The notes under the pieces are model-generated. The model had not been told where the DNA came from and made no database searches. It worked only from the letters and a program-made list of their open reading frames with translations. 41,893 bases of DNA from Bacteroidaceae bacterium (GTDB taxonomy: Bacteria > Bacteroidota > Bacteroidia > Bacteroidales > Bacteroidaceae): positions 1 through 41,893 of the forward strand of contig JAGCPY010000058.1 in the NCBI GenBank assembly GCA_017965425.1, in the 5' to 3' direction. The translations under genes were made by a program, and so were the position numbers. Positions 1 to 41,893 of this stretch are shown here, piece after piece. The stretch's first letter is position 1; each line of letters starts with the position of its first letter.

Positions 1-141
1 GATTGGTGAGGAATAGGTGAGGGATGGTGATGGAAATGCAAAAAACCTCACCATCCCTCACCTATTCCTCACCAATCCCTCACCTGAAATCGACTGTTGT
101 TCAGCCTTTTACGTAAAAAGGTGAGAGATTGAGGGATTTTT
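1..141. repeat. Nested inverted-repeat element, copy 1 (cut by window start)
   Basis: Positions 1-30 are a perfect inverted repeat of 48-77 (30 bp, 17-nt loop). Each arm is built from 10-11 bp units of the type GGTGAGGGAT or GGTGAGGAATA, and the right arm continues to 84, so the left arm probably begins outside the window. An outer unit at 115-141 (A-run, GGTGAGAGATTGAGGGA, T-run) matches the outer arm of the complete copy at 17348-17572. The element ends 26 bp past the stop codon of ychF. It has no coding capacity; it looks like a REP- or MITE-like element, which is inference. Confidence 0.85.
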
Positions 142-167
142 CCGAAAAAGAAGAGGAAGGAAGTGGT

Positions 168-1271
168 TTAGACGTTGAAGCGGAAGTGCATGATGTCGCC
201 ATCCTGCACAATGTAGTCCTTGCCTTCGACTCCCATTTTTCCCGCCTCTCGGACGGCGGCTTCCGAGCCGTAACGGATGTAGTCGTCGTACTTGATGACC
301 TCTGCACGGATGAAACCCTTCTCAAAGTCGTTGTGGATGACGCCTGCACATTGAGGTGCTTTCCAGCCACGCCGAAATGTCCATGCCTTGACCTCCATTT
401 CGCCGGCAGTGATGAATGTCTGCAAGCCGAGCAGGGTATAGATGGCTTTTATAAGGCGGTCGCAGCCGCTCTCGGTGAGGCCCATGTCCTCCAAGAACAT
501 CTGCTTCTCCTCATAGCTTTCCAGCTCGGCGATGTCTGCTTCTGTCTGAGCGCTGATGATGAGCAGTCCTGCATTCTCGTCCTTCGTGGCTTCGCGGACG
601 GCTTCGACGTAGGCGTTGCCTTTGGCCGCTGAGGCATCATCGACGTTGCAGACATAGAGGACGGGCTTGGTGGTCAACAAGAACAGGTTCTTGGCCGCTG
701 CCATCTCGTCCTCCGTCTCGAAGGTGACGGTTCGTGCACTGCGCCCATGCAGGAGGGCGTCTTTGTAGGCTTCGAGCACTCCGAGTTCCACCTTGGCCTG
801 CTTGTCACCGCCCACGCGTGCCTGCTTCTCGACGCGTTGCATCCGGCCCTCCACGGTTTCGAGGTCCTTCAGTTGCAATTCCATGTCGATGATTTCTTTG
901 TCACGCACGGGATCGACACTGCCATCGACGTGTACGATATTGTCGTCGTCGAAGCAACGGAGCACGTGGATGATGGCATCGCACTCGCGGATGTTGCCGA
1001 GGAACTGGTTTCCCAGTCCTTCTCCCTTGGAGGCTCCCTTGACCAACCCTGCAATATCGACAATCTCGCATGTGGCGGGGACGATGCGTCCGGGATGGAC
1101 GAGTTCGGCCAGTTTGGTCAATCGCTCGTCGGGGACAGTGATCTGACCCATTTGGGCGTCAATCGTGCAGAAGGGGAAATTGGCTGCCTGCGCCTTGGCG
1201 CTTGACAGACAGTTGAAGAGGGTGGATTTGCCAACGTTGGGCAGTCCCACGATGCCAGCTTTCAGTGCCAT
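168..1271 (-). CDS. ychF: Redox-regulated ATPase/GTPase YchF (Obg-like ATPase 1 family)
   Basis: The 367-aa protein has the full length and domain order of YchF: an N-terminal G domain with P-loop GLPNVGKST at residues 8-16, switch I NFPFCTI, G3 motif [14 protein letters not shown], and a C-terminal TGS domain ending in HFRFNV. The base-specificity motif is NVDD where classic GTPases have NKxD; this deviation is typical of YchF and underlies its preference for ATP. The family binds ribosomes and is linked to oxidative-stress control in the cytoplasm. The ATG follows mdh by 78 bp, and a strong terminator lies in that gap, so transcription probably comes from read-through of the mdh promoter or a local promoter I cannot identify. 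The gene ends next to the nested repeat at 1-141. Confidence 0.96.
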
Positions 1272-1290
1272 TGTACCTTATTTGTTGGAG

Positions 1291-1334
1291 AAAGAAAAAA
1301 CGGGTTCGCCGCCCACCAGCGGACGGCGAACCCG
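1291..1334 (-). terminator. Rho-independent terminator behind mdh
   Basis: On the minus strand an 11-bp GC-rich stem (CGGGTTCGCCG pairing with CGGCGAACCCG) is followed at once by TTTTTTCTTT. It lies 16 bp past the mdh stop and ends about 20 bp before the ychF start codon, so it should limit read-through from mdh into ychF. Confidence 0.9.
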
Positions 1335-1349
1335 TGTGTGATTGTTGAT

Positions 1350-2348
1350 TTAGAGGTTCGGATTGATTTTGCTCCACTCGCTGATGGGGGGCACGATGTT
1401 CAGCGTCACCAGTTCGTCACGCATCTTGCAGAGGTGCTCATAGCTTTGGTCGAGTTTAGCCATCTCTTCAGGCGTGCCCTTCGGCATCTGATAGGTGCAG
1501 CCGTCGGTGCCAAGCTTGGTGTCCATAGCCATCATGATGTGGTTGTATTTCTCGTTGCAGACATAGGTGCCAGCCGGCCAGCGGAATGCCTCGCCGCCCA
1601 TCACCGCACGGATCATTTCCACAGAGCAGTAGGCCGGGCTCTGCCAGGAGCTACGTCCTCGCAGCTCGATAATCTTGGCACCGCCCTTGGTGACATCGAC
1701 TTTCAGCTGTTCCCACTCTTCCTGCGTGCAGGCGGGAGTGCCAATGAGGTCGTTCAGAGGTTTTCCGGCCACCTTGACAGCGCTGCCGAAGACGGCCATC
1801 TGTTCGCCGTGTCCGCCGTAAGTGGCACAGCCGGTGACTTCATACTGCTTCACACCGAACTTCTTGGCCAGCGCGCTCTGAAGGCGGGTGCTGTCGAGAG
1901 CGGCAAGGGTGGTCACCTGACCAGGCTTCAGGCCGCTGTAGAGCAGGGTGACGAGACCCGTGAGGTCGGCAGGATTGAAGATGATCACGACGTGCTTCAC
2001 GTCGGGGCAGTAGGTCTTGATGTTCTTGCCCAGCTCTTCGGCTATCTTGCAGTTGCCGGCAAGCAGGTCTTCGCGTGTCATGCCAGCCTTGCGGGGTGCA
2101 CCGCCGGAGGAGATGATGTACTTGGCATCCTTGAAGGCCTCGGCCACATCGGTCGTAGCAGTAAGGTTCACACCATCATAGCCGCAGTGGAACATTTCTT
2201 CCATCACGCCTTCCATGGCGGGAGCATAGACGTCATAGAGACAGACGTTGGGGGTGAGGTTCATGGTGAGGGCTGTCTGTACCATGGTGGAACCGATGGC
2301 ACCGCCTGCGCCAACAATGACAAGCTTGTCGTTTGTAAGGAATTTCAT
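1350..2348 (-). CDS. mdh: Malate dehydrogenase (NAD-dependent)
   Basis: Cytoplasmic enzyme that interconverts malate and oxaloacetate; in Bacteroidales it serves the reductive fumarate branch together with fumarase, which also lies in this window (28225-29871). The 332-aa protein starts with a Rossmann fold whose glycine motif is VGAGGAIGS at residues 12-20, followed by the acidic residue of LYDVYAP that accepts the NAD ribose. FNPADL is the usual NP-containing loop, and TYGGHGEQMAVF carries the catalytic histidine. Length and sequence match the Bacteroidetes-type enzyme, which has an unusual GAGGAIG loop. It has its own promoter at 2402-2434 and terminator at 1291-1334, and is divergent from the glucanase gene. 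Confidence 0.96.
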   Translation of the reverse strand: MKFLTNDKLVIVGAGGAIGSTMVQTALTMNLTPNVCLYDVYAPAMEGVMEEMFHCGYDGVNLTATTDVAEAFKDAKYIISSGGAPRKAGMTREDLLAGNCKIAEELGKNIKTYCPDVKHVVIIFNPADLTGLVTLLYSGLKPGQVTTLAALDSTRLQSALAKKFGVKQYEVTGCATYGGHGEQMAVFGSAVKVAGKPLNDLIGTPACTQEEWEQLKVDVTKGGAKIIELRGRSSWQSPAYCSVEMIRAVMGGEAFRWPAGTYVCNEKYNHIMMAMDTKLGTDGCTYQMPKGTPEEMAKLDQSYEHLCKMRDELVTLNIVPPISEWSKINPNL

Positions 2349-2401
2349 AATAGTAGTAAGTTGTGAAATGTAATTAGTGATATGAAATGTAAAATGTGCG
2401 A

Positions 2402-2434
2402 CAAAAGTACAGAAAAATTATGTATTCTCACAAG
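2402..2434 (-). promoter_or_regulatory. Bacteroidetes-type promoter for mdh
   Basis: Read on the minus strand, CTTG at 2434-2431 is followed after 21 nt by TACTTTTG at 2409-2402. This fits the TTTG / TAnnTTTG consensus of Bacteroidetes sigma-70 promoters, with one mismatch in the upstream box. The predicted leader is about 50 nt. Confidence 0.65.
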
Positions 2435-2449
2435 AAAAGCCTATTATTT

Positions 2450-2481
2450 TTTGTGGCAGAGGCTAATTCTTTGTATTTTTG
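2450..2481 (+). promoter_or_regulatory. Bacteroidetes-type promoter for the glucanase operon
   Basis: TTTG at 2450-2453, a 20-nt spacer, and TATTTTTG at 2474-2481 give a full match to the TTTG / TAnnTTTG consensus. It is back to back with the mdh promoter and would give a leader of about 20-30 nt before the gene at 2506. Confidence 0.75.
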
Positions 2482-2505
2482 CGGCAAAGATAAGGCAAAG
2501 ACAAG

Positions 2506-5500
2506 ATGCAGCATTTTATGAACAGGATGCGGCTTAGGGCTATTGGGATGCTTCTCTTGGTAAGTATTCCAGTGTCGATATACGCCGCGAACAGCGAGCA
2601 AGTGGTAATTCAGTGCACGGGCAACGTGACACTGACGACGCCCGTAGATTATGTGATTACGGCATCGTCCGATGCGTTGACCGGCACTGTGAATATTGTC
2701 AATACGTCGGCAGCTCTTGTCTTCCGAAACATACGCCCAACGGATGCACTCGGCTATCTTTCCCACATCAAGATAGGCGGCGTGGCGGCAGCCAATGGCA
2801 GAAACTGCCGCTTTGTTGTTTACCGCCACGGAACCATCGTCCTGCCCTACGGAGGACAGTGTCAACCGCTGACCGTATATGCAGCATTGAATTGTGGCGG
2901 AGAGGCCAAGAGCGACTTCTCCATCGGCACGGCTTACCGCGCATTGGGAACGTGGGACAATGCCATCATGAGCTTCACCTTGAAACGCGGTTACATGGTC
3001 ACAATGGCCAACCATGTTGACGGCACTGGCTACAGCCATTGCTTCATCGCCAACGATGCCGACATCATGGTGAACCTGCCGGCAGAGATGCGCAGCAGCG
3101 TGAGCTTCCTGCGTATCTTCCCTTGGAAATGGCCCAGCAAGAAAGGACTGGCTGGACACAACACCACAGCCATGAACTATCTGGGCTGCACGTGGTTCTA
3201 TGCGTGGAATGCAGAGACCTACGCCTACAACAATTTCGACTATGTGCCACAACGTCATCATGAAACGGGCACGACCTACAACGGCAAGCAGACTTGGGCA
3301 TGGCCAGAATGGGGTGTTATCGATGCTCTTACAGAAAGCAGCCACGTCTTGGGGCAGAACGAGCCAGACAATACCAGTGGCGAAGAGACATACATGAAAG
3401 TTGAGAAGCTCATCGAGCTGCACAAATACTTTCTATATGGCGGATTGCGCATCGGCACCTTTGCTACTTGTAATCCCAATGTGTCGTGGGTGAAGGACTA
3501 TGTAAACCGCTGCCGCCAACTCAACATGCGGGTGGACTTCGTGGCAACACACTACTACACAGGTGGGCAGTCGCCATCGTCTTTTATCAACAGCCTGCGA
3601 GAACTGCACGATGCCACAGGACTGCCCGTGTGGGTCACGGAATGGAACAATGGAGCCAACTGGACATCGGAAAAAGGCTTTACGACGGACAGCGAAGGAT
3701 GGTATGAATGGAGTAGCGACAATGGTGCCAATCACAGGAAGAACGGCATCTGGCTGGCCGATTGTCTGAAGCGTGCCGACGACTGCCCTTGGCTGGAGCG
3801 GCTGTGCGTTTACAATAATGTAGAGTACAAGCGCTTTGTGTATTACGAGGACTCCTTCTGGCCCACCCCTGCGGGAGAACGCTATCGCGACTATCAGTCG
3901 GACTTCGCCTATGTGAGCAGCAATGAAAACTTCATGCCCTGGAACTACAGTGCGCCGTCAGGGCTGGGGGGATTCAAGCAAGATGCTACGATAAGCCTCA
4001 CTTGGCGAAATCCCAATACCGACTGCACTAAGCAAACCTATGTGCAACGAAAGAATGGCAACACGTGGGTCGATGTGTTGGAGGCAGGCATCAGTGACGA
4101 GGAAGCACGTTCCATCGTCTTTACAGATGAAACAGCTGGCACAGCACCTACCTATCGAGTCTGCAACGTGGATGCCGACGGCACACGACGCTACACCAGC
4201 ACCATCACACTGGAAGCACCTGACGAAAACGGCCTTGCAAGGTTGACGGCCATGCCAGATGATGTCGGTGACTACTACTTTGTCTTCCAAAGTGCTGAGG
4301 CTCAGACGACGCTCAATCTGTCTATGGCCGACGGAACACGCCAAAACGGATACAAGGTTGCCAAATATGCCGCACCAGCGGATAACGGCATTGCCGAGAA
4401 CCAACTCTGGCAGCTCGAAGGAAACGAAAAGAGTGGCTTTGCCCTGCGTAACCTCAGTAACATGGACTATGTGATGACATCGCCCAATAGTTGGAACTTC
4501 CGTATTGACGGCAATACACATTTGGCGGCTGAACGTGCCTACTACCTACCTGAAGTACATACCGATGGCGGAGAAACATATTGGACACTGAAGAACGTCT
4601 ATCACGGCACCTATTGTGGGCTGTGGGACAACGACAAGAATTTCTATGCCGGTGCCGAGCTGGCTGGTAATCGCACTCTCGCGGAAACGGACCACTTACG
4701 GCTCTATGCCGTCAAGCGTCTCACTTACAACGAACAGCGTGTGGCGACGGGAGAGACTGAGATGAACTACACCCTTATAAATCCTAACTTCTCATGGGGT
4801 TCGACGACACAGTCACCAATGGGGTCTGGAAGCATCACCATTCCTGCCGGCTGGACCTTCCAGAAGACTTTCGACGGCTGGAACGATGTTTTCCTTCGGC
4901 AGGGCGATGTGGGCGGACAGACCGCAACCTACTTCAACGTCTGGGCTGGACAGCTGAGTTATGCGGAATTGATGCAGACGGTGAACTGCTTGCCCAATGG
5001 TGTGTATCACATCAGCGCAGATCTGGCCACGACCACAGGTTACGAGGCAGACAAGACGTGGACGGCAGTGTACGGTGCACCGGACAAATATGCTGACATT
5101 GCACGTTCAGTGAATATCACGGGAGCGGGGGATGATGTCTTCCTGCCATACGATGTCTATGTCCGTGTCACCAACAACAAGCTCACCATAGGTGTACGTA
5201 CCGACGGCACATGGTTCAAGGTTGCCAACATGCGCTTGCAGTATATCGGAATGGAGGATGAAATCAGCAAAGAAGTGGAAGACCGTCTCAACTTGGGACG
5301 GACGCTGCAATACATCTTCGTCAACAGAGAACACTTTTTGCGTGGCGATGTCAATGGCGATGGGCAAGTCAGTGTCGCTGACGTTACAACCCTTGTCAAC
5401 ATCATCCTTGGAAAGGCCGAAACGGCACCCGCGGCGGATATCAACCTAGATGGCAGTATCAGTGTGTCTGATGTTACATCCATTGTCAACATCATCCTGC

Positions 5501-5508
5501 ATAAGTGA
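2506..5508 (+). CDS. Exported GH128-like beta-1,3-glucanase with C-terminal dockerin
   Basis: The 1000-aa protein begins with a signal peptide (hydrophobic core LRAIGMLLLVSIPVSIYA); Met5 at 2518 is an equally possible start. After an N-terminal beta domain (about 30-150), residues 160-440 resemble the Asl1/GH128 catalytic core: GQNEPD supplies the likely acid/base Glu286 and WVTEWNNG the likely nucleophile Glu379, on a TIM-barrel spacing. An FN3-like segment (about 490-575), a ricin/lectin-like stretch (about 585-745) and a jelly-roll carbohydrate-binding-like domain (about 755-920) follow. Residues 945-1000 form a type I dockerin with two calcium loops, DVNGDGQVSVAD and DINLDGSISVSD. The protein should cut beta-1,3-glucan outside the cell. 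Subfamily and substrate are inference; no cohesin is visible in the window. Confidence 0.85.
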   Translation: MQHFMNRMRLRAIGMLLLVSIPVSIYAANSEQVVIQCTGNVTLTTPVDYVITASSDALTGTVNIVNTSAALVFRNIRPTDALGYLSHIKIGGVAAANGRNCRFVVYRHGTIVLPYGGQCQPLTVYAALNCGGEAKSDFSIGTAYRALGTWDNAIMSFTLKRGYMVTMANHVDGTGYSHCFIANDADIMVNLPAEMRSSVSFLRIFPWKWPSKKGLAGHNTTAMNYLGCTWFYAWNAETYAYNNFDYVPQRHHETGTTYNGKQTWAWPEWGVIDALTESSHVLGQNEPDNTSGEETYMKVEKLIELHKYFLYGGLRIGTFATCNPNVSWVKDYVNRCRQLNMRVDFVATHYYTGGQSPSSFINSLRELHDATGLPVWVTEWNNGANWTSEKGFTTDSEGWYEWSSDNGANHRKNGIWLADCLKRADDCPWLERLCVYNNVEYKRFVYYEDSFWPTPAGERYRDYQSDFAYVSSNENFMPWNYSAPSGLGGFKQDATISLTWRNPNTDCTKQTYVQRKNGNTWVDVLEAGISDEEARSIVFTDETAGTAPTYRVCNVDADGTRRYTSTITLEAPDENGLARLTAMPDDVGDYYFVFQSAEAQTTLNLSMADGTRQNGYKVAKYAAPADNGIAENQLWQLEGNEKSGFALRNLSNMDYVMTSPNSWNFRIDGNTHLAAERAYYLPEVHTDGGETYWTLKNVYHGTYCGLWDNDKNFYAGAELAGNRTLAETDHLRLYAVKRLTYNEQRVATGETEMNYTLINPNFSWGSTTQSPMGSGSITIPAGWTFQKTFDGWNDVFLRQGDVGGQTATYFNVWAGQLSYAELMQTVNCLPNGVYHISADLATTTGYEADKTWTAVYGAPDKYADIARSVNITGAGDDVFLPYDVYVRVTNNKLTIGVRTDGTWFKVANMRLQYIGMEDEISKEVEDRLNLGRTLQYIFVNREHFLRGDVNGDGQVSVADVTTLVNIILGKAETAPAADINLDGSISVSDVTSIVNIILHK

Positions 5509-5537
5509 ATATATTAGATACTCATAATTAGTTTCTT

Positions 5538-7409
5538 ATGATGAAACAAGAAATCATTACCTCACGCGTTGAACAACTTCGGGCTTGGATGCGACAACGA
5601 CAGTTGCAAGCATACATATTTCCCTCTACCGACCCGCATTCGGGCGAATATGTTCCCGACCATTGGAAATCACGCGAATGGATTTCAGGCTTCAACGGTT
5701 CGGCTGGCACGGCAGTGGTGACACTGACGCGTGCGGCCTTGTGGACAGACAGCCGCTACTGGCTGGCAGCTGAGGAGCAGCTCGCCGGTACGCCTTTCGA
5801 GGTTATCCGTTGCAGCCGTAACCTTGTTACTCCTAACGAGGTCGCGGAATGGGTAACAAAGGAAACGGAAAACTCTTTGCAAAAAGAGACATGCTTCCTT
5901 GGCCTGAATGGATGGGCGATGCCAGATGACTATGCACAGGAACTGAACAAGCTATTGAATGGTTATGGTTGGTCCACAAAGAGCAGTGTGATTTTCAAAG
6001 CTGAGTTGTCGAAGACGGACGAAGATATGGTTGTTGAGATCAAGGAAGATGACCCCGAAAGTGAACTGTGGAAAGAGCGTCCGCAGCTTCCTTTTTCTCG
6101 AATAGAGTTACAACCATTAGAATATGCAGGAAGTTCAGCCGCAGACAAGCTGACTGCCATCCGGGCTTCGTTGACCAATGCAGATGCACTTCTGATCACA
6201 CAACTGGATGAAATAGCCTGGACGTTGAACTTGAGAGGTCAGGATATTCACTGCACGCCTGTATTTGTGAGCTATCTTCTCATACTCCCAAAGGAAGCTG
6301 TGCTTTATGTCAACACGGCACAGCTGACAGCTGAAGTGGAGGAATACCTACAGGAACTGCATGTCAGAACACGGCCTTATGATCGTATTGCAGAAGATTT
6401 ATTTGTCGGTAAAGTTATTGACTCGCTGAACGTTCAATATGATCCGTCGGTGACGAATCTGACATTGGCAACTGCCATCCGTCAAGACAATAGTGGTCGC
6501 CTGTTCTTTGAATGCCCTTCGCCTGTTCCCGAACTGCGTGCCATCAAAAACAATGCAGAGATAGCAGGCTTTCGAAATGCCATGCTCAAAGATGGTGTGG
6601 CCATGGTCAAGTTCCTGCGGTGGCTGCTTCCTGCCGTGGAAGCGGGTGGAGTCACGGAAATGGGATTTGACCGGAAGCTCACATCCCTGCGTGCAGAGCA
6701 ACAGGGCTTCCGCGACATCTCGTTCGACACAATCGCTGGCTATGGCACTCACGCTGCCATCGTCCACTACGAAGCCACGCCAGAAACCGACATTCCTCTT
6801 GAATCGCACGGCCTGCTGCTTCTTGATAGTGGAGCACAATATCAGGATGGCACAACAGACATCACCCGCACCATTGCTCTCGGTCCCTTGACCGATGACG
6901 AGCGACGTGACTACACGTTGGTGTTGAAAGGCCACATTCGTCTGGCGATGGCTGTCTTTCCAGAAGGAACCACAGGCACACAGCTTGATGTGTTGGCTCG
7001 CTACGCTATGTGGCAAGAACACAAGAATTATGGACATGGAACCGGGCATGGCGTCGGTTCCTATCTCAGTGTCCACGAGGGTCCTCACCAGTTCCGCATG
7101 AATTGGATGCCAGCTCCCCTGCGAGCCGGCATGACCGTCACTATAGAACCTGGAATCTACATAGCTGGCAGTCACGGCTGTCGTACGGAGAATACCATGC
7201 TAATCGTCGAAGATGGTCACGGCTGGCTACGTCTCGACCCCCTCACTCTATGTCCTATAGACACCACTCCTATCATTCGTGAATGGATGTCAGCAGACGA
7301 AATCATGTACCTAAATAACTATCACGCCCGCGTGAGAGAAGCCCTCTTGCCCTTGCTGAAAGACAAAGCCGATCGCCAGTGGCTTATCACACACACAGTT
7401 CCCATTTAA
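5538..7409 (+). CDS. pepP: Xaa-Pro aminopeptidase (M24B family)
   Basis: Cytoplasmic metallopeptidase that removes an N-terminal residue preceding proline. The 623-aa length is that of the three-domain eukaryote/Bacteroidetes-type aminopeptidase P: two creatinase-like N-terminal domains (opening SRVEQLRAWM..., with FPSTDPHSGEYVPDHW and FNGSAGTAVV) and a C-terminal pita-bread domain. All metal ligands are visible: Asp430 in LLLDSGAQY, Asp441 in GTTDITRT, His in HGTGHGVGSYLSVHEGP, Glu in TIEPGIY and Glu in RTENTML. Two ATGs in tandem (5538, 5541) are possible starts. It lies 29 bp behind the glucanase gene and 21 bp before the next gene, so it is probably in one transcript with them. Confidence 0.94.
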   Translation: MMKQEIITSRVEQLRAWMRQRQLQAYIFPSTDPHSGEYVPDHWKSREWISGFNGSAGTAVVTLTRAALWTDSRYWLAAEEQLAGTPFEVIRCSRNLVTPNEVAEWVTKETENSLQKETCFLGLNGWAMPDDYAQELNKLLNGYGWSTKSSVIFKAELSKTDEDMVVEIKEDDPESELWKERPQLPFSRIELQPLEYAGSSAADKLTAIRASLTNADALLITQLDEIAWTLNLRGQDIHCTPVFVSYLLILPKEAVLYVNTAQLTAEVEEYLQELHVRTRPYDRIAEDLFVGKVIDSLNVQYDPSVTNLTLATAIRQDNSGRLFFECPSPVPELRAIKNNAEIAGFRNAMLKDGVAMVKFLRWLLPAVEAGGVTEMGFDRKLTSLRAEQQGFRDISFDTIAGYGTHAAIVHYEATPETDIPLESHGLLLLDSGAQYQDGTTDITRTIALGPLTDDERRDYTLVLKGHIRLAMAVFPEGTTGTQLDVLARYAMWQEHKNYGHGTGHGVGSYLSVHEGPHQFRMNWMPAPLRAGMTVTIEPGIYIAGSHGCRTENTMLIVEDGHGWLRLDPLTLCPIDTTPIIREWMSADEIMYLNNYHARVREALLPLLKDKADRQWLITHTVPI

Positions 7410-7430
7410 TTTCATAACAATAGATAACTT

Positions 7431-8036
7431 ATGAAGAAACTTTTGCTAATGGCCGCAGCCGCCATGATGGCTGCCATGAGCATTCATGCTCAACATGAAG
7501 AGGGCGATTACACCCTACAACCCCGCGTAGGTATCTCTTTATCCAACTTTCGGGGGGATGCTGATGCCAAAATGAAGGTGAACCTCACATTCGGCTTGGA
7601 TGCCGAATATTTCTTAACCGACCAATTCAGCCTCGGCGTCGGACTACTCTTCATCAACCAAGGAGCGAAATATCACTATGAAACAGAAAACTATACAATG
7701 GATATCTACTACGCCGCCCTTCCCATAACGGCTAACTACTACCTTCTGCCAGGGCTATCTGTCAAGGCTGGCATACAGCCCGCTTGGAGGGCGAACACCA
7801 AGATAAAGGCACGTGGTGAGACCTTAGACTTTGACAAGGCATTGATGTTCCTATTTCAGGATGATGATGTCAAGGCGAACAGGTTGGATGTGGCCATTCC
7901 TATAGGTTTGTCTTATGAGTTTAAAGGTGTCACACTTGATGCTCGTTACAATTTAGGCCTTGTCAAAGTATTCCATGGTCTTGACGACAGCATCCATCAT
8001 AACACCCTCATCGTCACGCTTGGCTATAAATTCTGA
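7431..8036 (+). CDS. Small outer-membrane beta-barrel protein
   Basis: A 201-aa exported protein with signal peptide MKKLLLMAAAAMMAAMSIHAQ (cleavage after A-Q). The remainder alternates hydrophobic and polar residues in strands such as VGISLSNFRG, FSLGVGLLFINQG and VTLDARYNLGL, and ends in GYKF with a terminal aromatic residue, the usual BAM-recognition ending. It fits the OmpA-like eight-stranded barrel (porin family/OMP_b-brl) fold. No catalytic motif is seen; a structural or porin role in the outer membrane is inference. Co-directional, with 21 bp upstream and 39 bp downstream gaps. Confidence 0.82.
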   Translation: MKKLLLMAAAAMMAAMSIHAQHEEGDYTLQPRVGISLSNFRGDADAKMKVNLTFGLDAEYFLTDQFSLGVGLLFINQGAKYHYETENYTMDIYYAALPITANYYLLPGLSVKAGIQPAWRANTKIKARGETLDFDKALMFLFQDDDVKANRLDVAIPIGLSYEFKGVTLDARYNLGLVKVFHGLDDSIHHNTLIVTLGYKF

Positions 8037-8075
8037 ACGGGTCTTTAATCACCTATTATCAAAACATTCTCTTCT

Positions 8076-8645
8076 ATGGCAATCGTTAAAACCATCAAAA
8101 ACCTTAAGCCCAAATTCGGACGGCATTGCTATCTGGCAGACGGTGCCGTTATCATCGGCGAAGTAACTTTGGGCGACGATGTCACCATTTGGCCATGCGC
8201 CGTCCTTCGAGGCGATGTTCATTATATCAAGATAGGCAATCGCAGCAACATCCAAGACAATTCCTGTGTGCACACCCTCAATGGCACAGCGCCTGTAAAT
8301 ATTGGAGAGGATGTCACTGTCGGACACAGTGTTACCCTTCATGGTTGCACGATTCTGGACGGTGCCCTCATCGGCATGGGTGCCACTGTGCTCGACCACG
8401 CCGTCATTGGCAAGGGCGCAATCGTCGCTGCTGGTGCTCTCGTGCTTTCTAATACACACGTCGGCGATGGAGAACTGTGGGGTGGCGTGCCTGCCAAGTT
8501 CATCAAGAAAGTAGATCCCGAACAGGCACAGGCTCTCAACAAGACTTTTGCCGCTCATTATATTGAATACTCCGATTGGTATCGTGAAGCCGACCTCGAC
8601 CCATCCAATACACAAGTCGTTCTCAATGGTGAAGACTATCATTAA
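8076..8645 (+). CDS. Gamma-carbonic anhydrase-like hexapeptide-repeat protein
   Basis: The 189-aa protein is a left-handed beta-helix of hexapeptide repeats (for example VIIGEVTLGDDVTIWPCAVLRGD). His66 in NSCVHT and His84/His89 in GHSVTLHGC reproduce the zinc ligands of gamma-class carbonic anhydrases with the correct spacing of the last two. The C-terminal helix (EQAQALNKTFAAHYIEYSDWYR) matches the YrdA/PaaY/CaiE group. It may hydrate CO2 or act as an acyl-group-handling relative; activity cannot be told from sequence. It starts 39 bp after the barrel gene and ends 15 bp before the fucosidase gene. Confidence 0.88.
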   Translation: MAIVKTIKNLKPKFGRHCYLADGAVIIGEVTLGDDVTIWPCAVLRGDVHYIKIGNRSNIQDNSCVHTLNGTAPVNIGEDVTVGHSVTLHGCTILDGALIGMGATVLDHAVIGKGAIVAAGALVLSNTHVGDGELWGGVPAKFIKKVDPEQAQALNKTFAAHYIEYSDWYREADLDPSNTQVVLNGEDYH

Positions 8646-8660
8646 ATAACCTCTACCGCT

Positions 8661-11600
8661 ATGAAAAGACGTTTGACATTATTATCTTTGCTCTTAGCTG
8701 GATTTGCGCTAACAAGCTTTGCACAGACGTTGCCCACCTTCAGTACTGAAGGCAACGAGACGTGGTACATCATCCAGTTTCGCAACGGTGAAGCTGCCTT
8801 GCAAGACATGGGTGAAGCTGCCAATTTACAGACAGCGGGTGTTGACAAGAACAACAACGCACAACTTTGGAAATTGACTGGTACGCAGACAAATTGCGAG
8901 ATTATCAGCAAGGCTGGTCGCCACATCTATTTTAACGGCGAACGCTTTGCCGCTTCGACATCTCAGGCTGGTGGCTTGCAGCTGGTCAAATCAACCAACA
9001 CCACTTACAGCCCGGCATGGGAAATACAGACGACTTCTTCACCTGGCATGTCCATGAATCAGTGGGGCGGTGCTGGCGCTGGGCGTCAGTTGGGAGCGTG
9101 GAATGCGGGTGATCCTAACAATCCGTTGCTTTTCGTGGAGCCTGCTACATTGCCCGATACGGATCCTATGCCAACTCAATTAGCCGAATGGACGTGTGCG
9201 GCAAACAGCACCTATCGGCCAGCGGAACCTTTGACGCTTTGGTACACGCTTCCTGTGACCAAGCAGAATGTCACCGACCCTTGGATGGAATATGCCTTGC
9301 CCATTGGAAACGGACAATTGGGCGGAATGGTCTATGGAGGTATCCGGCAGGACATCCTTCAGTTCAACGAGAAGACTCTGTGGACAGGTTCTTCCACCGT
9401 CTATAACCGCGATGGCGGCTACCAAAACTTCGGGCATCTCTATATTGAGGATACCAGTAACCGATTCAGCACCACTTCCTCCAAAGGTGTGAAGGACTAC
9501 GTACGCACATTGGATTTAGCCGAAGCCGTGGCCACGGCAGAGTGGAAGAGTCCAGACAAGAGTGTCACATTCCGTCGTGAATACATTGCTTCCTATCCCG
9601 ACCAAGTGTTGGCCGTTCACTTGACAGCCAGCGAGCCTGGACAGTTAAGCCAACGCATCTATTTGTGGAATTCACATAACCTGCGTGGCAACTATGACGA
9701 CGGTGAAGGGACTTTTGCAGGTGCCTTGCAAACAGTATCTTACAATGCCCGCATGAAGGTGGTTGCCACGGGTGGAAGCTTGAAGACCGACGCGCAGGGC
9801 GTTCATGTCGAGAGTGCCGACGAGATTCTCATTGTGCTGTCTGCCATGACGGATTATGACCCCATTGCCAGCGGTTTCGTCAGCGGCACAGACCAACTTG
9901 CAGAACGGACAAAGATAATCGTGGATGCTGCTGCCGCCAAGGGTTGGGACGCTTTGCGCGCAGACCATGTAAGCGATTATAAAGCTTTCTTCGACCGTTG
10001 CCGTCTCAATATTTACGGAGCCACCAATACGAAGGCCACCAACAAGCTCATTGACAACTATGCCACACTCACATCCAAGACTGCCTTGCGACGTTCGGGT
10101 GACGCACGTATGCTTGAAAGTCTCTATTTCCACTATGGCCGCTACATGCTCATTGCCAGTTCACGAGGCATTGACCTGCCCAACAACCTGCAAGGCATTT
10201 GGAACCACAAGAACAACCCGCCTTGGTGCTCAGACATTCACGCCAACATCAACATCCAGATGAACTATTGGCCAGCCGAATCCACGGGTCTGCCGGAAAT
10301 GCACGAGAAGTATCTCAATTATCTTTATAACATGGCTGTCGTACAACCCGTGTGGAAGAACTACGCTACGGGTAATGGTAGCGACGGACGCTTCCTTCAC
10401 CATACGACGGGATGGGCGTGCTACACCGAGAACAATATCTTTGGTTGTTGCACCGACTGGATGGCAGCCAATTATCCGGAGGCTGGTGCTTGGAGTGTTG
10501 ATCACATGTGGCAGCATTACCGTTACACACTCGACCGCGACTTCTTGAAGAACAAAGCTCTGCCTGTGATGGTCTCTGCCACTAGCATGTGGATGGAACG
10601 TCTGAAGAAGGCCGACGATGGCACGTGGGAATGTCCTAATGAATTCTCGCCAGAGCATGGACCTACGGAGAATGCCACTGCTCATAGTCAGCAAATCGTG
10701 TGGAACCTTTTCGACCAGACGATCAAGGCCATCGAAATCATTGGCACGGCAGAAGCGGGTGTCACGGAAAGCTTCCTCAGACAGTTGAAGACGAAGTTTG
10801 CCAACCTCGATACGGGCTTACATACCGAGACCTATAAAGGTACTTTCGGTGCTACGCGCGAGGGTGTCAAGACAGGTGATGAAATCCTGCGAGAATGGAA
10901 GTACACCGATTATGCTAAAGGAAACGGCAACGAGTCCGGACACCGCCACCTATCCCACATGATGGCTCTTTATCCTTTTGCCAACTTGCCAGCCTCGAAT
11001 CCTTACTATGCTCCTGCCGTGCGCAGTCTGAAGCTTCGCGGTTTGGCTTCCACTGGATGGTCAATGGGTTGGAAGATGAACCTTTGGGCACGTGCATTGG
11101 AACCGGACCAGTGTGTAGAACTCTTCAAGCTGGAATTCAAGCACAGTACCAGCTATGGCACCGACCAATCGAAGGGCGGCGTTTACTATAACCTTTTCGA
11201 CTCCCATGCTCCTTTCCAGATTGACGGCAACTTTGGTGTTGCAGCCGGCATGGCGGAGATGCTTCTGCAAAGCCACACCGATACGCTCCAGCTGCTGCCT
11301 GCGCTACCTTATATCTGGACGAAAGGCAGCATTCATGGCCTTCGTGCCGTAGGCGGCTTTGAGGTTGACCAGACGTGGGAGGACAGCAAACTCACTACAG
11401 CTACCATCCACAGCTTGCGTGGACAGAACGCCCTTGTGGCATATCCTGGAATTGCCACTGCAACCATTAAAACTGTTCACGGTATGGACGTGACGCCCAC
11501 TGTAATCAGTCAAGACCGCATTGAATTTTCCACAACTGAGGGCGAAGCCTACGAAATCACCATGCCCACGGACGGCAATGCCGTAAAACCTCTTACCGCT

Positions 11601-11738
11601 CTTCCTTCCCCTGGCAATGGTCCTATTTACGACCTTGCCGGACGGCGGGTGGCTGACGAAAAGGAGGCTCTATCCCCAACAACAACTCCTGCCCACAAAG
11701 TGTATATACAAAGTGGGCAGAAGTTTATGATTCCGTAA
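8661..11738 (+). CDS. Exported GH95 family alpha-L-fucosidase
   Basis: The 1025-aa protein has a signal peptide ([20 protein letters not shown]), an N-terminal ricin/lectin-like domain (about 25-165), and from about residue 190 a GH95 enzyme: the N-terminal beta-sandwich opens with [17 protein letters not shown], and the (alpha/alpha)6 barrel follows. Catalytic positions of the family are intact: Asn529 and Asn531 in NINIQMNYW, Glu665 in [10 protein letters not shown], Asp855 in [10 protein letters not shown]95 enzymes remove alpha-1,2-fucose (some alpha-L-galactose) from host or plant glycans by inversion. The C-terminus carries a degenerate IYDLAGRRV...[12 protein letters not shown] tail like other exported proteins here. 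It is the last gene of the plus-strand run and ends at a hairpin at 11757-11824. Confidence 0.93.
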
Positions 11739-11756
11739 TTACATTCTTTCAAAACG

Positions 11757-11824
11757 AATTACACGGATTAGACGATTTACTTAGTCATCTGTCTGAATGG
11801 CTCATTCGTCTAATCCGTGTAATT
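11757..11824. repeat. Perfect 19-bp inverted repeat between convergent genes
   Basis: Arms 11757-11775 (AATTACACGGATTAGACGA) and 11806-11824 are exact complements with a 30-nt loop, placed between the stop codons of the fucosidase gene and nhaA. It could act as a bidirectional transcription stop although no long U-run follows. The arm motif resembles dispersed Bacteroidales repeats; that link is from memory. Confidence 0.8.
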
Positions 11825-11846
11825 TGTTGTCCGTACAATGCCGTCG

Positions 11847-13217
11847 TTATTCTGCGTTGGTTTTCGGCAATGTCTTGTTCAGCATCAAGCTACCCACAAG
11901 AGCCGAAGCCAATGTGCCGCAAAGAATACCCAGCTTCGCCTCGTTCAGCATCATCGCTGCATCCGTTCCCAGATGGGCTGGATAGCTAAGTGCAGCAATG
12001 AACATAGACACCGTGAAACCGATGCCGCATAACATGCAGACACTGGCCAGCGAATGCCAGTTGGCACCTTCGGGCATCTGACAGATCCCCAACTTAATCG
12101 ACAACCATGAGAAACTCAGTACGCCCGTGAACTTGCCAATCAGCAAACCAAGGAACACACCCAAAGCAACACCGTGGAACAGGTCAAGGAAGCTGAGGCC
12201 GCTGAAATCCACTCCTGCATTGGCAAATGCAAAGAGCGGGATAATGATGTAGTTAACGGGAACAGCCAGCTGGTCCTCGATATCCTGAAGCGGTGAGATA
12301 AGATAGTCCGATGCTTTCTCTATACGCCGCAACATCTGAATGTCTCCTTTGTCCAGAACCATCGCACGCCGCTGGTCTTCGGCATCCTCATTCGCGATGT
12401 CAGGATAAAGCCCCGTGATGCGGCGGATGCGTTGGAGATAATAGCGCGTACCTTTGCCCAGATTGGCAGGGATGCAGAAAGCCATCACCACACCCGCTAT
12501 TGTGGCATGGATGCCAGAATTCAGCACCATGAACCATAACACAAGTCCCAGAGACACATAGAATCCTTTTGCACGCACTTCCTTGAAGTTGCCAATCAAT
12601 AAAGCAGCTACCACAGCTACAGCACCCAGCAGATAAGGCCACGCAAGGCCTTGTGAGTAGAACAGAGCTATCACGATGATGCCACCTAAGTCATCGGCGA
12701 CCGCCAAAGCAGCCAGGAATATCTTTAACCCCACAGGAACGCGCTTACTGAAAAGAGACAGCACGCCCAGTGAGAAAGCGATGTCCGTTGCCATCGGAAT
12801 AGCGCAGCCACGTTCCATCAACGGATGACCCAGACAGACACAGAAGAACACGATGACGGGCACCAGCATACCGCCGCAGGCACCAATGACCGGGAGCAAG
12901 GCTTTTTGGCGAGTGGATAGCTCGCCGCACAGCACTTCACGCTTGATTTCCAACCCCACGCTCAGGAAGAAGTAGAACATGAGGAAGTCATTGATAAAAT
13001 CCATCAGCGACATGGCGTGGCCGCCGTGGCTGAAGACATTGAAACGGCCAATGCTCAACGAAACAGGTTGTTGCCACAGCGAAGCATAACCTTCGCGTGT
13101 GTCGGGCAAGTTGGCAAAAAGAAGTGCCAACACAGTTGCCGCAATCAGCAAAACGCTGGCACTGACATAGCGGCGGATGAGGCCGCCAAGAGAAGTGTTT
13201 GAAATATTCGATGCCAT
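11847..13217 (-). CDS. nhaA: Na+/H+ antiporter NhaA
   Basis: Inner-membrane protein that exchanges cytoplasmic sodium for protons, giving salt and alkaline pH tolerance. The 456-aa sequence is almost wholly hydrophobic with about 12 membrane segments. Diagnostic motifs are present: FFLSVGLEIKRE near the N-terminus, PMATDIAFSLGVL (the conserved Asp of TM4) and LAVADDLGGIIVIALFY, containing the paired Asp residues that bind Na+ in E. coli NhaA. GIHATIAGVVMAF is the conserved helix after the domain repeat. It is somewhat longer than the E. coli enzyme because of a loop of about 50 residues (RYYLQRIRRITGLYPDIAN...). It has its own promoter at 13252-13283. Confidence 0.96.
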   Translation of the reverse strand: MASNISNTSLGGLIRRYVSASVLLIAATVLALLFANLPDTREGYASLWQQPVSLSIGRFNVFSHGGHAMSLMDFINDFLMFYFFLSVGLEIKREVLCGELSTRQKALLPVIGACGGMLVPVIVFFCVCLGHPLMERGCAIPMATDIAFSLGVLSLFSKRVPVGLKIFLAALAVADDLGGIIVIALFYSQGLAWPYLLGAVAVVAALLIGNFKEVRAKGFYVSLGLVLWFMVLNSGIHATIAGVVMAFCIPANLGKGTRYYLQRIRRITGLYPDIANEDAEDQRRAMVLDKGDIQMLRRIEKASDYLISPLQDIEDQLAVPVNYIIIPLFAFANAGVDFSGLSFLDLFHGVALGVFLGLLIGKFTGVLSFSWLSIKLGICQMPEGANWHSLASVCMLCGIGFTVSMFIAALSYPAHLGTDAAMMLNEAKLGILCGTLASALVGSLMLNKTLPKTNAE

Positions 13218-13251
13218 GATGTTATAACCATTTTCTCTTACAAATCTGCTG

Positions 13252-13283
13252 CAAAACTACGGCTTTTCCTCCACTTTTCCAAA
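13252..13283 (-). promoter_or_regulatory. Bacteroidetes-type promoter for nhaA
   Basis: On the minus strand TTTG at 13283-13280 is separated by 20 nt from TAGTTTTG at 13259-13252, a complete consensus match. The start codon is about 35 nt downstream. Confidence 0.75.
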
Positions 13284-13311
13284 TTTTAGCAAGCTAATCT
13301 CTGAGCTGCAT

Positions 13312-13344
13312 TCAAAAAGCCCCGCGCCGTGAAGGCGCAGGGCT
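13312..13344 (-). terminator. Rho-independent terminator behind the 52-aa peptide gene
   Basis: On the minus strand AGCCCTGCGCC pairs with GGCGCGGGGCT around a small loop and is followed by TTTTTG. It stands 26 bp beyond the stop codon at 13370 and closes the transcript that includes the large surface-protein gene. Confidence 0.85.
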
Positions 13345-13369
13345 ACAAAGGTATGAAGGGACGTGGAGA

Positions 13370-13528
13370 TTACTCTTCCACTTCGCTTTCGCTCCAGATA
13401 TCCCAATCGTTGTCTTTCACCAAGACAGCGCTGTCATCAGCAGCCGTCGTAAACGTAGAGAGGGCTATGATCTCTTGTGCCTGAACATCAAGCATCATGA
13501 GAGAAGGTTGAATATAATTCTTTTTCAT
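13370..13528 (-). CDS. 52-aa conserved-type Bacteroidales peptide
   Basis: Reading from the ATG at 13528 gives 52 residues starting MKKNYIQPSLMMLDVQAQEI and ending with an acidic tail WSESEVEE. The opening MKKxYIxP followed by a hydrophobic stretch and IAxS-like centre resembles a group of short hypothetical proteins frequent in Prevotella and relatives; I know of no assigned function. It starts 39 bp behind the 1181-aa surface protein and is followed by a perfect terminator, so it is very probably translated from that transcript. No signal peptide or membrane segment is convincing. Confidence rests on the start motif, position and terminator. Confidence 0.7.
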   Translation of the reverse strand: MKKNYIQPSLMMLDVQAQEIIALSTFTTAADDSAVLVKDNDWDIWSESEVEE

Positions 13529-13567
13529 AACTTCGTTGTTCGATATTAAATAATTCTCTTTTCGTGT

Positions 13568-16500
13568 TTATTTCAAGACGACCTTCTTGCCGTTCATGAT
13601 GAAGATGCCCTTCTGAGCCTTGTTGACGCGCTGGCCAGCGAGGTTATAGACGACACCGTTCTCGGCACCGGCCACTTCAACAGCCTGTACGCCAGTCTCG
13701 ACATCACCAAGGTAGAAGACCTTGACACCATTGTATTCAGGAGCCTGATAGCTGCCAGTGGTAAGATAAGCATGGAAAGCACCTACTGTAGGAGTGAACA
13801 CATCAGTGTCAACCTGGTAGAAGCCAACCTTTCCACTTTGGTTCTGCATGACATAGTCGTCTTTGGGAGCAGCCTTGTCCTTGAAGACACCAACAAGCAG
13901 ACCATCATTGTACTCATCCATCTTAGCCAAGCCAAAGCCTTCGAGGGTGGTTTCAACCTTGCCTTCGAGGATATAAGGCTTGTTGACTTCCAAGGTAGTA
14001 GCCTCAACGAGCGTCAGGACACTATTCTCAGCTCCTGCGGTCGTGTAAGCCTTCAACCCTTCGGGCACAGCAGCAGCGAAGGGCAGGATAACCGTACCCC
14101 AACCTGCGGCGGTGGTGTTGATGGTCACGGTAGCCTTCTGAGCAGCGTTGATGTTGAAAGCTTTGTAAGTGCTGGCGGTGAAGAAACCTACATCGCCATT
14201 AGAACCGATGAGGGCATTGGCTGCGGTGTTCTTGAGGTTATAGACGCCGTCTTCAGCGGTTGCTATCACTTCGATTGCCAGTGCATTGCTTGCATCATCC
14301 GTCATACGGATTTGGTTATCGTTACCGCCATACACAGTGCCTGTGCAGAGATAGTGATTCACGTTTTGATCATCGATGATGTAGAGGTAGTATTGATTAT
14401 TACCGCCAAGCCGTGAGAAGTGGATGGCTTGGTTATAAGCTGAACCAGCATCCTCGGTGTAACCAATGGCGTAAGTGCCAGCAGTGGCATTACCAGCCTT
14501 GAAGGTAACAGTCTTGTTCAAACCATCAACCAAATAGAGGCTATAAACGTCGTTCTCGGCGGGAGCATTGAGTTCTGCATTCTCGAATGCGTCAACAACC
14601 GAAGCCTTCACACTGTTGAGTGCTGACGTTGCATCAACCACTTCATCAGCTGTTGCATTGTTGTCGTCATAAACACCCTGTGCAGTAGTGATGGCTGTTG
14701 CGAGGGTTCCGTCATCGACGAAGCTCTTCTGGAACGCGCCAGTGCCAACGTTGGCCGTCAGGTCAACGGCCTGAGCAGCCTTGATAGCATTGAGCAGGGC
14801 GATCTTCTCCTTCGGGAACTGTGAGCGGATGACGTAGCTGGTGAAGCTGGCCCACTGCTGACCCACTGTAGCATTGTAATTTACTGCAATCGTAACGGAT
14901 GATTCCTCTGTCAGAGTGAAGGAAAGCAGACGCCATTCCCAACCCCAACCGGTTGTGTTAGCATAGGAACCATTCATATCGAAGTTGGCATTTCCATCCA
15001 AGTCAATACCATAGCCCGCACCCTGAGCGGGGAAGTCGGAAGCAGAAGCAAGTTCGCTTTCGCCATTCTTGACAGTAACAGTCAGTTCGGAATCACTGGA
15101 GTGACGACCGGCAATCTGCAGCACATAGCTACCTGCGGGCAGTGCTACTTGCTGAGTCCAGCTGGAAGTGCCGCCAGTATTTGAACTCCAAGAGTTCGGC
15201 TCATTATAAGTAGCGGTTGCCTCACCATTCCAATGCTGGGATGCCTCATTCTTGACGGCACCGCTGGTTGTCCAATCGCCAAGATCTATTACATAAGGAT
15301 ACTGGCTCATAGCCTGATTGAAGGCAGCAACGTTGTCAGCTTTCTCCACAACAAGGATGCTGTTCTCGAAAGCAGGAATGGCTGCGGTGAGTTCAGCTGC
15401 AGTAGTTGTTGCCGTGATAGCATAAGCATCAATACCAGCAGCTTCAGCACGGGCATTGAGGGCAACGATAGAGTTGTAAGCAGGAGCGGCGGCCTCCAGA
15501 GCTGCAGTAGCAGCGTTGATTGTATTAGCAGCGGCATTGTAGCCATCAACAGTAGCTTCAGGAGTTACGCTAACAGCAGCAACGAGGGCAGCCTTCTCTG
15601 CACCCGTCACGTTGGGATTAGCCTGAATGGCAGCGGCGGCAGCCTTGCCTGCATCCTGCCAAGCCTTCTGTGCACCTGCAATGAAGCTGTTGTAAGTGAT
15701 GGTGATATTATCGAAGAATACCTTGGCGTTGGAACCTGAACCACCGCTGATGGCCTGACCACCTACCTGGAAGTAGCCTTCAGTGGCCTCGTTGAGCGTG
15801 AAGGTGATTTGGTCGGCCTCCCATGCGCCGTAGGCAAAGGAACTCTTGGTGGACATCGTGGCCGTGCCTTCGGTGGGTACGAAGCCAAACAGAGATTTGA
15901 ACTGGGTCACTCCCGAAAGGGCATTGTAGCCATTCACAGTGACGTTGTAGACGCCTGCGGGCAGTGTGACTGCGTCGGTCTTGTAGGTGACGGTACCGCC
16001 CCAGCCTACGGACACGCCGAGGGTGTAGCCGCCATTGTTGAGGTTGTCGGCAGTAGGAGCACTGACACCATTCACCTGACCTGTGCCACCATACTCTACG
16101 ACTGCGGAGCTGCTCCAGGCTGCGGAAGCGTTCTGCGTCCAGCCGCCAGCGATGTCACGCGGAGCGGCAGAGCCTCCGGCAGCAGCATTGTCTGTGGACA
16201 CCGTGCAGCTCTCGAAGCCAGGGTTGGTCACGAACAGGCCTGTTACATCCTTGCCGTCCATGGCTACTTCAATGGCTGAGTTCAGAGCGGCAGCGGCGGC
16301 ATTGATCTGCTCCTGTGTGGCACTGGGATTGCTCAGTACCATGTTGGCGGCTGTGATGGCCTGTGCCAAGTCTGCGTCGTTAAGCACATTGTTGGCAGCT
16401 GTAGCAGCTGTGATGGCGTTCTCGAGCACATCCTTCACCACGGCGGCGGTGTACTCGATCTTCACGCCATCAATGAAGAGATGGGGATTAGCAGCCGAAC

Positions 16501-17113
16501 CGCTACCTGTAGATTGGTAGCCGACGCGAATCTGACCTGCGGTCTCAGCGGTAAGCGTGAAAGTAACGGTCTGATTGACCCATTGACCTACAGTGGGGTT
16601 CACGGCCACCGTGCGGTTCGTGCCACTGGTGGGGAAGAAACCTGTGTAGGTGGTATTGGCCTGCGTGCCGCTTTGGTTGTACATGGGAACAGTGATGGTG
16701 TATTTACCTGCAGGGAAGGTGACATTCTGATAGTAGTAGCCACCGCAGCCCCAGACAGCGAAGAAGCCGAGGCAATTGCCGGAAGCTTCGCCTGCGGGGT
16801 TGGTTGCAGGAGCGCTCTTGTTGTTACCTTGGAGCTGATAGCTGGAACCATAGGCAAATACAGCACCACCCATACCTGAGTTAGGATATGTAGTATTTGA
16901 ATTGTCCCCTGAAGTTATTACTGTTGTCCAACCATCAACGGCTTGGAAACCATAGGGTGAACCATCCTTACCATAGCCTTTCAAATTAGACTCTATGGCC
17001 GTAGATGCTGAAAAGTCGGCATTCGTCAGGTACGTGCTAGTCACGTCCGTCTGAGCCCATGCCCCGGCACTGCAGAACAGCAGTGCGGCTGTGAGTAGTT
17101 GTTTTACTTTCAT
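13568..17113 (-). CDS. Large exported multidomain surface protein (adhesin-like)
   Basis: The 1181-aa protein begins with a signal peptide (KQLLTAALLFCSAGAWAQ). Three jelly-roll, carbohydrate-binding-like domains alternate with Ala-rich helical segments: beta domain at about 24-226 (NADFSAST...DGVKIEY), FIVAR-like helices 230-285, a second beta domain 290-475 with the same plan (NPGFESCTV...FDNITITY), helices 480-625, a third beta domain about 640-765, and more helices to 850. Residues about 995-1150 form the GWGTVILPFAAAVPEGLKAY module often seen before the C-terminus of Bacteroidales exported proteins, and the end VVYNLAGQRV...GIFIMNGKKVVLK is a sorting-type tail. No catalytic motif is visible; binding of glycan or matrix at the cell surface is inference. 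It is followed by the 52-aa gene. Confidence 0.85.
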   Translation of the reverse strand: MKVKQLLTAALLFCSAGAWAQTDVTSTYLTNADFSASTAIESNLKGYGKDGSPYGFQAVDGWTTVITSGDNSNTTYPNSGMGGAVFAYGSSYQLQGNNKSAPATNPAGEASGNCLGFFAVWGCGGYYYQNVTFPAGKYTITVPMYNQSGTQANTTYTGFFPTSGTNRTVAVNPTVGQWVNQTVTFTLTAETAGQIRVGYQSTGSGSAANPHLFIDGVKIEYTAAVVKDVLENAITAATAANNVLNDADLAQAITAANMVLSNPSATQEQINAAAAALNSAIEVAMDGKDVTGLFVTNPGFESCTVSTDNAAAGGSAAPRDIAGGWTQNASAAWSSSAVVEYGGTGQVNGVSAPTADNLNNGGYTLGVSVGWGGTVTYKTDAVTLPAGVYNVTVNGYNALSGVTQFKSLFGFVPTEGTATMSTKSSFAYGAWEADQITFTLNEATEGYFQVGGQAISGGSGSNAKVFFDNITITYNSFIAGAQKAWQDAGKAAAAAIQANPNVTGAEKAALVAAVSVTPEATVDGYNAAANTINAATAALEAAAPAYNSIVALNARAEAAGIDAYAITATTTAAELTAAIPAFENSILVVEKADNVAAFNQAMSQYPYVIDLGDWTTSGAVKNEASQHWNGEATATYNEPNSWSSNTGGTSSWTQQVALPAGSYVLQIAGRHSSDSELTVTVKNGESELASASDFPAQGAGYGIDLDGNANFDMNGSYANTTGWGWEWRLLSFTLTEESSVTIAVNYNATVGQQWASFTSYVIRSQFPKEKIALLNAIKAAQAVDLTANVGTGAFQKSFVDDGTLATAITTAQGVYDDNNATADEVVDATSALNSVKASVVDAFENAELNAPAENDVYSLYLVDGLNKTVTFKAGNATAGTYAIGYTEDAGSAYNQAIHFSRLGGNNQYYLYIIDDQNVNHYLCTGTVYGGNDNQIRMTDDASNALAIEVIATAEDGVYNLKNTAANALIGSNGDVGFFTASTYKAFNINAAQKATVTINTTAAGWGTVILPFAAAVPEGLKAYTTAGAENSVLTLVEATTLEVNKPYILEGKVETTLEGFGLAKMDEYNDGLLVGVFKDKAAPKDDYVMQNQSGKVGFYQVDTDVFTPTVGAFHAYLTTGSYQAPEYNGVKVFYLGDVETGVQAVEVAGAENGVVYNLAGQRVNKAQKGIFIMNGKKVVLK

Positions 17114-17186
17114 TTGTTTTTTGATTTAGTTTAAATAAAAGGGTTAATAATTCGTCTGTTTTGAGATAAAGCCTGATTTTGCGCGG

Positions 17187-17194
17187 CAAAGTTA
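17187..17194 (-). promoter_or_regulatory. Putative -7 box for the surface-protein gene
   Basis: On the minus strand TAACTTTG fits TAnnTTTG. No clear TTTG box is found 19-21 nt further upstream, so only the downstream element is supported. The leader would be about 65 nt and rich in A and T. Confidence 0.45.
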
Positions 17195-17347
17195 AGTATT
17201 AACTTCTATTGAGCCATGATTTACTTTGTTAAAAAATATTAACTCGCGTACGTTCTTCAATTATAATAGATGGGTTTATCACCAAAAGAGGTGTGTTGAG
17301 CCGATGCCAACTCTCTGCATTCCCTTCCCCCCACTTGGTTTTTCATC

Positions 17348-17572
17348 AAAAATCCCTCAATCCCTCACCTTTGATGATAATCGTCTGGAAGAAAGCTGTT
17401 TGCAGGTGAGGGATTGGTGAGGAATAGGTGAGGGATGGTGAGGAATAGGTGATTTTCAGGCGTTTAAGGTCAAATCCCTCACCATCCCTCACCAATCCCT
17501 CACCAATCCCTCACCCGTAAACATTTGTATTACAACCCAATGACGGAAAAGGTGAGGGATTGAGGGATTTTT
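17348..17572. repeat. Nested inverted-repeat element, copy 2 (complete)
   Basis: Outer arms at 17348-17372 and 17547-17572 are inverted copies (AAAAATCCCTCAATCCCTC... and its complement, about 25 of 26 bases). Inside them lie a left array 17405-17452 (GGTGAGGGATT, GGTGAGGAATA, GGTGAGGGAT, GGTGAGGAATA, GGTGA) and a right array 17473-17516 of the complementary units. Unit length is 10-11 bp, one turn of B-DNA. The same units and outer arm occur at 1-141. It is non-coding. Confidence 0.9.
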
Positions 17573-17627
17573 GACATAAAAGCCATGAATAGGTGTGTGC
17601 GGAAGATTGTGTCTTGACGTTTTGCCC

Positions 17628-17667
17628 GGAAGATCTATACCTTTGGTGTGGAAGGTCTATACCTTCC
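17628..17667. repeat. Short repeat pair GGAAGRTCTATACCTT
   Basis: GGAAGATCTATACCTT at 17628-17643 is repeated as GGAAGGTCTATACCTT at 17650-17665; the second copy extends to a small palindrome with arms GGAAGGT and ACCTTCC (17650-17667). It lies 56 bp past the end of the GH127 gene. Confidence 0.7.
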
Positions 17668-17722
17668 AGGCAAATCATGTGCATGTTCACGTTGTCTGTG
17701 AACGTTTTATCGAGCGCAAGTG

Positions 17723-19807
17723 TTATTCTTCGCAGTCGTCGGAAAGGGGTTCCTGGCTTTTTGGGAAGGCAGTGATGCGCAGTCGTGCGGCTCCCATGGG
17801 GATGAGCGTCAAGGGTTGTTCTTGTTCATCGCGTGCCTCGAAGCTGGTGGGCAGTGGTGCCGTCATGCCGGTGGCGTCGAATCCCCACGTCGGCACTTTC
17901 TGGCCCACGGCGGTGAACTCCAGCGGAACGTTTTCAGGGGTGAAGGGGAAGTTGTCTTGCGGCCATTCCTTGCGGATGACGGTCAGGCCTTGCGGCATGT
18001 TTTCGTTATCGACCTTCAGTGTGTAGTTCCAGTCGCTGGCCGCAAAGATTTCGTAGGCAGGCCATAAGGCGGCGTTGACGCCTTCTTGCCAGTGTGAGTC
18101 GTCCTGCACGATTTCGTGGTCTCGGCTGTCACGTTGTTTGTACTCTTCTGCGATGCGCAGCGAAAGCGTCAGTGGTCCGTAGTTGACGCTGACGCTCGAC
18201 TTATTTTTCTGCCACACCTGTCGTGTGAATCGCATCGGCAGGTGCAGAGTCACGTAGTCGCCTTCTGCCCATTGGCGATTGATGCAGGCATATTTGCCTG
18301 GTTCTGTCAGGGCAAGATTTTTCTGGTCTTTGATGCTCCATGTAGCTCCTTGTGCCCATGCGGGGATGCGCAGATAGAGAGGGAAGGTGACGGGTTCGTC
18401 GGTGTGGATGGTGATTTTGATGTCTTCCTCAAAGGGGTAGCGTGTTTCCTCGACCAGCCTCACGGTCTTTCCGTCGGCCACTTTGGCTGTTGTTTCGTTG
18501 GCGGCATAGAGCATCGCTGCCAGTCCATTGTCAGTGGTAGCCATGACGAGGTGTTCGGCAAAGTACGGCCATCCCATGCCGTGATTGTGCTGGCAGCAAC
18601 GACTGCTGAAGGGGCTCATGGAGAGCATTCCGCGCAGGCTGTTGTCGATGCTGGGTGCATGGTTTTTCCCGTCGCTGACGGCCATGTTCGGTGAGGTGAT
18701 GTAGCGCAGTGCCCTCATGTCAGGCATGAGAGCGGCAGGCAGGGTGTTGAAAGCCACATCTTCGCAGTGGTCGGCCCAGGCGGGGTCTCCTGTGATGCCC
18801 ATCATGATTTCGTCGCTGGCCATCTGCTCGACCAGTGCACAAGTCTCGGCTCCCTGCCTCGGGTCGGCATAGCCGACTCGGGCGTTCTCGTCGGCTCCGA
18901 ACATGCCGCCCGGCACCTGTCCATAGCGTTCGCGGATGCAACGTTGGTTGTCGTAGGCACATCGGAGGACAGCCTCGTCGCCCGTATAGACGTAGTAGGT
19001 GGCAGGTTCACGGAAGCCCTGTGCGACGTTGACGCCGTGCCAGTTGGGCAGGTCGTCCTTCATCATCCAGTTGGAGGTGTTGCGGTGGAGCTTTTCTATC
19101 AGAGGCAGCAGGGTTTCGTCGCCCGTTCGGTTGTAGAGCCAGATGACGCTCCACTCGTTGTCGCCGCCTCGCTTGTTCTCCCAGTAGTCTTCCAGAAACT
19201 GCTCATCGGGCACGGTGAGTTCCCACTTGAAATAGTTGGTCATGGCCTTGATGGCCCGCTCGTCGCCGCTGTGTTCATGGTAGGTTTGCAAAGCCCATAG
19301 CATGATCATCTGTGCCCAGACTTCCGGTCTGCCGTTGGAGGTATTTTTGGGGCCGAGGAAGCCGTCGCTCTTGAGGTGGTTGAGGACTCCGTCGAACCAC
19401 ACCTGCGCCTCTTTCTTCATGGCTTCGTCGTCGAGGATGTAGGCTAAGCTGGCATAGCCTCGCAGCCAATAAGGCACCTCCTCCCATCCGTGGTCGCCTG
19501 CATCGCTGAGCCACTGGTTGTTGTTCTTTTCCAACCAGGCACTGACGGTTCCGAGCTGTCCGTTCAATCCGTCGCGCTGACGGTTGAGGAACTCGCGCAG
19601 CCAACCCTTGGGCTGCACTTGTCCGACAGGCAGTTTCAGGAGGTATCCACCGTGCAATGGGGCTTTGTAGCCAGGATAGTTCACGCTGGTAGAGAGCGGT
19701 GGACGGTCCACGATTGTTGGGGTGTTTTGGGCATTCAGGCTTGCCGACAGGCAAACCACAGAGAGACAGGTAGTTTTGAGGATATTCATGGTTTCGGGTC
19801 TGTTCAT
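17723..19807 (-). CDS. GH127/GH146-type beta-L-arabinofuranosidase (DUF1680), exported
   Basis: The 694-aa protein has a signal peptide (MNILKTTCLSVVCLSASLNAQ from residue 7) and then the DUF1680 (alpha/alpha)6 barrel. Metal and catalytic residues of the cysteine-glycosidase families are present: Glu321 and Cys323 in GAETCALVEQM and Cys404-Cys405 in SRCCQHNHGMGWPYF; in the Bifidobacterium enzyme the equivalents bind zinc and one Cys is the nucleophile. Glu307 in GADENA may be the acid/base. Predicted role: release of beta-L-arabinofuranose from plant glycans in the periplasm. The ATG at 19807 overlaps the upstream stop codon as ATGA, indicating coupling; the internal ATG at 19789 would give a tidier signal peptide. 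Family firm, exact substrate uncertain. Confidence 0.9.
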   Translation of the reverse strand: MNRPETMNILKTTCLSVVCLSASLNAQNTPTIVDRPPLSTSVNYPGYKAPLHGGYLLKLPVGQVQPKGWLREFLNRQRDGLNGQLGTVSAWLEKNNNQWLSDAGDHGWEEVPYWLRGYASLAYILDDEAMKKEAQVWFDGVLNHLKSDGFLGPKNTSNGRPEVWAQMIMLWALQTYHEHSGDERAIKAMTNYFKWELTVPDEQFLEDYWENKRGGDNEWSVIWLYNRTGDETLLPLIEKLHRNTSNWMMKDDLPNWHGVNVAQGFREPATYYVYTGDEAVLRCAYDNQRCIRERYGQVPGGMFGADENARVGYADPRQGAETCALVEQMASDEIMMGITGDPAWADHCEDVAFNTLPAALMPDMRALRYITSPNMAVSDGKNHAPSIDNSLRGMLSMSPFSSRCCQHNHGMGWPYFAEHLVMATTDNGLAAMLYAANETTAKVADGKTVRLVEETRYPFEEDIKITIHTDEPVTFPLYLRIPAWAQGATWSIKDQKNLALTEPGKYACINRQWAEGDYVTLHLPMRFTRQVWQKNKSSVSVNYGPLTLSLRIAEEYKQRDSRDHEIVQDDSHWQEGVNAALWPAYEIFAASDWNYTLKVDNENMPQGLTVIRKEWPQDNFPFTPENVPLEFTAVGQKVPTWGFDATGMTAPLPTSFEARDEQEQPLTLIPMGAARLRITAFPKSQEPLSDDCEE

Positions 19808-21108
19808 GGTTTGACAATGAGTTTCTTTCCGCCTTGGATGAGGATGCCGGCAGACGTGCGCGGCGACGTCACTTTGCGTCCTTGCAGGTCATAGCATTCA
19901 TCGCCAGCTGGCGTCTGACGATGCGTGGGGGTCGTGACGTCCACGGGTGTCGGGTCGTATGGTTCTGTGATGCTGAGTCCGTAGTCGATGTGTCCGCCTC
20001 CGTTGCCTTGCTGCAGCGAAACGCACAGCACGTTGTCGCCCTCTTTGAGCAGGTTTTTGTTGCTGGTTGTCAGGGTGTAGCTGGCATAGTCGTTATCGTT
20101 CCATCCCGACGTGCTCCAGATGAGTGTGCCGTTGAGATAGACTTTCGGGTTCTCGTCGTAGCTGCACGTGAGGATGAGTTTGCTATCGGCGATTTTGCTC
20201 AGCATCTCGTCGGTCAGTGTGAAATGGCGCCTCACGAGCAGGGGCTGTTGCTGGCTGGCCCATTCGGTGGTGAGGAACTGGTCTTTGCTGTTGCTCAGAG
20301 GCCCGTAGCCGAAGATCCAGTCGCGCTCGTCGGCACAGCGTCCTGTCCACTCAGCAGGTGATAGGCGGTTGAGCCCTGTATTGTCGTTCAAGAAATAGTA
20401 GAAGCACTCCCAAGGCCCGTCTTGCAAGGTGGCCAGCAGGTTTGTGGTCTTGGCCATATCCGCTTCATAGAGTCCGCAGTCGGCTAAGGCACCGCCCCAG
20501 TTTTGGTGCACATGAACCGCCAGCACGTTCTCCGTGCCGTCGGTCTTGACGAGGGCTTTCTGCTCTGTCGTCAGCAGGGTGTACTCATTGTTGTTCCATC
20601 CGTCGTTGACCTTCCAGACAAGCACCCCGTTGATGTAGAACTCGGAAGGAGCATCGTCGTGTCCGCAGGTTAGGAAGATGTTGCCTGCCACGGGTTCTGA
20701 CAAGGTGAAGGTGCGACGCAGGTAAATGTCGCCCGTGATGTCGCTGGTGATCCATCGGTAGGAGCGTTGCCCCAAATAGACCTCGTCGGAACTGAAGGGC
20801 GAGGATTCTTGATGCCACGTTTTCTCGCCGTCGGTGAGCAGATAGTCTTGCTCGAACCATTTGTGTCCGGCGGCATCCTCCGGCGGCGTGCCCCAGACGT
20901 GGTTGTAGTCGGCATCGGCATAGCGTTTGCCGTTGTTGAAGACCATCACCTGCGCCTGCCACCGCTGTGCAGGGGTGTACTGCGACGAAGGCAGAATCAC
21001 CTTTTGTGCATTAAACGACGACGTGATGGTTGGCTCTTGAGCTTGACACAACGAAAAAGCAGTGGTCAGAAAACTCACCGTCATGAATAACCGAAAAGCG
21101 TGTTTCAT
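19804..21108 (-). CDS. Exported protein with two galactose-binding-like domains
   Basis: Starting at the ATG at 21108 the protein has 434 residues and a signal peptide (HAFRLFMTVSFLTTAFSLCQAQ); a GTG further upstream at 21135 is less likely because it lies in a hairpin stem. Two jelly-roll domains follow one plan, each with an arginine-bearing strand (YLRRTFTL; LVRRHFTL), a segment like CGHDDAPSEFYINGVLVW or CSYDENPKVYLNGTLIW, and a W-N-D/N turn. This resembles sugar-binding domains of GH2 enzymes, without a catalytic domain. The end CYDLQGRKV...GILIQGGKKLIVKP is a sorting-type tail. It is coupled by an ATGA overlap to the arabinofuranosidase gene, so a partner role in glycan binding is likely; that is inference. 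Confidence 0.8.
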   Translation of the reverse strand: MKHAFRLFMTVSFLTTAFSLCQAQEPTITSSFNAQKVILPSSQYTPAQRWQAQVMVFNNGKRYADADYNHVWGTPPEDAAGHKWFEQDYLLTDGEKTWHQESSPFSSDEVYLGQRSYRWITSDITGDIYLRRTFTLSEPVAGNIFLTCGHDDAPSEFYINGVLVWKVNDGWNNNEYTLLTTEQKALVKTDGTENVLAVHVHQNWGGALADCGLYEADMAKTTNLLATLQDGPWECFYYFLNDNTGLNRLSPAEWTGRCADERDWIFGYGPLSNSKDQFLTTEWASQQQPLLVRRHFTLTDEMLSKIADSKLILTCSYDENPKVYLNGTLIWSTSGWNDNDYASYTLTTSNKNLLKEGDNVLCVSLQQGNGGGHIDYGLSITEPYDPTPVDVTTPTHRQTPAGDECYDLQGRKVTSPRTSAGILIQGGKKLIVKP

Positions 21109-21129
21109 GAATATGTGTATGAGTGTTTT

Positions 21130-21168
21130 ATCCACCGGAGGCTCATGCAGTATAAACCTCCGGTGGAT
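21130..21168. repeat. 12-bp perfect inverted repeat upstream of the sugar-binding protein gene
   Basis: ATCCACCGGAGG at 21130-21141 pairs exactly with 21157-21168 around a 15-nt loop. It lies 8 bp past the stop codon of the kinase gene and 22 bp before the next start. No U-run follows on either strand, so it is an RNA processing or attenuation hairpin rather than a classic terminator. Confidence 0.7.
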
Positions 21169-21175
21169 ATGGCAT

Positions 21176-22264
21176 TTATTGCTCTGCGATGAAAGCGGCC
21201 ATCTCGTTCTTCAAGGCGTATGCGCTCTTGAAGAGTGTGAGCTGATTCTTCACGCGGTCAAGGTTGTGCTCGGGGTACTTGCACTTCCAGTACTTGTCGC
21301 CACTGATGTAATCCCAAAGGAAGCGGACGGCTTGCATGTAGGGGAAGAGGGTGGCGGCATAGGGCAGCATTTCCTTCTCCAGTGGGGTGAGGAAGCTCTT
21401 GGCAGAGCGCAGATAGCCACGGGTGAAAGCCTTGAAAATCTCCATGTTGAAGCCCACCTTCGAGAGGTCTGGGTCGTCCTCGGCGGTGAAGTTGGCCGCC
21501 GTGCGGAGGAAGTCGCCGTAGTCGGAGAAGATGAAGTTGGGCATAACGGTGTCGAGGTCTATGACACAGAGGACGCGGTCTTGCTTGTCGAACATCATGT
21601 TGTTGACCTTCGTGTCGCAGTGGCAGATGCGCTTAGGCAGTTTGCCTTCTCGTCCGAGGCGTTCGGCGGCAGTCATCTCGTCGGCATAGCTGAGGAGTTC
21701 GTCGATGATGGGTTGCACAGAGGCGACTCGTCCGACAGGGTCTTTCTGGATGACGTCCTTCAGTTGTTGGAGACGGAACTCCATGTTGTGGAAGTCCTTG
21801 ATGGTTTCACCCAGCTGCACGGGTATGTCTGCCAGCATGGCCTGGAACTCGCCGAAGGCTTCGCCGGCAGCTTCGCTGGATTCGGGGTTGACGGCCTGCT
21901 TGGTGACGGCATCGTTGATGAAGACCATGAGTCGCCAAGGTTCGCCGTCGAAGGTGGTGTAGAGCTTGGCAGGATCGGCCTTCAAGGGTACGAAGGTGAG
22001 GACCTTGCGGTCGATGTCACTCTCGCCGCGTGCCACGAGCTTCTGGCGGATGTGTGAGGTGACGGCCCGGATGTTGTTCATCAGCATTTCGACGTCTGGG
22101 AAGACGTTGGTGTTCACGCGCTGGAGGACGTAGTTGGGTGCATCGGCCTCGGCGGTCTTGACGAGCAGGGTGTCATTGATGAGTCCCTCGCCCAGGGGCT
22201 TGATTTCTGCGACCGTGCCACGGATGGCGAACTGGTCAACAATGGAAAGAAGTTTTTCGTTCAT
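21176..22264 (-). CDS. APH-family sugar kinase, NahK-like
   Basis: The 362-aa protein belongs to the aminoglycoside phosphotransferase fold: a small N-lobe (LGEGLINDTLLV at about 24-35) and a C-lobe with the catalytic loop His215-Cys-Asp217 in HCDTKVNNMMFD and the metal-binding Asp in VIDLDTV. The sequence and length fit N-acetylhexosamine 1-kinase (NahK) and relatives that phosphorylate GlcNAc/GalNAc at C1, rather than antibiotic-modifying enzymes. It would act in the cytoplasm on sugars released by the exported enzymes. The gene lies between the MG2 protein and the sugar-binding protein, all on the minus strand. Fold is secure; substrate is inference. Confidence 0.85.
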   Translation of the reverse strand: MNEKLLSIVDQFAIRGTVAEIKPLGEGLINDTLLVKTAEADAPNYVLQRVNTNVFPDVEMLMNNIRAVTSHIRQKLVARGESDIDRKVLTFVPLKADPAKLYTTFDGEPWRLMVFINDAVTKQAVNPESSEAAGEAFGEFQAMLADIPVQLGETIKDFHNMEFRLQQLKDVIQKDPVGRVASVQPIIDELLSYADEMTAAERLGREGKLPKRICHCDTKVNNMMFDKQDRVLCVIDLDTVMPNFIFSDYGDFLRTAANFTAEDDPDLSKVGFNMEIFKAFTRGYLRSAKSFLTPLEKEMLPYAATLFPYMQAVRFLWDYISGDKYWKCKYPEHNLDRVKNQLTLFKSAYALKNEMAAFIAEQ

Positions 22265-22271
22265 GATAATA

Positions 22272-22400
22272 AAAAGAGAGGACCCACCCCCTGCCCTCCC
22301 TTGTAGGGAGGGAGCAGATACCCATGCTAAAGGTTGTTATAAGTTGTCATTCTTATGAGGTGACCACTCCCTCCCTACAAGGGAGGGTGAGGGGAGGGCC
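22272..22400. terminator. Long bidirectional hairpin between the MG2 and kinase genes
   Basis: A perfect 21-bp inverted repeat (22294-22314 with 22367-22387; core CCCTCCCTTGTAGGGAGG) carries weaker complementary extensions beyond both arms. Read on the minus strand it is followed by CTCTCTTTTTATT just before the kinase start codon; read on the plus strand it is followed by CCTTTTTAATTAA. It can therefore stop transcription in either direction. Its G/C-rich arms resemble a dispersed repeat. Confidence 0.8.
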
Positions 22401-22407
22401 TTTTTAA

Positions 22408-25221
22408 TTAATTGGTGAGCAGTATTCCGTCGGCGGCTTGACCGTTGGCTTCGATGGTAAGGGCGGTTGGTTTGCTGCCAGTGAAGAAGCGCACGGTGGC
22501 TTTGCCTTCGGCATCGAGCTGGAGTTCCGGGTTCCAGTAGAGCGTGCGTCGGTAGTCATTTTGTCCGTCTGTCGGAGGGTTGAGTTTGTAGTTGGGATGA
22601 TAGTAGTCGTCGGCCACATTGAATCCCTGGAGAACATAGCGACGGTCGCGGTAAGTGGTACGCATGGATTCATCTGGATAACGCCGCAAGTCAATGGTGA
22701 CGCTGGGTTGGTTGTCCTGTTCGAAGGCGTGCAGTCCCTCGCGTCGTGGCGAGTAGTCGGTATAGACATACACCTTGTCGAGGTTGTATAGCTTGTTATA
22801 GGCATCCATGGCCGCGGTGGAATGATAGAAGCTGCTGTTCCTGGTGTTGAATCGCCGCTCGATGCTGTAGGCACGCTCTATGTTCATATCGCCGATATAG
22901 GTGCGTGCGATATCGTTGATGAAATGGTTGTATCCTTGATACCAGGCGACACAGATCCCAGCGTCTGCGGCTTCGTTGAAGGCTTGGTAGGCATCGATGG
23001 CAAAGGCGGGTTTCGAAGCGTCGAAACGTCGCAATCCACGACGTCGTTTCCCCTGCACGGTGACGGCTTGCATGGTCGTGGCATTGTCTGTCATGAAGTC
23101 CAGGTCCAGCTCCACACCTTGCGGTGTCGGTGCCTGCTGAGTGTGGTAGAAGGTGTAGGGCTTGACGAATCGGGGGTAAGGGAAGCTAAGCCGGACGTAG
23201 TATTCCGGATATTCCTCTTCATCCATATTAACCCATAAGGGTTCTTGTCCGTTTTTCCATTTGGTGGTGTCCGAGGCAGCAAGGAAAAAGAAGCAATAGC
23301 CTTGGAAGTGTGGAATTTGCAGGCGGAAGCGTCCCTTTTGTGTATTGACGTCGCCCACGATGCCCTCGCTGTCGTCGCGTGTGAACTCAGCATGTACGCG
23401 CACTTCTCGTTTCAGTCGCCCTTCATCCTCGAAATAGCGGCTGGAGGCCAAGTCCCCGCTGGCCTTGTATTGTCCGGGGCGAAGGATGTCTTTTTTGGAA
23501 TCCTCGACCATCTGCTGGAAGGTCTCGCTGTTGTCGAAGCCTCCGGGTTCTGTTTCCTCGCCGTCCTCTGCGAAAGCGTCTTCCGGTTGTTCTTCCATGA
23601 ACCGCTGGTGGTCGGCCAGGTCTTGCTCGCGCAGTTCATTTTCTTTCTGCTGTGCAATATACTGGTGCACGATGCCAGAGAGGACGGGGGTCTGTGTCTC
23701 AGCTGGATGAAGGAGGGCAAAGGCTCCGGGTGTCGCCATCGTCTTCCAGTCGAAGCGCCGCCATCCCTGTGTGAGCATCAACAAGTCCAGCGCCATGCGG
23801 TGTTCCTCGTCGTCCTTCTCGAAGAAGTAACCAGGTTGCGGCACGAAGCCTTTTATCTCGCTGGCCAGCAACATTTCCGTGAGGATGTTTCCGTTGTCGT
23901 AGGTGTAATCCTGTGTGGAGGCATCCCGGACGGAGATAGAGAGGGCAGCAGAGGCCGACGGACCTTGGACATCGAGGGTGACTTCCTCGAAGGGATTATA
24001 CTGGGTTTGAGGTTGACTGATAGTCAGTGAGGGTTGTGCGAGGGCAGCAGCTGTCGCGAAGAACAGCCGGTCTGCCCATACGCGACCGTCGGCGTCAAAA
24101 ACAGTGGCTTGGTGGACACCTGGTGAAGAGGACTTGAAATGTATCTGAGAGGTGGCGATTTCCTCGAAATGCTCCACTACTCCTTCGTGCATGATGGTGA
24201 TTCCCAAAGGCTTCGTGGCAGCAATGCCATGTGGCCGCACGTTGATGACGAACTCGTCGCTGTGCCGTTCAACGTGGAGTGCCACACCATCGGCTGGCAC
24301 ACGTTCGAGAGTGGCTTTGGCCGTGCGTCCATCCTTCGCTGTGAAGCGCGCTTCGTATTTGGCACCCACTTCCGGCAAGAACGCCAGTTGTCCGCGTCCA
24401 CGGTTGACGGTTTCCACGCTTTCGACCTCCTGCCCCGACATATTTTTCAGCTTCGTCTTTTCGTTTCTCAAGAAGAGCTCCATCTTTCCTTCCATCCACA
24501 TGCCTCGGTCGTCGGTGGCTTCGAAGGCCACATGGCACCAGTCGCCTCCCACAATGCGTCCGCCTTCGGGATAGAACGACAGCAGGATTTCCTTGCCTTC
24601 GTCGTCCTCCTTGTAGTTTCGGCGCAGGGGGCGTGTGGTCATATCGTGGAAGAACTCGCCGGCCTGTTTCGGCTTGTCATAGACAGGGAAGACACGGCTG
24701 TAGAGCTTGTCGTAGTCGCGATAGTATTCGCGCGCCATTGCCTTGTTGAAGAACCATTTCTCTGCATATTTCGTGTGGGGATGCTGTGTCATGCCCCAGT
24801 TGAGCTGCCAGCGCGTGTAGGCACGCAACTCATAGTAGCCGCCGTAGAGGGTGTCTGTCAGCACAAAATTCCCGTGTCCTCTGCCCTGCTTCATTTCCAC
24901 CAACTGCCGTTCCACCAGATAGCCGTCCTGGTTGAACAGCTCCACATACAACACTCGGCTCACGTTCGACGGCACGTCCTTGTCCGTCCGCCGTGTATAA
25001 GCTGCATACCAGATGGTGTCGCCCAGGAAATAACAGGTGTTGTCCATCTGCACATAGACCTTCTCCTGTGGAATCGCCTTCCCGAAGCGTTGCAAGCGCT
25101 CTGCCCAACCTTCTGGAGTTTGAGGACGGGAAGACGTGGAGGTTTGGGCATTGACAAGCGAGCACCAACCAACGAGCAACCCAATAAAGAATGTGCACGC
25201 GCACAAATTTGGACGTCTCAT
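22408..25221 (-). CDS. Exported MG2-domain (alpha-2-macroglobulin-like) protein
   Basis: From the ATG at 25221 the product has 937 residues with a signal peptide (ACTFFIGLLVGWCSLVNAQ); a start at 25236 would leave almost no leader. Residues about 40-140 form a macroglobulin MG2 domain (IPQEKVYVQMDNTCYFLGDTIWY...GGYYELRAYTRW), a second beta domain with SFYPEGGRIVGGDWCHVAF follows, and a stretch near residue 705 (MQAVTVQGKRRRG) resembles a TonB plug-like segment. The end is a beta strand-rich carbohydrate-metabolism-unrelated domain (ATVRFFTGSKPTALTIEANGQ). Such proteins are common in Bacteroidetes; they are exported and thought to sit in the periplasm or outer membrane, but no function is established. 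No thioester motif is visible. Confidence 0.8.
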   Translation of the reverse strand: MRRPNLCACTFFIGLLVGWCSLVNAQTSTSSRPQTPEGWAERLQRFGKAIPQEKVYVQMDNTCYFLGDTIWYAAYTRRTDKDVPSNVSRVLYVELFNQDGYLVERQLVEMKQGRGHGNFVLTDTLYGGYYELRAYTRWQLNWGMTQHPHTKYAEKWFFNKAMAREYYRDYDKLYSRVFPVYDKPKQAGEFFHDMTTRPLRRNYKEDDEGKEILLSFYPEGGRIVGGDWCHVAFEATDDRGMWMEGKMELFLRNEKTKLKNMSGQEVESVETVNRGRGQLAFLPEVGAKYEARFTAKDGRTAKATLERVPADGVALHVERHSDEFVINVRPHGIAATKPLGITIMHEGVVEHFEEIATSQIHFKSSSPGVHQATVFDADGRVWADRLFFATAAALAQPSLTISQPQTQYNPFEEVTLDVQGPSASAALSISVRDASTQDYTYDNGNILTEMLLASEIKGFVPQPGYFFEKDDEEHRMALDLLMLTQGWRRFDWKTMATPGAFALLHPAETQTPVLSGIVHQYIAQQKENELREQDLADHQRFMEEQPEDAFAEDGEETEPGGFDNSETFQQMVEDSKKDILRPGQYKASGDLASSRYFEDEGRLKREVRVHAEFTRDDSEGIVGDVNTQKGRFRLQIPHFQGYCFFFLAASDTTKWKNGQEPLWVNMDEEEYPEYYVRLSFPYPRFVKPYTFYHTQQAPTPQGVELDLDFMTDNATTMQAVTVQGKRRRGLRRFDASKPAFAIDAYQAFNEAADAGICVAWYQGYNHFINDIARTYIGDMNIERAYSIERRFNTRNSSFYHSTAAMDAYNKLYNLDKVYVYTDYSPRREGLHAFEQDNQPSVTIDLRRYPDESMRTTYRDRRYVLQGFNVADDYYHPNYKLNPPTDGQNDYRRTLYWNPELQLDAEGKATVRFFTGSKPTALTIEANGQAADGILLTN

Positions 25222-25247
25222 GAACGAAAAATACATGAATATGGCGG

Positions 25248-25255
25248 CAAAGATA
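25248..25255 (-). promoter_or_regulatory. Putative -7 box for the MG2-protein gene
   Basis: TATCTTTG on the minus strand fits TAnnTTTG. The expected upstream TTTG box is not clear. Transcription would start at about 25241, which favours the ATG at 25221 over that at 25236. Confidence 0.5.
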
Positions 25256-25298
25256 ATGTTTTTTTCTCTTCTTTGTACGCAGAGTTATAAAAAATAGT

Positions 25299-25306
25299 TA
25301 CCTTTG
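25299..25306 (+). promoter_or_regulatory. Putative -7 box for the phosphoglucosamine mutase gene
   Basis: TACCTTTG fits TAnnTTTG. A TTTG lies at 25272-25275, giving a 23-nt spacer that is longer than the usual 19-21 nt. The leader would be about 100 nt. Confidence 0.5.
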
Positions 25307-25382
25307 CGGCAAATAATAACCCAAATACCTACAAATACCGTTCCGTACACCCTTCGTAAATCATAAATCGTAAAGAAATTGT

Positions 25383-25412
25383 AAATCGTAAATCACTAAA
25401 TCGTAAATCACT
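25383..25412 (+). repeat. Exact 15-bp tandem repeat abutting the mutase start codon
   Basis: AAATCGTAAATCACT occurs twice in direct succession (25383-25397 and 25398-25412) and the second copy touches the ATG at 25413. Partial copies extend back to about 25355. The segment is AT-rich and unstructured, which suits ribosome loading in Bacteroidetes, where Shine-Dalgarno pairing is rare. Confidence 0.8.
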
Positions 25413-26801
25413 ATGACTCTCATCAAATCCATTTCCGGCATTCGCGGCACCATCGGTGGCCGTGCGGGGGACACGCTGAACCCTCTGGACATTGTGAAAT
25501 TCGTTTCTGCCTACGCCACGCTCATCCGTAAGACCGACAAGATGGGCACGAACAAGATTGTCGTCGGTCGCGATGCCCGCATCTCTGGCGAGATGGTGAA
25601 GAACGTCGTCTGCGGCACGCTCATGGGCATGGGATTCGACGTCGTCAACATCGGCCTCGCCACCACACCGACCACCGAGCTGGCCGTCACGATGGAGAAA
25701 GCCTGCGGAGGCATCATCCTCACCGCCTCGCACAACCCCCGCCAATGGAACGCTTTGAAGCTGCTCAACAGCGACGGCGAGTTCCTGAATGCTGCCGAAG
25801 GTGCCGAGGTGCTGCGCATCGCCGCCGCAGAGGACTTCGAGTATGCCGACGTTGACCACCTCGGCAAGTACCGCGAGGACAACAGCTACGACCAGCGCCA
25901 CATCGACCTCGTCAAGAACCTCGACCTCGTCGATGTCGAAGCTATCAAGGCACGCAACTTCCGCGTTGCACTCGACACCGTAAACTCCGTCGGAGGCGTC
26001 ATCCTGCCAAAGCTGCTGGAACAGCTCGGCGTTCAGACCGTCACCTGCCTCTACGGAGAACCCACGGGCGACTTCCAACACAACCCCGAACCCTTGGAGA
26101 AGAACCTCGGAGACATCAAAGCCCTCATGCAGAAAGGCGGCTATGACATCGCCTTCGTCGTCGATCCCGACGTGGACCGCCTGGCCCTGTTCTGCGAAGA
26201 CGGCACCATGTACGGCGAGGAATACACCCTCGTCACCGTGGCCGACTACATCCTGCAGCACACCCCCGGCAACACCGTCTCGAACCTCTCCTCCACCAGA
26301 GCACTGCGCGACGTCACACGCAAATACGGATGCGAGTACAACGCCGCTGCCGTCGGTGAGGTCAACGTCGTCACCAAGATGAAAGCCACCCACGCCGTCA
26401 TCGGAGGCGAAGGCAACGGCGGTGTCATCTATCCCGCCGCACACTACGGCCGCGACGCACTCGTCGGCATCGCACTCATCCTCACCTATCTGGCCAAGCG
26501 AGGTATGAAAACCAGCGAGCTCAGAGCCACCTATCCCGCCTACGCCATTGCCAAGAACCGCATCGACCTCACGCCCGACACCGACGTGGATGCCATCCTC
26601 GCACGCGTGAAAGAGCTCTACAAGAACGAAGAGGTCAACGACATCGACGGCGTGAAAATCGACTTCCCCGACAAGTGGGTGCACCTTCGCAAGTCAAACA
26701 CCGAGCCCATCATCCGCGTCTATTCCGAAGCCGCCACGATGGAAGCCGCAGATGCCATCGGAAAGGAAATCATGGACGTCGTTTACTCCATGACCAAGTA
26801 A
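25413..26801 (+). CDS. glmM: Phosphoglucosamine mutase / phosphohexomutase
   Basis: Cytoplasmic enzyme converting glucosamine-6-phosphate to glucosamine-1-phosphate for UDP-GlcNAc, and so peptidoglycan and LPS. The 462-aa protein has the four-domain phosphohexomutase layout: ISGIRGTIGG at the N-terminus, the phosphoserine loop TASHNPRQWN, the metal loop DPDVDRLALF, the sugar-recognition loop GEGNGGVIYP and the phosphate-binding loop RKSNTEPIIRVYSEA. The Bacteroidetes GlmM group has this length. Phosphomannomutase activity is an alternative. A terminator follows directly at 26817-26870. The coding sequence is markedly rich in GC third positions, suggesting high expression. Confidence 0.9.
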   Translation: MTLIKSISGIRGTIGGRAGDTLNPLDIVKFVSAYATLIRKTDKMGTNKIVVGRDARISGEMVKNVVCGTLMGMGFDVVNIGLATTPTTELAVTMEKACGGIILTASHNPRQWNALKLLNSDGEFLNAAEGAEVLRIAAAEDFEYADVDHLGKYREDNSYDQRHIDLVKNLDLVDVEAIKARNFRVALDTVNSVGGVILPKLLEQLGVQTVTCLYGEPTGDFQHNPEPLEKNLGDIKALMQKGGYDIAFVVDPDVDRLALFCEDGTMYGEEYTLVTVADYILQHTPGNTVSNLSSTRALRDVTRKYGCEYNAAAVGEVNVVTKMKATHAVIGGEGNGGVIYPAAHYGRDALVGIALILTYLAKRGMKTSELRATYPAYAIAKNRIDLTPDTDVDAILARVKELYKNEEVNDIDGVKIDFPDKWVHLRKSNTEPIIRVYSEAATMEAADAIGKEIMDVVYSMTK

Positions 26802-26816
26802 CGCGCCCCCCACCAT

Positions 26817-26870
26817 CACTACGGGCTTCATCGGAGAAACACCATGAAGTCCGTAGTGGTATTTCTTTTT
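26817..26870 (+). terminator. Rho-independent terminator after glmM
   Basis: CACTACGGGCTTCAT (26817-26831) pairs with ATGAAGTCCGTAGTG (26844-26858) with a single G-U pair, followed by GTATTTCTTTTT. An ATG within the right arm (26844) is in frame with dusB but lies in the stem, so the next ATG at 26886 is preferred as the dusB start. Confidence 0.9.
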
Positions 26871-26885
26871 ACCCCCCTTCCCACC

Positions 26886-27896
26886 ATGAAAATCGGTCAT
26901 CTCGACTTAGGCAACCGACCCGTCTTTCTCGCACCCATGGAAGACGTCACAGACATTGGCTTTCGTCTCCTCTGCCGGCAGATGGGAGCCGCTATGGTGT
27001 ATTCCGAATTCGTAGCCGCCGACGCCCTCGTCCACATGGTCAACAAAAGCTTGCAAAAACTGCAAGTCTGCGAACAGGAACGACCCGTCGCCATACAAAT
27101 CTACGGCAAGGAACCGGGGCCTATGGCAGACGCCGCACGCATCGTCGTAGAGCAAGCACACCCCGACGTACTCGACCTCAACTTCGGATGCCCCGTCAAG
27201 AAAATAGCCGGCAAAGGAGCTGGAGCAGGCATGCTGCAGAACGTGCCCAAACTCCTCGAAATCACGCGTGCCGTCGTCGATGCCGTCGGCAACCAAGTTC
27301 CCGTCACCGTCAAGACACGACTGGGATGGGACCAGCAACACATCATCATCCACACCCTCGCCGAGCAACTGCAAGACTGCGGCATCTCAGCACTCACCAT
27401 TCATGGCCGCACACGCTCACAACTCTACTCCGACAACGCCGACTGGACACCCATCGCACAAGTAAAAAGTAATCCACGAATCAACATACCCATCATCGGA
27501 AACGGAGACATCACATCGCCACAGCTGGCACAACAAGCCTTCGAACAATACCACGTGGACGCCATCATGGTCGGAAGAGCCACCTTCGGAAGACCCTGGA
27601 TATTCAAGGAAATCGTCGAACAACTGGACGGACAGACACCCTCACCCCTCACGACAGATTGGAAACTCGACATCCTCAAACAACAAGTGCTCACCTCCGT
27701 TGAACGGCTCAACGAACTCAGCGGCATACGCCACATCCGGCGCCATCTCGCCGCATCACCACTCTTCAAAGGCATTCCAGACTTCCGCCAGACACGAATC
27801 AAAATGCTACAGGCAGACACCGTCCAGCAACTCTTCGAAGTCATGGAATACACACGCCAACTGCTCCACCAGCAAGAAAAAGCCCAGACCCTCTGA
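26886..27896 (+). CDS. dusB: tRNA-dihydrouridine synthase (DusB family)
   Basis: Flavoenzyme that reduces uridine to dihydrouridine in tRNA using NADPH. From the ATG at 26886 the protein has 336 residues and starts MKIGHLDLGNRPVFLAPMEDVTD, the usual FMN-binding TIM-barrel opening. The catalytic Cys is in LNFGCPVKKIAGKGAGAGML, and the FMN phosphate region includes TIHGRTRSQLYSDNADW, GNGDI and MVGRATFGRPW. A C-terminal helical domain follows (HIRRHLAASPLFKGIPDFRQ). The ATG at 26844 is rejected because it lies in the terminator stem. The gene lies 84 bp behind glmM and probably has a promoter in that interval that I cannot define. Confidence 0.93.
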   Translation: MKIGHLDLGNRPVFLAPMEDVTDIGFRLLCRQMGAAMVYSEFVAADALVHMVNKSLQKLQVCEQERPVAIQIYGKEPGPMADAARIVVEQAHPDVLDLNFGCPVKKIAGKGAGAGMLQNVPKLLEITRAVVDAVGNQVPVTVKTRLGWDQQHIIIHTLAEQLQDCGISALTIHGRTRSQLYSDNADWTPIAQVKSNPRINIPIIGNGDITSPQLAQQAFEQYHVDAIMVGRATFGRPWIFKEIVEQLDGQTPSPLTTDWKLDILKQQVLTSVERLNELSGIRHIRRHLAASPLFKGIPDFRQTRIKMLQADTVQQLFEVMEYTRQLLHQQEKAQTL

Positions 27897-28224
27897 GCAC
27901 TCCCCCACCCCACCTACTTCCTTCGACAACTGACAAACCCTGTCCTCCGCGCGCTCATGATGCTGCGTCTCGGAAAGCAGGGCAGGCAGTGTGTGGACAT
28001 GCAGCCAAGCAGTCACTTGTATAGGCACCTATATTTTCTGCTTAGACTTCCTGGACAGACGGATTTTTTCCGAAGATTGATACCGATTTCCTCTTCAACA
28101 CGCGGAAAAGACGAAAAGTCTTTCGTGCGTTTCGATGTTGAACCATGAAGAATGTTTTGCGGGCTGAACACTTCGCGAAGGATGTGTTCAGCCCGCAGGC
28201 TATATTCCCGATGAGAAAAGGGGA
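27897..28224. other. Intergenic region between convergent dusB and fumarase genes
   Basis: These 328 bp hold a 13-bp perfect hairpin at 28159-28196 and a weaker one around 28107-28123 (AAAGAC with GTCTTT). A 63-codon frame at 27957-28148 has no recognisable features, promoter or ribosome site. I see no RNA gene. Confidence 0.6.
28159..28196 (-). terminator. Stem-loop downstream of fumarase
   Basis: GCGGGCTGAACAC (28159-28171) pairs perfectly with 28184-28196 around a 12-nt loop. It lies 28 bp past the fumarase stop. No U-run follows on the minus strand, so it may protect the 3' end or end transcription with help from other factors. Confidence 0.55.
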
Positions 28225-29871
28225 TTAGTTCTTGCAGCAGAGAGGTTTCAGCTGCTTGAAGAAGTCGTTGCCCTTGTCATCGACGAGGATGAAGGCGGGG
28301 AAGTCCTCGACTTCAATCTTCCAAATGGCTTCCATGCCGAGTTCGGGGTACTCTACGCACTCGATGCTCTTGATGCTCGACTGCGAGAGGACGGCAGCGA
28401 CTCCGCCGATGGTGCCGAGGTAGAAGCCGCCGTGCTTCTGGCAGGCGTCGGTGACCTGCTGCGAGCGGTTGCCCTTGGCTATCATCACGAGGCTGGCACC
28501 GTGGTCCTGGAACTCGTCCACGTAAGGATCCATACGGTTGGCCGTGGTGGGACCCATAGAGCCGCAGGGATAGCCTTCGGGTGTCTTGGCGGGACCGGCA
28601 TAGAGGACGGGATAGTCCTTGAAGTACTGGGGCAGGTCCTCACCGGCATCCAGACGAGCTTTCAGCTTGGCGTGGGCGATGTCGCGAGCCACGATGATGG
28701 TGCCGCGGAGGTTGACACGGGTCGAGACGGGGTACTTGGTCAGCTCGGCACGCACGGCGTCGATGCCCTTGCTGAGGTCAATCTCGACACCCTTGCCTCC
28801 TTCACCCGGACGGCGCAGTGCTTCGGGGATGAGTTCGGTGGGGTTGCTGTCCATGACTTCGAGCCAGATACCGTCGCGATTGATCTTGGCCTTGATGTTG
28901 CGGTCGGCAGAGCAGCTGACGCCCATGCCGATGGGACACGATGCACCGTGACGCGGCAGACGGATGACGCGAATGTCGTGGGCCATGTACTTGCCGCCAA
29001 ACTGCGCGCCGAGGCCGATATTATGGGCTTCGCGGATGAGCTTCTTCTCGAGGTCGATGTCGCGGAAGGCACGTCCTGTCTCATCGCCCGTGGTGGGCAG
29101 GCTGTCGTAGTACTTAATGGAGGCGAGCTTGACGGTGAGAAGGTTCTTCTCTGCCGAGGTGCCGCCGATGACGAAAGCGATGTGGTAAGGGGGGCAGGCT
29201 GCCGTGCCGAGGCTCTTCATCTTCTCGACGAGGAAGGGGATGAGGGTGCCCTCGTTCTGGATGGTGGCCTTGGTCATCGGATAGAAGTAGGTCTTGTTGG
29301 CCGAGCCACCGCCCTTGGCCACCATGACGAAGCGGTACTCAGCGCCCTCGGTGGCTTCGATATCGATCTGCGCGGGAAGGTTGCAGCGCGTGTTGACCTC
29401 GTCGTACATGGTCAGGGGAGCGTTCTGGGAGTAGCGTAGGTTGTCCTGGGTGAAGGTGTTGAAGACGCCTCGCGAGAGGGCCTCCTCATCCTCGAAGCCT
29501 GTCCAGACCTGCTGCCCCTTCTCGCCGTGGATGATGGCGGTGCCGGTGTCCTGGCAGAAGGGGAGGACGCCCTTGGCTGCCGTCTCGGCATTGCGCAGGA
29601 ACTGGAGGGCGACGTACTTGTCGTTCTCGGAAGCTTCGGGGTCGGTGAGGATGGCTGCCACCTGCTCGTTGTGCTCGCGGCGCAGCATGAACTCCACATC
29701 GTGGAAGGCCTGCTGTGCCAGCAGGGTCAGGGCTTCCGGGGAAACCTTGACAATCTCCTTGCCCTCGAAGGTGGAGGTGGTGATGCCTTCCTTCGAGAGG
29801 AGGCGATACTGTGTCTTGTCTTCTCCGAGCTGGAACATCGGAGCGTACTTGAAAGTGATTGGATTGGCCAT
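28225..29871 (-). CDS. fumA: Class I fumarate hydratase ([4Fe-4S], fused alpha and beta parts)
   Basis: Oxygen-sensitive cytoplasmic enzyme interconverting fumarate and malate; it works with mdh in the anaerobic reductive pathway. The 548-aa length and order match single-chain class I fumarases. Candidate cluster cysteines lie in [17 protein letters not shown] and [18 protein letters not shown]. The C-terminal beta part contains [19 protein letters not shown] and [13 protein letters not shown], with the signature for swivelling-domain substrate binding. It begins 42 bp after the cupin lipoprotein gene and probably shares its transcript. The ATG at 29871 gives the expected N-terminus. Confidence 0.95.
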
Positions 29872-29913
29872 ATTGAGTTTAGTGTTAGGTGTGTTCTAAA
29901 AATGAGCTTTCAT

Positions 29914-30384
29914 CTAATCTAAGGGTATTTCCGGGTGCTGCACAGCCAGTGGCATGTCCTTCTGCGAGAGGTAGAACATGTAGAGGATGACGGGCTTCGT
30001 GCCTCGGTTCTCGCCGTGGTGGATTGTGTTCACCATCTCCACGACAGCCTCGCCCTCATGCACCGTCTTCTCTTTGCCGTCCTGCCCGATGATGGTCAGT
30101 TCACCCTGAACAAGTATGCCGTAGTTTATCACGGGATGGTGGTGCCAACCCAGCTTCTTGCCTGCAGGGAAGACATATTTTACCGCCACCAGTTCGGGGC
30201 GTCCTTGGAAATAGTCGGGCAGCTCCACGCCGTCCCAGCTCTGGCTGGTGCGGATCAGTTCGGTGGATTGCACCTGCTGTGTAGGGTCATCATTGTTGAC
30301 ACAAGCCTTTTTGCAGCTTGTCAACAGGTTTGTGCCACAAATGGTAAGGATGGCGGCAAGCATCCATAGTTTTGTCTGTTTCAT
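29914..30384 (-). CDS. Cupin-domain lipoprotein
   Basis: The 156-aa protein has a lipoprotein signal peptide with lipobox LLTSC (Cys24) followed by KKAC, and a single cupin barrel: motif 1 is GWHHHPVINYGILVQGELTI, with metal-ligand histidines, and motif 2 is EMVNTIHHGENRGTKP. The family includes small metal-binding enzymes and sugar or stress-response proteins; the substrate cannot be told. Being lipid-anchored, it acts in the periplasm or at the outer membrane. It has its own strong promoter at 30488-30518 and is followed after 42 bp by fumarase, an unusual pairing. Confidence 0.85.
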   Translation of the reverse strand: MKQTKLWMLAAILTICGTNLLTSCKKACVNNDDPTQQVQSTELIRTSQSWDGVELPDYFQGRPELVAVKYVFPAGKKLGWHHHPVINYGILVQGELTIIGQDGKEKTVHEGEAVVEMVNTIHHGENRGTKPVILYMFYLSQKDMPLAVQHPEIPLD

Positions 30385-30696
30385 ATCATTTTTAATAAAG
30401 AGAGTGCATAAAAAACATGTTGAGCACCAGTTCGGGACCGAGAGCTTTCTTCATGAATCTAAGCATTGAGCGATTTGCTTTTCGCCACAAAGGTAGCCCT
30501 TTTTCAGCAATGGGCAAAAGAAATGACCACTTTTCGTCTTTCTTTCCCCCATTTGTTACCATGAATGTTCAAAAACACACAACAACATCCACCTGTAGAG
30601 CCTGTTTGAACGCTCATGCCGCGAATGTGTCCATCAACAGGAGAATACGATAGTTGGCAATCGATGCTGTCATGGAATGAAGAGGATTCTTCTCGA
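30385..30696. other. Intergenic region between ftsZ and the cupin gene
   Basis: These 312 bp contain the promoter and about 97 nt of leader for the cupin gene (30488-30518). From 30520 to 30696 I see only weak secondary structure, for example CCTGTT and AACAGG around 30602-30642. No terminator with a U-run is visible for ftsZ and no short gene is supported. Confidence 0.6.
30488..30518 (-). promoter_or_regulatory. Bacteroidetes-type promoter for the cupin-fumarase unit
   Basis: On the minus strand TTTG at 30518-30515, a 19-nt spacer and TACCTTTG at 30495-30488 form a full consensus match. The predicted leader is about 97 nt. Confidence 0.8.
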
Positions 30697-32070
30697 TCAG
30701 TCCTCAGTCAGTTTCATCAGCCAATCCTTGGCCTTGTCGAGGAAAGATTTGAGGCGCATGGGTTCTTTTGCGGGCTGCTCGTCTGTCTCGGGTTCTCCAT
30801 CTGCAACTTCTTCTGTCACTCCATCTGTCATTTCTGACGAGGGAGTGCCCTTCTCTTCCTGTTCCGGGATGTCATCGAACTCCAGTTGGGGTTCAATGAC
30901 GGTTCTCACGGGCACTTTGGGAGAAGCATATAACTGTTGCATGATATGATGGAAATATTCGTCGTCCTTGACAGCTGTATCGTGCCCGTCCTTTTCCACT
31001 TTCATCTCGTGAGCCATCGCTGCCGCCAGGATGATGACTTTGGCATCTTTGCCGAGTGTGTTGTCAGTGGATGTGCCCCAGATGACGTCGATGTCTGGAT
31101 CCAACTGCTTCATGAACTCCTCAATCTCTTTCATTTCATCAAAATACAAAGGCTCCTCCTCACTCGTATAGACATCAAACAAGATGCGTTGTGCACGCCC
31201 GATGTCGTTGCCATAGAGCAAAGGCGAGTCCAAAGCCTGAATGATGGCCCGTTCCACACGATGGTCGCCGCTTGCACGTCCTGCCGCCATGATGGCATCT
31301 CCACCGTTCTTCATCGTCGTCTCCACGTCGCGGAAATCCAGGTTAATGTCGCCGTCTGTGTGCAACGTAATCAGTTCCGAAATGCTTTTGGCCGCATCCT
31401 TCAGTATGTTGTCGGCATCTTTGAACTTGTCCTTCATCGGGATGCGTTGTTTCCCGCCATCTGGAAGCACTTTGACGGTTCCGCCTGTCAGTTTGTCGTT
31501 CTGAATCACCAACAGCGCATCCACATATTTGCGCATCTCCTCCATCCCTCGCAGGGCCTTCATGATCTTTTGCCGGCCTTCGAAAGAGAAGGGAATGGTG
31601 ACAATGCCGATGGTCAAGATTCCCATCTCCTTAGCCACTTGTGCTACAATCGGAGCAGCGCCCGTACCCGTGCCACCGCCCATGGACGCTGTGACGAAAA
31701 CCATCTTCGTGCCGTCGTCCAGCAACGCCTTTATTCTGTCTCGCGTGTGTTCGGCCTCCTCGCGTCCCTTGTCAGGGTTGCCGCCAGCGCCTAAGCCGTC
31801 GGCCCCCAGCTGCAACTTCACTGGCACGGGACAGCGCGTCAGCTGTTGGCTATCCGTGTTACATGCCGCGTAAGTCACGTTCGTAATGCCTTCCAGATAC
31901 ATGTTCCGCACCGCATTACAGCCTCCTCCTCCCACGCCCAACACCTTGATGATGCCGATGGACGTGTCTTTGGGCAAGTTGTTGAAATTGATGCCCGTCT
32001 CTTTTTCGTTGCCCGAATCAGCAACCTGCTGAGAATCTGCATTCTCAGCCATTCCATTAAACTTAATCAT
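30697..32070 (-). CDS. ftsZ: Cell-division GTPase FtsZ (solitary, divergent copy)
   Basis: From the ATG at 32070 the product has 457 residues; a start at 32130 would overlap the promoter. The tubulin-like GTPase core is complete: KVLGVGGGGCNAVRNM, the signature loop TASMGGGTGTGAAP, and the T7 catalytic loop GDINLDFRDVETTM with its acidic residues. Departures from textbook FtsZ are Ser in place of Gly before MGGGTGTG and a longer segment after the NDKL motif (GGTVKVLPDGGKQ). The C-terminal 110 residues are an acidic linker ending in a basic amphipathic helix (RLKSFLDKAKDWLMKL) instead of the IPAFLRK-type peptide. It forms the division ring. The usual ftsQ-ftsA neighbours are absent: the upstream gene is a glycosidase. 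Confidence 0.9.
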   Translation of the reverse strand: MIKFNGMAENADSQQVADSGNEKETGINFNNLPKDTSIGIIKVLGVGGGGCNAVRNMYLEGITNVTYAACNTDSQQLTRCPVPVKLQLGADGLGAGGNPDKGREEAEHTRDRIKALLDDGTKMVFVTASMGGGTGTGAAPIVAQVAKEMGILTIGIVTIPFSFEGRQKIMKALRGMEEMRKYVDALLVIQNDKLTGGTVKVLPDGGKQRIPMKDKFKDADNILKDAAKSISELITLHTDGDINLDFRDVETTMKNGGDAIMAAGRASGDHRVERAIIQALDSPLLYGNDIGRAQRILFDVYTSEEEPLYFDEMKEIEEFMKQLDPDIDVIWGTSTDNTLGKDAKVIILAAAMAHEMKVEKDGHDTAVKDDEYFHHIMQQLYASPKVPVRTVIEPQLEFDDIPEQEEKGTPSSEMTDGVTEEVADGEPETDEQPAKEPMRLKSFLDKAKDWLMKLTED

Positions 32071-32127
32071 AACTTTTCTACTCCTTATAAAATGATGTTC
32101 AAAGCCCGTAGGGGAAATATTGCGCAG

Positions 32128-32159
32128 CAAAGTTAAGGCAATGTTTCCACACCTGCAAG
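32128..32159 (-). promoter_or_regulatory. Bacteroidetes-type promoter for ftsZ
   Basis: On the minus strand CTTG at 32159-32156, a 20-nt spacer and TAACTTTG at 32135-32128 match the consensus with one mismatch in the upstream box. It gives a leader of about 50 nt and makes the ATG at 32070 the first usable start. Confidence 0.7.
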
Positions 32160-32295
32160 TGATTCCCCAAAAATAATTTGCAAGACTTTTTTTTTGAAAA
32201 CTTGTCTGCTTTTTGCGGTATCAGACAAACGCCTCTTCACTGGCTTCCGAATACATGGGTTCAGGACGCTTCCGCAGACGCCACTACGAAGTATT

Positions 32296-32328
32296 CCTCT
32301 CAGGATTTTTCAAAACCATCCTGAGAGG
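32296..32328 (-). terminator. Stem-loop downstream of the GH30 gene
   Basis: CCTCTCAGGAT (32296-32306) pairs perfectly with ATCCTGAGAGG (32318-32328) around an 11-nt loop. It lies 23 bp past the stop codon. The U-run that would make it a standard terminator is missing. Confidence 0.55.
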
Positions 32329-32350
32329 GAGGATATCCCCCGCACAATGT

Positions 32351-34858
32351 TCATTTCTGAATCATTCTCCTCTCCCCATTTCTGCATACCACATAGATAC
32401 CACGAGGCAACTGTCGCCAAGCGCTCTCGGTGGCGGCACCGCTCAGTACACATCGGCCAGCCAGGTCATAGACACCTGTGGTGCAGGTGGCATTTCGTAA
32501 ATCTTGCAAGCGCTCTGTCAGTTGGTAGATACCTGTTTCATCACCCCGACTACGCAGCGGGCATAGCATCCACTGACGATGGGTGGGCGTGTCGGTGTCA
32601 GCCGTATATTGCCACGTGCACACGGTGGTTCCCGCATTGCTGTTGGCATTGCTGAGGTCAAGGGAGTAACTGCGATGGCGATTGGGGGAAATCTTGTAGT
32701 AGGGCAGGTCGATGGCTTCTACGTAGAACTGCTGTTCGGAAGATGTCGAAGTCTGTGCTGTCAGTTTCTGTGAGCCGGAAGCTCTGAAAGAAGTCAGTCG
32801 CTGGCCACGCGCATTTTCGAGGATGAATGGCCCTCCGTTATTGGCTGTAGAACCGTCAGCCGTTTTGAGCTTCCAGCGCTGATCCTCGCCATACGTGGTG
32901 TTCTCAATGGTCACTGCTCCGTTAGCTGCGGCAGTCAGGGCCATGGTCAGGTTGTGGCGTGGCACGATGATGTATTCCACGTCTTCCTCAAGCTGCTCTC
33001 CGGCAGTAATGCCGCCCACCGGCAACACAAGTGTGGTGATGCTCTGTGTGGGAAGCTTGACCATGAGCGAGAAGCCGTTGAGCTTAAAGTCTTTCACGCT
33101 CTTCAAACTTTCCGTCGAAGACGTACGATAGGCTTTGATGGCACTGGCATTGGGCAAGCCGGCAAACTGCGACAGATCGACACAGTGATAGGCCAGGCTG
33201 CCCTCGTTCAGCAGCACCAGCACGAGCGTGTCCTGCGCCTCGTTCATGGCAGCCAGCGACTGGTCGTTGAGCGATGCCACGATGTTGTAGCCGCTCTTGA
33301 TGAAACGTGAGCATTGCTGGCGCACGTAGAAGTTCTTCACCTTCGAGTAGCTCTGCTCTTTGAAGCTGCCTCGTATGGTGCACCACTGATCGTTGGCTTC
33401 TTCCATATACTGCCAGTCTATCCACGTCTCGGGTTGCAGGTAACGCATATCGTCGAACAGCTTTTGCGTGAGGCTGAGGTTGCCGCCGATGCCGTTGCCA
33501 CCGGCTCCCACCTCGCTCATCCACAGTGGGATATTGTCCTGATGAGCTAGGAATGCCATGTGCACGCGGTCGGCGTTGCTGCCCGAATAGGTGTGCGTGT
33601 TCCATTGTCCAATCTTTGTGAGCACGCCGCCTTGCTTGTAGGCCTTGTAACCGTTCACGGCCAGTCCCACGTTGGTCTCGTCGGAAGCCGAGATGACGGT
33701 CGAAAGTCCCGAGGCATCGAGAATAGGCTTGAGCACCTTGATGAAATTCACCTGAGAAGCATAGTCGAAGTGGCAACCCTCCTGTGGACCGTTGGCGAAC
33801 CAGAAGCCGGTCACAGATTCGTTGAACGGCTCCAACGTCTTGAACTCTATTCCGTATTCATCTTTGTAATGCTTGCACACATCCACCAGATAGTGGGCAA
33901 ACTCCTCATAGAACTCGGGCTTCAGGTTGTCCTTGCCGCCGTCGGTATTGCCGCTCACGCAACCGCTGTAGGTCATGTAGTAAGGACATGAATTGCTGAA
34001 CGCCTCGAACACGGCATCGGGACGCTTCTCGCGTATCTTCAGCATAATATTACGCTGTGCCTCGTCGCGATCCCAGTGATATTCATCTCCGGAGAAATCC
34101 TTGAAACCCTCCATCTCTGCTCGGAGGCCCTTGCCGTTCCCCATGTGATGAGGGGTGCAGTTCTTGTTCTCTGGGTCGTCGCCACCGCCGATGTTATAGC
34201 GGAAATATTTGTAGTTCAGACCCGTGGGACTGGTCATCCACGTCACAATCTCATCAATCTTCCTGTCATTCCACTTGCCGCACTGGCCAGCCCACCAGCA
34301 GAGCGAGACACCCCAACCGTCGAACTTCTGACGCACAATCGAGGGAAAGACCGCATAGGAGAGCGTGTCGGTAGGCACAGTGCCGTTCACCTTGTCGCTG
34401 AAGAACCAGAAGTGCTTGATGTCCGAGCCGTTCTTGTCGGAAAACACCTTGGTGCCGGCATCGTTGCTGTCGGTTCCTATGCACTGGCCGTTGCCCTTGC
34501 AGCGAATGCGGATATATGCCCCCTGAGCCTGCTCAAACGAGAACAGCGCATCGTCGGTAGCTGAATCTGTGACAAACGACGTGTTCCATGCGTTCACCTT
34601 CGCCAGATAGCGCTGACCCATTGACTTGATATAATAATAGCCATTGCCGTCGGGCACGATGGTCATCCGCTGCGCATTGGCAACAGTGGCAGCCTCCAGC
34701 TGTCCGCTTTCATCGCTCGCCATCTTCAGGTGGTTGCCGCTGCTGTGCATCACGAACAACGTCGTGGGCGTCGTAAAACTCGTCTGAGACTGGGCGGTCA
34801 CGACCACCGCCATGCCCAGAAGGGTAAATAACAGACGTGTAAGTTCAAAGTATTTCAT
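32351..34858 (-). CDS. Exported GH30 glycosidase, endo-beta-1,6-galactanase-like, with lectin domains
   Basis: The 835-aa protein has a signal peptide (LTRLLFTLLGMAVVVTAQ), an N-terminal ricin/lectin-like domain (about 30-155), a GH30 TIM barrel with its beta side domain (about 165-620), a second ricin-like beta-trefoil (about 640-790) and a sorting-type tail (GVYDLAGRCV...GIYVVCRNGERRMIQK). QKFDGWGVSLCWWAG opens the barrel as in endo-beta-1,6-galactanases. Likely catalytic residues are Glu347 in LEPFNES (acid/base) and Glu449 in WMSEVGAGG (nucleophile). Predicted role: cleaving beta-1,6-galactan side chains such as those of arabinogalactan proteins, which would combine with the arabinofuranosidase at 17.7 kb. 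Family is firm; specificity is inference. Confidence 0.9.
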   Translation of the reverse strand: MKYFELTRLLFTLLGMAVVVTAQSQTSFTTPTTLFVMHSSGNHLKMASDESGQLEAATVANAQRMTIVPDGNGYYYIKSMGQRYLAKVNAWNTSFVTDSATDDALFSFEQAQGAYIRIRCKGNGQCIGTDSNDAGTKVFSDKNGSDIKHFWFFSDKVNGTVPTDTLSYAVFPSIVRQKFDGWGVSLCWWAGQCGKWNDRKIDEIVTWMTSPTGLNYKYFRYNIGGGDDPENKNCTPHHMGNGKGLRAEMEGFKDFSGDEYHWDRDEAQRNIMLKIREKRPDAVFEAFSNSCPYYMTYSGCVSGNTDGGKDNLKPEFYEEFAHYLVDVCKHYKDEYGIEFKTLEPFNESVTGFWFANGPQEGCHFDYASQVNFIKVLKPILDASGLSTVISASDETNVGLAVNGYKAYKQGGVLTKIGQWNTHTYSGSNADRVHMAFLAHQDNIPLWMSEVGAGGNGIGGNLSLTQKLFDDMRYLQPETWIDWQYMEEANDQWCTIRGSFKEQSYSKVKNFYVRQQCSRFIKSGYNIVASLNDQSLAAMNEAQDTLVLVLLNEGSLAYHCVDLSQFAGLPNASAIKAYRTSSTESLKSVKDFKLNGFSLMVKLPTQSITTLVLPVGGITAGEQLEEDVEYIIVPRHNLTMALTAAANGAVTIENTTYGEDQRWKLKTADGSTANNGGPFILENARGQRLTSFRASGSQKLTAQTSTSSEQQFYVEAIDLPYYKISPNRHRSYSLDLSNANSNAGTTVCTWQYTADTDTPTHRQWMLCPLRSRGDETGIYQLTERLQDLRNATCTTGVYDLAGRCVLSGAATESAWRQLPRGIYVVCRNGERRMIQK

Positions 34859-34894
34859 AGCTTATGGAAGATTCGGATGGTGAGTATATAATAA

Positions 34895-34940
34895 CCTCTC
34901 AGATGGTTCATTTCTATCAGGAACCGTTTTTCTTATAGCC
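34895..34940. repeat. Dispersed hairpin repeat, copy A
   Basis: The segment CCTCTCAGATGGTTC... with GGTTC and GAACC arms followed by GTTTTT is repeated, with changes, at 40239-40279. Here it lies in the predicted leader of the GH30 gene, in the antisense orientation for termination. Confidence 0.65.
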
Positions 34941-35015
34941 AGAACCTTATATTTGCCACCCTTGAATTGGCGACAATATCGAGTTGAACCACTCATAACT
35001 CATACTAATTTGTCG

Positions 35016-35023
35016 CAAAGATA
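35016..35023 (-). promoter_or_regulatory. Putative -7 box for the GH30 gene
   Basis: TATCTTTG on the minus strand fits TAnnTTTG; CTTG lies 22 nt upstream at 35049-35046, a slightly long spacing. The leader would be about 150 nt and contains repeat copy A. Confidence 0.5.
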
Positions 35024-35146
35024 CAACTATTTTTCTCCCTTCCTTCAAGATTCATCCCTTTTTTCAAAAAAAGAGTAATTTTCTTAGCTCATCATCGCAG
35101 CAGACTCCTCGTTTTTGCGCAATGTTACAGTTCCAATCCCTCTTGG

Positions 35147-35335
35147 TCATGATTCGTTCCTCAACTCCTGCTGCCTGATCACCTTCCGCAGGTACTCAAC
35201 CGCCTTGGGAGCCTCCTTGCGAGCGGCTTCCAACTTCTTGGCAAACTCCTCTTCTGGCATGTCAGAATTGAAATCCTCAACCAGCTCTCTCGGTTCGTTC
35301 GAAGTGTAAACCAAGACCAGTCCCTTCCTTTTCAT
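35147..35335 (-). pseudogene. Detached C-terminal part of the Pif1-like helicase
   Basis: This frame encodes 62 residues from ATG at 35335 (MKRKGLVLVYTSNEPREL...), rich in charged helix. It overlaps the helicase stop as TGATG. If one copy of the 17-bp duplication at 35356-35389 is removed, the helicase frame runs without a stop straight into it (…VRPKYNKGILSLRRLMKRKGLVLVY…). It is therefore best read as the original C-terminus of the helicase, cut off by a frameshift. It could still be translated separately through the TGATG overlap, but nothing marks it as an independent gene. Confidence 0.8.
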
Positions 35336-37176
35336 CAAACGACGCAGGGAAAGGATTCCCTTATTGTACTTGTTCCCTTATTGTACTTGGGTCTCACCCC
35401 CACGAGATGCTGCATCAGTTCAAGCCCCGGGTCGCCGATATGGAGCTCATTCAGCATCGCAATAGAATACAGCACTTTAGCGTCTGGCGTGTCCATGTCC
35501 AGCACGTTCCCCATCTGCACATTCACGGCATCGGCTTCCTCGTAACGCTCCATCAAAGTCAATGCGCGCGACTTCACATAAAGTGCTTCCTGACACAGGT
35601 GCAAGCTCAGTACGCGCTCCCCATACTCCAATGCCTGCTCATACTGCCCTGCATACAGGCTGAGCAAGGCCACGAGGAACTTTGAGGCCCAATGGTCCTG
35701 ATGCATCAGTTCCGACGGAACGCCATTGATACAACCCATAAGCTCATCGTCGCAGATGACTGTATCGAGAAAACGCTTTGCCTGCTGCATCGCTTCCTTG
35801 ATGTCACCTTCCAGTGCCTTTTTCTGAACGAGAAGGAGATACTGGTGTGCAGCTTCATCGTAGTCATGCTGATGCAGCAGTTCATAGACTGCCTTCCCGC
35901 TCTCTATCTCGCTCTTGATGGTTCGTTCGTCATTATACCCATTGGCATACGTCAGCACTTCCCTGCTGGTATGTGCATACTGAGGAATAATGTAACGGGA
36001 GAGAAACAGCCCTTGCAGCGAACGCACGCGGCTCAGGGCCACATAGAGCTGCCCTGCGGCAAACATGCCGCGACTCAGGTCGAGGGCCATTTTCTCAAAC
36101 GTCATGCCCTGGCTCTTGTGGACAGTGATGGCCCAAGCCAGTTTCAAGGGATACTGTGCAAACGTGCCGAGGACCTCCTTCTTCAGCTTCCGCTCCTTGC
36201 GGTCGTACTCGTAGCTGCAGGAATCCCATGAGCAGCAGGGAACCACGTAAGTCTCACCGCCATCCAGTGTCACCTGTATCTCGTCTTTCGAGAGCTTTGC
36301 CACCGTACCTATCGTCCCGTTGACCCAGCGCTTCTGCATGTCATTGCGGGTAAACATCACCTGAGCACCCACCTTCAGCCGAAGCTCCATCTCCACGGGC
36401 AACCGCTTCTCTTCGAAACGTCCCTGCACCGTACCTTCGTACGTGTACTCCTCTGCTTCTATCTCGGCCAGCCGCTTTTGGTTGATGGCATCTGCCGTGT
36501 CGTTGCGTGAGGTCAGCGTGATCACCATCCCGTCTTCTGCTGTTGGCTGACATACCCGGCTGTTCAGGTGCATCAGCGTTTCGGGTGTCACCCTGTTCAT
36601 TCGCACGTTCTCCAGGAGCTGCAAGAACTGCTCATCCTCCTGGCGGTACACCTTCTGGAACTCGATTTTCACCAGACGCATACGCTTGATGACATCTGCC
36701 TTATAGAAAAAGAAGTCATCCGTGTGGTAGAGGTCACGCATCAGTTCACGCTCCACTCCCTGCTTCACCACGGGTGGCAACTGAAACATATCGCCCACGA
36801 AGACGACTTGCTTCCCGCCGAAGGGAAGCGTCGTGTGCAGCGTCTTTCGCATCGTGTAGTCGATGGCATCGATGATGTCGCAGCGCACCATCGACACCTC
36901 ATCGATGATGATGGTGTCTGCATGCACCAGTGTCAGTATGCGTGCTTCGTTCATCTTGCCGCATGTTCCCGGAGGGCAAACCTCCATCGGCAGGCCGAAG
37001 AACGAATGGATGGTGTCACCTCCGGCAAGGATGGCGGCCACACCCGTCGGTGCCAGTGTGATGAACTGCTTGCCCACCATCTTCTGCACGTTATGCAAGA
37101 AGGTGGTCTTGCCCGTTCCAGCCCGTCCCGTGAGGAAGAAACTGGAGTTGGTGTTGGCCATCAGCTCGTAGGCCAA
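35335..37176 (-). CDS. Pif1-like AAA helicase with TPR region; damaged at both ends
   Basis: The 613-codon frame encodes an SF1B Pif1/RecD2-type helicase: Walker A GRAGTGKTT (about residues 17-25), Walker B IIIDEVSMV, motif III VGDMFQLPPVV, and motifs V-VI in AWAITVHKSQGMTF and GQLYVALSRVRSLQGL. From about residue 430 a helical TPR-like region follows. There is no ATG: the first possible starts are TTG at 37176 or ATT just downstream of the ptuB stop, although the coding sequence clearly extends up to that stop (KIDPENKQQQLAYEL). At the 3' end an exact 17-bp tandem duplication shifts the frame and replaces the natural C-terminus by TSTIRESFPCVV. The helicase motifs are intact, so partial function is possible, but I consider it a decaying gene. 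Confidence 0.85.
   Translation of the reverse strand: MAYELMANTNSSFFLTGRAGTGKTTFLHNVQKMVGKQFITLAPTGVAAILAGGDTIHSFFGLPMEVCPPGTCGKMNEARILTLVHADTIIIDEVSMVRCDIIDAIDYTMRKTLHTTLPFGGKQVVFVGDMFQLPPVVKQGVERELMRDLYHTDDFFFYKADVIKRMRLVKIEFQKVYRQEDEQFLQLLENVRMNRVTPETLMHLNSRVCQPTAEDGMVITLTSRNDTADAINQKRLAEIEAEEYTYEGTVQGRFEEKRLPVEMELRLKVGAQVMFTRNDMQKRWVNGTIGTVAKLSKDEIQVTLDGGETYVVPCCSWDSCSYEYDRKERKLKKEVLGTFAQYPLKLAWAITVHKSQGMTFEKMALDLSRGMFAAGQLYVALSRVRSLQGLFLSRYIIPQYAHTSREVLTYANGYNDERTIKSEIESGKAVYELLHQHDYDEAAHQYLLLVQKKALEGDIKEAMQQAKRFLDTVICDDELMGCINGVPSELMHQDHWASKFLVALLSLYAGQYEQALEYGERVLSLHLCQEALYVKSRALTLMERYEEADAVNVQMGNVLDMDTPDAKVLYSIAMLNELHIGDPGLELMQHLVGVRPKYNKGTSTIRESFPCVV
35356..35389. repeat. Exact 17-bp tandem duplication in the helicase gene
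   Basis: TTCCCTTATTGTACTTG occurs at 35356-35372 and again at 35373-35389 with no mismatch. Seventeen is not a multiple of three, so the duplication shifts the helicase frame. The absence of any difference between copies suggests a recent event, or an assembly artefact. Confidence 0.95.
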
Positions 37177-37209
37177 CTGCTGTTGCTTGTTCTCGGGGTC
37201 AATCTTGTT

Positions 37210-37860
37210 TTACGCAAACTGACGTAATTTCTTATTGAGATACCATATTACAACACCGCAGTACTCATGCAACTGTCCTTTCGCATTTCTTCCGCTGTAA
37301 TAAGAAATTTTGTGAACAATGTCGCTCTTCTTCCATGTCTTTCGCCCCATTTCCTTTACAAGTCCTTTTATTACAGCCAGTCTGTTTGCTGCCAGAATTG
37401 GATGGTTAAGATTGAGCACATTGTTGAGATCACTGTCATAAGTCTCATTCGAGGACTTAATGCTGCCGTCTTTCGACGAATATGATATAGTTGCTATTGC
37501 CACTGCTTCAAATGGTGTGAAATGAATTTCTTTCTCACCTTTGCTCGCGTCACAATGTAGATTCCGGCTCCCGTCAATGTCGCCGTTGCAGCACAAAATC
37601 ATATTCCCGTATGCCAGCGTCTCCTCTGGTTTCCCTTCTGACAAACTCAAAGTCCGTGGTTTTAGATGTTCAATGCGAGTATCCGTCTGTGTACCAGCAG
37701 CAAAACTTACGCGACGCATACAGTAGCCGCAAAGCCAGCCTTGCTCTTCTAAGAGTGCCAGACGCAAAGCGTCTTTATGAGTGGTTTCGTATGAGATACC
37801 TGGCGTATTCCTTTCTTCTGTCCACTCAGCAGGTTCCTTTCCTTTTGTAATCTTAATCAT
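37210..37860 (-). CDS. ptuB: Septu HNH endonuclease PtuB (TIGR02646-type)
   Basis: From the ATG at 37860 the protein has 216 residues. It is an HNH-type nuclease with zinc-binding Cys44 and Cys47 in CGYC, the HNH histidine His65 in RIEHLKPRT, Asn86 in YGNMILCCNGD, and a final HCDASKG motif (His102, Cys103). This order is that of PtuB of Septu and of the HNH effector found with some retrons. In Septu, PtuB cleaves nucleic acid on phage infection under control of PtuA. Its start overlaps the ptuA stop by 8 bp, indicating coupling. Its stop codon TAA stands directly in front of, and in the same frame as, the helicase coding sequence. No reverse transcriptase is present nearby, so it is a stand-alone Septu. 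Confidence 0.85.
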   Translation of the reverse strand: MIKITKGKEPAEWTEERNTPGISYETTHKDALRLALLEEQGWLCGYCMRRVSFAAGTQTDTRIEHLKPRTLSLSEGKPEETLAYGNMILCCNGDIDGSRNLHCDASKGEKEIHFTPFEAVAIATISYSSKDGSIKSSNETYDSDLNNVLNLNHPILAANRLAVIKGLVKEMGRKTWKKSDIVHKISYYSGRNAKGQLHEYCGVVIWYLNKKLRQFA

Positions 37861-39130
37861 CGCTCTCCAAATTGAAGTCCAACATCGTTCTGGCCTGAAT
37901 AATCTCTGGTAGCGAATTGCCAAATTCTTCCGTCATTTCGTTCAGTATGCCTTTGGCTTCTGGGTACCTTTCTGAATCTATCAAGTCAAACAGTTGTTTC
38001 AATTTTGCTTCGACCTCTGCCACTCGGGCTTTGCGTCCCATATACATTTCCAGAATCGTCGAGGCATCCAATCCGTATGTCGAAATAGGTGAAGCAGTAT
38101 AGACATTATTTTTATATTCGAGGTGAAGCACCTCGTTTTCAGAATTTGTCATCACGCTCGACATCACCATGGGGGCATGTGAACTCACGACGAATTGTAA
38201 TTCAGGGAATGTGGCGTGAAGCGATTTAAGTACTACCGACTGCAATTCAGGGTGCAGATGCTGGTCCACTTCGTCTATCAGCACCGTGCCAGAAGTATGG
38301 TTGCAGCAATCTACACCATATTTCTTTCCATTCAGCAGACAGCATCGAATCGACAAATCCGTTACAATGTTCACCAGCCGTTTGTAACCATCCGATAGGT
38401 TAGAGGCTTCCACCTCCCTTCCGTCAACATAGTGAAAGAACACCTTCTTCTTCATCGGACGTATCGACATCCCGCTGATAATGTTACACCCATCAGGTCC
38501 AAGAGCCTTCGCAATGGCATTCTGCACCACGTCTATCTCCATCAAAGACTTCTGACCCTCAGCCAGCACCAGGAGCCGGTACATCCAGTAGTCAAAGAAG
38601 CCGTCGCCTTGCAAGCACTCGTAATATCCAAACGAACGTGGCTGATAATATTTGGCGAAGACTGATTTGTCCAGTTTCCTCGTACTGTGTATGTCTTCAG
38701 TAGAAAAAGCAGCGAACAGCGGTAAAGCTATGCTACCGTCATCCTTGGCTGCCAATTTCTGATACAACTCTTTCGCTGCATCACGCAGTGGCTTGATTCC
38801 CACAATAGAGGTGCTGTTCTTCTTCCCAGAACGCGATAAGACAAGATGGCCGGAATCCGAAAACTCATATTCAATAACTACTGGTCGCTCCAAAGACTCT
38901 GTATCGTTGGTGACTTCACTCATAAAGTCACCGTTCCCTATGCCGATGAAGCGTGTGTTGGCATCTGAAAAACCAGAGAAAAAAGAACTCATGGCAATCT
39001 TCATTCCACGTAGTATAGTGGTCTTGCCACTTCCATTTGCTCCGAATAGCAGGTTTACTCCTTTCCTGAAGCCCAACCTGTAGTTTTCAAAGCACCTAAA
39101 ATTCGAAAACTCCAAATTTGTTAGTTTCAT
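37853..39130 (-). CDS. ptuA: Septu ATPase PtuA (SMC/ABC-like AAA ATPase)
   Basis: From the ATG at 39130 the protein has 425 residues and begins MKLTNLEFSNFRCFENYRL, the standard opening of OLD/RecF-like ATPases. Walker A is GANGSGKTT at residues 30-38, the ABC signature is LSDGYKRLV, Walker B is TVLIDEVDQHLHPE with Asp286-Glu287, and the H-loop is FVVSSHAPMV. There is no Toprim domain, which separates it from OLD nucleases and fits PtuA. It would sense infection and control PtuB. The start is supported by AAGGAG placed 7 nt upstream, a Shine-Dalgarno rarely used in this phylum. An upstream ATG at 39202 is less likely. Base composition is lower in GC than the flanking core genes. Confidence 0.85.
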   Translation of the reverse strand: MKLTNLEFSNFRCFENYRLGFRKGVNLLFGANGSGKTTILRGMKIAMSSFFSGFSDANTRFIGIGNGDFMSEVTNDTESLERPVVIEYEFSDSGHLVLSRSGKKNSTSIVGIKPLRDAAKELYQKLAAKDDGSIALPLFAAFSTEDIHSTRKLDKSVFAKYYQPRSFGYYECLQGDGFFDYWMYRLLVLAEGQKSLMEIDVVQNAIAKALGPDGCNIISGMSIRPMKKKVFFHYVDGREVEASNLSDGYKRLVNIVTDLSIRCCLLNGKKYGVDCCNHTSGTVLIDEVDQHLHPELQSVVLKSLHATFPELQFVVSSHAPMVMSSVMTNSENEVLHLEYKNNVYTASPISTYGLDASTILEMYMGRKARVAEVEAKLKQLFDLIDSERYPEAKGILNEMTEEFGNSLPEIIQARTMLDFNLESDD

Positions 39131-39136
39131 TTTATC

Positions 39137-39142
39137 TCCTTG
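39137..39142 (-). promoter_or_regulatory. Shine-Dalgarno sequence of ptuA
   Basis: On the minus strand AAGGAG precedes ATG with the spacer ATAAA. Hardly any other gene in the window has such a site, so it both fixes the start at 39130 and hints at a foreign origin of the module. Confidence 0.7.
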
Positions 39143-39181
39143 TTGATACAATAAGTGCAAAATCAGCCATTTTTGCGTATT

Positions 39182-39222
39182 CCGGCGATAGCCGTTCACC
39201 AATTCCGATAATCGCCGTTCAC
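39182..39222. repeat. Tandem 18-bp direct repeat in the Septu leader
   Basis: CCGGCGATAGCCGTTCAC (39182-39199) and CCGATAATCGCCGTTCAC (39205-39222) recur with a 23-bp period, about 55 bp upstream of the ptuA start and downstream of its -7 box. The placement suits a repressor-binding site or a leader RNA structure; both are inference. Confidence 0.6.
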
Positions 39223-39249
39223 TCGGTTGGTGATTTACTCTATCGGCTG

Positions 39250-39257
39250 CAAAGTTA
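39250..39257 (-). promoter_or_regulatory. Putative -7 box for the Septu operon
   Basis: TAACTTTG on the minus strand fits TAnnTTTG. TTTG occurs only 12 nt upstream, too close for the consensus. The leader would be about 115 nt and contains the tandem repeat at 39182-39222. Confidence 0.5.
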
Positions 39258-39533
39258 ATACTTTTTTCTCAAACTGTCTCCAGAAAGCAAAAATCTTTTT
39301 GATTTATGAACTAATCTGTAGAGGCAAGCCTCGGCTATCAGCTCGCTCCCGAACACATTGTACCAGTCAGCGACAGGCAGCTGACTTTCTTCCTCCCGAC
39401 AGTTCAAAAAGTTTTTCACATTTTTGCCCGTCCTTTCACTTTTCGCTATAACGCACTGAACAACAGTTAATTTGAGTAAGTGAAAGGTAATTCCGTCCTT
39501 TCACTTTTTGACCTTTTCAAGGTGTTTATTTGA

Positions 39534-39765
39534 AAAATGCCCAGACAAACTCAACCGTGGGGACATCCTGGCCATCGACAGGGCTTACATCGACTATGCC
39601 AAGTTCGAGGAGATGTCGCAGTGTGGCGTCATTTACGTGACCAAGATGAAGCAGAACCTCACGTATGAGTGGCCGGACAGAAAGCAGGATGCAGAAGTAA
39701 AACAACTTGTTTTACCTCCAAAGAACACGTCGCATCGCACGAAAGGGTATGCCATTCTACGGTAA
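39534..39765 (+). pseudogene. Internal fragment of an IS4-type transposase
   Basis: The frame reads PDKLNRGDILAIDRAYIDYAKFEEMSQCGVIYVTKMKQNLTYEW, which matches the middle of IS4-family DDE transposases of Bacteroidetes, with the second catalytic Asp in AIDRAYIDY. About 80 residues remain, against roughly 350-400 in an intact enzyme. The first and third catalytic residues are missing. The fragment is interrupted by the palindrome at 39697-39717 (read as VKQLVLPP) and ends after KNTSHRTKGYAILR. It is a dead remnant. Confidence 0.8.
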
Positions 39766-39783
39766 AACAACTTGTTTTACCTC
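39697..39783. repeat. Two copies of palindrome GTAAAACAACTTGTTTTAC
   Basis: The palindrome (9-bp arms, one central base) followed by CTC occurs at 39697-39717 and again at 39762-39782. The copies are 65 bp apart and lie within and just at the end of the transposase relic, suggesting insertion of a small palindromic element in two places or duplication with the intervening piece. Confidence 0.8.
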
Positions 39784-39965
39784 TACAAGAAAAGTGAAAG
39801 GAGGTGAAAGGACAAAAAGACCTTTCACTCACCTCACGCCATTATGAATCAGACGGTTAGACGTAAAAGTGAAAGGACAGCGTTTTTTGAAGAAAAAATT
39901 ATGGAGGCTTTGTAGGTGAGCAATTCCCCCGAGAGGGCAATCTGTTCATCGAAACTTTTGGCAAG

Positions 39966-40017
39966 GACATTGGTTCCCGTGAGAATGGTATCATTCGCGA
40001 GGAACCAATGTCTTTTT
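39966..40017 (+). terminator. Rho-independent terminator, plus strand
   Basis: GACATTGGTTCC (39966-39977) pairs exactly with GGAACCAATGTC (40001-40012) and is followed by TTTTT. No intact plus-strand gene precedes it, so it probably belonged to the lost mobile element or to a transcript that is not recognisable now. Confidence 0.75.
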
Positions 40018-40027
40018 GCTCATAGCC

Positions 40028-40123
40028 CTACTTCTTGCCTGCGAAGTAGCCTGCTATTGCGGTGCCAATGGCCGATGCAATTGCACCGATGAGCATCCAG
40101 CGTTCTTTTTCTGCTTCTGTCAT
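40028..40123 (-). CDS. 31-aa single-pass membrane peptide
   Basis: The ATG at 40123 opens a 31-codon frame: MTEAEKERWMLIGAIASAIG followed by TAIAGYFAGKK. It has a charged N-terminus, a Gly/Ala-rich hydrophobic helix of about 19 residues and a Lys-Lys end, the pattern of small membrane peptides such as holin-like or type I toxin peptides. It is supported by its own promoter (TACCTTTG at 40206-40199) and an ordered start and stop. I do not recognise the family; function is unknown. Confidence 0.55.
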   Translation of the reverse strand: MTEAEKERWMLIGAIASAIGTAIAGYFAGKK

Positions 40124-40157
40124 GGTTTTCGATGTTTTTAAGGTTCCCGCCACTAAG

Positions 40158-40202
40158 TTTGCAGCGCCAATCCCGGGGTGGTTTCGAGTTTGACGCTGCA
40201 AA
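40158..40202. repeat. 9-bp inverted repeat at the promoter of the 31-aa gene
   Basis: TTTGCAGCG (40158-40166) and CGCTGCAAA (40194-40202) are perfect inverted copies. The right arm overlaps the -7 box at 40199-40206, so the pair could be a regulator-binding site or form a hairpin in the 5' end of the transcript. Confidence 0.6.
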
Positions 40203-40206
40203 GGTA
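40199..40206 (-). promoter_or_regulatory. Putative -7 box for the 31-aa peptide gene
   Basis: TACCTTTG on the minus strand fits TAnnTTTG. The upstream box is only CTTTC at the expected distance. The leader would be about 70 nt. Confidence 0.5.
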
Positions 40207-40238
40207 CGCCGAGATTCTGAAGTGTGAAAGAATTATCT

Positions 40239-40279
40239 CCTCGCAGATGGTTCCGTTCTACTTGGAACCGTTTTTAGCC
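40239..40279. repeat. Dispersed hairpin repeat, copy B
   Basis: CCTCGCAGATGGTTCC... with perfect GGTTCC and GGAACC arms and a following GTTTTT matches copy A at 34895-34940. On the plus strand it has the form of a short terminator. It lies directly beside the CRISPR-like repeats. Confidence 0.65.
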
Positions 40280-40293
40280 CTCCATAGATTGAA

Positions 40294-40405
40294 GTATTGT
40301 AATCCTTGTTAATGGAAGATGCTCTCTAAGAAGGCACCCGCTACAGTGTGTCAGCCGGTTTCGGCGGAGTCTTAATCCTTGTTGTAATAGAAGATGCTCT
40401 CTAAG
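40294..40405 (+). CRISPR. Degenerate CRISPR-like mini-array (two repeats, one spacer)
   Basis: Two 37-nt repeats at 40294-40330 and 40369-40405 share TAATCCTTGTT and GAAGATGCTCTCTAAG; the first lacks two bases in the middle (…GTTAATGGAAG versus GTTGTAATAGAAG) and differs in the first positions. They enclose a unique 38-nt segment (40331-40368). Repeat and spacer lengths are those of a CRISPR unit, and the repeat resembles Bacteroidetes type I/III repeats as I remember them. No further repeat is found on either side and no cas gene lies in the window, so it would be a relic or orphan. Confidence 0.6.
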
Positions 40406-40625
40406 GGATTATTCTTGCATCACCATTTGGCTAAAAGAGTCAGAAAAGTGAACGGATTGCAGTTTTTCCTTCAATCTAAAACTCTATGTACGCGCGCGAA
40501 CCTTATTTTAATATACATGCAAAATCTTTTCTGCCACGAAGAAACAACATCTTTTCCATACAGACAAACGAGACGGCAAAATTTGTATGAAATGGTGGTT
40601 GAGCTGTATGAAATTCGGTTTTCAG

Positions 40626-41528
40626 CTACTCCTCTTCAGATGCCTCCATCGCTGTGAGCTTGAATAACTCAGCTTCCAGGTAGTGTCTGGATTTGAAGAA
40701 CTCTAGGAGTTCAGTTCGCAAATATAGGTCATGGTCAGGAATCTCACGCGAAAACAATAAGGACATACGGCCATAAGCATACATTACCTTGTTCTCTTCG
40801 TCGATTCTGTATGCCGTAATCGTTTCACATTCTGTGTTAGTATTGTTGATAGCCTTACGCAGACGACTCACGGCAGGGACGTCATCACAATCCACACATT
40901 GAAAGGCAGGGTATATGAATCTGATATACCTGTATTTGTCCTCCACGGTTGCTACAAATCTACCACCTTGGAAGTTGAATAAGATCTCGTCGTCCCTATC
41001 AATCTCGTATGGGCAGCCCATCTTGGTGAGGGTCTTGAGGAACATTTTCCTCGTCCCATAATCTTGTTCGTCAGAATCTTCCTCTATTCCCTCATTGCGG
41101 AGTTTGGTCATCTTGCGATCAAAGAACTCACGCTCCCTGCTCATTTCATGGAGCACCGTCTTCAAATAGTCATCAAGCTCTGTAATCTCTTTCATGAACG
41201 GAATCACCTTTTTGCAATGCGCAGTAATAGTTCCCAGTTCCTTGTTGACCATGAAAAAGAACGTGACGCTGCTCTCATTATTGGCATCGTTAATGGCCTT
41301 GCGCATACGATTCACCTCATCAAGGTCATCTACATCCACGCTCATCAGGCCTAAAACCCCAATGGTAATAAAAGTACTCCGATTTTCGGCAGAGATGTGA
41401 TAGGTCTCCCCTTGGTAGTGGAAGATGATGAATGTCGATTCCTCAACAATCTCATAGTTCACCCTCATCTGCTCCAAGGTATCCAAGACCAACCCCCTTG
41501 TGCCCTTTCTTGCTACTTTCCGTGTCAT
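40626..41528 (-). CDS. Hypothetical protein of two tandem YbjN-like domains
   Basis: The 300-aa protein is an internal duplication. Residues 1-145 and 155-300 share one plan: a helix before YEIVEE or YEIDRDD, the strand pair FIIFHYQGETYHIS or ILFNFQGGRFVAT, a VDxDD or VDCDDVPAV segment, and the nearly identical helix RMRKAINDANNES versus RLRKAINNTNTEC. A closing helix at each end is rich in Arg and Glu. The fold resembles YbjN / type III-secretion-chaperone-like domains, known as cytoplasmic helper or sensory domains. There is no signal peptide or catalytic motif. It follows the DUF805-like gene by 22 bp, so the two form an operon. Function unknown. Confidence 0.7.
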   Translation of the reverse strand: MTRKVARKGTRGLVLDTLEQMRVNYEIVEESTFIIFHYQGETYHISAENRSTFITIGVLGLMSVDVDDLDEVNRMRKAINDANNESSVTFFFMVNKELGTITAHCKKVIPFMKEITELDDYLKTVLHEMSREREFFDRKMTKLRNEGIEEDSDEQDYGTRKMFLKTLTKMGCPYEIDRDDEILFNFQGGRFVATVEDKYRYIRFIYPAFQCVDCDDVPAVSRLRKAINNTNTECETITAYRIDEENKVMYAYGRMSLLFSREIPDHDLYLRTELLEFFKSRHYLEAELFKLTAMEASEEE

Positions 41529-41550
41529 AACAAAAGATTCCTTTATGAAC

Positions 41551-41893
41551 TCATGCTATATGGTTTTCTCTGACACCTTTCCCAAAAAGCAATACCATTG
41601 GATTGAACAAAGGAATCAGACAATAATACCACCCCTTGCCCAAATCCCGGCAACGCCTGATACACTGAATGAGATATAAGATGTACAGCAGAATCACGAC
41701 GATTGATTCTACCAGGAACCAGTATCCCATTTCATGTCTCCATATAAATGACAGACTTGTAGAAGAAAACAGTAACAATAGGGTCAATGGCCATAAACCC
41801 GAAATGAGTGCGAAGCCACCCCAATAAAACGTAAAGGATAGAAGCAGGTTGAATTGCCAATAAGGATACGGGTCATATAGGAACCATAGTTGA
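41551..41893 (-). CDS. DUF805-like membrane protein (5' end beyond window)
   Basis: The frame is open from the window edge to the TGA at 41551 (114 residues visible). It contains three or four hydrophobic segments (FNLLLSFTFYWGGFALISGL, LTLLLLFSSTSLSFIW, FLVESIVVILLYILYLI, YYCLIPLFNPMVLLF) and the stretch QCIRRCRDLGKGWYYCLIPL, which matches the RRLHDxGxSGWW core of DUF805 proteins. It is an inner-membrane protein of unknown role. A frame-internal TTG at 41787 should not be taken as the start because coding continues upstream. Confidence 0.7.
   Translation of the reverse strand, partial: QLWFLYDPYPYWQFNLLLSFTFYWGGFALISGLWPLTLLLLFSSTSLSFIWRHEMGYWFLVESIVVILLYILYLIQCIRRCRDLGKGWYYCLIPLFNPMVLLFGKGVRENHIA

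Follow-up and report, generated by a model that had tools for sequence, protein, structure and literature searches.

How does an anti-phage gene pair come to end directly against a helicase gene that has no start codon, and does the helicase belong to the defence? Both questions are raised by a locus in the DNA of a Bacteroidaceae bacterium, referred to here as the window (the whole stretch of DNA analysed, 41,893 nucleotides long), where ptuA and ptuB of the Septu system lie between a helicase and the leader that precedes this helicase in related genomes (Table 1).

Table 1. Positions of the elements of the locus in the window.
Element	Position	Strand	Description
17-nt perfect tandem duplication	35356..35389	-	Shifts the frame; last ~65 residues of the helicase in another frame
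Pif1-family (BsPif1-like) SF1B helicase body	35335..37209	-	No start codon; C-terminus closes early
Junction	37207..37214	-	ptuB stop fused to helicase codon 3 (L089/L090 numbering)
ptuB	37210..37860	-	HNH nuclease of Septu, 216 aa, 8-nt overlap with ptuA, intact
ptuA	37853..39130	-	Septu ATPase of the SMC/ABC type, 425 aa, begins with ATG, intact
IS21-type element end fragment	39173..39377		Abuts the ptuA leader
DDE transposase fragment, presumably of IS4 type	39540..39669	+	PF01609, E=0.0015, below gathering score
31-aa ORF (MTEAEKERW...)	40031..40123	-	ATG, directly behind the leader; may be spurious
Helicase-operon promoter (TAnnTTTG) and hairpin leader	40133..40276	-	Core 40206-40133
Two degenerate CRISPR repeats and one spacer	40297..40405	-	CRISPR-DR7, 21.1 bits, below gathering 37

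The pair is a type I Septu

The initial annotation had proposed a Septu-like pair and a search against Septu profiles, and that search identified both proteins: PtuA matched the PADLOC profile of the type I ATPase (PDLC00272 PtuA1, E=5.6e-157) and PtuB that of the type I HNH protein (PDLC00322 PtuB1, E=6.6e-63). The best relative of PtuA in the PDB was PtuA 8ee4 (1.6e-31); PtuB gave no PDB sequence match at E≤0.01 and no Pfam match, and reached 40.8 bits against TIGR02646, under the cut-off of 52.15. Both frames are free of internal stops. The ATG of ptuA at 39130 is preceded by AAGGAGATAAA and its stop occupies 37855-37853; ptuB begins with an ATG at 37860, inside the end of ptuA, and closes with a TAA at 37212-37210, an overlap that bears out the proposed two-gene module. 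The genes are adjacent and co-directional, as type I Septu has them. In PtuA, the Walker A (GANGSGKTT) and Walker B (LIDEVD) motifs keep their core residues in all five aligned proteins; likewise, H65, N86, H102, C44 and C47 do not vary in five of five aligned PtuB. In the account of Septu EcB88, the Walker and HNH residues K43, D316, H75 and N91 are needed for defence (PMC13096335); the corresponding residues here, matched by motif and not by alignment, are invariant. With dN/dS at 0.05-0.10 ptuAB is, as judged from its codons, under purifying selection, and the low ratio together with the intact motifs suggests that the pair is functional now or was until recently. The window pair thus resembles type I Septu in its two overlapping genes, its ABC/SMC-type ATPase and HNH protein and its retained motifs, and differs in lying inside a hotspot of WYL gene, leader and helicase. 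It is also homologous to the ATPase and HNH pair that forms the PtuAB effector of retron Ec78 (type I-A), but both proteins scored under the curated NCBIfam cut-offs (PtuA 190 vs 500; PtuB 73.5 vs 150), and no type I-A reverse transcriptase lies next to ptuAB, the genome's one RVT_1 match being on contig C1 with none on C52; for a retron msr-msd, coverage was that of the Rfam scan.

Among the 139 genus genomes, 11 (counting the window genome itself) had a PtuA match at E≤0.001, the best non-self match having 29% identity over residues 2-409; PtuB matched in 6 of the 399 family genomes, again counting its own, and in two of these only at E near 1e-3. A PtuA scan of genome contigs gave five loci, of which two, L089 in Prevotella sp. 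UBA3837 (90%) and L090 in Prevotellaceae RUG414 (89%), are the only close ptuAB relatives found; identity to two other PtuAB pairs from the family is 44-50%. Kin of PtuB in plasmid and phage collections appeared only at <35% identity (4 of 72,556 and 4 of 50,697 records), so these collections point to no vehicle. Among the other pairs, ptuA of G242 (L116 2338-559) is spread over several frames and looks broken, and PtuAB of L115 (5307-7339) is flanked by genes that by eye resemble type I restriction-modification subunits.

The helicase has lost its start

After the ptuB TAA the same frame continues with AAC AAG ATT GAC CCC GAG AAC AAG CAA and runs for 624 codons without an internal stop, reading as a Pif1/RecD2-like helicase. 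The intact orthologue in L089 matched PDB entries 8bnv (4.7e-101) and 5ftb (5.1e-93), and its core aligns from residue 1 with 5ftb, which we take to be BsPif1. In this it resembles BsPif1-type helicases, from which it differs by a longer C-terminal extension and by its linkage to the hotspot; the window copy differs further in having neither start nor C-terminus. Orthologues were found in six other genus genomes (60-77% identity) and, at E≤1e-190, in 16 of 399 genomes of the family sample (own included); the family-sample matches, G032 and the two close genomes (L089, L090) make up the 18 other orthologous loci compared below.

All 14 starts examined among these loci have an in-frame ATG within ~10 codons before a conserved ID..N..QQ stretch. 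In the window the first ATG, GTG or TTG of the frame is the TTG at 37176 (codon 12) and the first ATG stands at 37161 (codon 17). The initial annotation had read the codons behind ptuB as a helicase beginning without a start codon, and this is what is found: the helicase start is truly lost. Its placement of the junction close to that start was likewise accurate, to within two codons. Since the start is lost and the 17-nt duplication frameshifts the C-terminus, the window helicase, which has neither the start codon nor the intact frame of a functional Pif1 gene, is probably dead. Translation from codon 12 or 17 is conceivable; the shorter protein would lack the N-terminal stretch that is aligned to the first BsPif1 residues and presumably holds the Q motif. 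The PtuB-helicase fusion by read-through that had been envisaged would probably be of little consequence, given the additional frameshift close to the C-terminus of the helicase; for coupled or read-through translation the frame offers no ATG, GTG or TTG ahead of codon 12. Three of the 18 other loci have broken or short helicases, namely G112 (frameshift), G433 (internal TAA) and G286 (ending near residue 618 of 686). With the copy of G040, the copies L037 (G112), L125 (G433), L124 (G286) and L112 (G040) are frameshifted, interrupted, short or partial, and loss of this helicase recurs across loci.

The helicase leader lies on the far side of the pair

When the window was compared by BLAST with the orthologous loci, the region just 5' of the helicase in G032, G015, G099 and G112 matched window positions 40136-40276, ~2.9 kb upstream of the helicase body. 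In these four relatives and in G286 the leader directly precedes the helicase, so in the window ptuAB sits between the helicase leader and the helicase. The five loci, with the helicase start joined to the leader, also provide the empty site by which an insertion was to be recognised. The idea of an insertion into the helicase gene stands in so far as the pair separates leader from body, but not as a recent entry into a gene without ties to the pair: ptuAB is one of several cargoes of the locus and lies three genes upstream of the same helicase in L089 and L090. The bounds first given to the insertion needed moving: 37204 is already five bases inside the helicase frame, and the displaced stretch ends upstream near 40133, beside the helicase leader, not at 39257. 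A leader of its own can be granted to ptuAB near ptuA, where homology to the ptuA leaders of relatives stops at 39147 (L089) or 39173 (L090); the sequence beyond resembles insertion-sequence fragments. The L090 homology ends exactly where that to the IS21-type end begins. This end fragment has several copies in G120 and G075 and stands at contig ends in G032 and G075, and IstA/IstB-like ORFs (named by eye) adjoin its copies L156 and L160. The degenerate CRISPR repeats are similar (by eye) to arrays at the same locus in L090 and in L117, where array, leader, the genes X1 and X2, and helicase follow in succession.

The promoter box TAnnTTTG, presumably of the Bacteroidetes type, is present in 15 of 15 aligned leaders. 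The hairpin has changes on both sides in 5 of its 16 pairs, and 7 of the 16 never vary; its covariation score was matched by none of 500 shuffles, a score that related sequences can give too. Sliding the hairpin partner by 1-3 columns abolished the covariation; in 7 of 15 sequences two inner pairs do not hold. The leader pattern was found in the window and in 14 of 18 other hotspot genomes (absent: G208, G424, G433, G159), and in none of 23 other loci. In the 139 genus genomes, scanned under stricter filters with 34 candidates scored per genome, a covariance model of the leader matched at E≤1e-17 in seven, once each, all seven carrying this helicase; the window genome has a single copy. The model also gives a weak match on the opposite strand of the same palindrome. 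Because these same sites went into the model, what counts is the absence of any close rival: the next best match in the genus reaches 34 bits, and matches of 34 bits or less do exist. A general dispersed promoter element, the other identity considered for the leader, is disfavoured in this genus, where strong sites number seven across the 139 genomes.

The window copy of the leader matched no Rfam family at E≤5, and the element may be a new structured leader or the operator of a regulator. BrxR-type WYL proteins are reported to bind inverted repeats at promoters (PMC9122601), so by analogy the palindrome might act as an operator as well as a hairpin in the RNA. In most copies, judged by eye, the loop reads ACCACC and is the complement of a GGUGG further downstream. 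The small ORF behind the leader has no relative in the loci compared and no Pfam family.

A recurrent locus with changing cargo

In L089 and L090 the order is ptuA-ptuB-WYL-leader-X1-X2-helicase. A WYL gene lies upstream of the helicase in 13 of the 16 orthologous loci with upstream sequence; it is absent in G394, G208 (3.8 kb before X1 covered) and G159, the contigs of G286 and G433 end too soon for them to be counted, and adjacency in G120 is deduced from a WYL gene on a separate contig, which starts immediately beyond the leader. Of the 18 loci, 13 have X1-X2. At E≤1e-6, WYL, X1 and X2 were all absent from the 21 paralogous helicase loci with 8-10 kb of upstream sequence. The WYL gene precedes the cargo in G032, G015, G105, G099 and G112 and follows it in L089, L090, G218, G371, G502, G424 and G171; there are several kinds of it, with ~30-44% identity between groups, so the linkage need not be one inherited unit. 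X1 and X2 have no Pfam match, and an AlphaFold2 model of X2 (mean pLDDT 69.9, four sequences) gave no PDB match at E≤0.001. The window has no WYL gene, and WYL kin elsewhere in its genome are 27-35% identical; X1-X2 were not found elsewhere in that genome, in a search run without a positive control.

Besides L089 and L090, 12 of the 16 loci with upstream sequence carry cargo-like genes, and G120 and G208 have no recognisable cargo. The cargo includes a YhcG-type nuclease (PDC-S02) in G032, G099 and G112, NsnB-like AAA_15 ATPases in G105 and G099, AbiLi/AbiLii in G159 and type III CRISPR genes in G394; L090 also has a Csx1 gene upstream of ptuA. STAND- or ATPase_2-like giants occur in L089, G218, G371, G502 and G424, and as such pass Pfam cut-offs only in G371, that of G218 passing them only for zinc ribbons. 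PADLOC profiles run on 28 cargo proteins, a part of the cargo genes of these loci, gave clear matches for 11, spread over 7 of the 18 loci, and marginal matches (E 1e-5 to 8e-4) for 3, while 14 had no match; in G015, G171 and some of the remaining loci the label "defence" thus rests on neighbourhood. Giants of 1406-1701 aa, STAND- or ATPase-like, are encoded at L118 2361-7007, L119 1939-7044, L120 7867-12087, L122 3361-7695 and L089 1551-5891; with no or marginal PADLOC matches, they are candidate defence proteins. At L033 4510-8374, L123 1253-4275 and L037 9404-11718 a larger protein is paired with a response-regulator-like protein (by eye); these pairs lie near the WYL gene and helicase and have no PADLOC match, and that of L033 contains a HATPase_c domain.

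The same neighbours thus accompany different defence cargo, and by its gene content the locus is a Prevotellaceae defence hotspot whose recurrent parts are the WYL gene, the promoter and hairpin leader, X1-X2 and the Pif1-family helicase. Titles and abstract starts of the open-licence literature contained no description of it. It shares with the islands associated with WYL regulators (BrxR/CapW) a WYL-domain regulator beside changing defence systems (PMC9122601), and differs in the recurrence of X1-X2 and a Pif1-family helicase downstream of a conserved hairpin leader. The main text of the BrxR paper (PMC9122601) uses none of the words Septu, Bacteroidetes, Bacteroidota and hotspot.

Synonymous divergence between L089 and L090 was 0.54 for ptuA (bootstrap 0.44-0.65) and 0.54 for ptuB (0.43-0.65), against 1.02 for the helicase (0.87-1.23), 1.18 for X1 (0.73-1.86), 0.78 for X2 (0.56-1.10, an interval that overlaps that of ptuAB) and 2.37 for WYL (1.41-3.62; 44 of 60 replicates finite), values near or above 1 being saturated. 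The window compared with L089/L090 gave 0.63/0.54 for ptuA, 0.66/0.88 for ptuB and 1.23/1.52 for the helicase. This suggests that ptuAB moves between alleles; more constrained codons in ptuAB may also account for its lower dS. Given the lower dS, the sparse PtuAB matches and PtuAB pairs elsewhere without WYL or helicase, ptuAB would seem to be mobile cargo, and the helicase a component of the locus. The tree of the helicases has little resolution (2 of 13 inner branches starred); genera are intermingled in it, and the window copy does not cluster with L089/L090. This agrees with exchange without proving it.

How the window arrangement arose

We consider it probable that a type I Septu cassette in this hotspot was rearranged and so ended up separating the helicase from its leader. 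This view is built on the positions, the homologies, the lost start, the frameshift and a synonymous divergence that is lower for ptuAB than for the genes around it. In the likeliest order and mechanism of events, the start would have been an L117-like locus (array, leader, X1, X2, helicase), in which the X1-X2 slot and the first helicase codons were replaced by insertion-sequence fragments and by ptuAB from an L089/L090-like allele. A rearrangement next to the IS21/IS4-like fragments would have put ptuAB between leader and helicase; X1, X2, the first helicase codons and the WYL gene (if once present) would have gone, and the ptuB stop would have been fused to helicase codon 3. This may have happened in a single step, or a longer cassette may first have been acquired and then trimmed by deletion. 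The genomes compared include no intermediate form, so that an insertion behind the leader and a wider acquisition with later deletion fit equally well. A shorter path would be a simple deletion, by which an ancestor with the L089/L090 order lost everything between ptuB and helicase codon 3, and the window does align with L089 5979-7920 and then at once with 10065-12069. This would leave the single-copy helicase leader upstream of ptuA unexplained, requiring a second, since-lost leader copy, and would account neither for the insertion-sequence fragments nor for the L117-like order of CRISPR array and leader. We regard it as unlikely, though realistic; it shares most facts with the rearranged cassette and differs in history, so the likelihoods of the two overlap.

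That an assembly chimera or strain mixture joined ptuAB to the helicase is improbable. The assembly of the window genome has 96 contigs, genomes differ in their hotspot alleles, the insertion-sequence fragment lies at contig ends in two relatives, and the junction string was absent from viral contigs and the junction from every other genome searched, all of which would fit an artefact; but segment 39140-40030 is single copy in the window genome, and the independent 17-nt duplication fits a gene already out of use, although it could be an assembly error too. Less credible still is an ancestral three-gene Septu variant, ptuA-ptuB-helicase, with the helicase translated by coupling to ptuB and serving defence. 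The same helicase does lie downstream of ptuAB in L089 and L090, but three genes separate them there, 14 other loci with upstream sequence have the helicase without ptuAB (12 of these with other cargo), and the window helicase has no start and is frameshifted. The initial annotation had held that finding the same gene order in many genomes would argue for such a system. What is found instead is helicase with other cargo and PtuAB with no such helicase or WYL gene nearby, in the pairs L114 and L115, at the distant ATPase loci L091-L093 and at the fragmented, partly covered pair L116 (0.5 kb downstream covered); on this comparison, the helicase is not a Septu subunit.

What the locus may mean

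If the rearranged cassette works as E. coli Septu does, PtuA would control PtuB upon infection, host tRNA would be cut and phage growth stopped, and the window pair would do so without help from the helicase; Septu EcB88 is described as cutting tRNA-Tyr in the variable loop (PMC13096335). A broader reading, which we offer tentatively, is that WYL gene, leader RNA, X1-X2 and Pif1 helicase form a regulated chassis that exchanges cassettes (Septu, STAND-like ATPases, YhcG nucleases, AbiL, type III CRISPR), the leader being its regulatory or exchange point and the helicase an active partner in defence or in cassette turnover. In the window such a chassis would have collapsed and left Septu on its own.

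What appeared as an odd gene fusion becomes a readable snapshot of the movement of a defence cassette. It points to a recurrent hotspot in the Prevotellaceae, with a frame of regulator, leader and helicase, whose conserved leader may control it and which is a source of candidate defence genes, among them STAND-like giants and paired unknown genes.
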